Shown here one piece after another: positions 1-64,000 of a stretch of 64,000 nt of DNA. Each line of letters begins with the position of its first letter. Within the stretch, counting starts at the first letter, position 1. The DNA is from Siderastrea radians (lineage: Eukaryota > Cnidaria > Anthozoa > Scleractinia > Rhizangiidae). The DNA is taken from the NCBI GenBank assembly GCA_964017195.1, contig OZ024891.1, forward strand, positions 7,465,994 through 7,529,993. The letters are read 5' to 3'. Made by a program: the position numbers and the translations under genes. Under the pieces are notes generated by a model, which saw nothing but the letters and a program-made list of their open reading frames with translations, had not been told where the DNA came from and did no database searches.

Positions 1-857
1 GTGAGCCAAATTAGCATTGTTCCGTGATCTTTGCCCAACATTTACTTGTAACGGACAATTTGAGTTAAGGTATTCGACGAGTTGTTTTTTAACGTTTTCG
101 TTTCTGAGAAAAATATTGCTTTTCGTGCATAGACTGCGTCCTTTGTTCTTCTTAACATTTTTTAGTTCCGCAGCCACTATGAGAGAGAAAATTAAGGACA
201 GCTATTAGTCATGTCTGTATGTGGCTACAAATTACCGACATACGGTCTACTGACTTCTTCTGAAATTGAAAGTGCTTTTTGTTGATATTCAATTTGTTCA
301 TGCAAACTGCTTCTATCATTTTTTGATTTACTTCTCCGTCAAAATCGTTTGATGACTGCGGTTCTTTAACCGGGCGATTTTCTGAAGTATTAGCAAAAGT
401 CTCAACCACAAAAACAAAGCTCTGAAAGGAAGAGTCGAAATGAAAAACACGTTAATAGCTAGCCACAATAGCAGTTATGACACCCCGAGGCTAAGATGTG
501 CTGTTATGCAGTAGTTAATTACGAAAAAGGCAAGAGAATAAAACAGAATGGTAGCAAAACTAGTCTTAATGAGTACTAAAAGAAACACTGAAATCGTTCT
601 TTTCTATTGGATGGGTTTCAAGGGATCTTAATTCTTGGTAAATCACTTTATAAGTTCATTGCCATATCAAACTATCAAACAATCAAGTTTAATTAGTTGC
701 GTCATGCTGACTGGTAATAAGCTGTTAAAAACACGCTACCACTGTTGTTGAATTTTTACGTTTCATTAATCCTGACACTTTAAGTGTCAAGTCTTAAATG
801 AAGTTTATCACTAGAACTTGTTCTGACTCTTTATGTTTAAGGATGCAATTTTCGTTC
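1..857. repeat. Direct duplication, copy A
   Basis: The first ~857 bases recur at 2019-2883 in the same orientation, offset 2018. Both begin with gtgagccaaattagcattgt and stay alignable to around ggatgcaattttc. Copy B has a G-rich insertion (about 2427-2470) and small indels, so the two are diverged. Short open frames at the same place in both copies are low-complexity and look non-coding. Copy A may extend left of the window. Confidence 0.85.
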
Positions 858-2018
858 CTTGTGCTTAACTCTTCAGTCGTGGAGAAGACTGTCTCGCACT
901 TTAATTTAGACCAAATCTTCCCTTTTACCGCCTGAAAGAAAAGTTGCTCCAAATAAATTTCAAAAGAAGGGAAACGAGGCCGTCAAAACTAATAAATCCC
1001 TGGGAAATGTCCGCCATTTGAAAAGCACCTGCTCAACAAACATTTGAGAGAATTCAAAAGAATTCCTCTGAGGCCCGCGTTTACTTAAACTTGGCCATGA
1101 ATTCTTTTGAAATTCCTCTTGTGTTTGCATCATTCTCAGGTTGTTAGCACACACGCTGTTTTCCTATGGTGGTTTCCTATGCCTCTAAGACTTTAGAAAC
1201 TGTGGGCTCTTTGGTCGGCAGAAATAGCTGTTGAAAGACCGCGATTAGCTAAAGCAGACCATTCTGCGTTCGATGTAGTAAAACCTCTTAAGTTAAATGA
1301 GGTCGAAAAGAGCGATGGAGCAAGAGTTGAACTCGGGTCAACGGCTTTTTGAACAGAATTCTTATTACTACATCATAATGCCAGCTGACGGAAGAAAAGT
1401 AGTATGCGTAGCTGTAAATCGTTTGTGCTGGATTCGGCTGTAATTTCACAGCTGTCACTGCCATAGGATGGTGATGAGTAAAAGTACCATATTTTCTGTA
1501 GGGGTGAGCCATTGCCAAGTTTGATAAACTTGTTAATCAATTGGCAAAAGGTCTTGGTAGCAGGACCAAAATGCAATAGTGATTTTCCTTGAACTGAGGA
1601 TGGCATCAGGGATGCCGAAACATGTATTCTTTTAAACTTAAAAGTGTTGCGCTTTATCTTAAAATCATAACTTATTAATCGATTACCCATATCACCTAAA
1701 GGTCTTTTTGCGGCGCATTCCAACAACGTTAATTGAAATATATATAGCTGTATAAACCGTAGCTCCATTTAGGCCCTTAAACCAATATAGTGTAGCTTCC
1801 AACGGAGACATTCCTTGGGCTCGTCAAAAACAAATTGCTAACCTTTAAACGTGGTATAAGATGTCATAAAGTGTCTCAACACAGAATAGTCAGTTCTCAC
1901 TCCGGTTAACGTTGCCGGCTGTTACGACACTGTATCAACAGGTTACAAAGCCTGGCTATATGTGCACGTGGTTCTCACGTGATTAACCACACTCATCAAA
2001 TTCACCACCCGACTTTAA
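858..2018. other. Spacer between duplicate copies, no gene seen
   Basis: No convincing coding region or RNA gene. The short open frames have no domain-like composition or splice context. This stretch separates the two direct copies and has no second copy that I can see in the window. Confidence 0.5.
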
Positions 2019-2883
2019 GTGAGCCAAATTAGCATTGTTCCGTGATCTTTGCCCAACATTTACTTGTAACGGACAATTTGAGTTAAGGTATTCGACGAGT
2101 TATTTTTTAACGTTTTCGTTTCTGGGAAAAATACTGCTTTTCGTGCATAGACTGCGTCCTTCGTTCTTCTTAATATTTTTTAGTTCCGCAGTCACTATGA
2201 GAGAGAAAATTAAGGACAGCTATTAGTCATTTCTTTATGTGGCTACAAATTACCGACATACAGTTTACTGACTTCTTCTGAAATTGAAAGTGCTTTTTGT
2301 TGATATTCAACTCGTTTGTGCAAACTGCTTCTATCTCTCTTTTTTTTTATTTACTTCTCCGTCAGAATCCTTTGGTGACTGCCGTCCTTTAACCAGGCGA
2401 TTTCCTGAAGTATTAGCAAAAGTCTCGCTCTTGGGGGCGGGGAGAGAGAGACCCTGGGAACGAGGTTGACAAAAACAAAGCTCTGAAAGGAAGCGTCGAA
2501 ATGAAAAACACGTTAATAGCTCGGCACAATAGGAATTAAGACACCTCGAGGCTAAGATGTGCTGTTATACAGTAGTATTATGAAAAGGCAAGAGAACTAG
2601 TCTTAATGAGTACTAAAAGAAAAACTCAAATCGCTCTCTTATATTGGATGGGTTTCAAGGGATCTTAATTCTTGGTAAATCACTTTATAAGTTCATTGCC
2701 ATATCAAACGATCAAGTGCAATTAGTTGTGTCATGCGACAGGTAATAAGCTATTAAAAACACGCTACCGCTTAATGTTGAATCTTTACGCTTCATTAATC
2801 CTTTCACTGTAAGCGTCAAGTGTTTAATAAAGTTTATTTATTAAAACTGGTTCTGACTCTTTTGGGCTATGGATGCAATTTTC
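2019..2883. repeat. Direct duplication, copy B
   Basis: Second copy of the 1-857 sequence. It differs by scattered substitutions and by a ~40 bp G-rich insertion near 2427-2470 with a ggggcggggagagagag tract. Confidence 0.85.
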
Positions 2884-4448
2884 AAGGTGACCGTGGTGGA
2901 TGCCGCCTCCCCCCTCCCCCGTTAAGGTTTTCGACACTTTTTTTCCCAGAGGATTTTTTAACAGCAACTGCCGCTTTCAGTAACTGTACGATTGTTCCTT
3001 AGACACATTTTGGCAAATGTTAGGGAAGAATTGGATACTATGGTTACGATATGAGCTAGTCCCACTAGGTCAAGCCATTTTATGAATAAAAATGTTTCTT
3101 TTTAATGGAAAGAAGGTATAAAATGCTGACAAAAAACAACAAAGGGTTAAATATAGCATACTCTAATAAACAATTCATACAAAAGTTTTCAATTTCAGCC
3201 GTTTTTAGATGGCTCTATCTAGGATGAAGCAAGAGGCCATCAGCAGCGGCTCAATCCTTAATATTTACCTCGACTTGTTGAGCACATCACAGGCTATCTA
3301 ACAATCCAAGAGGGGGGGGGGTGGGTTCCATGGACCCCCCTTTTTTGTACCACGGCGAGGGTATGAGTTTATTTTGTTATTATGTATGCCATGCAAGAGT
3401 GTGCACATGGTTAAATCCTTATGCTTGACAACTGAAATGAAACCTAATGAGTTGCACTGTTCCCGATATACTAATGCCTGACCATTCAAATTAAAGCTGC
3501 ATGTGTTAACATTTGTTTCTCAATTTGTTCCGATTTTTTTTTATTTAACTTTGAACTCTTCACAGTTTTAGGGTTTGACCCAAGTTTACAATCATCAGAA
3601 GACTTGTGCAAAATAACTCTTCTCACAAAAGCCTTCGTTCTGAATGCAAAATCTTGCTTAATATCGCACGGCAGACCCTCGGCTTGACTTATCTGTATCA
3701 CTTTTCTCCTTACTACAATCTCGGTAATTTTTTTAGCAGACCAAGCGAAGAGGTGGTGTAGGGAAACAGCTGGGGAGGGAGGGAGACTGGGTGCGTGTAA
3801 GCGCTCGTGAAAAAATCCTTCACCACCCCTTAAATCCAGTTGAACCTCGACAATAAATTCCAAACAGAGGTAAGCTTAACATCAGTGTTGAAAGAAGTTT
3901 ATTTCATTGACTTCGGTAGTATTACAACTGTTTTCAGTATGTTTGTTTCTTAGACTTCCATCAAACGAACTGATATTTTTTGTCGCGTACCTACAAATGA
4001 CAAAACGGGTTCGGTCGAGGAACAAGTTCTCTCTCAGTCTCTTGTTCTTTTCGAGGATGGGCTAATTCGGGATTTGAACGAAGAGGGTTCTTGTTCCATC
4101 GAGAGTCCCAATTTAAAGTAATAAGTCAAGTTCACTTACACACACACTGTAAGAAAAAACAGATTCAAAATAGCAAAAAAAAAAAAACTTTTCTTCTGAT
4201 TACTTTATGCTACAGCGTAAGCGTTGGCTAAAATTGGACGCAAAACACTAACTTCAGTCTACGAACATGCAGCCAGCGAAAGCCGCTTTACATTGCTCCA
4301 CCCGAAAGAGCTTCGGCGATGCGAAGTGTAACTGTATTATTCCTTAGGCCAAAACAAACAAACAAACAAAAAAAAAACGATTAAAAAACATAGCAAGTGC
4401 ACTATCTGTCGGCTGAAGCACAGTTCACTGCAGCTGAGTAGAAGAATT
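2884..4448. other. Intergenic, repeat-rich, no gene seen
   Basis: Contains a G10 tract near 3310 next to ccatggacccccc and tttgtaccacgg. A similar poly-G/gtggtac arrangement recurs inverted near 25600, suggesting a dispersed repeat. Two A-rich runs lie near 4180 and 4370. No coding support. Confidence 0.5.
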
Positions 4449-5682
4449 TCAGACCAAGGCAAACAGGGCTGTAAGCAGTACACCAAAAGCGGGATAAAGC
4501 TTGCTGCCGGCGTCAGTCGGTGTGGTCGGAGTGGCGACGACGGAGGTGGCTGCCATTCCCGTGGGGGTGGTGGGGCTCGGCATCACGGGTATGTTAACAC
4601 AGTTGTTGGAATCCATGCAGCATTCGGACATGCAGGAAGTTAAGGTGACGTTATTGGTCATCGCTGTCAAATTAGCCTGTATACAAGCCGCGCTGTTATG
4701 CATGTCACAGGTAACCTGTAAAACAAGTGAGAAAATGTTGTTTATTACACATTAACCCACTAACGCCAGGATTAAACAAAACACAGACTTTTCTGCCCGA
4801 GTCTCTTTCTTAACGTTATTAATTTGCATTAAAATGGCTAAAAATCACAATTTATACTTAAAACTGCACATTATCTTAACCTACCTCTAAGTAATTTGGA
4901 GTGAATTCAAATTTCGGCTCATGCGCATAACTTAAAATGTGGACTTTGTTGGGAACCTCAATCGATCACACCTCAGGATTTCATACACAGCCTCGTGTCA
5001 GGCTAGATTTTACTTGTTTTTCTGTCAATTTGGGAAAGCGTATAGATTTGGATACTTATCGGAAAAGACTCTTTAGCCCTACTAATATATAGATTTAGCC
5101 AAGCCTAAAAGCGGGGCCCCACTTTTTCTTTTGTTTGTTTGTTTGTTTTTTTGCTGGCAGTTATTAATTTGTGAAAATACTCTCATTCAAGTCGTTGAAT
5201 TAAAAAAAAAAAGAAAAAAGAAAAAACAGAAATTTCCTACCCTCGCTGAGAGCCGAACCCGGGTCGTCAACGTATGAAGTCGGATATTAGCCCACTTGGC
5301 CATGAGCGCTTATTGTTATTTTATAAGTTAATTTTAATAGTTATTTCTTTCTTCGTGACAAGCTGCCTATCAGCATGAAAATGCTGGTGTTTTTCCTGGC
5401 AAAATGTGTTCGGAACGCCGTAAAAACCATGGCTGTGGACAGAAAAAACCAAAAAGCACTAGCTCTGCTATATTTGGCGTCGAAACCGCTGCGAAAAGCT
5501 GCGAACTCAAGCAGTGTGCCGACCGAGTTCGAACAGAACCGACAAGGCAAATTTGAACTTTTCGACGTGACTATTACGTCACTACCAAAATTTCTTGGCT
5601 TGATAGGTTACCAAATTTCCTTAGCAATGGAGCTCCGCGCTTTTTGTGCGCTCAACTAGGAAAATCCTATCGTCACACTCGA

Positions 5683-5726
<44 letters not shown>

Positions 5727-8700
5727 TAGACAGACAGACAGATAGACAGATAGACAGATAGACAGATAGACAGATAGACAGATAGACAGATAGATCTGGT
5801 ATATCTGGTATATCTTTGTGGACTAAGTGTATTTTCAGAGGCACCCAGCGGTTCGTTTCGGAGAATATCCGAAAGGCCTAAATCACCTGAGATATTCGGA
5901 TTTAATTCCAGTGAAAACTAGAGATTTCTTTGGCTAAACATCACCTTGGTCTTTCGTAACAATTCCTATTGCTTCCGGAGGGACAAATATGTCGTTCAGA
6001 GAGTAAAATAAGGTCAGCTAGCGTTTTCGGTTAGGCATCAGCAGCTCGGAAATTCGGCGGGTAGAATTCTCTTTCCTAAATTTTTCTGCGGTCAAAATTT
6101 TCAGCTAGAAACGCCGAACAGATCAACCTATCTTAGCTTACACAAATATGCCTTTAAAAAGCTCTGAAACAATCTTAGAAAGCAGAAAATGATATTTTAA
6201 GTATTTTGCTAAAATTTTCTCGTTGGGTGCCCCTGTATTTCCATTGTTCTCACGTATGCCGTTATTTCAAGATTAAAAAATATCATCGACAACCCCAATA
6301 ACCATTTGTAATAAACCATTTGAAAAGGTTTGAACAACTTATTTCATAAAGTACCTCAATAATGTTTAAAGAAGTTTCAGTTTTGATAGGACTTGGTTTT
6401 AAACATTCAACAGGAAATTGTTCAAAGATCATCCTATGTGTTGGGATACTATAACCCTGATATAGCTTATTTGCAGCTATCTCTTTGCAGCGCATAGATT
6501 AATGTGATAAATGCCCTATTAGCTCACGAGTGTGCTAAGAGGAAATTGCTTGAGTTGGAAGGGTGGTCCCACTATGTCATTTGTGGAGGGATCACGATTT
6601 TACTAGACCTCACTAACACAATTTTGGTGGCATTTTGTGATGCCATTATGGCATTGCCAGAAACGCTAAAGCTAAAATTGAATTAAGATGGGCTGTTTTT
6701 TGTACTTACATTGGTGCAGCCGAAGTGGTAAGCCGTTACGTGCCCATTCGGGGTCGATGTCATCACGGTAGTCCTAAAACACGTATCATTTTCATTGGTA
6801 CAGTTCATACTTTGGAGCTGGTTGTCCATGTCACACAATTTTACCGTGGTTGGTGTGCAATGGTAACACATTAACCCCAGAGCTAAAAATAAAGTTCAAA
6901 ATTCAAATCAGAACTAAATAATTGCAAACACAACTTACTAACACTTTTTGCAATTCTCAACTCCCTTGACCCTTCCACTTTAAGGAAAAAATACCGTTGA
7001 GTGATCGATATATTGTGATCAATATAATGTGGTCTAAAATCTTAGTCTGTGGGTAAAGTCCCAGTAGCCGTAGTCCGTTCGGACAAAATTATTACCTTGT
7101 TTAGTGCAGAACGCCATCAAAATTAAATCCTCAGTGCAAAAGCTAATTTGTGTACTCCAGAAGAAGAGGACAAAAATCTTTATTTATGTAGACTATAAAA
7201 ATTTGACGAAAAATGGTATAATATAGAAATGCATGGAATTAAGTTAAACTTCAGCAAAATGCGGCTAAAATTTTAGTTCATGTAATGTGGGCTTTTGTCT
7301 TACACATACCATGGAGTTTCACAATGTAAATTTTTCATTCAATGTTGAATTCGACTTATACCACCATTTTGCATCGGGATTTTCGTACCTTTTATTGCAC
7401 AGATTTGTTTTCCAAGTATACAAGAGAGAATCTACCCCTGCTAAACATTGAAATCCAGTCGAAAAGTCTCGTTGAAATTTCAGATTGATCTACAGTGAAC
7501 ATCAGAAATGATCGGAAATGTTCAGAACATTCACTGATCTAGGTGACTAGTCGTAATCTAACGGCTCCAACAATTTTCAAAGAATCCAAAATCCATACAG
7601 CTAAATAAATCTACCAAAAAAAAAAAAAAAAAAAACAACGACAAGCTTTTGAAAAGAAGAAGAAAAAATATTGTGTTTTCGAGACGATTTTGTGAAATAT
7701 TTGTGCCATGGACGTCATTTCTGCAATCCATTGAGGCCAGTTTAAGCTTCTGGCAACCCATATCAACACTATAAGTTTCTCTCGCTTTTTGTAGCAGTCA
7801 GAATACATCATTTTTTTCAGTGAACTGATTTTCTCCAAGCAAATTGAACATCAGGAAGCCGGCGTGTACTTCAAAAGTGGTCTGTGGTTTTCGCTAATCG
7901 AATTACTCGACTTGTTCATATGCAGCCTCCCTTCAAGATTTTTCTATTTTCTTCCACAATAAGCCTGTTGCCATAACTACCAGGACAGCGGATTTCGTTC
8001 AGAGCACTTTCGTTCAGTCTACGCCCAAGTTTACTCTATTTTGAGGCGTCAAAACCACCGAGACACTATTGCTAAGGAAGTTAAGCATTAGTGAAACAGC
8101 ACAATGGCTGTTTGGCAGCATTTCTTTTTAGCCTAAAGCTATTCCCATAGGAGGGCGAATATTTTCGAATTTACATATTAAGAAAGCACTGAACCGGTAT
8201 ATATTTCTTAACCATTACTTCGCGGTGCCAAATTTCTGCTTTTAAAAATCAACCTTTCCAAGGGTTGTTGCTGTGTCAATGTTTTGAGGAGACATTATTA
8301 GTAATTTAATGTAAGTACAAATATTTAGGTTGAGGTAAATTGAGTTTTTCGTGGCTGCTTTACCACGATTTAAAGTCAAGTGAAGCGAGACGAACCGCCT
8401 GTGAACCGGTGCATTCTTCACGTACAAAAAGAAAAAATAGCAGGTTTGAAGGTCGAAAAAACACATGTCAAAAATTCAAACGTAGATAAAGGACAAAGAA
8501 GCAAACGTGTCAACAATCTCTGGAAACGGTTTTCCCGGCGTCTATTCCCTCTCACCCAACTATTTCCCACTTTAGCCGATGTCGAATGTTGAAGGACAAT
8601 ATCGACCGAGTTTTGTCTGAATGATTTACCAAGAAAAATTCGGTTTTTAAAACCGTTCTAGTTCATATAATAGCTTTTTTAAAATAAGATTTTCCCCTGG

Positions 8701-9772
8701 GACAGCTGCGAAGAGCTCATTGTCATTATTCTTTGAACTCAGTTTTCTGCGCTATTCTTTCGTTCACGCCATGATGTCAATTAAGGCGCGACAAGAGCTC
8801 GTAGAAAATATGGGTGAATTTTCAACAAATCTAGAAAGAATCTGAAGGAACGAGTTCTTGTCTTGCCGTGAGATTTTTAGACTCGACTTTTCATCCTTAA
8901 TCCGAGGTACGAATTTACGAGCGATGAAGTTGCGAGAATTTCGTCGTTGTTCGTGTGCGACCTGCGAGCAAAGCGGTCAAAACTCCATCGACGAAACCGA
9001 TATTTAACGAGAGAAAATGATATTGAAAGGACCATCAGACCGTTGACGATATTCAGAAGGTTTTTTTGTGAAGTTCATAAGATTTTAAATGGATAGCTGA
9101 TGAAATAAAGACTGCTAGTTAACGAGTTTAAACAATTGAAGGTCGGTTTGAATATAAATGCTAACGAATGCATCTCGCCGCTTCTATGCGGAATATTCAC
9201 GAACTCGTGCAGGAAAAACGAAAGAAAATATGATTTTAATGGCAATGTTTAGGGTAATATGTATAACTGACAATGAAACAGCGAACTTGCAGAAGTGTAA
9301 AAGAGGTATAAAGAATGACTACTTGGCAGTATTTGTACTAACACCACCTTGACATTTAAAACTAGGGCACCTCTTTGACCAGGCCATGCTTGATCACGCT
9401 AGCAGTTTGGGCGGGCGAGGCGAGTAGAGATCAATTCTAGATTTACTAACAGCGCATGTTAGTTTCAAATAAACGAGGAAACGAAAGGACTTTCTTCTAA
9501 ATATAAATTTCATCGAAAATGCGATAATTTTAGACAAGTAGATGAGGTAACAAGATTCTAAAAATTTTGAAAACGGCACTAGCAACATGGCTACGTTGAT
9601 CACTCTGCATGAAATAACTTCCCTCTGTGCGTTTTTCTAGATTTCTCGTTCTTCAACTGAATTGGTCGCACAAAATAGAGTTAGGAACTCAAAAACGATT
9701 TTAGCTGCAATACTTACCGCATGGTAGGGCGCACAGGGCCAAAGCAACAGCGAGAAACATGGACTGATTCAT
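4449..9772 (-). CDS. Ly6/uPAR-type GPI-anchored protein, gene 1 (three exons)
   Basis: Three exons are readable on the minus strand. Exon 1 (9718-9772) starts at an ATG in a good context (ccaccATG) and encodes a hydrophobic signal peptide ending in donor GTAAG. Exon 2 (6710-6882) follows acceptor tttttag and carries CYHC plus four more cysteines, ending in donor GTAAGT. Exon 3 (4449-4715) follows acceptor ttttacag and carries the closing SECCMDSNNCVN pattern, a Thr/Pro-rich stalk and a C-terminal hydrophobic tail after DAGS. Joined, the exons are in frame at 495 nt, 164 residues, with intron phases 1 and 0. The CxxC start and CC...CN end are the Ly6/uPAR three-finger signature, and the tail fits GPI anchoring. 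Target and role are unknown. The same architecture recurs at 43271-46676. Confidence 0.8.
5241..5309 (-). repeat. tRNA-like sequence, possible SINE head or tRNA relic
   Basis: On the minus strand the sequence has an A-box-like TGGCCAAGTGG and, at tRNA-like distance, a B-box-like GGGTTCGGCTCTC. An anticodon-like loop TTCATAC lies between them. The acceptor arms do not pair well, so it is not a functional tRNA by eye. It lies in intron 2 of Ly6-like gene 1. A tRNA-derived SINE head is the likeliest reading. Confidence 0.4.
5682..5795. repeat. GATA/GACA tetranucleotide microsatellite
   Basis: About 28 units mixing gata and gaca, inside intron 2 of Ly6-like gene 1. The open frame that crosses it is only the repeat translated. 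Confidence 0.95.
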
Positions 9773-10504
9773 GGTGGATTTCTTGCAACTCCAAAGTCAA
9801 CCGCTTCGTTCGTGAGCCAGCGCCTAGTTGTAAAAAAATACACTTTGCGGCGTGGTATACATCGGTTAATATATGGATGCTTAAGTGATGATTACATCAA
9901 ACACGCCTATTCCATATAAGGAATAATGAAATAAGAAATAATGGACTTTGACTGAAAGGAAGAAGGTTGAGTGCGCACCTATTAAATGCTGCATACAAAC
10001 TCCACTTTGACTCTTCAAAGCGTGAAGTTCAAAAATGCAAAACAACCCCAGAAAATATTTCAGTTTTAATAAACAAAAATGAAAATTCCCTTACGTGAAG
10101 ATACTACTCACTATGTTTTAAATGAATAGCCACACTTACGCATTTACCCACCAAACGTTAGGGCCGCATCATATCATCGAAGTTTTGGCGCCAGAATGAA
10201 GAGGGTTGACCAATTTTTGGTTCAATGACGCTGCAACGTGATAATTAATTTGTATTCAGTATAGGTTTGAATGCATTTTATAATCAATTTCTACTTAATT
10301 GCTCTCCCACGCTATCCACCCTTTCGAGAAATTTACTCAAAAAAGTTTGCAGAAATATTGACTTCGTACCTTCTAGACGTTGTTTCTTCAAATTATACAT
10401 ATTGAACCTAGTTGTTAATAAGTGCGTAAGCATATCAAAATGGGTAGTCAAGAATTTTTCGGTAAAATCTCTTCTGCGTGACCTTCTCAAACTCATTTTA
10501 CCTT
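9773..10504. other. Intergenic, upstream of Ly6-like gene 1
   Basis: Contains the expected 5' flank of the minus-strand Ly6-like gene (start codon at 9772). No clear TATA box or second gene. Unit 1 of the tandem array starts at about 10505, where similarity to 19120 begins. Confidence 0.4.
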
Positions 10505-11929
10505 TCGCTTGTGGTCTTGGTCAAACAAACAAGGGAATAGTTAGCTCCAATTCTAAACATTGTTAGTGGTCATTTTTTCTCAGAGATTTAAGCCGGCTCC
10601 TAGGTACCAATGGAATAATCATTGAATTTGTTGATGACTTCTGACAAATCATAATGCCAGAACGGTGTTTAATGTGTAAACGCAAAGTATTTTTTTTACG
10701 CAACCTTTATTTCATTGGACATTGAATTTGTACCATCTGCCCAGACTTGTCGCAATTTGATTGGACTATTTCATAAAGAGACTGCGCGAGCAATTCTATC
10801 ACATCGAAAATTATAAGGCCCCTTATCATGAGTATTTCGGTTATGGTTTCCTCTCGATTAAGCTATTATAGTGGGGTATCGAAAATGCCATTACAAACTA
10901 TTTCCTATTTTACTATAACAACCGTGGATAGCACGTGAACAGCACGAATAGTTATTACACAAAAGACTAGGATCCAGCCTCTTTAAGGAATGCTGGTTAG
11001 ATCAGTGGGCATCTCGAGCTCACAGCAAGATTACTCGACGACAAACTAAGAGCATTTCAGTGGGAGTTTATTATTGGCACCTATAGTGAAAATAACTGTA
11101 AACAGCTACTAAAGTCTACACGGCAACTTCAAAGTGGAACGTTCTAGAAACTTCGTACAACATTTCATGAAGGCAACTTGAGGAAACAAAACTCGCAAAA
11201 ATCCGTTTTAGGAGATTTCACTTAAGAACTTCGCTGGAATGGACATTATTTTCTGTGCTATGCCCTTTTCATTCCCGTTACGTTATTCCTGTGGTGTGGT
11301 GAAGCGTCCTGTGGTTAGATCGTATTATTATGTATTGAAAACTTTGTTATCTGCCTCAGGGTGTATTATTCAAAGTACACAGCTTTAATATAAACTACAT
11401 CATAACAAAGTTGAAAGAAAGGAGTCAACCAACGAAAACCGTTGAACTGCGGTATTTCAAGATCAAGGGGATCTGGCTTATTTATCTAGAGTTAAGTTTA
11501 AGTTAAGGGGGCAAAGTTAGTATACCGCGTTCGGTTCGAGCCGGAGGGGTCTTTTTGCTGTAATGCGTATAAATAAAGTCATTGTGTATGCAAAGTTCAG
11601 GCAATTTTGTTATGTTAATTTTTTGCGTGGTGTGGTTAAAGAACAGAATAGAGGTTTGATTTCTCAAGAGACGCTGTCTTTCTTTTAAATAGAGCCATTT
11701 GCATAAGAAATTAACAGATGTCTGGTTTAATTACAACTGCTAATGGTAAAACGAGTTTCACTACAGCTGCAGCGAACGTTTTTGATGGGAACTGATGTTA
11801 ACCTCTTTACGTTCACAGTCAAAAATCCATTTCAGTTGGTTAAGTTAACCGTTTATATGAAAGTTATTGTCTAGCTTAAGTTAACAGTACTTTCCTGTTG
11901 TGCAGTTACGTTTGTTTTGCATTTCAAGG

Positions 11930-12520
11930 TAGTTCTACCTTTTAAGTCTGTGGATGATGACAATACGAACAAAAGTTTCATGTTATTAAGCAATACTTTG
12001 CATTGGTGCTGTCAGTTATTATGCTGTGCAAGGTGGTTCTAACTTTTGAGTCTGTGGATGAAATCCTAAAGTGTGACCATTCAAATGAAAGCTACTGAGC
12101 AGTTCTTTCCTGTGGTGCTGTTTATTATGCTGTACAAGGTGGTTCCAACTTTTGAGTCTGTGGATGAAATCTTAAAGTGTGACCGTTCAAATGAAAGCTT
12201 TTGAGCAGTACTTTCCTGTGGTACTGTTTATTATGCTGTACAATGTGGTTCTAACTTCTGAGTCTGTGAATGAAATCTTAAAGTGTGACCATTCAGATGA
12301 AAGCTACTGAGCAGTTCTTTCCTGTGGTGCTGCTTATTATGTTGTACAAGGTGGTTCTAACTTTTGAGTCTGTAAATGAAATCCTAAAGTGTGACCGTTC
12401 AAATGAAAGCTACTGAGCAGTACTTTCCTCTGGTGCTATTTATTATACTGTACAAGGTGTTCTGCCTTTTGAGTCTGTGGATAAAGTCCTAAATTATGAC
12501 CATTCAAATTAAAAGCTATT
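11930..12520. repeat. ~105-bp minisatellite, unit 1
   Basis: Five to six imperfect tandem copies of a ~105-base motif containing tttgagtctgtggatgaaat, gtgaccattcaaatgaaagc and ctgtttattatgctgtacaa. Homologous arrays occupy the same place in units 2 and 3. Confidence 0.9.
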
Positions 12521-13173
12521 GATTTTGTTGTTGATAATACTGTGCACATTATTTGTACGTCTGTGTACGAAATTCGTGTGACTATTTAAATGAAACATAT
12601 AGGGAGTATGGTAGTGATACCGGTTCTCAATATTTTACCAAATAAAACAGGATTTTGTTAAATTTCAATACAAGTTTGGGCCCTTAGTGAAAGGTCAAGG
12701 GACAGCGTTAATATTTATACCATTTGCAGAGAAGCAGTAGAGTGCATTCTTTACAGAATACATAATCGATGATGGGCATTTATTTTGTTCTTGATTTAAG
12801 GAGTGTTACTCTCTCTTTAAATTCCTTTTTCAAAGTTGCATTGTTTGTAATTACATTGTTAAAATAACTACAGAGTATGTTTCTCTATTCATATTTGACG
12901 TTCAATGTTTCGAGAGTTTTGGTCTGCGCTAAATGACTGTTGTTTCCTATAAAACAATTTAATTTCACACTCAAGAAATTTGATTAACATCTGATTCTGT
13001 AGATGTTGTTTTCTGTTTTATGCCAGGCCTATCTATCATTATTAACCTACAAATGGAGGAAACACTGCGAGTTTACGGAGTGCATGAGAGGGGGAGGGCT
13101 GGTAACGAATATAGGTCACGATGCCCGGTGTTTTTTTTTCTTTAAATAAAAGCATAGGTTATGAATGCTCGAT

Positions 13174-14021
13174 CTAACCTCTTCTCGCCGATGTTTGACT
13201 CAAAAGTGATTTTACGGGACCAGGAAATTCGTAGCCAAACATTTCAAAGTCATGACGGTATATCTCTCCAAGGCGAGCGATGTACTGTGAGGGAACCTGA
13301 GAATAATAATAATGGAACACGTCACTGCGGCTGGTCACGTTGTGAATTGGCGGGAAAGTTACGTGGTCGTCAATTCCCCCCTTTTTCAAAAACAGTGAGG
13401 CGTCCTGCTGCATTGTTTCTAAGTGGCCAATGGAATCATAGTTAACGACATATGGATGACAAAGGTCTTCGTATTGACGCCAATGTGGATTGCGATTTAT
13501 ATTAGCTCGGCAATAAAATTGGGCGAATTCAGAAAAACTGACACTATTCTCTCCGTTTGGGTCAAAATCGTTAGGCCGATAACGTTTTACAATAGTTCTT
13601 CGGATGTTTTTGCTGTAGATCCAATTTTTTCCAATAAACTTGTCTTTAAATGCAGAAAGGAAGCGATGAAATGGCTCCCGCACAAAAATAAATTTAAAAT
13701 AGGTTTTAAGCCGAAATGACCTCTCTTCTTCGTTGTATTCTCTAAGGTGTCGCCATAATTTCGGGCGATGCACGAATACTCCTTGTTTAAGTCCACGAAG
13801 ATCCGCTAACACCCTTTTCCACGTGGTGGATGCCACTTTTGGGATGGAACAATAAATGAGTTTGTGTTCGTCATCAACAATAATAAACTGTAACTCCGCA
13901 TCTTTTGGGTCTTTGTTGAAGCTTTGTGTGTGAGGCAGTATTCTTCAAGATGGCGTTTTCTAGCTGTCTGTGTTTCGTTTTCCCGAGGTAGATTTGATTT
14001 AGTTGGTTTCCCCTTGTTTTT
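13174..14021 (-). pseudogene. Carbohydrate sulfotransferase last exon, copy 1
   Basis: Encodes the C-terminal catalytic part of a Golgi-type sulfotransferase of the HNK-1/chondroitin family (Sulfotransfer_2). Visible are the 5'-phosphosulfate-binding segment IPKVASTTWK, the 3'-phosphate-binding segment FVREPFHRFLSAFKDK, and the C-terminal HDFEMFGYEFPG. Family members transfer sulfate from PAPS to glycan chains. The exon should start at 14021 after acceptor tgatttcag, but relative to copy 3 it carries a 2-bp insertion (cacacaaagcttc versus catacagcttc) that shifts the frame between the N-terminal region and the catalytic core. No matching membrane-anchor exon is found to its right before the unit ends. 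Likely a pseudogene unless the shift is a sequencing error. Confidence 0.75.
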
Positions 14022-15046
14022 CTGAAATCAAGCAAGTTTTACACAAGTATCAAGAGGAAAGCACAATAAGTACGGGTTACTCCTTTGTTTTTGATGCCCT
14101 GGTTTTTAGAATTTGAACTGTTCATCATTGCTTTTACCTGATGGTAGTGGTTTGTTACGCAAACTCGACTACGTTAACACTGATTTTGTTTATTTTTATT
14201 TCTGTCAGCTATCATTCTTTAGCGTATACATGCATACATCCACGATGATCTATTGCGAATATGAGAATCTGATCGTCTTTAGATAGACAGATAGACAGCG
14301 ATTGCGCTCTCTTTCCTAGTAAAGTTCAAAATTCTTTTGAAAGAAACTGTCGTTAACTTCCGTTAAAATCATTTGCATTTCAACTTAAATAAGACAACTT
14401 AAGCCTGTGAACAGGCTTCTTGGTGGGAAATAGATTGCAAAAAAAGTCATCGAACGGAGCCGGTGAGTGGTGCGAGGCTTGGGGAGGGCTCGTTGCCCCT
14501 TTCTCCTCCCCTGTCCGCTCTTGGCTTGCTTCTGCATAGCGCCCGAAGTAAGGAGGCTGTTCACAGGCTAAACCAACATTACACAATTCTTTTGCGGTTT
14601 TTTATGGGCGATAATAGGGAGTTTAAGCAAGCCCGATGGCGACAGCAGCGACAACGTGAAAAAAACAAGAGGCATTAATGAGGAGGACAATGGCACTGCA
14701 CGTGCCTTCTACATTTTAGTACATTTCTTTGCCGTCCTCTGCAGAACAGCAAAGTGAAATGACCAGTTTTAAGGCTTTAGGTAGAACGAGTAGACACTAC
14801 GGTAAATTTTAATTTCTGTCTCTAACTAAACTTGAGCGCCATCCCTACAAATTCAGCTGCGGGATAGTTCGGCCACAACAGACAATAAAAGAACCGAACG
14901 TTTAAATGAAGTTCTCCATTGCATTGCCATTGTCGTTCAGGCTTAAAGTCCCTAATCAACTCTACAACGCCTCGTTGAATAATAGCTGATAAAAAACTCA
15001 GTTTCGAAGTTAAACATTAAATCCTTCAAATTCTCAACGGTCGACA

Positions 15047-15258
15047 ATGTTAGGGTCATTATTAGGGCTAGGGTTAGGATCAGGGTTCGGATTACAGTTA
15101 GGATTAGGGTTATGTTTTGGGTTTTTGGTTTCCAGAGTTAGGGTTAACATTAGCGTTAGAGTTAGGGCCAGGGTCAGTGTTATGGTTAAGGGTAGAGTTA
15201 TAGTCAGGGTTGGGGTTGGGGTTAGGGTGAGGGTGAGGGTCAGGATAAGGATTAGGTA
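15047..15258. repeat. Degenerate telomere-like (TTAGGG)n tract, unit 1
   Basis: About 200 bases of gttagggttaggg-type hexamers with many substitutions (gggtca, ggttcgg, gggttggg). The 70-residue open frame here is only translated repeat. The same tract is in unit 2 (23958-24155) but missing from unit 3. Confidence 0.85.
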
Positions 15259-16500
15259 AGGTAATATGGCTGATGGTGGTACCTATACCAGTGTAGCGTA
15301 TGTTGTTTAAGGCATTGGGTTGTAACTAAAAGTAAATATTAGCAATGAAATTAGGTTTAAAGCAGTATAGAATCCCCGGGCTGTTAGGGCCAATTAGTAA
15401 GTCCTCTCCCCTTTGGCAAACTACTCTAAGTTTTGATACAGGGGAGTAGGCGACATAAAAAAAAAAAGAAATTAGGTATCACACTTATTTCACCTCTGAT
15501 CCTTTGACAAACGAAACTATCCGCGATAAATAAGCTGAAAATAAAAGAATCATTTAAATACGTTGACAATTTTGTTACCTTCGAAAATTTATTTTTACCT
15601 ATCACATAAGTATATAATCTCTTTCAATCAAAAGGATGCCTTGCCTTTCCTTAAGCAGTCTGTAACGGCCACACTTTTGAAAGAATTTAGGGCTCCACTT
15701 ACGAGGGAAATAATTGTTATCGATAACTAACAAAGTCGTGGACCAAAACATCTTAAGGCCAGTGCATGAAACAAGTTATCGACTACCAAAAAGAAAGGCG
15801 TTAAAGGTGTTTGCCGAGCACGGAAAAGCTGTTTGTAACATTTAAAGCTATTGATTACTTTTCGTAGTCGACAGCATGAGCTATTGCAAACTCCTTTTTT
15901 TCGTCCGTAAGGCCCTTACGTCGTTCGCAACACTGCTATCTTTAGTTAAGCGGTTCAATTTTGTCTGACAAAACGTTTAAAAAAACTTTGAAGGCCTCGA
16001 CAAACCACAGATATAGTTGTCGACAACTATGTGTACTCTACAACTAAATTCTCTCAACGGCTACCAGTGCTCGACAGAGCGTTTTCACTTATTAGAGGTC
16101 GATTGCAAGGTTATTGTTAACTCTGCATTTTTATGTGGGAGCCTGGTGATTCAAGAATTCCTGCGTACACCAGGAACCGCTGAAAGGCGTAGAGACGCTC
16201 TAGACGTAGGCAAAGAACATTGATAATGGTGTAGTTATTGACGAATGTCTCATAAACTAAGAAACAAGAGTTGTTGACGATAAAACTGCTGGGGTTGTTA
16301 GCAATAACATAGGTATTTTTCCTTTTGAAAAGAAAACTGTTTGGTTTCGTTTACTATTTTTTAATTTTAAAGTTTGTTATCATGATAACCTGCTTCACAA
16401 GCAGGATTTTTTGTTGTGAATTTAGTCCTATTTGTTAAAATTTAAGATAACAATGCAACAAAATGATTTGCAAAATCTGGATTCATCAACTGGTTTGACA

Positions 16501-16628
16501 TGGTAAATTAGCCACCACAAAGTAGTTCAAAAGTTGACATTTTGAGTGTTAGCTATTCATAAGAACAAATGAGCTATTTAACACTCAAACATCAGTTTTG
16601 TCATTTCTTTCCGGTGGCTAATTTACCA
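16501..16628. mobile_element. 128-bp hairpin, MITE-like
   Basis: Ends are perfect 16-base inverted repeats (TGGTAAATTAGCCACC and its complement), and the interior also folds back (ttttgagtgtta against taacactcaaa). It lies just past the end of unit 1. No target duplication is evident, so the superfamily is not assigned. Confidence 0.65.
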
Positions 16629-17194
16629 AATCGACTTGGTTGATAAACCCCAATTTCTGTTTTTTACTTTTCCACCAACAAATTACCACAGTTTCTTAAA
16701 ATCAGTAACTAACCCCTTTATTAAAAATAATCTCTTCTGAGGACCTTGAAAGCATTTAATGTTAAAGTTAGGTTATTGTATTAATCGTTTCTATGACAAG
16801 AACTTTTTGTAATTGGATAGCTGTAATGGGACGACTACGTTGCTCACTCATTAATCAGGTGCACTGGAATGGGTTCTTTTTATAGCTGTTTCTCCACTGC
16901 TTGCAAAACTGATAATTAAAAATATATCCCTGAAGGGCACATAGATTTTCTAATCTCGCATTTTGTTATAGATAGGATTAACTGGACTTCGTATTGTACA
17001 AGTCAGGGGGAATCGTGCTCGTAGTTTCAAATCGTTCTCGCGCTACACGCTCGGCTGATTTAAACTAACTCACCCAATTACTCCCTGAATTGTGCTCCAC
17101 TGAGTCCAATTACCATTACTAATCAAGAACTCTTCGAAGTGCAATGAAACTCTAACTAAGAGAAAAGATTAATTTAAATTCCTGGGTTATGCAG

Positions 17195-18086
17195 GGTTCA
17201 ATTCTACCTGTTACCATCCCCCCCGGGCACACCCCCTGGGATTTGCAATTTTTTTCTTACTTGGCGGTCTATTCCCCACCCCCGGGCAAGCAGAAAGAGA
17301 CAATTCCCCACCCCCGGGACTTCTCATCGACCACAAATACGTTGTTTTGTGTTCAAAATTGATTTCCGTACAATAGGACAACCAAATGTTTTGACAAGAA
17401 CTTAAACGCTTTTCTAGAGTTTACTAAACGAAGGATATTACATAGTATTAAAAAACATGGACACTACATTGCAAAAGAAAACTGAGGAAAAAAGTCTAAC
17501 CGCACTGGCATTCGGCTGGCGAGTAAAGAAATGTTCTTCACCGCGTGTTTTATTCTAAATACAGCACACGCACAAAAGAGGTCCGGTGAGCAAATTGAGG
17601 ACAGCATTTTAAAGGAGTTTTTCTTAGCTTGTTTCACAAGAACACTGGACTGAGATCTCTGTTTAATATAAAGCCGTGCATCTGTTTCATACAAATACGC
17701 TGAAGAAATATTTCTATGTTTGTGATGAACGCCATCCATTCGAGTACGCATCAAATGCACCTTCGTTTAACAATTTATAATAAACGTGCCTTTGAATAGA
17801 GATTTTAGTTTCAAGAGATTATTCTTCTCCAACCAGTCTGCTACAAATTCTAGAGATTTTCCCTGGAAATAGGCAGTCTTCTCTACGCGGTCCGGCGCCA
17901 TTGTGTCAACTGAGAAGTAAGCTAGTGACGTGCTTCACAAGAAAAACGAGAAGTTATTTTCGATTTGCCCCGCCCCCCTACCCCCGGGACAAAACCGTTT
18001 CAAACAATTCCCCACCCCCGGGCCCGAAGGGTTGGACTTGTCCCGGGGGTTGCCCGGGGGGGGATGGTAACAGGTAAAATTGAACC
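17195..18086. mobile_element. ~890-bp element with TIRs and C-rich subterminal repeats
   Basis: The left end GGTTCAATTCTACCTGTTAC and the right end are inverted copies with one mismatch over about 26 bases, continuing into CCCCCCGGG. ATGCA flanks both sides (17189-17193 and 18087-18091; one extra G on the left), a candidate 5-bp target duplication. Subterminal ccccacccccggg blocks recur. The 98-residue minus-strand open frame inside (17464-17760) shows no transposase motif. I read it as a non-autonomous DNA transposon. Confidence 0.7.
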
Positions 18087-18574
18087 ATGCATTACACGTA
18101 TTCACTAATAGTCACACTGGCTTTGCAACAGGGTCCTAGGCTGGTTTGATGATGACATTTAATAAATCATCACTTAAACAGCAAGCAGTCTCCTGTTTTC
18201 CACTTGCATGAAGAAGGCAAATTGGATCCAGTCTGTATAAACGACAAAATAAAGCGCAAGTGTAAGCAAGCGCTGTTTCATTTGGCTCCTCAATCCTCTC
18301 TAGGGTCAGGGGAGAAAAGGCCGCTGGTGCAGTTCTATATTATTGCTTGCAATTACTTTCACAAATGTTTCAGGATACTTTGATGTGAGATTTTCAATTT
18401 GTTTAGGAAACAAAACAAGCCATAGTGCAGTTATACTTTTATAAGTTAGAGACATAGAGACACGGCATTCGTGGAAAGCAGTTTTAGGCAGTAATATTTA
18501 GATTAGTACTTTTACTACATAAGACTACCTGATAAATTTTAACCTATATAAATTAATGTAATAATAATAATAGT

Positions 18575-18575
18575 T

Positions 18576-18627
<52 letters not shown>
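18575..18627. repeat. (AAT)n microsatellite
   Basis: About 17 uninterrupted aat/ata units. The poly-isoleucine open frames on both strands are translations of this repeat. Confidence 0.95.
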
Positions 18628-18632
<5 letters not shown>

Positions 18633-19202
18633 CACACAAAAAAATTGTTTGCAGGAAGATGCAGCCGGAAAAAAATTGTTTGCACAGACAACAACACAGA
18701 AAAAAATTGTTTGTTTTGAAAAAATTTTCATCCCCCCCCTCCAAAAAAATAATGGTCCGTCCCTTAACTCATGACAGCTAAGTAAATTGAAGGAAAAGGA
18801 GGTATTTTGTATGCAGATTTTGTATGCAAGTTGCTTTAGTTTACTTCTCTTTATTTGAATACATGAGACTTCTTCAGTATTCTATGGAACAAATTACGTC
18901 AGCTTATGCTCTAGTTTTTGTAGGATGAAGCGACAAACAGCATAAAAACTCACCCTGAATGGCCAGGATGCTAGTCCACTGCAAGGTTACTCAGACATTC
19001 TGTTAAGGTTTTCTCCAGCGGCTGAATCGCACCCATTTATAAACCTAGAATAAAACTGGAATAGATCTAGAGCTAACTCAGTGGTGTCAAAAAAGATACA
19101 TCTTCTATATCTTCGAACTGCTGTGGCATGCTTGTGGTCTTGGTCGAACATTCAAGGGAATAGTTTTCTCCAATTCTAAACATCAAAGTCATTTTTTTCT
19201 CC

Positions 19203-19250
<48 letters not shown>

Positions 19251-19303
19251 GTAGGTCGATAGATAAATAGATAGATAGACAGATAGACAGATAGATAGAT
19301 AGA
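19203..19303. repeat. (GATA)n tail of the non-LTR insert, expanded
   Basis: About 25 tetranucleotide units. In the orthologous unit-3 insert the tail is only one or two units (agatggatgc), so this copy expanded after duplication. Confidence 0.9.
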
Positions 19304-20275
19304 TGCTTTATTCGCTTAACACTTGCAGCCAAAGGCTGAATTACGTTAAGAGTTACAATAGCTAAAAAAGGGGAAAAATCTAAAATTATAAAACTATGTA
19401 TTGTGACTGTATTAAAATAACAATAAAAAACAACTCTAAATCGAAATACAAATGACTTATAATAAAACTGTTCTTACATCTTTCCGTTTTGCATCTCGGT
19501 GCGATAAACGTCCTCTGGTTTCTTAGTGGATACGTGGATGTACATATATCAGGGAGTAATTTGTGGAGACTGTGTGCTGGGTTCTCGCAGATCTCATTGA
19601 ACAGGTTGGCAGCAATAGCTTCCCTGCGGTTGAATGAAGTTGGGAGACCTGTCAACTCCAGGGCGTCGTTGTATGACAGAGCGGGATATATAATGCGCAT
19701 AGCACGTTTTTGCAGTCTTTCTAAAACTTCACTGAGATAACTAGGCAGGGCACGATGAAAGACTGGACTGGTATATTCCAGTATTGAACGAACACAAGTC
19801 ATATAGGCAGGGTAAGCTCTCTAGGTGCTAGCAAAGATCTCTTAAGCTGCTTTAAAAAGTACAGCCTAGAGAAGGCTTTCTTTACTAATTCAGAAACGTG
19901 CGCGTTCCATTTTAGTTCACTGCTAATATTAAGCCCCAAAATTTTAAAGCTGGTCACTAACTCAAGAGGCTTGCTATTGACAACCACTAAATCAAAGTTC
20001 GGTTTGTTTTTGGCAAAACTGATACTTAGCTCCTTGCATTTAGTTTCATTTAGCTGGAATTCGTCACTGCAGGTCTGTCTAGAGAGATTATCTACCACAT
20101 TTTGGACATTTGAAATTGTGGTATCGTCGACATATTTCCACAGGTCCGCCCCGGATGTCTTAAGGTCGTTGATCAAAATCAAAAAGAGCCAGAGGCCCAG
20201 CTTAGTTCCTTGAGGCACGCCGGCAGGGATAGAAAGCCATTCAGAACAGCAGTCTTGCGCTAATTTGACTCGTTG
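19203..20275 (-). mobile_element. 5'-truncated non-LTR retrotransposon (CR1/L2/jockey-like), unit 2 copy
   Basis: The minus strand encodes the back half of a reverse transcriptase: PQGTKLG, then the catalytic box LWKYVDDTTIS, then the thumb-like segment FKILGLNISSELKWN and a C-terminal part with RRIIYPAL-like spacing (RMRIIYPALSY region). The reading is split into two frames near 19802 by a 1-base loss. The 3' end is aataaagcatctatc followed by a (TATC)n tail, here greatly expanded. The insert is bounded by ttttctc(a), the presumed target duplication. The EN domain and the N-terminal half of RT are missing. The clade call is by eye only. Confidence 0.75.
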
Positions 20276-21529
20276 TTTTCTCAGAGATTTCAGTCAGCTC
20301 CCACGTACCAATGGTATAATCATTTAATTTGTTGTTGATGACTTCTGACTCAAGAATGCTAGGAGGTTTTTTTAATGTGTGTTAATCCAAAGTATTTTTT
20401 TTTAATGCAACCCTAATTTCGTTGGACTGTTATTGAATTTGTACCATCTGCCGTAGAGTTGTAGCATTGGACTGGACTATTTTATAAACTGACTTCGAGA
20501 GCAGTTCTATTATCTGCAGAATTCTAAGGCTGCTTATTTGTATTTATGGCTTCCTCTCGACTGAGCCATCAGTATTGTGGGGTCTCAAAAATTCCGTTAT
20601 AAAACTATTTTGTATGACAACAAGAATACTCGACAACAAACCACGAGGATTTGAATAGGAGTTTATCATTGGTACCTATAGTGAAAATACTGTAAACAGC
20701 TACTAAAGTATACACGGGAACTTCAAAGTGCAATGCTCTAGAAACTTCATACAACGTTTCATGAAGGCAACTTGAGGAAAAAAAACTCGAAAAAAATGCA
20801 CTTTAGAAGATTTCACTGAAGAAACTTCGCTGGGATGGACATCATTTTCTGTGCTATGTCCGTTTCATTCCCGTTTCATTATTCCTGTGGTGTGGTGAAG
20901 CGTCCTGTGGTTAGATCGTATTATTATGTATTGAAAACTTTGTTATTTGCCTCAGGGTGTATTATTCAAAGAACACAACTTTAATATAAACTACTTCATA
21001 ACAAAGTTGAAAGAAAGGAGTCAACCAACGAAAACCTATGAACTGCGGTATTTCAAGATCAAAGGGATCTGGTTTATTTAGCTAGAGTTAAGTTTTAAGT
21101 TAAGGGGGGCAAAGTTAGTATACCACGTTCGGTTCGAGCCGGAGGGGTGTTTTTGCTGTAATGCGTATAAATAAAGTCATTTTGTATGCAAAGTGCAAGC
21201 CATTATGTTATGTTAATGTTTTGCGTGATGTAGTTAAAGAATAGAAGGGAGGTTTAGTTGCAATAGAGACGCTGTCTTTCTTTCAAATAGAGTCATTTGC
21301 ATAAGAAATTAACAGATGTCCGGTTTAATTACAACCGCTAATGGTAAAATGAGTTTCACTACAGCTGCGGCGAACGTTTTTGATGGGAACTGATGTCAAC
21401 CTCTTTACGTTCACAGTCAAAAAGCCATTTCAGTTAGTTAAGTTGACCGTTTATATGAAAGTTATTGTCTAGCTTAAGTTAATAATACTTTCCTCTTGTG
21501 CAGTTACGTTTGTTTTGCATTGCAAGGTA

Positions 21530-22125
21530 GTCCTACCTTTTAAGTCTGTGGATGATGACAATACGAACAAAAGTTTCATGTTAGTAAGCAATACTTTGCA
21601 TTGGTGCTGTCAGTTATTATGCTGTACAAGTTGGCTCTAACTTTTGAGTCTGTGGATGAAATCCTAAAGTGTGACCATTCAAATGAAAGCTACTGAGCAG
21701 TTCTTTCCTGTGGTGCTGTTAATTATGCTGTAGAAGGTGGTTCCAAATTTTGAGTCTGTGGATGAAATCCTAAAGTGTGACCATTCAAATGAAAGCTACT
21801 GAGCAGTAGTTTCCTGTCAGTGGTGCTGTTTATTTTGCTGTACAAGGTGGTTCTACCTTTTGAGTCTGTGAATGAAATCTTAAAGTGTAACCATTAAAAT
21901 GAAAGCTTTTGAGCAGTACTCTCTTGTGGTGCTGTTTATTATGCTGCGTAAGGTGGTTCTAACTTTTGAGTTTGTGAATGAAATCCTAAAGTGTGACCAA
22001 TCAAATGAAAGCTACTGAGCAGTTCTTTCCTGTGGTGCTGTTTATTATGCTGTACAAAGTGGTTCTGACTTTTGAGTCTGTGGATAAAGTCCTAAAGTAT
22101 GACCATTCAAATTAAAAGCTATTGA
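21530..22125. repeat. ~105-bp minisatellite, unit 2
   Basis: Same motif as in unit 1 (tttgagtctgtggatgaaat), five to six imperfect copies with independent indels. Confidence 0.9.
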
Positions 22126-22399
22126 TTCTGTTGTTGATAATACTGTGCACATTATTTGTACGTCTGTGTACGAAATTCGTGTGACTATTTAAATGAAACA
22201 TATGGGAAGTATGGTAGTGATACCGGTTATCAATATTTTACCAAATAAAACATGATTTTGTTAAATTTCAATACAAGTTTGTGTCCTGAGTGAAAGGTCA
22301 AGGGACAGCGCTAATATTTATGCCATTTGCAGAGGCAGTAGGGTGCATTTTTTATAGACTACATATTCGATGATGGGCATTTATTTTGTTCTTGAATTG

Positions 22400-22936
22400 G
22401 AATTGGCGGGAAAGTTACATGGTCGTCAATTCCCGCCATTTTCAAAAGCAGTGAGGTGTCTGCTGCATTGTTTGGGTCAAAATCGTTAGGCCGATAACGT
22501 TTTATAATAGTTCTTCGGATGTTTTTGCTGTAGATCCGATTTTTTCCAATAAACTTGTCTTTAAATGCAGAAAGGAAGCGACGAAATGGCTTCCGAACAA
22601 AAATAAATTTAAAATAGGTTTTAAGCCGAAATGACCTCTCTTCTTCGTTGCATTCTCTAAGGCGTCGCCACAATTTCGGGCGATGCACGAATACTCCTTG
22701 TTTAAGTCCATGAAGATCCGCTAACACCCTTTTCCACGTGGTGGATGCCACCTTTGGGATGGAACAATAAATGAGTTTGTGTTCGTCATCAACAATAATA
22801 AACTGTAACTCCGCATCTTTTGGGTCTTTGTTGAAGCTTTGTGTGTGAGGCAGTATTCTTCAAGATGGCGTTTTCTAGCTGTCTGTGTTTCGTTTTCCGG
22901 AGGTAGATTTGATTTAGTTGTTTTCCCTTTGTCTTT
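22400..22936 (-). pseudogene. Carbohydrate sulfotransferase last exon, copy 2 (deleted)
   Basis: Keeps the PAPS-binding start (VASTTWKRVL) and FVRKPFRRFLSAFKDK, but an internal deletion joins NDFDPN directly to the DASLLLK region. A second deletion removes the C-terminus after TFPPI, fusing it to upstream flanking DNA (cttgaattggaattggcggg). It carries the same 2-bp frameshift as copy 1 near its start. Clearly non-functional as a transferase. Its former anchor exon is probably 27766-27865. Confidence 0.85.
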
Positions 22937-23957
22937 CTGAAATCAAGCAAGTTTTACGCAAGTATCCACAGGAAAGCACAAAAAGTACGGATTACTCCTT
23001 TGTTTTTGATGCCTTGGTTCTTAGAATTTAAACCGTTCATCATTGCTTTTACCTGATGGTAGTGGTTTGTTACGCAAACTCGACTACGTTAACACTGATT
23101 TTGTTTATTTTTATTTCTGTCAGCTATCATTCTTTAGCGTATACATGCATACATCCACGATGATCTATTGCGAATACGAGAATCTGATTGTCTTTAGATA
23201 GACAGATAGACGGCGATTGCGCTCTCTTTCCTAGTAAAGTTCAAAATTCTTTTGAAACAAACTGTCGCTGTTTCCGTTAAAATCATTTGCATTTCAACTT
23301 AAATAAGACAACTTAAGCCTGTGAACAGGTTTCTTGGTGGGAAATAGATTTCAAGAAAAGTCGTCGAACGGAGCCGGTGAGTGGTGCGAGGCTTGGGGAG
23401 GGCTCGTTGCCCCTTTCTCCTCCCCTGTCCGCTCTTGGCTTGCTTCTGCATAACGCCCGAAGTAAGGAGGCTGTTCACAGGCTAAACCAACATTACACAA
23501 CTCTTTCGGGGTTTTTTATGGGCGATAATAGGGAGTTTAAGCAAGCCCCAAGGAGACAGCAACGACAACGTGAAAAAAACAAGAGGCTTTAATGAGGAGG
23601 ACAATGGCTCTGAATGTACCTTCTACATTTTAGTACATTTCTTTGTCGTCCTCTGCAAAACAGCAAAGTGAAATGCCCAGTTTTAAGGCTTTAGGTAGAA
23701 CAAGTAGACACTACGGTAAATTTTTCTTTCTCTAACTAACCTTGAGCGTCATCCCTACAAATTCAGCTGCGGGATAGTTCGGCCACAACAGACAATAAAA
23801 GAATCGAACATTTAAATGAAGTTCTCCATTGCATTGCCATTGTCGTTCAGGCTTAAAAGTCCCTAATCAACTCTACAACGCCTCGTTGAATAATAGCTGA
23901 TAAAAAACTCAGTTTCGCAGTTAAACATTAAATCCTTCAAATTCTCAACGGTCGACA

Positions 23958-24155
23958 ATGTTAGGGTCATTATTAGGGCTAGGGTTAGGATCAGGGTTCG
24001 GATTGCAGTTAGGATTAGGGTTATGTTTTGGGTTTTTGGTTTTCAGAGTTAGGGTTAACATTAGCGTTAGAGTTAGGGCCAGGGTCAGTGTTATGGTTAG
24101 GGGTAGAGTTAGGGTCAGGGTTGGGGTAGGGTTAGGGTGAGGGTCAGGATAAGGA
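23958..24155. repeat. Degenerate telomere-like tract, unit 2
   Basis: Copy of the unit-1 tract at 15047, nearly identical over most of its length, shortened near its 3' end. Confidence 0.85.
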
Positions 24156-26027
24156 TTAGGTAAGGTAATATGGCTGATGGTGGTGTCTATACCAGTGTAG
24201 CGTATGTTGTTTAAGGCATTGGGTTGTAACTAAACGTAAATATTAGCAATGAAATTAGGTTTAAAGCAGTATAGAACCTCCGGGCTGTTAGGACCCAATT
24301 AGTAAGTCCTCTCCCCTCAGGCACAGTACTTCCAGCAATAGTTCAAATGTTTTTAACTTTGGCAAACTACTCTAATTTTTGATACAGGGGAGTAGTGGAC
24401 AAAAAAAAAAGAAATTAGGTATCGCACTTATTTTACCTCTGATCCTTTGACAAACGATACTATCCGCGATAAATAAGCTGAAAATAAAAGAATCATTTAA
24501 ATACGTTGACAATTTTGTTACCTTGGAAAATTTATTTTTACCTATCACATAAGTATATGAGCTCTTTGAATCAAAAGGATGTCTTGCCTTTCCTTAAGCA
24601 ATCTGTAATCCACACTTTTGAAAGAATTTAGGGCTCCACTTACGAGGGAAATAATTGTTATCGATAACTAACAAAGTTGTGGACCAAAACATCTAAAGGC
24701 CAGTGCATGAAACAAGTTATCGACTACCAAAAATAAAGACGTTAAAGGTGTTTGCCGAGCATGGAAAAGCTGTTTGTAACATTTAAAGCTATCGATTACT
24801 TTTGGTAGTCGACAGCATTGAGCTATTGCAAACACCTTTTTTTTTCGTCCGTAAGGCCCTTACGTCGTTCGCAACATTGCTCTCATCTTACAGTTAACAG
24901 GTTCAATTTTGTCTGAAAAACGTTTAAAAAAACTTTGAAGGCCTCGACAAACCACAGATATAGTTGCCGACAAGTATGTGTACTCTACAACTAAAATCTC
25001 TCAACAGCTACCAATGCTCGACAGAGCTTTTTTCACTTATTAGAGGTCAAAGTTATTGTTAACTCTGCATTTTTATGTGGGAGCTTGGTGATTCAAGAAT
25101 TCCTGCGTACATCAGGAGCCGCTGAAAGGCGCAGAAACGCTTAAGACGTAGGCAAAGAACATTGATAATGGTGTAGTTATTGACGAATGTCTCACAAACT
25201 AAGAAACAAGAGTTGTTGACGATAAAACTGCTGGGGCTGTTAGCAATAACATAGGTATTTTTCCTTTTGAAAAGAAAACTGTTTGGTTTTCGTTAACTAT
25301 TTTTTAATTTTGAAGTTTGTTATCGACAACCTGCTTCACAAACTGGATTTTTTTGTTGTAGAGAATTCTTTATAATCGACAAATAAACAGTCATCGATGA
25401 CAATTGGTCTAGTCTGCAGACTGGAAACTGCTCTCGCTCTGAAAGAGTATAACGCACGGTTTTCCCTTCTTTCTTTGTTGATTATAACTTGGGTGATAAA
25501 ATAGTTCTGAAACGCGGAAGGACTTGAAAAATGAGGAAATTAAAGCCATGGAATTAGAAGTTTTAAGTTACGTTCGACATCGAAGCAAAGTCACACCCCC
25601 ACCGTGGTACAAGGGGGGGGGGGGGGGGCGGGGTTGATGGAATCCCCCTTGGGTTTTCGTTATGTTACAATATTTTGAAAAGGTTTCACCTTTAATAGAA
25701 AGCTTGTGATGTGCTCTACAAGATAAGGTACATATTATGGGTTGCCGCGCCGCTGGGGGGCCTGTGACGTTATTCAAGATGGCCGCCATATTGGGCGCCA
25801 TCTTGGATTTTAACGAAAATTAGAAATTGTCAAAAAACGTTAAAAATTGGAAATTTTTGATGCTGGACATGTAGAAAATGACATAATTAAACATTATGCT
25901 GCTTTTTGTTGACATGTCTTGCATTTTCCACTTAAAAAGGTAAAAAACACGAATTTTTCTTCAAAAATGGCTTGACCACCTGCTACTTTGACGTCATATA
26001 TCGTAACTATAGCAACCGATTGTCCCG

Positions 26028-26235
26028 AGGGTTAAGCCCCGACATCAACATGCATATTCTCCTCACTTGCCCTCTTATCTTTTTATGATGGCACCTCTTA
26101 TCTTTTTATGAAAATTTCTTTCACGTCAAGACAGTTCGTGTTTGGTGGTCATTTCCTTAATTCGCATGGCCTGTATGTTTGATCAAGTATTGATAATGTG
26201 AGGAGAAATTAGATGGCTGGGGCTTAAAGGATTAA
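26028..26235. mobile_element. ~208-bp terminal-repeat element, unit 2 copy
   Basis: Ends with ttaagccccgacatc and, inverted, ggctggggcttaa, with agaaattagatgg inside. The same element is at the equivalent place in unit 3, so it predates their split. MITE-like; superfamily not assigned. Confidence 0.5.
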
Positions 26236-27765
26236 ATTCAATTTGACTTCAAATTAACTTCCACTACGCTTTGATAAGCACTGCCCATACTCCCCATTTG
26301 TTGCAAAGGCGTAAGAAAATTGCACGTTTTTTTTTAAATAAATAGTTTATAAGATCAACAAAAGTGATTTTTTCTAATTGAAGTGGCATAAGCTTTAGGG
26401 GACGGAATTTCGTTAACGTTTCTCGCAAGTTTGTGAGTTAGATGGTTCCTTTCATGGAAACTTTTAAAAAGCCGAATTGGTAGCCATTCGACATAAAAAA
26501 AGAAAACAAACAAACAAACAAACAAAAAAAGACAAAACAAAAGAAAAGAAAACGAAAGAAAACAAAAACAAACAACAATTTTGATTCCTTTGAAAACAAA
26601 GGGCAGCAATTTGCTCCATAAAAGTATTAATTTCTTTTTCCTAAACAATTCGTTGGGTGCCCTTACGTAAATTATAAATTATAGAGCAGTTGACTTCATG
26701 CGGTGCTGTTTATTCTGATGTTCAAGGCGGCCCATAACGCTTGAGTTTACCCATAACACTGCCCATGCTGCCGACTAATAAATAATGAAATAAAACTGAC
26801 CCAAGAAATGATGACGGCCAGGATTCCATAAATTCTCTCTCAAACCTGGTCCAAGTAGTTTTGACAAAAGAGAGTAAAGTTTGGTAGAATATGTTAATCG
26901 TAAAGCGGTTTTTCTGTATGATTTTTGTTCAATTTGAAATAAAGCGCGTTTTGCACGGTGTTTAATAGAAACGCTTCTCGATAAGTGTGGTATGACATTG
27001 ACAGTTTTGTACTGGAGTTAAAGTCAGTTCCAGATCATTTGCAGAGCACTTTTGAATCCATCTCAAATAACTAAAATTTTCACCTGCATAATGAATTTTT
27101 CAAGAAGCTATCATGTGGTTTTCCTGTTTAACTTCCCTGAGAACAACAGTCTTGATTCAAACTGTTAAAATTTAGCTAGTGTAGCATATGCTTAACTTAT
27201 GACAGCTAACCCGGTAAATTGAAAGAAAAAGAAGGTCTGTAAGAAGATCTGCCCCTTCAAAATTGCTTTAGTTTACTTCTCTTTATTTGAATACAGGAGA
27301 CTTCCTAAACAATTCGTTTGGTGCCCTGTCGTAAATTATAAACTATAGAGCAGTTACTTCGCACGGTGCTGTTTATTGTGACGTTCAAGGTTGCCTACAA
27401 CTTTTGAGTTGTGGATAAAATCATCAAATGTGGCCATTTAGATGAAAGCCACTGAGGAATACTCTCCTGTCGATTTCCTGTGATACAGTTTGTTATGCTG
27501 CACAAGGTGGTTCTAACTTTTGAGTAAGTGGACGGGATCCTTAAACATCACCGGCATCCAAATGAAACGTATGTCAAGCAGTGCTTTTATCAGTGGCAGT
27601 GTTTCTCCCCCAATACTTTGGAAAACCATACTTAGGATTTTTAAACTTCCATCTTAAGAGTTTAATGTTGTTATTGATGCAAGCGAAACAGGTAAAACTG
27701 AAAAATTTTTCATTGCATGGCGATATTATTTCAGATCAACATACGGCACTGATTTTCTCTCTTAC

Positions 27766-27865
27766 CTGTTTGTTCACCGTTTTCCGAATTTATCTCAGAA
27801 CTCCAATACAGTAGTAAAATTAATGAAGCCAAGGAAAGCCCAAGTAAAAACACCTTCGAGTTCAT
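27766..27865 (-). CDS. Membrane-anchor exon of sulfotransferase, unit 2
   Basis: A 100-nt exon beginning MNSKVFLLGLSLASLIL, a typical type II signal-anchor, and ending GEQTG-like at a GTAAGAG donor (phase 1). Near-identical to the unit-3 exon at 37552-37651. Golgi sulfotransferases start with such an anchor, so it is inferred to be the first coding exon of the gene whose last exon is the deleted copy at 22400-22936. Confidence 0.55.
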
Positions 27866-29170
27866 AATACAGCAATAACCTACAAAGAACAGGAATAAAA
27901 ATTTGTTTTGACAAAACTGAGGCTAGTTCGTGGAGAAAATCGCCATTATGCACTTGGCAAAGCGGGAGTTTTGTTTTGTATAAACTTTGCATTGTTCAAT
28001 GTCTTGAATACGGAATTACTTCAGTTTCAAATATTGTCACAGATGTATATCGGGATAGTGAACCTATTTTGTCACCTTAGCTGTGCGAATTTATATCGAG
28101 TTACGGTGCAGTTATAGCTATAAGGTGCGAGCTCTGAAGAAGGAGGAAGGTAGAAAAAGCTTTGATCGAGTTCATAACACTCCCGACTAATAAATAATGG
28201 AATAAAACTGACCCTAGAAATGAGGACGGCCACGATTCCATAAATTCTCTCTCAAACCTGATCCAGTAATTTTGACAAAACAGACTCCAGTCTGTTAAAT
28301 ATGTTAATCGCAAAGCGGCTTTTCTGTATGATTTTTGTTCAATTTGAAACAAAGAGCGTTTTGCACGGTTTTTAATGAAAACGCTTCTCGTGACATAGAA
28401 GTGTGCCTTGACATTGACAGGTTTGTACTAGAGTTACAGTTTCCAGATCATTTGAAGAGCACTTTTGAACATGAATCCATATTTCAAATAACTAAAATCT
28501 TCGATTTCACCTGCATAATAAATTTTTCAAGAAGCTATCATGTGGTTTTTCTGTTTAACTTGCCTGAGAACAATAGTCTTGATTCAAACGGTTAAAATTT
28601 AATGTAGCGTATGCTTAACTTATGACAGCTAAGTAAACTGAAGGAAAAAGTACGTATTTTTGTATGCAAATCTGCCCTTCAAAATTGCTTTAGTTTACCT
28701 CTTTAGTTTATTTCTATTTGCGGGTAGAGCAGTATGTATATAAATTTCGTTAGATATAGTTGAATAAAGTTGAAGTTTTGAAGTTTCACTTCTCTTTATT
28801 TGAATACATGAGACTTCTTCAGCATTCTATCGAACGAATTACGTCAGCTTGTGCTGTAGTTTTTGTAGCATGTTTTGTAGCTAGTGTTTGTAGCGACAAA
28901 CACTATAACAACTCACCCTGAATGGGATGCTAGTCCATTGCATGATTACTCAGACATCCTGTTAAGGGTTTCTCCAGCGGCTCAATCGTACCATTTATAA
29001 ACCTAGAATAAACTGGAATAGATCTAGAGCTAACTCATTCGTGTCAAAAAAGATACGTCTTCTATATCTTCGTCGAATCTTCGAACTGCTGTGTCCTGCT
29101 TGTGTTCTTGGTCGAACATACGGGGTAATAGTTTGCTCCAATTCTAAACATTGTAGTCATTTTTTTCTCA

Positions 29171-30163
29171 AAAGATGGATGCTTTATTTGCTTAAAACGT
29201 CCAGCCAAAGGCTGAATTACGTTAAGAGTTACAAAAGCGAAAAAAGTGGAAAAGTCTAAAATTATAAAACTATGTATTGTGACTGTATTAACAATAAAAA
29301 CTACTCTAAATCGAAATACAAATGACATAATAAAACTGTTCTTACATCTTTCCGTTTTGCATCTCGGTGCGATAAAGGTCCTCTGGTTTCTTAGTGGATA
29401 CGTGGATGTACATATATCAGGGAGTAATTTGTGGAGACTGTGTGCTGGGTTCGCGCAGATCTCATCGAACAGGTTGTTAGCTTCCCTGCGGTTGAATAAG
29501 TTTGGGAGACCTGTCAACTCCAGAGCATCGCTGTATGATAGTGCGGGGTATACAATGCGCATAGCACGTTTTTGCAGTCTTTCTAAATCTTCACTGAAAT
29601 AACTAGGCAGGGCAGGATGAAAGACTGGACTGGCATATTCCAGTATTGAACGAACACAAGTAATATAGGCAGGGTAAGCTCTATAGGTGCTACTAAAGAT
29701 CTCTTAAGCTGCTTTAAAAAGTATAGCCTAGAGGAGGCTTTCTTTACTAATTCAGAAACGTGCGCGTTCCATTTTAGATCACTGCTAATATTAAGTCCTA
29801 AAATTTTAAAGCTGGTCACTGACTCAAGAGGCTTGCTATTAACAACCACTAAATCAAAATTCGGTTTGTTTTTGGCAAAACTGATCCTTAGCTCCTTGCA
29901 TTTAGTTTTAGTTAGCTGGAATCCGTCTCTGCGGGACTGTCTAGAGAGATCATCTAACACATTTTGGACAGTACTTGCTCGGCCCCTCTCTATTACCTAT
30001 GAAATTGTGGATTGTCGACATATTTCCACAGGTCCGCCCCGGATGTCCTAAGGTGGTTGATCAAAATCAAAAAGAGCCAGAGGCCCAGCTTAGTTCCTTG
30101 AGGCACGCCGGCAGGGATAGAAAGCCATTCAGAACAGCAGTCTTGCGCTAATTTGACTCGTTG
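29171..30163 (-). mobile_element. 5'-truncated non-LTR retrotransposon, unit 3 copy
   Basis: Orthologous to 19203-20275: same insertion point (ttttctca at 29163-29170 and 30164-30171), same 5' truncation, and the same frame break after LTLPI. The YVDD catalytic box is disrupted here by extra sequence near 29970-30010. The tail is short (agatggatgctttat). Relic only. Confidence 0.8.
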
Positions 30164-31544
30164 TTTTCTCAGAGATTTAAGTTAGCTCCCACGTACCAAT
30201 GGTATAATCATTTCATTTGTTGATGACTTCTGACACAAGAATGCTAGAAGGTTTTTAATGTGTGTTAACGCAGAGCATTTTTTTTAATGCAACCCTAATT
30301 TCGTTGGACTGTTGTTGAATTTGTACCATCTACCCTAGACTTGTAGCAATTGGACTGGACTATTTCAAAAACGGACTTCGAGAGCAGTTCTATCATCTGC
30401 AGAATTCTAAGGCCGCTTATTTGTATTTCGTTTATGGTTTCCTCTCGACTAAGCCATTATGACAAAACTATTTCGTATTTTACAAAAACTAACGTGAATA
30501 GCACTTGAACAGCACGAATAGTTATTATGCAAAACTACCGTGAATAACACTTGGGACCCAGCCTCTTCAAGGGATGATAAAAGGTAGATAAAAGGGCGCT
30601 CGAGCTCACAAGAAGACTACTCGACAACAAACCACGAGGATTTGAATGGGAGTTTATCATTGGTACCTATAGTGAAAATACTGTAAACAGCTACTAAAGT
30701 ATACACGGGAACTTCAAAGTGCAATGTTCTAGAAACTTCATACAACATTTCATGAAGGCAACTTGAGGAAAAAAAAATCGAAAAAGTGCATTTTCGAAGA
30801 TTGCACTTAAAAAAATTTGCTGGGATGGAGATCATTGTCTATGCTATGCCCCTTTCATTTTCTTTTCATTATTCCTGTGGTGTGGCGAAGCCTCCTGTGG
30901 TTAGATCATATTGTTGTGTATTGAAAACTTTGTGCTATTTGGCTCAGGGTGTATTATTCAAAGAACACAACTTTAACATAAACTAACAAAATTGAAAGAA
31001 AGCACTCAACCAACGAAAACCTTTGAGCTGTGGTATTTCAAGAGCAAAGGGAATGCCGACCGATCCGACTTATTTATCTATAGTTAAGGTAAAGTTAAGT
31101 AAGTGTAAGTTAAGGGGGCAAAGTTAGTATAAATATACCGCGTTTGGCTCGAGTCGGAGGGGTGTTTTTGCTGTAATGCGTATAAATAAAGTCATTGTGT
31201 ATGCAAAGTGTAGGCCATTTCCTTATGTTAATTTTTTGCGTGGTGTAGTTAAAGAATAGAATGAAGGTTTAGTTTCTCAAGAAACGCTGTCTTTCTTTCA
31301 AATAGAGTCATTTACATAAGAAATTAACAGATGTCCGGTTTAATTACAACTGCTAATGGTAAAATGAGTTTCACTACAGCTGCGCCGAACGTTTTTGATG
31401 GGAACTGACGTTAACCTCTTTACATTCACAGTCAAAAATCCATTTCAGTTGGTTAAGTTGACCGTTTGTATGAAAGTTATTGTCTAGCTTAAGTTAATAG
31501 TACTTTCCTGTTGAGCAGTTACGTTTGTTTTACATTACAAGGTA

Positions 31545-32400
31545 GTTCTACCTTTTAAGTCTGTAGAAGATGACAATACGAACAAAAGTTTCATGTTATT
31601 AAAGGGGCAGTCTCATCAATTTTTAGTATCACTGTGAAAAGCCAAAAGACACTTTTTTGTCTACAGAAGCCTAAAACTAATGGTCCAGTAGTATTAAAAT
31701 GGGTATTCCAGTACATTGAAACTATAATAAGCATGTCCGGATAGGGATAGCCAGGATGGAAATGGTGTCCGACTTGAAAACCTCTGGCAGAATTTTTCAA
31801 GTTTCTGCCCTTGTGTCTCAGATAAACTCTCTAAAAACTAATTTTGGCTTGTTTTCGTTTTGAAAATTCATTTAATATTGTCCCCTTGGTGGTCTAAAAG
31901 CAATTCATGTGTGAGCAAGGTACTTTGATATAAATTGATCAAAATTGTGACAAAGAAGATAGGAAAATCGCGATGAGACTGGCCCTTTAAGCAATACTTT
32001 GCATTGGTGCTGTCAGTTATTATGCTGCGCAAGGTGGTTCTACCTTTTGAGTCTGTGGACGAAATCCTAAAGTGTGACCATTCCGAAATGAAAGCTACTG
32101 AGCAGTACTTTCCTGTGGTGCTGTTTATTATGCTGTACAAGGTGGTTCTAACTTTTGAGTTTGTGAATGAAATCCCAAAGTGTGACCATTCCAATGAAAG
32201 CTACTGAGCAGTTCTTTCCTGTGGTGCTGTTTATTATGCTGTACAAGGTGGTTCTAACTTTTGAGTTTGTGAATGAAATCCAAAAGTGTGACTATTCAAA
32301 TGAAAGCTACTGAGGAGTTCTTTCCTGTGGTGCTGTCTATTATACTGTACAAGGTGGTTCTGACTTTTGAGTCTGTGGATAAAGTCCTAAAGGATGACCA
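31545..32400. repeat. ~105-bp minisatellite, unit 3, interrupted
   Basis: Same tandem motif as units 1 and 2, split by the 384-bp MITE at 31603-31986. Confidence 0.9.
31603..31986. mobile_element. 384-bp MITE with TTAA target duplication (piggyBac-like)
   Basis: Ends are AGGGGCAGTCTCATC and the inverse of AGGGCCAGTCTCATC, flanked on both sides by TTAA (31599-31602, 31987-31990). Unit 1 keeps the uninterrupted site catgttattaagcaatac with a single TTAA, proving insertion. TTAA duplication with AGGG-type ends fits a non-autonomous piggyBac-like (or Kolobok-like) element. The internal 69-residue frame has no recognisable domain. Confidence 0.85.
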
Positions 32401-33111
32401 TTCAAATTAAAAGCTATTGATTTTGTTGTTGATAATACTGTGCACATTATTTGTGCGTCTGTGTACGAAATTCCTTTGACTATTTAAATGAAACATATGG
32501 GAAGTATGGTAGTGATACCTGTTCTCAATATTATACCAAATAAAACATGATTTTGTTAAATTTCAATCTAACTTTGTGCCGGCCTGAGTGAAAGGTCAAG
32601 GGACAGCGCTAATGTTTATGCCATTTGCAGAGAAGCAGTAGGGTGCATTCTTTGTAGACCGGCTACTTCTGAATCCGGAGGCATTGAATGGGCGTTTAAT
32701 TTGTTCTTAATCTAAGGAATGATACCCTTTTCTTTAATTATTTATCACAGACTTCTAAAGTCCTTTTTCTTTTTCTTTTTTAACGTTGTGTTGTTTGTAT
32801 TTACATTGCTAGAATAGCTACAGAGTATGTTCCCCTATTGTAATAAGACTTTAAATGTTTAGAAGGCTTTGGGTCTGCCTTAAGTGACTGTTGCTTCCTA
32901 CCAAACAATATAAAATACTCGGAGAATTTTGATTAACATCCGATTCTGTGGATTTTGTTTTCTGTTTTATGGCTTGCCCATGGATCATTATTAACCTGCA
33001 GATGGAGAACACTCTGCTTCACGGAGTGCGGGAGGGGATAAGGGAGGGTAACGAATAGGTGACGGTGCCTGGTCCTTTTTTACATAAAAGTGCAGGTTAT
33101 GAATGGTCAAT

Positions 33112-36100
33112 CTAACCTCTTCCCACCGATGTTTGATTCAAAAGTGATTTTACGGAACCAGGAAATTCGTAGCCAAACATTTCAAAATCATGACGATATA
33201 TCTCGCCAAGACGAGCGATGTACTCCGAGGGAACCTTTGAATAGTAACGCAACACGTCACTGCGGCTGGTCGCGTTGTGAATTGGCGGGAAAGTTACACG
33301 GTCGTCAATTCCCGCCATTTTCAAAAGCAGTGAGGCATCCTTCTGCATTGTTTCTAAGTGGCCAATGAAATCATAGTTAACGACGCATGGATGACAAAGG
33401 TCTTCATATTGGCGCCAATGTGGATTGCGATTGATATGAGCTCGGGAATAAAATTGGGCGAATTCAGAAAAACTGACATTATTCTCTCCGTTTGGGTCAA
33501 AATCGTTAGGCCGATAACGTTTTACAATAGTTCTTCGGATGTTTTTGCTGAGCACCCGATTTTTTCCAATAAACTTGTCTTTAAATGCAGAAAGGAAGCG
33601 ATGAAACGGCTCCCGAACAAAAATAAATTTAAAGTAGTTTTTAAGCCGAAATGACCTCTCTTCTTCGTTGTATTCTCTAAGGCGTCGCCATAATTTCGGG
33701 CGATGCACGAATACTCCTTGTTTAAGTCCACGAAGATCCGCTAACACCCTTTTCCACGTGGTGGATGCCACCTTTGGGATGGAACAATAAATGAGTTTGT
33801 GTTCGTCATCAACAATAATAAACTGTAACTCCGCATCTTTTGGGTCTTTGTTGAAGCTGTATGTGAGGCAGTATTCTTCAAGATGGCGTTTTCTAGCTGT
33901 CTGTGTTTCTTTTCCCGGAGGTAGATTTGATTTAGTTGGTTTCCCCATGTTTTTCTGAAATCATACAAGTTTTACACAAGTACAAAGAAAAATGCACAAT
34001 AAACAGAGATTACTGCCTTGCTTTGGTGTCAGTTAAGAATTTAAAACGTTCGTGATTGCTTTTACCTGATGGAAGTGGTTTGTTACGCAAACTCGACTAA
34101 GTTAGCACTGATTTTGTTTATTTTTTTTTCTGCATGCTAACATTCTTTAGTGTATATACATCCACGGTGATCTATTGCTAATACGAGAATCTGATTGTCT
34201 TAGCTTTGTCTACTTGCTGATAGACAGCGTTTGCGCTGTGTTTCTTAGGAAAGTTCAAAATTCTTTTGAAACAAACTATCGCTGTCTCCGTTAAAATCAC
34301 TAGAATTTCAACTTAAATAAGACAAAATAAGCCTGTAAACAGGCTTCTTGGTGAGAAATAATAGGTCGCACGAAAAATCGGCGAACGGAGCCGGCCAGCT
34401 GTGCGAGGCTTGGGGAGGGCTCGTCGCCCCACTCGTTCGCCAATTTTTCTGCATGACGCCCTGGCTAAGGAACCTGTTCACAGGCTAAATCAACATTAGA
34501 CAACTCTTTCGCGGTTTTTATGGCCGATAACCAACTCGGCTACGGCTCGTTGAATAATTGCTCATAAAAAAGCTCAGTTTCGCAGTTAAACATTAAATCC
34601 CTCAAATTCTCAACGGTCGATGAAATTAGTTTTAAAGTAGTATAGAACCTCCGGGCTGTTAGGGCCCAAGTAGTAAGTCTTCTCCCCTGAGCACAATACT
34701 TCCAGCAATATTTTGATATTTTTTAGCTTTTGCAAACTACTCCAATTTTTGATACAGGGGAGTATGGGACATTAAAAAATAATAATAAAATAAATAAATG
34801 AATTAACTAAGCATCACACTTATTTCACCTCTGATCCTTTGACAAACGATACTATCCGCGATAAATAAGCTGAAAATAAAGGAATCATTTCAATACGTTG
34901 ACAATTTTGTTACCTTTGAAAATTTATTTTCACTTATCACATAATCAATCAAAGAGATGCCTTGCCTTTCCTTAAGCAGTCTGTAATCCACACTTTTGAA
35001 ACAATTTAGTGTTCCACATACGAGGGAAATAATTGTTATCGATTGCCATTTAGCTTTTAATTATAATACAAAGTTATCGACCAAAAAATTTAAAAGCCGG
35101 TGCATGAAACAAGTTATCGACTATTAAAAAAAAAAAAAAAAAAAGAAGACGTTAAAGGTGTTTGCCAAGCATGTAAAAGTTGTTTGAAACACCTAAAGTT
35201 ATCGAGTAATTTTGGTTGTTGACAGCATTGAGCTATTGCAAACAGCGTTTTTTCGTCCGTAAGGCCCTTATGTCGTTCGCAACATTCTCATCTTATACTT
35301 AACCAGTTCAATTTTGTCTGACGAAATGTTTGAAGAAGTTATATCACTCTGAAGGCCTCGACAGGGCACAGATACAGTTGTGGACAGCTTTGTGTACTCT
35401 ACATGCAAATAAAATCACTCGACAACTGCTAGTGCTCGACAGAGCTTTTTCACTTACTAGAGGTAAAAAATATTGTTAAGTTTGTATTTTTATATGGGAG
35501 CTTGGTAATTTAAGCTTTCCTGCGTACGTCAGGAACCACTGAAAGGCGCAGAAACACTGAAAATGTAGGCAAAGAACATTTATAACGGTGTGGTTATTGA
35601 CGCCTGTCTTACAGACTAAGAAACTGAACAAGAGTTGTTGACGATAAAACTGCTGGGGTTGTTAGACAAACTGGATTTTTTTTTGTCGAAAATTCTTTAT
35701 GATCGACAAATAAACAGTCATCGATAACAATTGGTCTAGTCTGTAGACTGGAAACTGCTCTCGCCCTGAAAGAGTATAACGCACGGTTTTCCCTTCCTTA
35801 TTTTTAAATTATAATTTGGGTCATAAAATAGTCCTGAAACGCGGATGGACTTCAAAAATGAGGAACCCAAAGCCACAGATTTAGAAAGATGTTCTAAGTT
35901 ACGTTTGGCATCGAGGTTTTCAAGGGTTGAGTCCGAGTTGACATGGAGTTAGCCCTTTAAGCCCCGACATCAAGATGCATATTCTCTTCACTTGCCTCAT
36001 ATCTTTTTATGATGGCACGTTAGGAGAGGTTTTTTTCACATCAAGACGTTTCCTGTTTGATGATCACTTCCTTAATTCTCATGGCCGGTATGTTTTATCA

Positions 36101-37651
36101 AGTAGTGATAATGTAAGGAGAAATTAGATGGCTGTGGCTTAAAGGATTAAATTCAATTTGAGTTCAAATTAACTTCCACTACGCTTTGATAAGCACTGCC
36201 CATACTCCCCATGTGTTGCAAAGGCATAAGAAAATTGCACGATGTTTTTTAAATAAAGAGTTTATAAGATCAACAAAAGTGATTTTTTTTTCTAGACGAA
36301 GTGGCATAAAGCTTCAGGAAAAGGAACCTCGTTAATGTTTCTCGCAAGTTTGTGCGTTAGACGGTTACTTTCATGGAAGCTTTTAAAAATTCGGCTTAGT
36401 GGCTATTCGACATAAAAAAAAAAAAAAACGAAAAACAAAGGGTATCATTTTTTCCATGGAGTAAACTTTCTTTTTTCCTAAACAATTCGTTGGGTGCCCT
36501 GTCGTAAATTATAAACTATCGAGCAGTTACTTCATGCGGTGCTGTTTATTCTGATGTTCAAGGCGGCCCGTAACTTTTGAGTTGACACATAACACTGGCG
36601 ACTTATAAATAATGGAATAAAACTGACCCAAGAAATGATGACAGCCATGATTCCATAAATTCTCTCTCAAACCTGATCCAGTAGTTTTGACAAAACAGTG
36701 TCCAGTTTGGTAAAATATGTTAATCATAAAGCGGTTTTTCCGTATTTGCTTTTATTCAATATGAAATAAAGTGCGTTTTGCACGGTGTTTAATAAAAACG
36801 CTTCTTGTGACATAGAAGTGTGGTATGACATTGACAGTTTTGTACCAGAGTTAAAGTCAGTTCCAGATCATTTGAAGAGCGCTAATTTGAATCCATCTCA
36901 TATAACTTAAAAATCTTCGATTTCACCTGCATAATAAATTTTTCAAGAGCTATCATGTGGTTTTCTTGTTTAACTTGCCTGAGAACAACAGTCTTGATTC
37001 AAACTGTCAAAATTTAGTGTAGCATATGCTCACCTTATGATAGCTGAGTAATTTGAAGGAAATAGTAGGTATTTTTGTAAGCAGATCTGCCCCGTCAAAA
37101 TTGCTTTAGTTTACTGTCTCTTTATTTGAATACAGGAGACCTCCCAAACAATTCGTTGGGTGCCCTGTCGTAAATTATAAACTATCGAGCAGTTACTTCA
37201 CGCGGTGCTGTTTATTCTGATGTTCAAGGTGGCCTATAACGTTTGAGTTGCGGATAAAATCATCAAATGGATGTGACCATTTAGATGAAAGCCATTCAGG
37301 AATACTTTCCTGTCGATCCTGTGATACCGTTTATTATGCTGCACAAGGTGGTACTAACTTTTGAGTACGTGGATGGGATGAAACGTACGTCAAGCAGTGT
37401 TTTTATCAATATTTTGGAAAACCATATTTGGGATTTTTAAACTTCTGTCTTAAGAGCTATTGCTATTGGTAGAGGTCAAACAGGTAAAACTGAATACATT
37501 TTCACTGCATAGCGATATTATTTCAGATCAACGTACCAGCTTCTCTCTTACCTGTTTGTTCACCGTTTTCTGAATTTATCTCAGAACTCCAATACAGTAC
37601 TAAAATGAATGAAGCCAAGGAAAGCCCAAGTAAAAACACCTTCGAGTTCAT
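33112..37651 (-). CDS. Carbohydrate sulfotransferase, copy 3 (best preserved)
   Basis: The last exon (33112-33954, after acceptor tgatttcag) is open throughout and gives about 280 residues: a basic linker, LIYCSIPKVASTTWK (5'-PSB), FVREPFHRFLSAFKDK (3'-PB), NYDFIGHLE, and C-terminal HDFEMFGYEFPG. This is the HNK-1/chondroitin 4-O-sulfotransferase family, Golgi type II enzymes moving sulfate from PAPS onto glycans. A likely first coding exon (37552-37651) supplies the signal-anchor MNSKVFLLGLSLASFIL and ends at a GTAAGAG donor. Its phase (1) does not match the phase-0 start of the last exon, so at least one intermediate exon should exist; I could not identify it. The exact glycan substrate cannot be read from sequence. 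Confidence 0.75.
35947..36154. mobile_element. ~208-bp terminal-repeat element, unit 3 copy
   Basis: Ends ccctttaagccccgacatc and, inverted, ggctgtggcttaaagg. Equivalent to 26028-26235. Confidence 0.5.
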
Positions 37652-38395
37652 ATTAAATAAATACAGCAACAACCTATAAAGAACAGGAATAAAAACATGT
37701 TTTGACAAAACTGAGCTAGACTACTTCGTGGACAAAATCTTCATTATGCACTCGGCAAAGCGGGAGTTTTGTTTTGTATAAACTTTGCATTGTTCAATGT
37801 CTTGAAAACGGAATTACTTCAGTTTCTAATATTGTCACAGATGTATATTGGGTTAGTAAACCCATTTTGTCACCTTTAAATCTGTGCGAATTTATTTCGA
37901 GTTACGGCGCAGTTATAGCTATAAGGTGCGAGCTCTGAAGAAGGAGAAAGCTAGAAAAAAATTTGATCGACTCTATAACACTGCCGACTTATAAATAATG
38001 GAATAAAACTTACCCAGGAAACGATGACGGCCATGATTCCATACATTCTCTCTCAGACCCGACCCAGTAGTTTTGACAAAGCAGAGTCCAGTTTGGTAAA
38101 ATATGTTAATCGTAAAGTGGCTTTTCTGTATGATTTTTGTTCAATGCGCGTTTTGCACGGTGTTTAATAAAAACGCTTCTCGTCACAAAGAAGTGTGCCA
38201 TGACATTGACAGTTTTGAACTAGAGCTAAAGTTTCCAGATCATTTGAAGAGCACTTTTTAATCCATCTCAAATAACTAAAATCTTCGATTTCACCTGCAT
38301 AATAAATTTTTCAAGAGCTGTCATGTGGTTTTCTTGTTTAACTTGCCTGAGAACAATAGTCTTGATTCAAACTGTTAAGATTTAGTGTAGCATAT

Positions 38396-38830
38396 GCTTA
38401 ACTTATGACAGCTAAGTAAATTGAAGGAAAAAGTAGGTATTCTTGTATGCAAATCTGCGGGTAGAGCAGTATGTATGTAAATTTCGTTAAATATAGTTGA
38501 ATAAACTTGAAGTTTTGGAGTTTCACTTGAAGTTTCACTTCTCTTTGTTTAAATACATGAGACGTCTTCAGTATTCTATCGAACGAATTACGTCAGCTTG
38601 TGCTGTAGTTTTTGTATCATGAAGCGACAAACAGTATAAAAACTCACCGTGAATGGGATGCTAGTCCACTGCAAGGTTACCCGGACATTCTGTTACGCGT
38701 TTCTCCAGCGGCTCAATCGTACCCATTTATAAACCTAGAATAAACTGGAAGAATAAACTGGAATAGACTAGAGCTAACTAAATCGAGTCAAAAAAGATAC
38801 ATCTTCTATATCTTCGAACTTCTGTGGCCT
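38396..38830. repeat. Start of a fourth array unit (truncated)
   Basis: Repeats the opening of units 2 and 3 (aacttatgacagctaagtaaattgaagg to atacatcttctatatcttcgaac), then the match ends at about 38825. Confidence 0.8.
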
Positions 38831-41800
38831 AAAACGATAAAAACAACTGTCGGTTTATTTCTGCTTGTTTTTTTAATGTCCAACTGGGGCGCCTTTGTTT
38901 TAACTTTCGTGAATTGCTATGAATGATTTAAGTCAACTATCTCTGCAGGCTTAAGACAAAAAATACCTACGAAAAAAGACATAAACTCAGTTATCTGTGA
39001 AAAAAAGATCGTTTTTAAAGACTATTTTCTTTCTGTTATGAAGACAGTTAAAACAATTATTCACACAGCCCCAATAGGAAGAGTAAAACTGAAACATTAA
39101 ATGTTAAATTAAAATTTATATTAGAAAATATGGGTTGAAGACGTTTGCACCTGTTTTTAGGTCTTTTATCGCCACAAACTAGACGGCAATACTGGGCAGG
39201 TCTCATCAGGGCATTATTCTATAGATGATAATTTTCTTTTGCATCGCTACCAAAGTATTGACAACATAAGGCGAATACGTTATGATTGTCCAGTGGTGTT
39301 ATATAAAATTGGTACGTGTAATCGTGTGAGGCCGAGTAGAATCAATGCCGGACAAATTTTCACGCTTAGTGACAAAAACGTTTAGCGACGAGGGCGATTC
39401 GCAAAAAACTCTCTTAAAAGTAAATCCTTAATTCTACGAGTACTTATCGCGATTACTATCATCGAGGGAACAATTCTCTAAAACCTTTTAGGCATTTGAA
39501 AAAAAAAACACTACGCGACTGAATCAAACTCTTCAGCTGAATTTCGTGTAGAAAGTATACTGATTGTCCCTCTCAATTTTTGTTAAGCTTGCAAGAATCC
39601 TTAACGAAGTAGAGGAACTTGACAACAGCAACAACAAGCTTTATTTGCATGACCATAAGTACATACAGTACAGACAGTACAGAAAATCCGCCAGGCGCCT
39701 GGCCGATCCAAAGTTACTTATAATAAGCTTTTTAAACACAAACAATCGCTCGAATAACGTTTGGAATTTTCTTTTTAATTTTAATGTTCGGTCACCCGAT
39801 AGTCGTAAGTTTTTTGCCAAACAACACAGGTTCCTGAAATGAATCTACTTAGCAATTACTGGCTTAAGAATCCTGTTCAAAAAGGAGGAGTGAAAGGATT
39901 AAGCACCCTCAGTCACAGATGAAATGCTCTCGACAGCACCAAGAGGAAGATATCAAGTGAACGTTTGCAAGGAGAACAAACAGTATACAGCAATAAGCAG
40001 CCGGACCTACATCAAAGTACAGTGAAAATATCGTAAGACAAACGATGAACAAAGCTGTCATTCTAAACCACGATGACAACCACATCTTTCATAACGATCT
40101 AATGATTTAACAATTTTTCGAAGACACGAGCGCATAACAAAAATTGTCGAACTAACGTTTTCAAGTTATAATCCATTTTCCATCCTAGCCATCTGTGGCC
40201 AAAGACACTTTGGTGATAATTTGACTGCACTAGTATAGCGTGTTTGAACAAAACTGTGCCATTATTTTTTCGGTTTTTGTTAATTTCACACTATTCAGAT
40301 TGTAGGGGTTGGGAACGGGGGAATCTGCCCACACGGACTTTGGGCGTTTATAACTTTTTTAAGATGCAAGCTAAAGACACTAAACTTGAAGACTTTCCCT
40401 AAAATATCTCAGGAAATAATTTGATGTAGCAAGTTTTTGTTTCAAATTTTATGTTACCACGGCAACCAATTTAGACAGGTACTTTTTCAGAATTTATAAA
40501 TGTTTCTCTTTTTAATAAAAAATTAAAACATTATTCCGGTACCTCCACATTTTGATTACTTTTTTATGAGTTTTGGCGTTTTTTAGAGGTTTTGGGCAAA
40601 ATTAAGAAATCCAAGATGCCGGATTTAAGATGGCCACCGTTTGAGAACATGACACAATTCTTACGTCATGTGACGTCATCAGCTTATGTTGCGGACTTCA
40701 AAGGAAACATTTTTGACTATCTGCCCTCCAAGGGCGGGGTGTTTGGTTTGGGGGACCATTCTGGAATGAGAATACTTGGAATGGGTTTTTGCCATCCTGT
40801 TCTCATTCCGGAATCTTTAGAATGGTAGCTTATGCCACTCCATGTATTCTGCTATTTGGAATCCGCGCCTTCCCTTTCCAGAAGACCAAAGAAAGCACGG
40901 TCTGCATAGCTTTCAAATGAGACTTTTGGCTTGCAAAGTATTGCAAAGGCAAAGTTCTTTTAATACGAGCATATTTTTGTGATTCATTAATGGCTTCAAT
41001 CCCACTATATTTTTTAGTTAAGAGAAAATTTGCATGACTCAACATGTGTCTTTCATTCCTTTAGTTAAAGGATTACACTGCATGCCGCGTGCCCTACTAT
41101 TGATATATTCACTAAAAATAAATTTTAAATCTCTTGACAACGTTTTGACAACTTTCTGATGGCTTCCGTCTCAACTGGCCAATGTGATCCATGAACTGTG
41201 AAAGGCGGAGTCACAAGACAGGGTCTCACAGGTATGTGGCGGGGGGGGGGGGGGAGGTACGGTGGTTGAACCCTGGAGCCCCGACATTTTTGCCCTGAAG
41301 CCCGGAGCCTGAAGCCTTTTTCTACTTGTAGCCCGGGCAAAAATGATGATTCTGGCTAAACGGGGCCCTAGAGTAGAGCCATGGAGCCTAGAGCCCCAAT
41401 GTTTCTGTCTTGGAGCCCTGTATTTTTTAACCCGGAGCTCTGGAGCCCCAAACCTCTTTAGGAAAGACCCTGACAAGAGCAAACCGTGGAAACTTTACAA
41501 CTCCGTCCCCGGCCTACTTTTCGTGCATTGAATTTGGCCAATTCACATGAAAGCCTTGTTGTCGAGCACAGTGTGCAAGCGGTGCAACGCAGAACTGTAA
41601 CGTGGTCGCCAAAGAATAGAGATGTGTGTGCAGCCCTTGTTAAAAGTTAGGGAAAGTCCGTCCGTAACTTATCTCCCATAAGTGAAAAATCCTAAACTAC
41701 GTCCTTTCCTCCCTGTTGTAGGGATTTCCCTTTATAATGCACTGTTGGGGATGGCACTAGCCACGCACGCGCAATGTCGTTTAAATTTCAGTTGCTCATA

Positions 41801-42396
41801 TGCATCTTCATACATTTCACCAATCTAGCGGCACAAACCGCTGCAAAAAAGCGTATAGCAAAATGCCACCTTTAAAAATCCCTTAGCAACGACGAGGTTA
41901 CTCATTCAAAGTAGAGATATGTCCGTGTTGTTGGCTGTGTACTTTTCCAGAATATCCAGATAACTAAACCATCCTTGAGTTAATCCAGCCATGGGATCAA
42001 TAACTTCTTATACGGCATATAGTAAATAATTTTGTTATCCCTTGATGGGTAGGGGTTTATTTGCTGGAAAAAGTTTTCAGCTTCTTGAATTTGAATTATG
42101 GTACCCCTGGGACAATCCCAAAGGGGAGTGTATGTCTGTGTGTATTTTGTTGTGTGTGGATGGGACAGAGTGGGGTGGGTACCTAATTCGCCATAACGAA
42201 GTGATGGTATTACCAGTTTCACCTTTCAGGGAGTAACTAAAAGGTTAACTTACTTTTAGGGTATTCATATCAGTCAAAATGCCACACTTGTGCCTCTGTG
42301 GTACCTTTACTGGCTCAAATTAATTAAACAATTATGGATGTGCTTTCTAAATCCCAGGAACTCTAGGCTCGGTCCCTCAGGACTACTCTACGAGAT
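38831..42396. other. Intergenic, dispersed repeats, no gene seen
   Basis: No supported coding region. 40590-40680 (atccaagatgccggatttaagatggccacc) resembles the cgccatcttggatttt segment near 25790 in inverse orientation, so a dispersed repeat is likely. 41240-41460 is a low-complexity tract built from repeated tggagccc/gaagcccgg words with a G12 run. Confidence 0.5.
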
Positions 42397-42575
42397 TCAA
42401 TACAATACAATACAATACAATACAATACAATACAATACAATACAATACAATACAATACAATACAATACAATACAATACAATACAATACAATACAATACAA
42501 TACAATACAATACAATTCAATAATATTTACATAGCGCTTATCCGTTTATGTGCTAAGCGCTTTACAATGCTTTAA
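42397..42575 (-). repeat. SINE/LINE 3' end with (TATTG)n tail
   Basis: On the minus strand: ttgtaaagcgcttagcac, then ggataagcgctatgtaaat, then a pure pentanucleotide tail of about 24 units (42397-42516). The paired aagcgct words before an AT-rich tail match the 3' end common to many marine-invertebrate retroposons. The rest of the element is not recognisable. Confidence 0.65.
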
Positions 42576-43270
42576 AAAAATAAAAGATACATTGTACATT
42601 GCTTCAAAGCTACATTGCTTTCAGACTTGTATGGGATTTTATCGTTACCACATCAAATGTTGTCCTCTGTGGTTTAGTGATAGTTGAAACGTACCAAGAT
42701 TTGGAAAGCCAGACAACCAATTCGGTTTTAACTGCCAGAAAAAAAATGGACAGCATTTGATGTGGCATGGAAACGTAAATGATTGTTTGGTGTTATTACA
42801 TTTGTTATTCTTTTATCACCAGTAACGATAAAAAGTCCCGCACAGATTTTTTTTCCGTCGTTCGTCGAGCCCCGAGTCTGTTGTGAACCTGGGATCCCTG
42901 TGGTAAATCGGGCCTCGATGTGTAGAACGAGTTTGGTATAATGTACTTCATCGCCAAAAACGTTTTTCAGTTTTGTCATGGAAAAACGGTACTTATATGT
43001 AGCCACAATTGCTACTTTCTTTAGTTTTTCATTTGGGCATGGATATAACACAAAGTTCGCCTTGTGTGGTAAAACTGATTGGCGTCAAACTAAGTTATTC
43101 TGAGTAACTTTTACCTAGTAACTTTTTTTTAGTCTAAGGATGTTGAAAACGTAGTATTTAAGGTAATATAGTGCCGTTGTTTTCAAACACTCCAAACCCT
43201 TTTTTAATCCTCGCTTCGCAGTTCTAGGGTTAATGTTTAATGTTTGGTAAAAACCATATTCAGCCAACTC

Positions 43271-46200
43271 TCACAAAAACGCTATGGCCAGGAAAATCAG
43301 AAGAAAGCCAAGAAGAGGTGGCTGCACTTTGGTTACACTGCTTTTAGGCGTAGTTGCTGCAGTGGTGCTTCCTGTTGGTTCTGCGGTGTCAATCAGGGCC
43401 ATATTGTTACACCTGGCTGAGTTGCAGCATTTAGCGTTGCAGGAGATGATTTGAATGGAAGGCTGGTTCTTAACTCTATCTCTAGCCAGTGCGCAGATGT
43501 ACGCCTCGGCTGAGGTGCAGTTGATCATGGAAGGATCAGAACTGTTATCCTAAAAACGAAATAACACTTTTGGTCAGCGGTACGAGGGAGGAGGTGGGAG
43601 AGTGGGAGAGGGAGGAAGCATCTGGTCGGAAATAAACACAGCAAAACGGTGTAAGTTTTCATTTTAACGCACCCAAAATGTCAGCCTGAGAAAACAGCCG
43701 ACGTTTAGCGAAATCTCCACTTGAGCCCTCGCAAAACGACGTCTGAGTAACAAGCGCAGAAATTCCATACTGATGACCTATCACTACCCAGATTTAGGTA
43801 GTGCCTCTGATTGGTTGAGACGAAATTCCGTCGCGTTTCAACCAACCAGAAGTACTACCTAGATCTGGGTAGCGGCACGTTATCAGTATAGAATTTCTGC
43901 GCTCGTTACTCAGACGTCGTTTTGCGAGGGCTCAAGTGACGACCTCGCGAAACGTCGGCTGTTTTCTTAGGCTACCAAAACGTCTGTGTTAAAAAACGTG
44001 AAACGTCTGTGTTAAAAGTAACATTTTTTGACACTTTATGAATATTGTTATATACAGTATCAGTCTTACATTAACTTTCAAGTGTCACGCATCGCCAGAG
44101 ACGTTTTCGTCCACTGATATGTACCAAAATGTCAGATAACAAAGATAAGTCGGGAACCTAAATTGAGACCAAACCCTGACTACGCTGCTAGCCAGGGTTT
44201 CAATCCCAGACTTAAAATTAGAACCATGTAACGAAGTGAGGATTCTTCGTATTCTTTGCTTTGATCTAGGCTGTAAATTATGACGCATTTAAGATTTTTC
44301 AGAGCTGATATCCGCTGATTATCGTAAAACCAAAACCAAAGTAATTATTTGAACCAATCACAACAGACGCAAAGCAAGATAATGAACCAATCGGAACTCG
44401 AAGTATTACATGTAACTCGCGTCATGCGCGGAAAAAGCAAGTGTGACCAAGCCACGATTGCTACTTGCTTTACTTCTGATTAGTTGAGAAGAGAGAGTGT
44501 GTTAAAGCAAAACCAAAGCAAAGGTCAATTAGTTTCGAAACTTGATTGAAAACCGCTCTAAGATTTAGCCTGTAAATAGAAAGAATTCATTCTTACCTTG
44601 GCTGCACATTCCATCGCATATGTCGGAATTTGAATTCCACTTAAAGTTGCCACAATCTTTGCCGTAATACAGGTGTCGTACTCTATGGTGATGTTAGTAC
44701 CTGGGATGGTCCCATTTTCGTTATCACAGTTTACCTCTGTCAATTGGGCTGCCGTGTTGCAAGTTTTTGGGGGGGACGTGCTATCGTCTGGGGTACACTT
44801 GTTGCAGTTTATTCCTAGAGCTGAGAAAAGAGAACAGTTGTCAAAAAGACAAACAGTGGAGGGCTTAATTCTCCAAAAGGGGAAACTATCGTTTTAATAA
44901 AAGGTATTGTCAGCTATTTTATCCAAGCAATTTCAGGAGAAGTGAGAAGACACAATTGCACCAACCAAAAAATAAGCAATAAGTGTCCCAGTTTCGATAA
45001 GGAAAATCGTTCACAGACATCGTTTGAATTAAGAATACTAGAGTACACATCTTATTCAAACTTTGTTACCATAATCCACACAAACACCTCATTTCGCGCC
45101 GATTGACTAAGTGTGGAGGGATGGAAAGTTGGGCGGAGGGGGGGGGGGGGTGGGTGGAGGATGGGTGGGTTCTGGGGTCGTAAACTTCACGCTTCTCGGA
45201 GTATGTGTTTGTTCCCGGATCCTTCCATCTTCCTTGGCGGCTCCCGTCACTGTTTTCTTCGGATACTGCCTCTTCTTACCCGGCGCCCTTCCATTTTCTC
45301 ACGAACCTCCACTGCCCCAAATCCCCCATACCCCGCCATACATGAGTGTTCCCTCTGTTACCGAATAAATAGCCTGCAAATGTTATACTGAGCCTTTTGA
45401 GACGTTTCAGTGTAAGAATGGAATGCTACATAGTTTGCGTGTTTTGACGGTTTCGACTGCATTAAAAAACACTCAATAGAGTGTTTTCACAGCGGCCATG
45501 TCAGAGATATAAAAAATTGAAACTATTTGCATAAAAGCAGAATCTATTTCCCAAAGGAGAAACATTTATTGTTTTGTACCACCAATATGGCCGCGGCGAC
45601 GTCACGAGAAAAACCTCTATAAAAATGGTAGCTAAAATCTGGAGTTCTATGTTCACGACTGATAATTCGATATCTACAATTTGAGTGTTCAAGATGTTTA
45701 GTTTCGTATCATAGAGACTTTCTCGTGGCCCAGGACGCAAGACAAAACAAAAAATATCCGCGTGAGTTTCGAGTAAAATGCATGTATGTCGCGCGTTTCC
45801 ATTCAAGCAAATTAGAGCTTTAGCATTATAGCACATATTGAAAACAATTAAAAAGGCGCTGCTTTCAAACGTCAGTGGTTTTTAGGAGCGACGCAAACAA
45901 CAAGCGAAGATGAACGAACGCAAACATCTACACCTGTCTGATTTGGCGATGAATTGAAGTTCTGCTCCCTTTTGAGCAAAAGAATATTTAAGTTCATATT
46001 TATGTGCAGTTTTATACTGTCGTAGAGCTTGAAAATATTTTACGTGAGCAAGCATAAAAGCGCGGCACGACCAAGAGAAAAACAATTAAAGTTTTAAAAG
46101 TTTTAAAAGTTTTGAAGGGGGTACAAAGTCTACTCGATGAATGCGATTACTTCAAGCATAGGAAATTAAAATTGCCTGTCGTAAGTTTTCGCCGATACAA

Positions 46201-46676
46201 AGATAATGCTGTAGTAAGATCGAAATTCTGCGTTTTTCGCTTCATAATCCCGTCTCTTTCTCTTATGTGTAGTTATAATTACAAAAGCATAGCTGTAGGT
46301 CTTGAATAATATGTTGTGTGTGTAGCAAGTCAATGAACGTAACAGTTGAAAACAAAGACACGCATTTGTTAGATCGAAGCTTATTTCTTTGAAAGGAAAA
46401 ATAACTAGTACTTGGAAAAGCATGGAATTGTTTTTAACTTCTACCGTGATCTCATAAATACATGGCTGTACAAGGCTTAGGTCTGCATCAAACTACAGAA
46501 CTGAAAGCTCCATGTTTCCCATATGTATAAAGGGTGTGTAGAATTATTTGCACGTCGGTAGAACATTTAAATTTTAAATTTGCGCTTAACGATGCTAAAA
46601 AATTCGAGTAAATCTACTCACCACTAGGCGAGAAGCAAACCATCAAAGTGGCTAAGATCAGAACGGTGTAATTCAT
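43271..46676 (-). CDS. Ly6/uPAR-type GPI-anchored protein, gene 2 (three exons)
   Basis: Exon 1 (46622-46676) starts at ATG in caccATG and encodes a signal peptide (MNYTVLILATLMVCF), with donor GTGAGT. Exon 2 (44597-44820) follows acceptor ttctcag and begins ALGINCNKC, with donor GTAAG. Exon 3 (43271-43549) follows acceptor gtttttag and ends with CNAKCCNSARCNN, a Thr-rich stalk and a hydrophobic tail. Joined: 558 nt, 185 residues, intron phases 1 and 0, and exon 1 has the same 55-nt length as in gene 1. This marks the two as paralogues. Expected at the cell surface via GPI; ligand unknown. A fold-back MITE lies in intron 2. Confidence 0.8.
43683..43974. mobile_element. 292-bp fold-back MITE in Ly6 gene 2 intron (MULE-like)
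   Basis: Nearly the whole element folds on itself: arms of about 130 bases begin AGCCTGAGAAAACAGCCGAC and mirror on the right. Flanks ccaaaatgtc (43673-43682) and ccaaaacgtc (43975-43984) are a 10-base near-identical pair, a probable ~9-10 bp target duplication. Long arms plus this length suggest a Mutator-like MITE. Confidence 0.8.
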
Positions 46677-47260
46677 GGTGAATCTTCTTTGCAAAATCTT
46701 CCCTTCAGAAATGATGTTGGCACTGAACTGTGGCACTAAAGATCGATGTGACAGCGCCTTCATTGAAATGATAATGAGCTCACGATGAAACTACTCAATA
46801 TTAAAATGCAGTGCACAATAATGAACAAACAGTATCCCGGATGCTTGTTTCATGAGCTTTTCAAATTTCCTGTGGAGATAGAAGAATGGTGTTTATCGCG
46901 GAGAGTTGGTTCGGGGAGGAAAACAACACGAAATAATGCTGCATGTTTATGTGCATTGTCGTGTGGTTGTCATGGGACTAAAAATTAAAGATATAAAGGG
47001 AAAAAATATTATCTGTAGGGCAAAACAGCGTAAATAAGTGGAACAATGAAAAAATTTGACTTCAAGAAAACTGGATAAATTAAGTCCGCCGCTCTTGACC
47101 GCCTCGCCCGTCTCATATCACCAGCAAAGTAAATTTTTTGCTTTTGTTATCGTTTCTAAGGCGGCGAATTCACTCAGTGCTGACCGATCAGTTTAGCAGA
47201 CGATGAACTCACTCTGAAACTCCAGTCTAGATTTTTCAAATTCCACTTTATTTACAATCT
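46677..47260. other. Upstream of Ly6-like gene 2, no gene seen
   Basis: Holds the 5' flank of the minus-strand gene. The open frame 46785-46988 has no supporting features. Confidence 0.4.
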
Positions 47261-47404
47261 GGGTTTACCTCGGTGTAAGAACCTGACAAGATTTTCTTTG
47301 TTTGTTAACTTTTGTTTTGCTGTACGGTATTGTTTAAAATGTTTTTGTTTCCTTTGTTTTACGTCATCCGTGAGTTTCACAGGTTCTTACACCGAGGTAA
47401 AGCC
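47261..47404. mobile_element. 144-bp MITE with 9-bp target duplication
   Basis: Terminal repeats GGTTTACCTCGGTGTAAGAA and its near-perfect inverse (one inserted base). Flanked by the perfect direct repeat TACAATCTG at 47252-47260 and 47405-47413. A 9-bp duplication suggests a Mutator-like origin. Confidence 0.85.
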
Positions 47405-47695
47405 TACAATCTGCTGGCTACATTTCCAAGCCTAATTATAGTAACAACTCTCAGTTCCACGATATCAAGTCGTTCATGAGGTCATGGAGAAGGCGCGCAG
47501 CGTTGCGTTTGCTATGAGTCGTCAGTTCTGGATTGAGTGGAATAAATGTTGAATTATTGAATAATTATAATGGAAATTTCTTGCAAGCAGCAACGAAATG
47601 ACGCCGATTAGAAAGAAGACAACACGTTTTCGTTTTGTGGAACACATGTTTCGGATATTCAATGATTATATTAATAACTGAATCATGAAAAATGT

Positions 47696-50278
47696 TCTAC
47701 CTGGCATTCTGGCCCTTGTTCGGAAGGCTATTAGTAGACAGTCTGAACTACGCCTTTGAGTTTGGAGAGCTTTCGAATTCACAGAAACAAGCCATAATAA
47801 CCTTAATAGAAAAGAAAGGAAAGGATAAAAGGATGATTAGAAACTGGCGCCCCATATCCTTGATTAATGTTGATGCGAAGATAGCTTCTAAAACGCTGGC
47901 AAAACGTTTGGAAAAGGTTTTACCCGAAATAATACACTCTAACCAAAACGCGTTTGTTAAAGGAAGATCTATTTTTGACGCAATCAGAACAATTGATGAT
48001 TTGATGGAGTATACTCAAGAGAAGGATCTACCCGGAATTTTAGTAGCTATTGATTTTGAAAAGGCTTTTGACACGCTTAATCTCAATTTTTTAATAAGAA
48101 CACTACACAAGTTTAATTTTGGCCCTTCTTTTATTCAGTGGATTCGAACATTGTACAAAAACGTAAAAAGTTGTGTAATGAACAATGGTTTTACAACAGG
48201 CCCCTTCACGTTAAGCAGGGGAGTCCGCCAAGGCGATCCACTTTCACCGTATCTCTTCATCATTGCGTTAGAAACTCTAACTATCAAGATTAGAAATGAC
48301 GATTCAATCAAAGGATTTAAAATAGGAGGAGAAACTACTAAACTTTCTTTATTTGCGGATGATATGACCTGTTTTGTACGAGACAAGGAATCTTATGCTT
48401 CCCTCTGCTATTCTGGAATCCTTTGGATCATGCTCTGGTTTGCGTGTGAATCACGAAAAAACGGAGATTTTAGCACTTGGTAATAGTATTCTACACGAGA
48501 AGGATTTTAATAACCATAAGGTTTGTGAAATTATTAAGATCTTGGGAGTTTATTTTGGTTATGACGAAAAACAGAGGAACGACTTAAATTTCCGACAAAC
48601 ATTAAAATCTATTAAAAAATCAACCAACATGTGGAAATGGAGGAACTTATCTCTTTTGGGCAAAATCCAAATTATTAAAACATTCGCAATTCCCAAGTTA
48701 ATGTTCAGAGCATCAGTTATTCCGATATCCAATGACCTTGCTAAAGAAGCTAATTCGATCTTCTACAACTTTATTTGGAATGGAAAAGATGAAGTTAAGC
48801 GCTGTGCGCTCATTTCAGATATTGATAAAGGTGGGCTGAAGATGCTAGATATCAAGTCTATGGTCAGTGCTAGACGTGTCATTTGTTTAAAGAAATTCTT
48901 AGAAGACTACCCAAGTACTTGGAAATCGATTTTAAACAGTTTTATTTTACCTGTTGGTGGGAGTCTAGTTCTGCATTGCAACTTTGACACCGTCAAATTA
49001 AAAACTCAGCTCCCGAAATATTACAAAGAATGTTTCGACGCATGGTCAGCTTTAAATAGTAGTACGCCTGTCACCTTTAATGATACTATGAACGAGATCA
49101 TTTGGAATAATAAGTTTATCTGCATTGATAACAAGTCTGTCTATAGAAATGATCTAGTTAACTTAGGAATCGTAAAGGTGGGCGACCTTATTACGGATAA
49201 CAATCTTTTCTTGCACGAAGACCCCTATGTGCCGATCTCTCCTGAACAACGTTTCTTTATTATGGGCGTCGTTCACTCTCTTCCATCGGATTGGAAAACG
49301 ATTATTAGATCTTCTGTCTGTACAAATGCAATAAAACCCATCCCTTGCACACCATATATTAAACTAAACTGTGGCTCTGTCCCTATCTCTGATGTCACCT
49401 CTAAACAGATATACGACTCTTTTTGGCGCAAAAAACAAACTCCTCCGACAGCACAACAAAAATTAACAGACAAGTACTCAGAGACATCCATTAACTGGGA
49501 AAAGGTTTACTCTCTCCCTTTCCCTACTACACTTGATTCCAAACTGAGAGAATTTCAATACAAAATTCTAAATAACATTGTCTTTACAAATGATAAATTA
49601 TTTCGCTTTGGCCTTTCGCAATCCCCTAATTGTACGTTTTGCAATGAAGAACCAGAATCCATCGAACATTTACTCTCCCGTTGTAAAGTGTCTTCTGAAT
49701 TTTGGAAAGAAGTCTTGTCCTGGCTGAAAGATAATAACATCATTATAGAATCCTTAAATGAGATAGGTTTGTTTTTAGGGAATTTTGAAAAAACGGAGAT
49801 TTCTTTATAATTAATCACATTCTGTTATTAGGCAAATATTACATTTATGTAAGGAAATGTCATGGAAGCTTACCCTCATTGAGAGGTTTTATTGCCAGGA
49901 TAAGACGTGTTTATAACATCGAACTCCATATTGCGAGGGAGAGGAATAAACTCACTACTCATTTTAAAAAATGGGAAAAGTTGGTAGCTGTCATGAACAC
50001 TCAGTAGAAAATAACCTTGTTATATCTAGTTGGTCTTCTTCACTTTTAGCTAACAATTATTTGCTTTGTATTTAATTTTTTCGTAACGTGTACAGTAATC
50101 AAGCTATTGTAAGTAATATATTGTAAGTACTGTAACGTGTATTGTAAGTAAGTTACTGTAAGTAATGTATTGTAAGTACTGTAACGCTTTTTGTAAGTTA
50201 AGTGGCTGTACGTAATGTATCCTAAGTACTGTATTGTGTTGTTGCAAAAAAAATAAACAAATTACAAAAAAAAAAAAT
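47696..50278 (+). mobile_element. 5'-truncated Tx1/L1-like LINE
   Basis: ORF2 fragment: fingers NWRPISLIN, QNAFVKGRSI, palm AIDFEKAFDTL, RGVRQGDPLSPYLF, catalytic SLFADDM, then a long C-terminal region ending in a CTFCNEEPESIEHLLSRC zinc knuckle and a basic tail to a stop at 50005-50007. Frame breaks occur near 48400 (just after FADD) and near 49792 (A6 run). The endonuclease and ORF1 are missing. TGAAAAATGT at 47686-47695 and 50279-50288 is a good target duplication, with an A-rich 3' end (50246-50276). Inactive copy. Confidence 0.85.
50105..50240. repeat. Degenerate short repeats in LINE 3' UTR
   Basis: Imperfect tandem words tattgtaagta and tactgtaacg, just before the A-rich end of the LINE. 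Confidence 0.7.
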
Positions 50279-50344
50279 TGAAAAATGTCGTTTTCTGACC
50301 AACACAATAGAGCTACTCTTGACTTCTCGTAGTATATGAGCTGA

Positions 50345-50565
50345 TAGCCTATTCAATACTTTAAGCCTCATTATCATTATACAAATTCTCCTTATTGATC
50401 TCCACATTTTCTGTTGAATACTAGTTGGGAGAACTTGTTTGAACATCAAGATGGTGATCATTTCCTGAATTCTCCTGACCTGTTTGTGTTACAATGCACT
50501 GATATAAAAAGGAGAAATACGGTGCTGATCACTATCAGGAATGAAAGGATTAATTTGCTTATACT
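50345..50565. mobile_element. Possible terminal-repeat element
   Basis: Left actttaagcc...aaattctcctta and right aaggagaaatacggtgctgatcac...gaatgaaagga are loosely inverted and similar in style to the elements at 26028 and 35947. Diverged, tentative. Confidence 0.35.
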
Positions 50566-51568
50566 CAGATGTTGTCTATATAAATAAATGTTAAACTTTA
50601 CCCTGTCGGGTTTATTTTTCACTTGGAGTTTTTATTCGTGAAGGTGAGCTGTATTATTTGGTACTTTTCTTCAGCTTCAACAAAATTTTTTTAACAACAA
50701 ACTATATATGACTCACAGTCCGTTAAGGATATATATGTTCTGAGAATAACTTTTTGACACTTATGTTAATCGGCCACAGACACGAGATGTCAAGTAGATG
50801 CATCGCCTATAAGATCAGAGTTAGCTGTGAGTATAATCTTCGTTATAATGCTGAGGTAGGTTTGATCTCCATACGAAAGCGTTGTATCAACGTAAAAATA
50901 GTATATCGCAATTTCGTTGTTTTTTAATGTTTAATTGTCGATGAGAATCAGCAGCATAAAGGTTCAGTTTCAAATAAAATTTGGCCGTGTGACCGCGGCG
51001 TTTATTCGAGGCCCGGCGTTTAATCTAGAAAAATACGGTATTTGAATATAATATCATATTCGATATGGTTCCAGTGTTCCTTTAAAATTTGTCTGAAGGT
51101 CAACACTGGCAACACAATATTAGTCACATGGTTAATCTTAACCAGGCGGTCGTTTTACAGATACAATAATTCCATTTTTTTTCAGGTCTTCTCCCCTGAA
51201 ATACGTCATTTAAAAGAAATAGACATGGCCAACCTTATAGTACGTTTCGTTTTTAAATAAAACTTCCGTGATTTGTCTGAAGGGCACTTGTAGGCGCATT
51301 TCAAGGAATCGAAAGAACTGGTCAATCAACTGAACTCTACCAACTAAATCAAGTTTTCTTTTATCCAACATTTTGGACTTTGAACTGCCTTTTATAAAAG
51401 TACAATTTAACAGTGAGAAAAGTTTATACCAGTGCATAAGTGTCAGAAAGAAAATAAATAGTAATAAAAAGCCAACGACAACAAACAACAGCTTTAACAA
51501 CAGGCATAAGGAGTCGTCTCTAAGCCATGCGAGCACGCCCACTAATTCCAGTTACACGTCGTTTATGA
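50566..51568. other. Between LINE and Penelope fragment, no gene seen
   Basis: Contains a doubled cggcgttta word (50996-51025). If the Penelope-like element inserted into the Polinton, this region might hold the missing polymerase start and terminal repeat, but I found no coding continuation here. Confidence 0.4.
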
Positions 51569-52255
51569 ATTCATTGTTTCCTCTGTTTTAATTTACCAAA
51601 ACCGCGCAGAAACAACAAACAACTAGTTTGTGACTCACCTGACAGCTTAACGGACGAAAACAAGTACTTAGACAACGTTTTCAACAAGAACAATTACAAC
51701 CGGGACTTTATTAGACACAACACTTACAGAAACTCCGAACCAAACGCTACGAACACTAACGCGACACCTGTCACTACTGCAACCATACCTTACATCAAAG
51801 GGACTTCTGAAACTATCGCACGAATCCTACAACCCTACAACATCCGCGTTGCTCACAATCCTATCACTACTTTACGACAGCTACTGACGAACGTTAAAGA
51901 CAAAGACGAACCGAGCGACAGACGGGGAGCAGTTTATAAAATCAAATGCTGCGACTGCCAGGCCACTTATATTGGTGAGACCGGCAGAAATCTGAACGTC
52001 CGACTGACTGAACACAAACGAGCGACTAGAAATGGTGATATCAACAATCACATTGCTGAGCACCATTTAAAAACAAACCACAGAATCGACTGGGACTCTG
52101 CTGAATGCGTTACCTACAGTACGGACTACTATCAACGAATCACTCTGGAAAGCTGGTTTACTAACTTAGAACAAACACCACTGAACCGTTGCCAACAGCT
52201 ACCTGCACCTTACAAACGACTGATTGCCGACAATAACAAGACAGACAAACAATAG
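51569..52255 (+). pseudogene. Penelope-like element, C-terminal part with GIY-YIG domain
   Basis: An open frame with no usable ATG. It carries the Penelope connector IPYIKGTSETIARIL and TLRQLL, then the GIY-YIG-type endonuclease: AVYKIKCCDCQATYIGE, RLTEHKR, and the late LESWFTNLE acidic segment, ending at TAG 52253-52255. The entire reverse transcriptase is missing, so this is a 5'-truncated insertion. The endonuclease nicks target DNA in intact elements. The downstream UTR (to about 52590) has a hammerhead-like motif and runs directly into the polymerase frame of the Polinton. Confidence 0.85.
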
Positions 52256-52459
52256 ACAAACTGACTCATTTGACTAACAATAGACCAACGGACATTTGAC
52301 TAACAAAAGACGGATCGAAACGCACCAATCACGTTTACAGTCTTCACAGCCAATAACATCACGGCTTAACTGACAGACGACCAATAACATCACGAGATCG
52401 TCGACCAATCAGGACAACGACCAGAGACTTATAGCATCTACTGACGATTTACAGTTCAC

Positions 52460-52506
52460 TTGACTCTGATGATGACTTCCGCTCAGGTTGTCGAAACGTC
52501 AGTCAA
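52460..52506 (+). ncRNA. Candidate minimal hammerhead ribozyme motif
   Basis: Order: TTGACT, CTGATGA, a hairpin with GAC/GTC and CC/GG pairs, GAAAC, GTC, AGTCAA. TTGACT and AGTCAA pair perfectly as stem I; GAAAC-GTC leaves a stem III of two pairs with no loop and a GUC cleavage triplet. Minimal-stem-III hammerheads are known in Penelope-like terminal repeats. One extra U before stem II is atypical. Confidence 0.55.
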
Positions 52507-52599
52507 TGTCACCTCAAACAGTCCTTCTCAGGACTACACTCACCCGGACGATCACAATTTACCGAATTATGATATGACTCCTGGGTTCAAACCATTTAC

Positions 52600-55500
52600 A
52601 GTATTAATAGACCTAACACAAAATGGGTGTTTGAAGCTCATTATAATGTTGATGTAAAGGTTGTTCTTGATCGTAAGCCTCTTTTAGGTACGGGACCATT
52701 ACCAGTTTGGCTGCGTAACCTTGCACATAGTCGTAATATGCTGGCTTTAGACACTTACAGAGACAATTTATGTCTTTGGCGATGTATTGCGGTACATCGA
52801 GGTTCAACACCAGATCGAAGTACAACGGCAGCACGGGAACTTGCAAAGGGTTTCTTCAACCTCAAAGCTATTCCACAAAACTGCCGAAGAACATCTTTAG
52901 ATGAACTTCATAAGGTTGAACAACACCTTAATGAAAAACAAATTTTAAAAAATTGGATTGGTATTAGTGTATATGAGCCTGAACGTTTGGGGGATGGTGA
53001 AGTGGTATGGTATCTTAGAAGAACACCATCAGCTAAACTAACAAATATTTTGACAATTGGAATTTATGAAGGGCATGCTTTCATTATAAAAGATATTTCA
53101 AAGCTTGCAAAAATTTATGCATGTGTTCATTGCCGTTCAAGATTTACAAAAGCTAACCACCTTCAAAGGCATGCCGAAAGGTGCTCCCAAGGGAAGACGG
53201 TGATTGAATGTCCGGCTGAAAAAGTTGAATTACCACAAACAGCTTTTGAGAAAGCTTTTTATCCAAAACATTCATCTTCTCCAGAATCTCTTCGTTCTTG
53301 GCTTGAAAAAGAAGCAGCACTTCGTAAAATACACATTCACCACGCTGCTTGCGGACATGGAGGTGAAAGATGGGTTCCAATTAACCACGCTGCTTACGAG
53401 TATGGATGTGAAAGAGGTGTTGTGCAATTTCCTGTAGACGGTTATAACCATGAAACGAAGACTGTTTTTCAATATCATGGATGTTAGTGGCATGGATGTC
53501 GAAAATGTTTTCCTTATGATCGAAATAAAATTATTACTCCTCATGGTCAAACACGAGAAGATAGATATAAAGCAACTGTTGCACGTACACAAAAGCTTCG
53601 AGCTGCTGGCTACCATGTAATCGAAGCATGGTCTTGTGAAGTTGGAAAAATAAATATAAAGTTACAAAAACCTCAAACACAAAGTTATCCATACGCAATA
53701 TTGTATGACTTCGAAGCATACGGAGATAAAAATCAAAGAAAAGAACCAACAAAAACGTTAATTATCGAAAATAAACATGTACCAGCTTCTGTTAGCCTTG
53801 TCGACTCTTTAGAAAGAGAACCAACTCATATTTGTGAAAGAGACCCTGCGGTTTTGGTTAAAAAGTTTATGGAAGAACTTGAAAGGCGTGAAGAAAACAT
53901 AAGGGAACAAGTAAGAGCAGCCTTCAAACCTGACGATATAAATATGCTTACAAAAACGCAGCGTTTTAAAATAGAAGAATGCTGTAATCAGGTGCCAGTT
54001 CTTGGGTTTAACTCTGGGAAATATGATTTGAATCTTATCAGAAAACATTTTGCAGAACTTGTAGCTGATACAACAGATAAAGTAAAAGTTGCAAAAAATG
54101 GAAACAAAATTATGTACATTTTGACTAAAAACTCTCGTTTTCTCGATATCATAAACTATTTAGGACCGGGCACAAGTTATGAAAAATGGGTGAAAGCCTA
54201 CGAATGTGAAAGTGAAAAATCTTGGTTTCCATACGAATGGTTTGACAGTATTGAAAAGCTTGATTTCAAAGGCCTTCCTGACTACGAACATTGGTATTCA
54301 AAGTTGAAAGGGTGTTATCTTCTCACAAAAACAGAATTGGAGGGTTGTAAAAAGTTGTTTGAAGAAAAAGGGATGAAAACTTTCGAAGATTGGCTGCGTT
54401 ACTACAATAATCACGATGTAGTGCCTGGTCTCGAGGCGTTGGAAAAGATGCGTGCATTCTACAGCGATAAAGGAATCGATATTTTAAAAGATGCTGTAAG
54501 TATCCCAGGTGTTAGTTTACATTACTTACTCCGTGGATGTGTTGAGAGGGGTGCAGATCTTTACAGCCCGTGTAAAGAAGCGTATGAGATGTTGAAAGCA
54601 GCTGTTGTTGGAGGACCGAGCCTTGTTTTCACAAGAGAACATGAAGTTGGAGTTACGAAAATAAGGTCTCATCGAATAGCGGAACCTCGTTTTTGCAAAA
54701 ATATAGTGGGTTACGACGCCAACGCTTTGTATTTGTCAACTTTGTTAAGAGACATGCCTTGTGGAAAAGGAAGGGTCGTGCATTACAATAACGAAGCCGC
54801 CGCTCCCATACTGACACAAGGGCTCAAAGAAGAAAAATGGTTTGGATTTGCAGAAGTTGATATAGAGATCCCTAAGCACTTATACCCAAAGTTTGAAGAA
54901 ATGTGTCCGTTCTTCTACAACAAAGAGGTCCCTGTTGAAGCTGTGCCGCAACATATGCTTGACTATATATCTTAAACGCACAAAAAGGAACCGCGGAGAC
55001 GGAAAGAAGTTAGTGGGGGCATTGTCTGCAAAAAAGATATCATTATACGCACCTCTTCTTAGATGGTATCTTGAACATGGAGCAGTGATTACAAATGTTT
55101 ATCGGACTATTGATTACCAACCAACAAAAATATTTGCTTGGTTTGTGGATCAAGTGACTGAAGCTCGTAGAACTGGAGATAAAGAAAAAAGCAAGGCGCT
55201 GCTGGCTGAGGTATTCAAACTGTTAGGAAATAGTGGGCATGGAAAGCTCATCGAAGCCTTGGAGAGGCAAACAAACACAATTTACACAAAAAAAGAAAAG
55301 ATTGTCGACCAAGCTTTACGAAGCGCATTTTTTAGTGATCTTGATGAGATCGGACAGGCGTATGAGCTGGAAAGCCGAAATCCTCGGATCACAATCAGAA
55401 GACCATTTCAGGTTGGAATTGCTGTATATCAATTGGCAAAACTTCGAATGCTTGAATTCTATTATGATTTTCTTGACAGATATTTTGACAGAAAAGATTT

Positions 55501-55963
55501 CGAATTGATTCAGATGGACACAGACAGCAATTATATGGCAATAAGCGCAGAAAAGTTGGAAGACATCGTCAAACCAGAGCTGCAAAAAGAATTTGAGGAA
55601 AAAAAGAAAGAGTGGTTAGCTTGGGATAAGTGGAGCAGTCGAACCCCTGGGCTCTTTAAACTCGAGTGTAAAGGCAGCAAAATGATTGCCCTCTGTTCAA
55701 AATGTTATTTTATCGAAGACTCTGAGGGTAAAAAGAAGTTCAGCACGAAAGGGGTGTCAAAGAAACAAAACGAGATCACGGCGCAGCGTTTCAAGAAAGC
55801 TTTGGAAGGCAGCAAGGACATAGCAACTAATAGAGGTTTTAGAATGCGGGATGGACAAATATTCACTTACGAACAGCAGAAGCTGGGGTTGAGCGCTTAC
55901 TACGACAAACGATGGGTATTGGAAGACGGTATTCACACAGAACCGATCGAGTTTCATTGTTAG
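52600..55963 (+). pseudogene. polB: Protein-primed family B DNA polymerase (broken)
   Basis: Replicates the element in the Polinton/adintovirus group. N-terminal part: DNLCLWRCIAVH (OTU-like look), a zinc finger CVHCRSRF...HAERC, then an HGC...WHGC segment plus GYHVIEAWSCE typical of a small endonuclease-like (VSR-type) domain in these polymerases. Exonuclease motifs: YDFEAY (ExoI), FNSGKYDLNL (ExoII), YYNNHDV (ExoIII). Polymerase motifs: YDANALYL (A), LLGNSGHGK (B), MDTDSNY (C), then CSKCYFIE. Two breaks: an in-frame TAG at 53485-53487 and a frameshift at about 54970, near an A5 run. The true N-terminus is lost at the Penelope junction. The end overlaps the integrase stop convergently by 4 bases. 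Confidence 0.9.
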
Positions 55964-56961
55964 CTTGCTGGTGGTAGTTGTGTATCTGGAGGGACAATCA
56001 AAAGCTCTTCGCGGACAAACCAGCGTTTTGGTCCGTCAAATAAATAATAGATAACCGGCGCGTCTGGTTTTATCATAATTTTTTCAATCTCGTAAACATT
56101 CAAAGACCAGATTGGGTCGGTAGCTCTTCGCCGATCACCTTCAAGTTCACCGGGTTGATAGAGATAGCGAACACTTAAACCGGAGGGGAGCTTTTTTTCG
56201 TTCACACCAACGGGTCTCAAATGAGGTGTCGAGGGTTTGGATGGAACAGTTTTCTTTTTGATGGCATCAACAGGTTTTTGACCAATCAGTCGAGTGACTT
56301 CTTTATTCAAAGCTGAAATAACAGCTGGCAGTCGGGTCACCCACGCAGTGAACCGCTGACCCTCAGGGAGGCTTATTTCAACCCCATACTGGTGTCCAAA
56401 CAGCCCTTCAGCAAGGGTGCGGTTGAATCTTTCAACAATTGCTTGATCACGGTGAATATCCACACGACCACGTCTAACCTCGACATTATGTTTTGAAAGC
56501 AGTTGATTCACAGCACCCATAAACTCACGACCAGGATCGACCTGAAGCAGTTTCGGCCACTTCAAAGGACCACGATTATAAATCCGTTCCAGAGCAGCTG
56601 CAACTTCTTTTGCCTCTTTTGTGGTCAACGGTTCGGCCTCTTTGTATCGAGAGGCCACATCTACAACTGTGAGAGCATATTTAAAAGTTTTACGGAAGCG
56701 TGGTGGGCGATCGTGTGGGAGATACAGAAGATCGGCTTGGTGAACTTTATTCGGAACAGGAACGTCAAATTTCGGTCTTGGAATGTAGCGTGGGGCTGGT
56801 AGATAAACTTGCCAAAGAGCTTGCTTCATCAACCAGTTTTGAGCCACATCTTCCGAAACTTTTGCTGCCTGGGCTAATTTCTTAATTGCTGCAAAACCTT
56901 TCCAATATCCTTGCGGGCTGTAATAAATTTTTGACAATTTATTGAAAATACGGGAGCTCAT
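55960..56961 (-). CDS. Retroviral-type DDE integrase
   Basis: 333 residues, uninterrupted. The catalytic triad fits D77 (HQADLLY), D142 (QVDPGREF) and E178 (IVERFN), the last two 35 residues apart, the rve integrase spacing. A basic N-terminal region precedes it, and a C-terminal SH3-like part (about 260-325, WSLNVYEIEKI, RWFVREELL) follows, as in Polinton integrases and related F54H12.3-type proteins. It should catalyse insertion of the element's ends; some family copies also persist alone. The start codon is 22 bases from the start of the divergent zinc-ribbon gene at 56984, with a palindrome between. Confidence 0.93.
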   Translation of the reverse strand: MSSRIFNKLSKIYYSPQGYWKGFAAIKKLAQAAKVSEDVAQNWLMKQALWQVYLPAPRYIPRPKFDVPVPNKVHQADLLYLPHDRPPRFRKTFKYALTVVDVASRYKEAEPLTTKEAKEVAAALERIYNRGPLKWPKLLQVDPGREFMGAVNQLLSKHNVEVRRGRVDIHRDQAIVERFNRTLAEGLFGHQYGVEISLPEGQRFTAWVTRLPAVISALNKEVTRLIGQKPVDAIKKKTVPSKPSTPHLRPVGVNEKKLPSGLSVRYLYQPGELEGDRRRATDPIWSLNVYEIEKIMIKPDAPVIYYLFDGPKRWFVREELLIVPPDTQLPPAS

Positions 56962-56983
56962 TGTATACTATACAAAATAAAAA
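56961..56983. promoter_or_regulatory. Divergent start region with 15-base palindrome
   Basis: TTGTATACTATACAA (56961-56975) is a perfect inverted repeat centred on C, between the integrase and zinc-ribbon start codons. Similar GTATA/ATATA words lie next to the starts at 61272, 60221 and 63870. A shared promoter is inferred, not shown. Confidence 0.45.
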
Positions 56984-57541
56984 ATGGACGACCCATTTGG
57001 TTTGTTGCAAGGTGAGAAAATTTCGGCGAAAAAAATTCAAGAAACATTGCAAAAAAAATTAAATTCATGCCCATTGACAAAAAAGATTGATCGTTGTCCT
57101 TCATGCGATGAGCAATTAATTTATGTGGTGAATGAGTTCTGTCATGCATGCCAAAAATGTGGTAGAGTGATTGAATGTGATGATTATGAATATTTTAAAG
57201 AAGAAAATTGGAGAAGAAGTTCCACTGCTCTTCCAAAGAATAATGATTATTTAAAAAATATTTTACGGAAATGTAACATTCACCAAATGTTTTCTTCCAA
57301 AGAGGTAGATTTTCTTGGTAATGTTATTACTCAATTTAAGGATGTAACCAGCAAATCAGTGAGCTACACCTGTTTTCTGTACAATTATTTTGAAAGGGTG
57401 CCTTCTGAGTGCTGGCCCAACAAAAAAGAAATCTTGAAATCTATTTATTGTCACCACCTTCCAAAAGACTTAGAAAGAATTTGGATCGCAAAACAGGAGT
57501 TTGATAAATGGTGGTTGAAAACCAATCAAGGTTCTTCATAA
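56984..57541 (+). CDS. Zinc-ribbon protein 1, possibly transcription-related
   Basis: 185 residues, open. Residues about 38-61 hold a zinc ribbon (CPSCDEQL ... CHACQKCGRVIE). The rest is helical-looking and rich in Lys, Asn and aromatic residues. The second protein of this type at 60221 has the same ribbon-plus-helices plan. Ribbon proteins of this layout in NCLDV-like elements include VLTF3-type late transcription factors, but the family assignment for this one is weak. The stop overlaps the small minus-strand frame at 57526-57711 by 16 bases. Confidence 0.7.
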   Translation: MDDPFGLLQGEKISAKKIQETLQKKLNSCPLTKKIDRCPSCDEQLIYVVNEFCHACQKCGRVIECDDYEYFKEENWRRSSTALPKNNDYLKNILRKCNIHQMFSSKEVDFLGNVITQFKDVTSKSVSYTCFLYNYFERVPSECWPNKKEILKSIYCHHLPKDLERIWIAKQEFDKWWLKTNQGSS

Positions 57542-57711
57542 ACATTTTCATATTTGCCTGTTTTTGGATTTTTTACCAAACGCATGACAGTACCCTTTTT
57601 CGGATGAGTCCAAAATTTCTTGCTTGTGACACCAGTTGGACCTGTGAAAGCATTTTTCGCAATATCACCTGACCAATACCGATCGAATACATGTTCTGTG
57701 GAAGGAATCAT
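57526..57711 (-). CDS. Small protein downstream of PLA2 gene
   Basis: 61 residues. The start overlaps the PLA2 gene stop as ATGA. Contains DRYWSGDIAKNAF and a Thr/Lys-rich C-terminus. Not recognised. The A7 run at the junction makes it possible that it is a C-terminal extension of the PLA2 protein after a frameshift. Confidence 0.45.
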   Translation of the reverse strand: MIPSTEHVFDRYWSGDIAKNAFTGPTGVTSKKFWTHPKKGTVMRLVKNPKTGKYENVYEEP

Positions 57712-58510
57712 TTTTTTGTTAAAGCTTCAGCAAATTTTATTGCATCCAACGGTTTGTCCAAAACACCAGTCCCTTTTTGTTTTTTCAAACCCAACCCTAA
57801 CTTTTGTTTAGCATTGATTGCATTTCTTGCAGCCGCATGACCCCACTGCCTTTGTTTGTAAGGAACTGCGTCAAGAGACTTCACCATTTTTTTATCCACT
57901 TTGTTTTTGCATTTTTTCAGGTTTTCATCATACTTTTTTTCACGGTTGGAACAAACATCATAATCAACATCATGTTGCATTGCAATTGCATCTGTAGCAC
58001 CTGTGGGTTGTTGATATATTTCAAGAATGTCACCCGTTTCTGGATTGAATTTAACCTGCTTTTCAAGAGGATTGTATGGCCCTGTGAAATTACGTCCCGG
58101 CAATGTCCAACCTTTTTTTGGTTTCGGAAATTTTCCAATTGCAGCATGTATATCAAACCCAGCTCCATCCAAATCAGGTCTGTCAGTTTTATAACGTTGG
58201 TTTGGTCGAACTTTAGTTGAAAGTTGATCAAACATTTCACTTCCAACTTTTTGAATAACTGGGCGGGCTTTGTCAAGAGTGTAATTTATTGCTTTCTTTT
58301 GCAATTTAGGGTCTCTCATTGCTTCAGAAGCGTAATATCTTCCAGCTTCAACACTTTTTTTTTCGCAAGATATGGGATTCCTTTTGTAATTGCAAGATCA
58401 CCAACTGCCATAGCAACGTCACCGAATATTCCACTGCCCTCCGCAAGGGAGGGCTCTCTCAGTTTCCCGGCAAGAAACCAGCGGATTTCATTTTTCCACA
58501 ACTTGCGCAT
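57708..58510 (-). pseudogene. Phospholipase A2-domain protein (parvovirus VP1-like), broken
   Basis: The downstream frame (57708-58319) holds a calcium-loop-like LPGRNFTGPYNPL and a catalytic-type helix MQHDVDYDVC, the HDxxY signature of the viral PLA2 family seen in parvovirus VP1 and in some Polinton-like elements. There it helps particles leave endosomes. The upstream frame (58316-58510) looks like the N-terminal part (WFLAGKLREPSL, IPYLAKK). The two are separated by a 1-base shift in a 9-base A/T run at 58355-58363. Whether this is a decayed gene or an assembly error is unresolved. C-terminal QWGHAAARN is followed by a basic tail. Confidence 0.8.
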
Positions 58511-58627
58511 TTTACTAACAAGGCTCTTCTATTTCTTTTTTTTGTTGCAACAACTTTTTCACTCCCAGGTACATTTGGTGTGTGCCTTTTTTCTTTCACA
58601 CAGTACACTTTTTCCATTTTTATATAG

Positions 58628-59140
58628 TTATGAAAAATAATTTTTCACAATTTCCTCATTTTGAAGTAAATCGTTGGAGAATATTTTCAAAATATCGGTA
58701 AAACTTGTTCCTTTATTTCTTTCGTTTAAAAAGAGAAGGCAGTAATAACCACATCTCACACTTTGTTCCCATTGAATTTGGTTGCCATTTCTTTAAAAAA
58801 ATGTGTCATCCCATGCATTGACATTTCTTTTTCCCATTCCAAAGGCGGTGGAAGCCCAAATGAATCGAAATACTCGCAAAGACCTTTTCCTTTTGGCCAA
58901 CAACAGACCCAGTGAGTTCCCAAACTTCCAAAATCATCCAAGTTTATAATGCATGGGGAATGAAAAAAGGTTTTTTTTTTCGTTTCTGCTAAAAATGCCT
59001 TTTATTGGAATTCGTAAAACGTTGCACCATTTTCTCAGGTCAATGTTGGAAAGAGGTTTATCTTCAAATTTCAGTTTTTTTAAACGATAATAATCCTCCC
59101 AAGTTCCATAAGAAGGTGGAGGTTGAATTTGCATCCCTTT
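58628..59140 (-). pseudogene. Adenain-like cysteine protease (broken)
   Basis: Fragments in three frames carry the protease signature: an N-terminal PLSNIDLRKW and IPIKGIFSRNE segment, the His segment GTHWVCC, the acidic segment EYFDSFG, and the nucleophile segment RCGYYCLLF, so a His-Asp-Cys site as in adenovirus-type capsid-maturation proteases. Frame breaks fall near 58972 (T10 run 58971-58980) and near 58778. The stop is at 58628-58630. The upstream frame is continuous with the core-like protein, so fusion or readthrough is possible; Met at 59134 is a candidate separate start. Confidence 0.8.
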
Positions 59141-59690
59141 ACCTTTTGGTATTCCTGGTGATCGTCTTGTTCGTGGTGGTGGCGGTGGTGGTTGCGTTTG
59201 CATACCTTTTCCAATTATTTTTCTGACCAAATCAAGGGCCAAAGGTACTCCAATAGACGCCAACATACCAAGGAAACCGCCGTATTGTGCGCCGCCTCCT
59301 TTCACCAAACCTTTTCCAACAAGATATTGTTTTGCCGCCTTTTTTCTGAGCAGGAGTCATTCGCTGAACAAGTTTATAAACCTCAATTTCTCTTGGTCCA
59401 AAACCATTACCAAATATCTTTTTCAGCACCTTTTCAGCGCCAAAACTCAAACCTGCACTTGCTAATGCTCCAAGAGCTGGCTTTATCAAAGGCTTTGCCA
59501 AACCTAACATAGCAGAAAACAAATTTCCACCACGCTGCGCAGTGTTCTGAAGTTGTGTCTGGCTAAATTTTATTACCATTCCTTTCCCTGCCGCCGATCT
59601 TTTTTTCAATCGCTTGATTTGAGTTTCAGTGAAGTAGTTATAGAGTTGGTGGTTCTGGTGCAGTTTTATAAAAACTTCGCTAAAACCGAA
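59141..59690 (-). pseudogene. Hydrophobic core-like protein (pVI/pX-type), broken
   Basis: Basic N-terminus with GKGMVIKF, then a long Ala/Gly/Leu-rich hydrophobic stretch (SAMLGLAKPLIKPALGALAS), and after a frame break at the T6 run 59340-59345, a second one (GGFLGMLASIGVPLALDL) and a proline run. Adintovirus and Polinton elements encode such short hydrophobic adenovirus pVI/pX-like virion proteins next to the protease. The frame is open further upstream to about 59690, but no ATG is found; a 17-base inverted repeat has overwritten or replaced the start region. Confidence 0.6.
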
Positions 59691-59705
59691 CCAACTCTAT
59701 AACTA
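59633..59705. repeat. Inverted repeat (17-base arms) at start of core-like gene
   Basis: GTAGTTATAGAGTTGGT (59633-59649) and its exact complement (59689-59705) around a loop that itself contains GTTTTATAAAAAC. One arm lies in the presumed coding frame of the core-like gene. It may be a structural element or a small templated inverted duplication. Confidence 0.75.
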
Positions 59706-59734
59706 CTGTTCCATCGGATGGTAATAATTTTTAT

Positions 59735-59830
59735 GGAGACATACATATAATAACAATAATATGGAGATATACATCTAAGAACAATAATATGGAGATATAT
59801 ATATTGTAAAATAATATGGAAATCTATATG
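59735..59830. repeat. ~28-bp AT-rich tandem repeat
   Basis: Three to four units of atatggagatatacat...aacaata in the divergent spacer between the core-like gene and zinc-ribbon gene 2. Confidence 0.75.
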
Positions 59831-60031
59831 TTTTTATTTCATGTGGGAACGAACGCATTTTCCATTGCGTGACTTCATACAACAGGAAGTCTTAAAATTC
59901 TCGGAAAACAGGAAGTCATACCGAGAAACAAGTCTGGACATGTCTGGTGAAAACAGGAAGTTTATGATGAAATGGGACTTTCCCGATGAGTCATCAGATT
60001 GTCATGTAATATCAGATGAACTTGTATTTGA

Positions 60032-60150
60032 AGTAAAGTTTGTCAGTAAAGTTTGTCAGTAAAGTTTGTCAGTAAAGTTTGTCAGTAAAGTTTGTCAGTA
60101 AAGTTTGTCAGTAAAGTTTGTCAGTAAAGTTTGTCAGTAAAGTTTGTAGT
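60032..60150. repeat. 13-bp tandem repeat, about nine copies
   Basis: Near-perfect iterations of agtaaagtttgtc ending about 70 bases before the start of zinc-ribbon gene 2. The uniformity suggests recent expansion. Iteron-like placement, function unknown. Confidence 0.92.
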
Positions 60151-60220
60151 GAACAGAAAAGCAGACTGTGTTTGCGGAACTTGTATTTACATAAAAAAAT
60201 ATCTCATATAATAGTATAGA

Positions 60221-60799
60221 ATGAATTGTAACAAGGAATTACATGATGAACTGAAAGAATCAGGAGATATTGTTTGTCCTTTTTGTGACCAAAAATTGGA
60301 AGATTCTAATGAAAAACCACAAGATCGTTTAGTGAAATATTATTCATGCTGTGATAATCAGTATATTATTAACGACGATGGGATGTTAGCATGTCTAAGT
60401 TGTGGTGTAGTACAAGGATATAATTATGTGAAAGAATATGTTAATTTTTATGAGAACAGACATAAACTGAAGAGGAAATCTATTTACCATCGAGAGTACC
60501 ACATCAACAACATATTACTCGATATCGAAGAAAAATATAATATTGAAATATCAAACTGTCAGAAACATAAGATTGATGCTATATATGTCGAGATAGGTAA
60601 GGTTCTTAATGAAGTTAATGGAACTCGGAAAAGGATGATTAGCGTTAATTTTATTATGAGAAAGATATTCAAGATGATGGGAATACCTTACAAAAATACT
60701 CCAATTAGTAAATCGAAAAAAACTTTAGCTTTCTGCGATAAATATTGGAAGCACATCATGTTGTTGATAGGGGATGAAATAAAATCTATTATTGGATGA
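60221..60799 (+). CDS. Zinc-ribbon protein 2, VLTF3-like
   Basis: 192 residues, open. Two CxxC-type sites: CPFCDQKL near residue 19 and CLSCGVVQGY near residue 58, then YHREYHINN and a helical half with RKRMISVNFIMRKIFKMMG. The ribbon followed by the Y-x-R-x-x-H segment resembles poxvirus/NCLDV late transcription factor 3-like proteins, some of which occur in Polinton-like elements. If correct it acts in transcription of late genes. Start chosen at the first ATG after aatagtataga. The stop overlaps the convergent membrane-protein gene by 11 bases. Confidence 0.7.
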   Translation: MNCNKELHDELKESGDIVCPFCDQKLEDSNEKPQDRLVKYYSCCDNQYIINDDGMLACLSCGVVQGYNYVKEYVNFYENRHKLKRKSIYHREYHINNILLDIEEKYNIEISNCQKHKIDAIYVEIGKVLNEVNGTRKRMISVNFIMRKIFKMMGIPYKNTPISKSKKTLAFCDKYWKHIMLLIGDEIKSIIG

Positions 60800-61272
60800 A
60801 TACCTTATTATATTTCTTTTCAAATTTGTCAGTGATAGGACACATATCAATGATTATATCATCGAGAACTTTAACATAATCAATAAATTCTTTGTCATTA
60901 TACTCCAGTCCTCTCATAAAGCACCGTAAATGAGTTAAAACCTTTTCATACGTAGTGTACGCGAATTTACACATCTCAATCTTTCTTTTGTAATTTTTAG
61001 CCTCTGAATATGTTTTAAGCAAAAGCCCGGCACCAGACACTGTTCCGAGAACAATAGGGTTTAGTGTTACACTACCGACAACTGTCCCTGTTACTACAAA
61101 AAAAAACAGATCCAATATTACATGCAAGTTCTGCCTTTTTGAAATATTTGTAAGTCATTTTGAAAAGCCAATATTTTTTATGATAGAATTTATACAATGC
61201 TTTCAACTCATATATTTGATCGTCAGTTAATTTTTCTGACACATGGTTCCAATTAAAAATATTTTTTGTCAT
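60789..61272 (-). pseudogene. Small membrane protein with two hydrophobic segments (broken)
   Basis: The upstream frame (61072-61272) begins MTKNIFNWNHVSEKLTDDQ, and the downstream frame (60789-61127) has a Gly/Val-rich membrane segment (VVTGTVVGSVTLNPIVLG) and the mixed charged tail KFAYTTYEKVLTHLR to YDKK-like end. They are separated by a shift in the A9 run 61098-61106. The layout (short helical N-terminus, membrane hairpin, coiled tail) looks like a conserved uncharacterised protein of cnidarian Polintons. Function unknown. Confidence 0.6.
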
Positions 61273-61525
61273 ATATTATACGGTTACATTTTTTTTCTTC
61301 TTGAATGATAATTTAATACTATGGTATAATTTTTTGATGTTTTTAATCAATCTTTCTATGCTTTCGAGAATTTCATTAATTAAAATAGCTGTTCTCATAT
61401 ATATATAAGTTAGATTATTCATCCTGTAAACGATGTCGAAACATCGGTCAGCTTTGAAGTGTTTGGTCGATATGGTTGAATTCGAAAATGTCCCGCATTC
61501 TGTTATATAATAAATGTAAAAATAT
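61273..61525. other. Intergenic spacer in Polinton
   Basis: AT-rich. Holds the small palindrome GATGTCGAAACATC (about 61434-61447), possibly a hairpin for transcript ends. Nothing coding. Confidence 0.45.
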
Positions 61526-63217
61526 TTATGGTACTCTATATTTAATCAACATTAAGAATTTTTCTTTTTTGAAATTTGAAGAATGCAATTGCACCATTAA
61601 AATGCCATTTGGTAGTTCTAAATTAATGTCTATTGTTTGTTTTTGAGTTGATTGTGTTGAATTGAAAGTTTTTGGAGGGCCACTTTTAAATATTTTTAAA
61701 GTAATACGTGGAAATGGGCCTCTGATTTTTTTATATAATACTGTTATATTTAATATATAGCTTTTTTCTGGAAGGAGTACATTAGAATTACCATTTATTG
61801 AAAAAAATGTTTCACCATTTTTCGTATCTAAACTCCCATTTATGTAATGAACGGAACCACGCAAACGATGTCCGTTTAAAGATAAATCTGTTTCCATCAC
61901 CAATTTTCCATTCTCAATTACAAAAGCGGTGTCATAGACACTTGGGTCAACGTTTGAAATTGTTTCTTTTACACTATAAACAATAAGATGTCCAATTGTT
62001 AAAAGTGATGGAAAAGTAACTGTACCGTGTAGATCGAGATAAATAAATTGTGGAGGTGAGCTACCCCATCGGTGAAAATTGATAACTGTTTTGGTATAGT
62101 TTTCGAATGTTTTTGTTGCATAATTAGAAATTGAAATCGTAGTGCCTTGCACTGCCACACTCAACTCACTCATTTCAGGCGGAAACCATTCAACTACCAA
62201 AGTATAGTATCCAACAGGAAGTTTATAAAGGTTAAAACCGAGGCGTGATTGGTACTGGTTTGGTGAGCTTTTTTGAAACAGGAGTTTAAATTGGTAAGCT
62301 TTTTTATTAATTTGATGTGGAGAATTGGAAAAATCAACAATACCCAAAACCTGAATATTTAATTCACTTGAAGATTCGTCGTCGTTTTCCATTAAATATC
62401 TGAAGGCGTCTTTTTTTTGTCCTGAATTAATAATCTGAGATTCATGAATTTTTTGAGTGACAAGATTTCTCAAAGTTGTTATTTCATTTTCCATTAACTC
62501 AACATTAACTGCGGATTTTGAGTCTCTGTAATCGGTTTGTAAGTTAATAATTTTATTGTTATTTAAATTCAAGTCTCCCGACATACTTGTTGTGCCATCA
62601 AGTTTGAGATAATTTTTTTGCGAGTTAGTGATTCTCTGAGTGATATATTCTACAGTAGCAACGTCTTTTTTGTTTACTGGAAATTTGACATTGGTGATTG
62701 CATTATCTTTCATATCGATAGTAGTGTCCTTATCTAATTTTTTCGCAAGCTGATTATCGACATACTTTTTATTTGTTGCTTGATCTGCCTGTAATGGATC
62801 TTTAACGTTAAAGATTGTATTATTGTTCATGTCTAAAGTTTGTTCCATAGATCCACCTTCTTTTTTACTCAAAAAAATGGCTCTAGCTGTGTTATATGAT
62901 ATTGCCTTATTAGTATTTCCATGGACTGGATATGGTTGAGATTGTAAAATTAAATCTCCTGTCATTGTACTACCTGATTTTGAAACAAACTGAGTTGTAT
63001 CCATAATTGGAATCTTGGCTATTTCAGAATCGAGATAAGATTTTATAACAACGTCATTGTTATTGGTTCCTTGTTTCACATTCACTAATTTTTTATTCTG
63101 CATATCATAATCATTATTAGCATCTAATTTAAATCCAATACCAGGTAAACCTCTTGAACCTATTTTACCTAGTCCTTGAGAATCATCATGATTAAGGATA
63201 CCGTTAGTATAACTCAT
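61526..63217 (-). CDS. Phage-tail-fibre-like repeat protein (fibre)
   Basis: 563 residues, uninterrupted, the longest intact frame in the element. N-terminal GSRGLPGIGFKLD is collagen-like, then four to five imperfect repeats of the type (L/I)DMxxNxIxNV...D..T..Y(V/I), for example LDMNNNTIFNVKDP and NKKYVDNQL, a pattern common in bacteriophage tail fibres. The C-terminal half is beta-rich (LSLNGHRLRGSVHYINGS) and may be a trimeric attachment domain. By analogy a receptor-binding surface protein; no host receptor can be inferred. Starts 11 bases after the ATPase stop, same strand. Confidence 0.75.
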   Translation of the reverse strand: MSYTNGILNHDDSQGLGKIGSRGLPGIGFKLDANNDYDMQNKKLVNVKQGTNNNDVVIKSYLDSEIAKIPIMDTTQFVSKSGSTMTGDLILQSQPYPVHGNTNKAISYNTARAIFLSKKEGGSMEQTLDMNNNTIFNVKDPLQADQATNKKYVDNQLAKKLDKDTTIDMKDNAITNVKFPVNKKDVATVEYITQRITNSQKNYLKLDGTTSMSGDLNLNNNKIINLQTDYRDSKSAVNVELMENEITTLRNLVTQKIHESQIINSGQKKDAFRYLMENDDESSSELNIQVLGIVDFSNSPHQINKKAYQFKLLFQKSSPNQYQSRLGFNLYKLPVGYYTLVVEWFPPEMSELSVAVQGTTISISNYATKTFENYTKTVINFHRWGSSPPQFIYLDLHGTVTFPSLLTIGHLIVYSVKETISNVDPSVYDTAFVIENGKLVMETDLSLNGHRLRGSVHYINGSLDTKNGETFFSINGNSNVLLPEKSYILNITVLYKKIRGPFPRITLKIFKSGPPKTFNSTQSTQKQTIDINLELPNGILMVQLHSSNFKKEKFLMLIKYRVP

Positions 63218-63228
63218 ATATTAATGGT

Positions 63229-63870
63229 TTAGATTTTTTCGTCGAAATTTCGGGCTACCTTTTTTTTGACCTTATCAACATACAAAAAACTATATGGATC
63301 CTTAGTGGCCTTTTGGTAATTTTCTTTGTTAACACCCAATTCTCTACAAATCATGGATTGTTCATTTCTTGATGGGAAATCGAATATGCAATAATGTGAA
63401 CTATTCAGTCTTATTGTTTTATCTGTCCCATAATAACTTTGTGACAAATAGATACAAGAGCAGTTTTTGTTTCTAGAATTGGTGAAGTAGTCACGTATCC
63501 GTTCGTCATTTTTCTTACCTGTATTCAAATAGTCATCAAATATGATTAATTTTTGGTTTTCATCAGACAAATCTGTCAGAGGGATGATTTCATCGTTACT
63601 TGCTTCTATCACATCATAACCGACCTCTTTTGATATTGGTTCGAAAGATTTCAACAGGTGCTTATATTTGCTTTGCTGTAGATTGCGAGCGTAAAGGTAT
63701 ATCTTGTCAAAATAGAGAAGCCTATATATCATATCAAGCACAAGGTTAGTCTTACCCCCACTAGAAGGAGCACAAATAAGCATCCTGAAAAACCGGTTTG
63801 GCATGAAACTCTTTAATTGAACAAAATCGTCATTGTCATCATCTTGGATGTCGTAATTTTGAATCTTCAT
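63229..63870 (-). CDS. A32/FtsK-HerA type genome-packaging ATPase
   Basis: 213 residues, open. Walker A APSSGGKT (34-41) and Walker B KLIIFDDY (107-114), followed by a sensor-like SQSYYG. Length and motifs fit Polinton/virophage/NCLDV packaging ATPases, which drive DNA into capsids. It precedes the fibre gene on the same strand with an 11-base gap, suggesting co-expression of late genes. Motifs are intact. Confidence 0.92.
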   Translation of the reverse strand: MKIQNYDIQDDDNDDFVQLKSFMPNRFFRMLICAPSSGGKTNLVLDMIYRLLYFDKIYLYARNLQQSKYKHLLKSFEPISKEVGYDVIEASNDEIIPLTDLSDENQKLIIFDDYLNTGKKNDERIRDYFTNSRNKNCSCIYLSQSYYGTDKTIRLNSSHYCIFDFPSRNEQSMICRELGVNKENYQKATKDPYSFLYVDKVKKKVARNFDEKI

Positions 63871-63889
63871 ATGATATTATGTTATACAA

Positions 63890-63940
63890 TTTCACACGCT
63901 ATGCGACATGCTATGCGAAACGCTATGCTAGCGTTTTTAT
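63890..63940. promoter_or_regulatory. Repeat and hairpin upstream of ATPase gene
   Basis: Word gctatgc repeated four times (cacgctatgcgacatgctat ...), the last part forming AACGCTA/TAGCGTT hairpin followed by TTTT. Could be a transcript end for a gene beyond 64000 or a promoter element. Confidence 0.4.
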
Positions 63941-64000
63941 ATATGATAACCCTAATTTTTCCGAACAAAATACGAAATTTTATGTAAACAAATGATATAA

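What the first reader, a model, noticed from the sequence alone, without database searches (positions are those of the whole stretch)
52595..64000. Endogenous Polinton/adintovirus-like element with a mixed viral gene set
PolB, DDE integrase, adenain-like protease, packaging ATPase, parvovirus-type PLA2, phage-fibre-like protein and two zinc-ribbon proteins lie in one compact block. Integrase, ATPase, fibre and both ribbon genes are intact, while others are broken. The combination, and the alternating orientation (+ - + - + -), is worth describing as a lineage.
Basis: partly seen in the sequence, partly recalled or inferred. Interest (0 to 1): 0.9.

Follow-up and report, generated by a model that had tools for sequence, protein, structure and literature searches.

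The report
Two virus-like Polintons joined together
What looked like one odd viral element in an animal genome is the broken half of one virus-like transposon (a Polinton) butted against a second, better preserved one whose predicted shell protein may resemble that of poxviruses.

Summary
The genes are real, but the block is not one element. Window 52609-59632 is a decayed part of Polinton family A (PolB, integrase, zinc ribbon, PLA2, adenain, core gene). At 59633 the terminal repeat of another family, B, begins. B runs 16.8 kb, past the window end, and supplies the "intact" VLTF3-like gene, fibre and ATPase.

Of the scored places only the window's own spans the A|B junction (48 rows); 1 of 121 listed A integrases lies within 20 kb of a listed B fibre. 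Seven of 7 other B copies checked have perfect 6-bp target duplications and matching tips (first 90 nt). This copy has neither: its left tip is subtype B1 inside A's core gene, its right tip B2 inside the ATPase gene of a third Polinton, C. It is a recombinant or an assembly join.

Beyond 64000 B has a second TIR, integrase with chromodomain, adenain, PLA2, PolB and a capsid candidate whose low-confidence model matches double jelly-roll capsids, poxvirus D13/ASFV p72 best. Its zinc-ribbon protein is VLTF3-like. So "Polinton" is right, the unit wrong; strict adintovirus is not shown. Adenain mostly lacks an ATG and lies out of frame behind the core gene: frameshift expression is possible, unproven.

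The parts
52609..59632 (.). Element A: truncated, decayed Polinton (family A). Left end lost against a high-copy repeat near 52606, right end cut by element B at 59632
   Evidence: blastn of window 52001-59700 to an independent A copy: 92.5% over 2761 bp (L030), 70.5% over 3398 bp (L031); junction searches
52627..53487 (+). A PolB, N-terminal piece with viral OTU-like protease motif (DNLC...GHAF) and a C2H2-like stretch
   Evidence: ORF; Pfam only weak zinc-finger hits below cut-off; motif by eye, compared with the text of PMC11071308 and with the A copy
53701..54975 (+). A PolB, middle piece
   Evidence: Pfam DNA_pol_B_2 1.1e-9
54893..55963 (+). A PolB, C-terminal piece in another frame
   Evidence: no Pfam hit; aligned at DNA level to the place of the single PolB ORF of an A copy
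55960..56961 (-). A integrase (rve), 333 aa, open; no chromodomain found
   Evidence: Pfam rve 5.7e-10; 121 places listed in the own genome
56984..57541 (+). A zinc-ribbon protein, 185 aa, open; weak Pox_D3 hit
   Evidence: E 0.0033, below cut-off; relative in L030 78% identical
57526..58510 (-). A parvovirus-type PLA2 protein, split over three ORFs
   Evidence: Phospholip_A2_4 6.8e-8; one 326-aa ORF in L030
58756..58941 (-). A adenain-like protease remnant
   Evidence: position and GTHWV motif shared with L030 and L009; no Pfam hit here or in L030; B homologue L009:4525-4878 Peptidase_C5 1.1e-3
58934..59632 (-). A core gene (glycine-rich, upstream of adenain), two overlapping ORFs, cut off by B
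   Evidence: breakpoint
59633..64000 (.). Element B, left part: Polinton family B, continues to G000:C5:7542420 (L010:2427), 16,795 bp in all
   Evidence: tips AGTAGT...ACTACT at window 59633 and L010 2427; gene set
59633..59707 (.). Terminal hairpin of B's left TIR (17-nt inverted repeat at the very tip)
60032..60147 (.). 13-bp tandem array AGTAAAGTTTGTC inside B's TIR; mirror array at about L010 1580-1656
60221..60799 (+). B VLTF3-like / TFIIB-like protein, 192 aa
   Evidence: Pox_VLTF3 9.7e-7, above its cut-off; model matches; 150 places listed
60789..61272 (-). B small conserved gene, split over two overlapping frames; 140-aa homologue in an A copy
61526..63217 (-). B fibre-like protein, 563 aa; contains the inferred switch between donor copies (about 62.0-62.4 kb)
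   Evidence: PHROGs tail fibre 4e-9; tile profiles
63229..63870 (-). B packaging ATPase, Walker A GGKT, 213 aa
   Evidence: Pox_A32 3e-7; phrog_2666 1e-12; motif

Best explanation
Two different Polintons meet at 59633. An old family-A element, PolB to core gene, lost its left end and was hit in its core gene by a family-B element. B belongs to a high-copy family that integrates with a 6-bp target duplication (shown in 7 of 7 other copies checked), presumably by its rve integrase. It probably replicates by protein-primed PolB whose OTU domain frees the terminal protein, packs DNA with an A32-type ATPase into a double jelly-roll shell, and uses PLA2 and fibre for entry and a VLTF3/TFIIB-like factor for late transcription (all inferred from homology). 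The window's B copy is itself composite: left tip B1 in A's core gene, right tip B2 in the ATPase gene of a third Polinton, C. The best reading is exchange between B copies that had inserted separately into A and into C. The confidence given is for the two-element reading; for biological exchange rather than an assembly join it is about 0.5.
For: Junction query: only the window's place spans; 32 places match only the A side, 7 only the B side, 8 rows are hairpin self-matches (48 rows; 40 of 891 candidates scored). Right junction: 1 of 59 rows spans (40 of 555 candidates scored). A integrase within 20 kb of a B fibre: 1 of 121; within 20 kb of a listed VLTF3-like gene: 2 of 121. Outer B tips exact in 7 of 7 other end loci. 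TSDs: 7 of 7 other paired copies yes; window copy CAGTGA versus CTTTTC, no. First 90 nt of left versus right tip: 98.9-100% in the 7 others, 76.9% here; left 94.5% to the B1 copy, right 93.3-96.7% to the six B2-type copies. From 62.6 kb to the right end 41 of 45 tiles of 300 bp are 98.3-100% to the B2 copy C7:34818170; 60.0-61.9 kb is 98.5-100% to another copy, L018. A and C both carry core and PLA2 genes, so they are not two halves of one element.
Against: The lists hold only best-scoring copies; VLTF3 and fibre of B itself pair within 5 kb in only 14 of 77, so non-co-occurrence is a weak test. The seven control copies are those whose two ends both turned up. Beyond the first 90 nt, the TIRs of normal copies also differ: 85.4% over 453 bp, 95.3% over 914, 90.2% over 480 and 99.6% over 570 in the four measured, so divergent TIRs alone do not mark a recombinant. 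B1 is not the best donor for 60.2-61.7 kb, L009 4801-5700 and 6601-6900 depart from B2, L018 was held only to about 62.3 kb, and its own tip differs: the copy is a mosaic of more than two sources. PolB of B rests on similarity to A and motifs; Pfam found no polymerase domain in its two pieces, nor in the 1072-aa PolB ORF of the A copy. The data cannot tell biological exchange from a misjoin inside a 17-kb repeat.
Confidence: 0.87

Rival explanations
1. One Polinton lineage with a mixed gene set: all genes from 52595 to 64000 travelled together.
For: All genes are of Polinton type, and each family alone has nearly the same set.
Against: Exact B terminus at 59633 inside A's core gene; among scored places the junction spans only in the window; the families differ strongly (PolB 24%, integrase 25% aa identity); GC 0.394 versus 0.312.
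Confidence: 0.03
2. Simple nesting: B inserted once into one older Polinton, and A and C are the two halves of that host element.
For: B is flanked by Polinton genes on both sides, each cut exactly at B's tip.
Against: No target duplication (CAGTGA versus CTTTTC), unmatched tips (76.9%), the left flank is a core gene and the right flank an ATPase gene, and A and C both carry core and PLA2 genes.
Confidence: 0.1
3. Assembly join: the A-B1 and B2-C boundaries are each real, but the assembler crossed from one B copy to another inside a long, nearly identical repeat. (Compatible with the two-element reading.)
For: B copies are 98-100% identical over long stretches, and the switch lies in a stretch shared by several copies.
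Against: The genome has few contigs (439 for 805 Mb), which suggests long reads; other B copies of the same assembly were resolved with matching TSDs (7 of 7).
Confidence: 0.35
4. One B DNA molecule integrated its two ends into two different places in one event (unpaired end joining by the integrase), making the rearrangement directly.
For: Both boundaries lie exactly at B's tips and there is no TSD.
Against: The two tips are of different subtypes, and the element is a mosaic at several places.
Confidence: 0.1

Closest known systems
Polinton/Maverick elements (as described in PMC8097293, passages read)
   Same: pPolB, rve integrase, ATPase, protease and capsid genes, TIRs with (AGT)2//(ACT)2 end motifs, 6-bp target duplications
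   Different: VLTF3-like gene, PLA2 and phage-type fibre are not among the eight core genes named there; MCP model nearest to poxvirus/asfarvirus capsids; the penton was not identified here
Adintoviruses, including Stylophora coral adintovirus StCAV (PMC11071308 passages; PMC11071296 section 16 read in full; Starrett 2021 not held)
   Same: PolB with N-terminal OTU-like motif; B's integrase has a C-terminal chromodomain
   Different: A's integrase shows no chromodomain; capsid model closer to D13/p72 than to adenovirus hexon; relation to adintovirus hexons by BLASTp not tested
Meldviruses with adintovirus-like PolB and integrase but poxvirus-like virion proteins (Meld23486, PMC11071296 section 16 and Figure 7 legend)
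   Different: Host, sequence relation and presence of VLTF3, PLA2 and fibre in Meld23486 were not seen in the text read
Tetraselmis viridis virus S1 (named as TvV-S1 in PMC11071308; polinton-like virus, recalled)
   Same: Best BFVD match of the VLTF3-like model is an uncharacterised TVS1 protein (E 1.2e-3)
   Different: Algal virus; only this one protein was compared

Membership tests
Polinton/Maverick | Family B DNA polymerase of the organellar/viral type | tested here: met
   A: DNA_pol_B_2 1.1e-9 for the middle piece, though the 1072-aa ORF of an A copy gave no polymerase hit. B: no Pfam polymerase hit, but its C-terminal part aligns to A's PolB (23.9% over 436 aa, 8.7e-18) and holds DTDS and DANNLY motifs
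Polinton/Maverick | Retrovirus-type (rve) integrase | tested here: met
   A 5.7e-10; B 2.7e-8. In the window's B copy the integrase ORF starts after a stop, so that copy is not fully open
Polinton/Maverick | Packaging ATPase | tested here: met
   Pox_A32 3e-7 (B) and 3e-15 (A copy)
Polinton/Maverick | Adenain-like (Ulp1-type) protease | tested here: inconclusive
   Peptidase_C5 1.1e-3 for B, 19.2 bits against a cut-off of 21.3; no Pfam hit in A; shared HWV motif
[quoted passage not shown]
   Model of a close homologue, pLDDT only 45.6; the 50 PDB rows listed come from double jelly-roll capsid or poxvirus scaffold entries (fold names recalled); 28 of the 48 BFVD hits at E<=1e-3 are named capsid proteins, the rest unnamed, uncharacterised or otherwise named
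[quoted passage not shown]
   The 253-aa gene L009:1010-1771 is a candidate by position; no Pfam hit, PHROGs only 0.2
[quoted passage not shown]
   Family B: 7 of 7 other paired copies have both; the window copy has TIRs but no target duplication. Family A: TIR 98% over 684 bp in one copy, tip and TSD not resolved
Adintovirus | PolB with N-terminal OTU-like domain | tested here: inconclusive
   Cys and His motifs present in A and B by eye and pattern; no profile or fold test was made
Adintovirus | Integrase with C-terminal chromodomain (family B) | tested here: met
   PF00385 8.8e-8
Adintovirus | Integrase with C-terminal chromodomain (family A) | tested here: not met
   No chromodomain reported up to E 1 for the 333-aa integrase
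Adintovirus | Hexon recognisable by BLASTp against alpha or beta adintovirus hexons | not tested
   No adintovirus reference proteins at hand; one adintovirus capsid appears as BFVD rank 43
Poxvirus/asfarvirus-type capsid lineage | Capsid fold closer to D13/p72 than to adenovirus hexon | tested here: inconclusive
VLTF3-like transcription factor | Match to the VLTF3 profile above the curated cut-off | tested here: met
   Pox_VLTF3 29.1 bits, cut-off 25, residues 82-180; most listed homologues carry PF04947
VLTF3/TFIIB-like transcription factor | Zinc ribbon plus cyclin-like fold | tested here: inconclusive

The most novel reading that the evidence does not exclude
Animal Polintons of this kind carry a poxvirus/asfarvirus-type capsid, an A32-type ATPase and a VLTF3-like late transcription factor on a Polinton replication and integration chassis, and make their adenain as a core-adenain fusion by -1 ribosomal frameshifting at a fixed A-rich slippery site (A_AAA_AAG or A_AAA_AAC), a Gag-Pro-like arrangement. 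They would be a living link, or a gene-exchange partner, between Polintons and the giant-virus phylum.
Probability: 0.2. Interest if true: 0.8.

Novelty: new variant of a known kind. Interest (0 to 1): 0.5.

Why it matters
It corrects a chimera that would have been described as a new lineage, and replaces it with two high-copy Polinton families, one of them (B) with defined termini, target duplications and gene order. The B family combines Polinton replication genes with capsid and transcription genes that may resemble those of Nucleocytoviricota, which bears on how giant viruses and Polintons are related. One of four B copies measured has terminal repeats 99.6% identical over 570 bp, a hint of recent activity; the other three are 85-95% and do not show it. 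The mosaic copy shows how repeated Polintons can exchange fibre and terminal segments, or how they mislead assemblies.

Tried and rejected
Rejected: one compact mixed lineage; simple nested insertion (no TSD). Led nowhere: Rfam (0 hits at gathering score); IMG/VR scans with the capsid and VLTF3 alignments (no confirmed relative); PDB sequence searches for capsid (2 weak unrelated rows), PolB of the A copy and fibre (0 rows each); profile comparison of A's zinc ribbon with B's VLTF3-like family (probability 27%), so their homology is not shown; Pfam on the capsid and 253-aa proteins (no hit) and on B's PolB pieces (only Endonuclease_7). RNA folding downstream of the putative slippery sites: z -1.05, 0.06, -0.06, no stimulatory structure. 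The frameshift idea has rivals: CUG initiation in family A, reinitiation, or random poly-A indels (22 of 44 parsed copies are in the +1 frame or in frame). The tip and target duplication of family A could not be fixed. The fold search for the capsid used a low-confidence model, so its ranking is only a lead. In one search I gave only 49 of the 121 listed integrases.

Literature: Polinton+adintovirus+coral, 5 papers; VLTF3+Polinton+integrase+phospholipase, 0; 11; VLTF3+polinton, 24 papers, 15 listed; passages of one of them read, which concern giant viruses; 3; 20, 10 listed; polinton+coral genome, 0; 2; 1. Passages only were read of PMC11071308, PMC8097293, PMC7805220 and PMC12945077; of PMC11071296 passages and section 16 in full; the rest were seen as listings. 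I therefore do not claim that VLTF3 in Polintons is unpublished.
Full report
1. What was claimed.

2. The genes are real. Pfam finds DNA_pol_B_2 at 53701-54975, rve integrase at 55960-56961(-), Phospholip_A2_4 at 57708-58319(-), Pox_VLTF3 at 60221-60799 and Pox_A32 at 63229-63870(-). The fibre matches PHROGs tail fibres at 4e-9. Composition changes sharply: GC 0.394 for 52609-59632 and 0.312 for 59633-64000.

3. They belong to two elements. I took 301 bases around 59,633 and searched the whole genome (805 Mb; the window is G000:C5:7465994-7529993). Of 48 rows (40 of 891 candidates scored), only the window itself spans the point; 32 places match bases up to 59632 only, 7 match from about 59633 on only, and 8 rows are hairpin self-matches. 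All seven places of the second kind end exactly at AGTAGTTATAGAGTTGG or its complement. This looks like the terminus of a Polinton: PMC8097293 (passages read) gives 5'-(AGT)2//(ACT)2-3' end motifs and 6-bp target duplications for vertebrate Mavericks.

4. Element B. I read on beyond the window (L009, L010). The mirror-image tip lies at L010:2427, so B is C5:7525626-7542420, 16,795 bp. A 13-bp array AGTAAAGTTTGTC sits in both terminal repeats. Between them lie, from left to right, the VLTF3-like gene, a small gene, fibre, ATPase, then a 325-aa protein, a 253-aa protein, a 119-aa protein, a 429-aa capsid candidate, a 259-aa core-like protein, adenain (Peptidase_C5 1.1e-3, below cut-off), PLA2 (2.3e-6), integrase (rve 2.7e-8) with chromodomain (PF00385 8.8e-8), a zinc finger and PolB. 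Pfam found no polymerase domain in B's PolB pieces; the assignment rests on similarity to A's PolB (8.7e-18) and motifs. The integrase ORF of this copy begins after a stop, whereas another copy is open.

5. Element A. The remnant 52609-59632 aligns at 92.5% over 2761 bp to an independent copy on C1 (L030), and its PolB part at 70.5% over 3398 bp (L031). That copy has its own fibre (with a collagen stalk, PF01391 2.6e-11), ATPase (Pox_A32 3e-15), capsid gene, core, adenain-like ORF (no Pfam hit), 326-aa PLA2, zinc ribbon, integrase and a 1072-aa PolB ORF. In the window, PolB is split over three ORFs, PLA2 over three, and the core gene is cut at 59632. Near 52606 A is cut off against a repeat with at least 39 other places; none of those 39 rows crosses the junction (40 of 2428 candidates scored).

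6. The two families travel apart. Of 121 listed A integrases, 1 lies within 20 kb of any of 77 listed B fibres: the window's own. Two of 121 lie within 20 kb of any of 150 listed VLTF3-like genes: the window's and one at 19.1 kb. For comparison, A core places have an integrase within 6 kb in 10 of 32 (only 49 of the 121 integrases were given to that call, 56), and B fibres have a VLTF3-like gene within 5 kb in 14 of 77. These lists hold only the best matches, so all are lower bounds and the test is weak; the junction is the main evidence. A and B proteins are homologous but distant: PolB 24%, integrase 25%, capsid 44%, ATPase 49%, PLA2 54%, fibre 66% identity.

7. The window's B copy is composite. 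I examined the seven other B copies for which both ends had appeared. All seven have a perfect 6-bp target duplication, and their two tips are 98.9-100% identical over the first 90 nt. The window's copy has CAGTGA on the left and CTTTTC on the right, and its tips are 76.9% identical: the left is 94.5% like the B1 copy (C7:46920325-46937457), the right 96.7% like the B2 copy (C7:34818170-34835261). Over longer stretches normal copies also differ between their two TIRs (85.4%, 95.3%, 90.2% and 99.6% in four measured), so the missing target duplication and the two tip subtypes carry the argument. Of 45 tiles of 300 bp from 62.6 kb to the right end, 41 are 98.3-100% identical to the B2 copy; the exceptions lie at L009 4801-5700 and 6601-6900. 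From 60.0 to 61.9 kb it is 98.5-100% identical to yet another copy, L018, which was held only to about 62.3 kb. The switch seems to lie inside the fibre gene. The left flank is A's core gene; the right flank is the ATPase gene of a third Polinton, C (L010:2377-2688), whose further genes follow. In the right-junction search, 1 of 59 rows, the window's own, spans. Separate insertions followed by exchange between B copies explain this; a misjoin within the 17-kb repeat cannot be excluded.

10. PolB. Both families show the Cys and His motifs of the viral OTU domain that PMC11071308 (passages) places between terminal protein and polymerase in Polintons, proposed there to cut the terminal protein free. 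Here this rests on motifs only.

11. Adenain expression. In 7 of 8 copies parsed first (one further source, L027, did not parse), adenain has no ATG in its own frame upstream of its conserved start region. In larger sets (27 of 30 A loci, 9 of 10 B, 8 of 9 C parsed; the searches listed 40 places for A, 40 for B and 56 rows for C), ATG is present in 2 of 27, 1 of 9 and 3 of 8. The adenain frame is -1 relative to the core gene in 12, 5 and 5, +1 in 13, 3 and 2, and in frame in 2, 1 and 1. In the ten -1 copies of B and C an in-phase A_AAA_AAG lies exactly 69 nt before the core stop in 9 (also in the B2 copy L034 and in C at L010, but not in the B1 copy L032); in the twelve -1 copies of A, A_AAA_AAC lies 3 nt before the stop in 9. 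Against this: long A runs make such heptamers common and unstable, half of the copies are not in the -1 frame, no stimulatory RNA fold was found, and a CUG could start adenain in A. PMC11071296 mentions possible Hexon-Adenain frameshift fusions, so the idea is not without precedent.

12. Verdict. Polinton: yes. One element: no. Adintovirus in the strict sense: not shown. The host species is not given; contigs C1-C14, whose lengths I saw, sum to about 760 of 805 Mb, and a stony coral is my guess from that and rests on no test.

Noticed in passing
L028 1180-1230; L010 8480-8590; L046-L094: Adenain mostly lacks an ATG and overlaps the core gene out of frame; a slippery heptamer sits at a fixed distance from the core stop in most -1 copies.
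   Followed up: partly
window 12016-33948: Three sulfotransferase-like ORFs (13174, 22359, 33112, minus strand) each lie just right of a 106-bp tandem array (12016, 21614, 32017), spaced 9-11 kb apart: looks like a segmental triplication. Pfam Sulfotransfer_2 was tested for two of the three.
   Followed up: partly
window 47692-49810: LINE-type reverse transcriptase ORFs (RVT_1 2.5e-34; zf-RVT 6.9e-11).
   Followed up: no
window 51700-52606: High-copy repeat abutting element A; its reading frame looks like a GIY-YIG endonuclease as in Penelope-like elements (recalled, not tested).
   Followed up: no
L010 2428-10000: Third Polinton family C right of B, with ATPase, capsid, core and PLA2 genes; a pair of 29-bp inverted repeats 1.35 kb apart (L010 2753-2781 / 4136-4164) lies right of the ATPase piece.
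   Followed up: partly
window 61526-63217 and copies: Neighbouring genes of B copies have different nearest relatives: the copy at C5:40544693 is 99% identical in the VLTF3-like protein and 83% in the fibre, hinting at cassette exchange of the fibre.
   Followed up: partly
L009 9151-9276: Endonuclease VII-like (HNH) motif inside B's PolB (PF02945 1.9e-5).
   Followed up: no
window 59633-59707: B tips carry a terminal hairpin of a 17-nt inverted repeat; both arms were seen with at most 1 mismatch in 6 of 9 end sources (window, L010, L021-L024), only the outer arm in L019, L020 and L025.
   Followed up: partly
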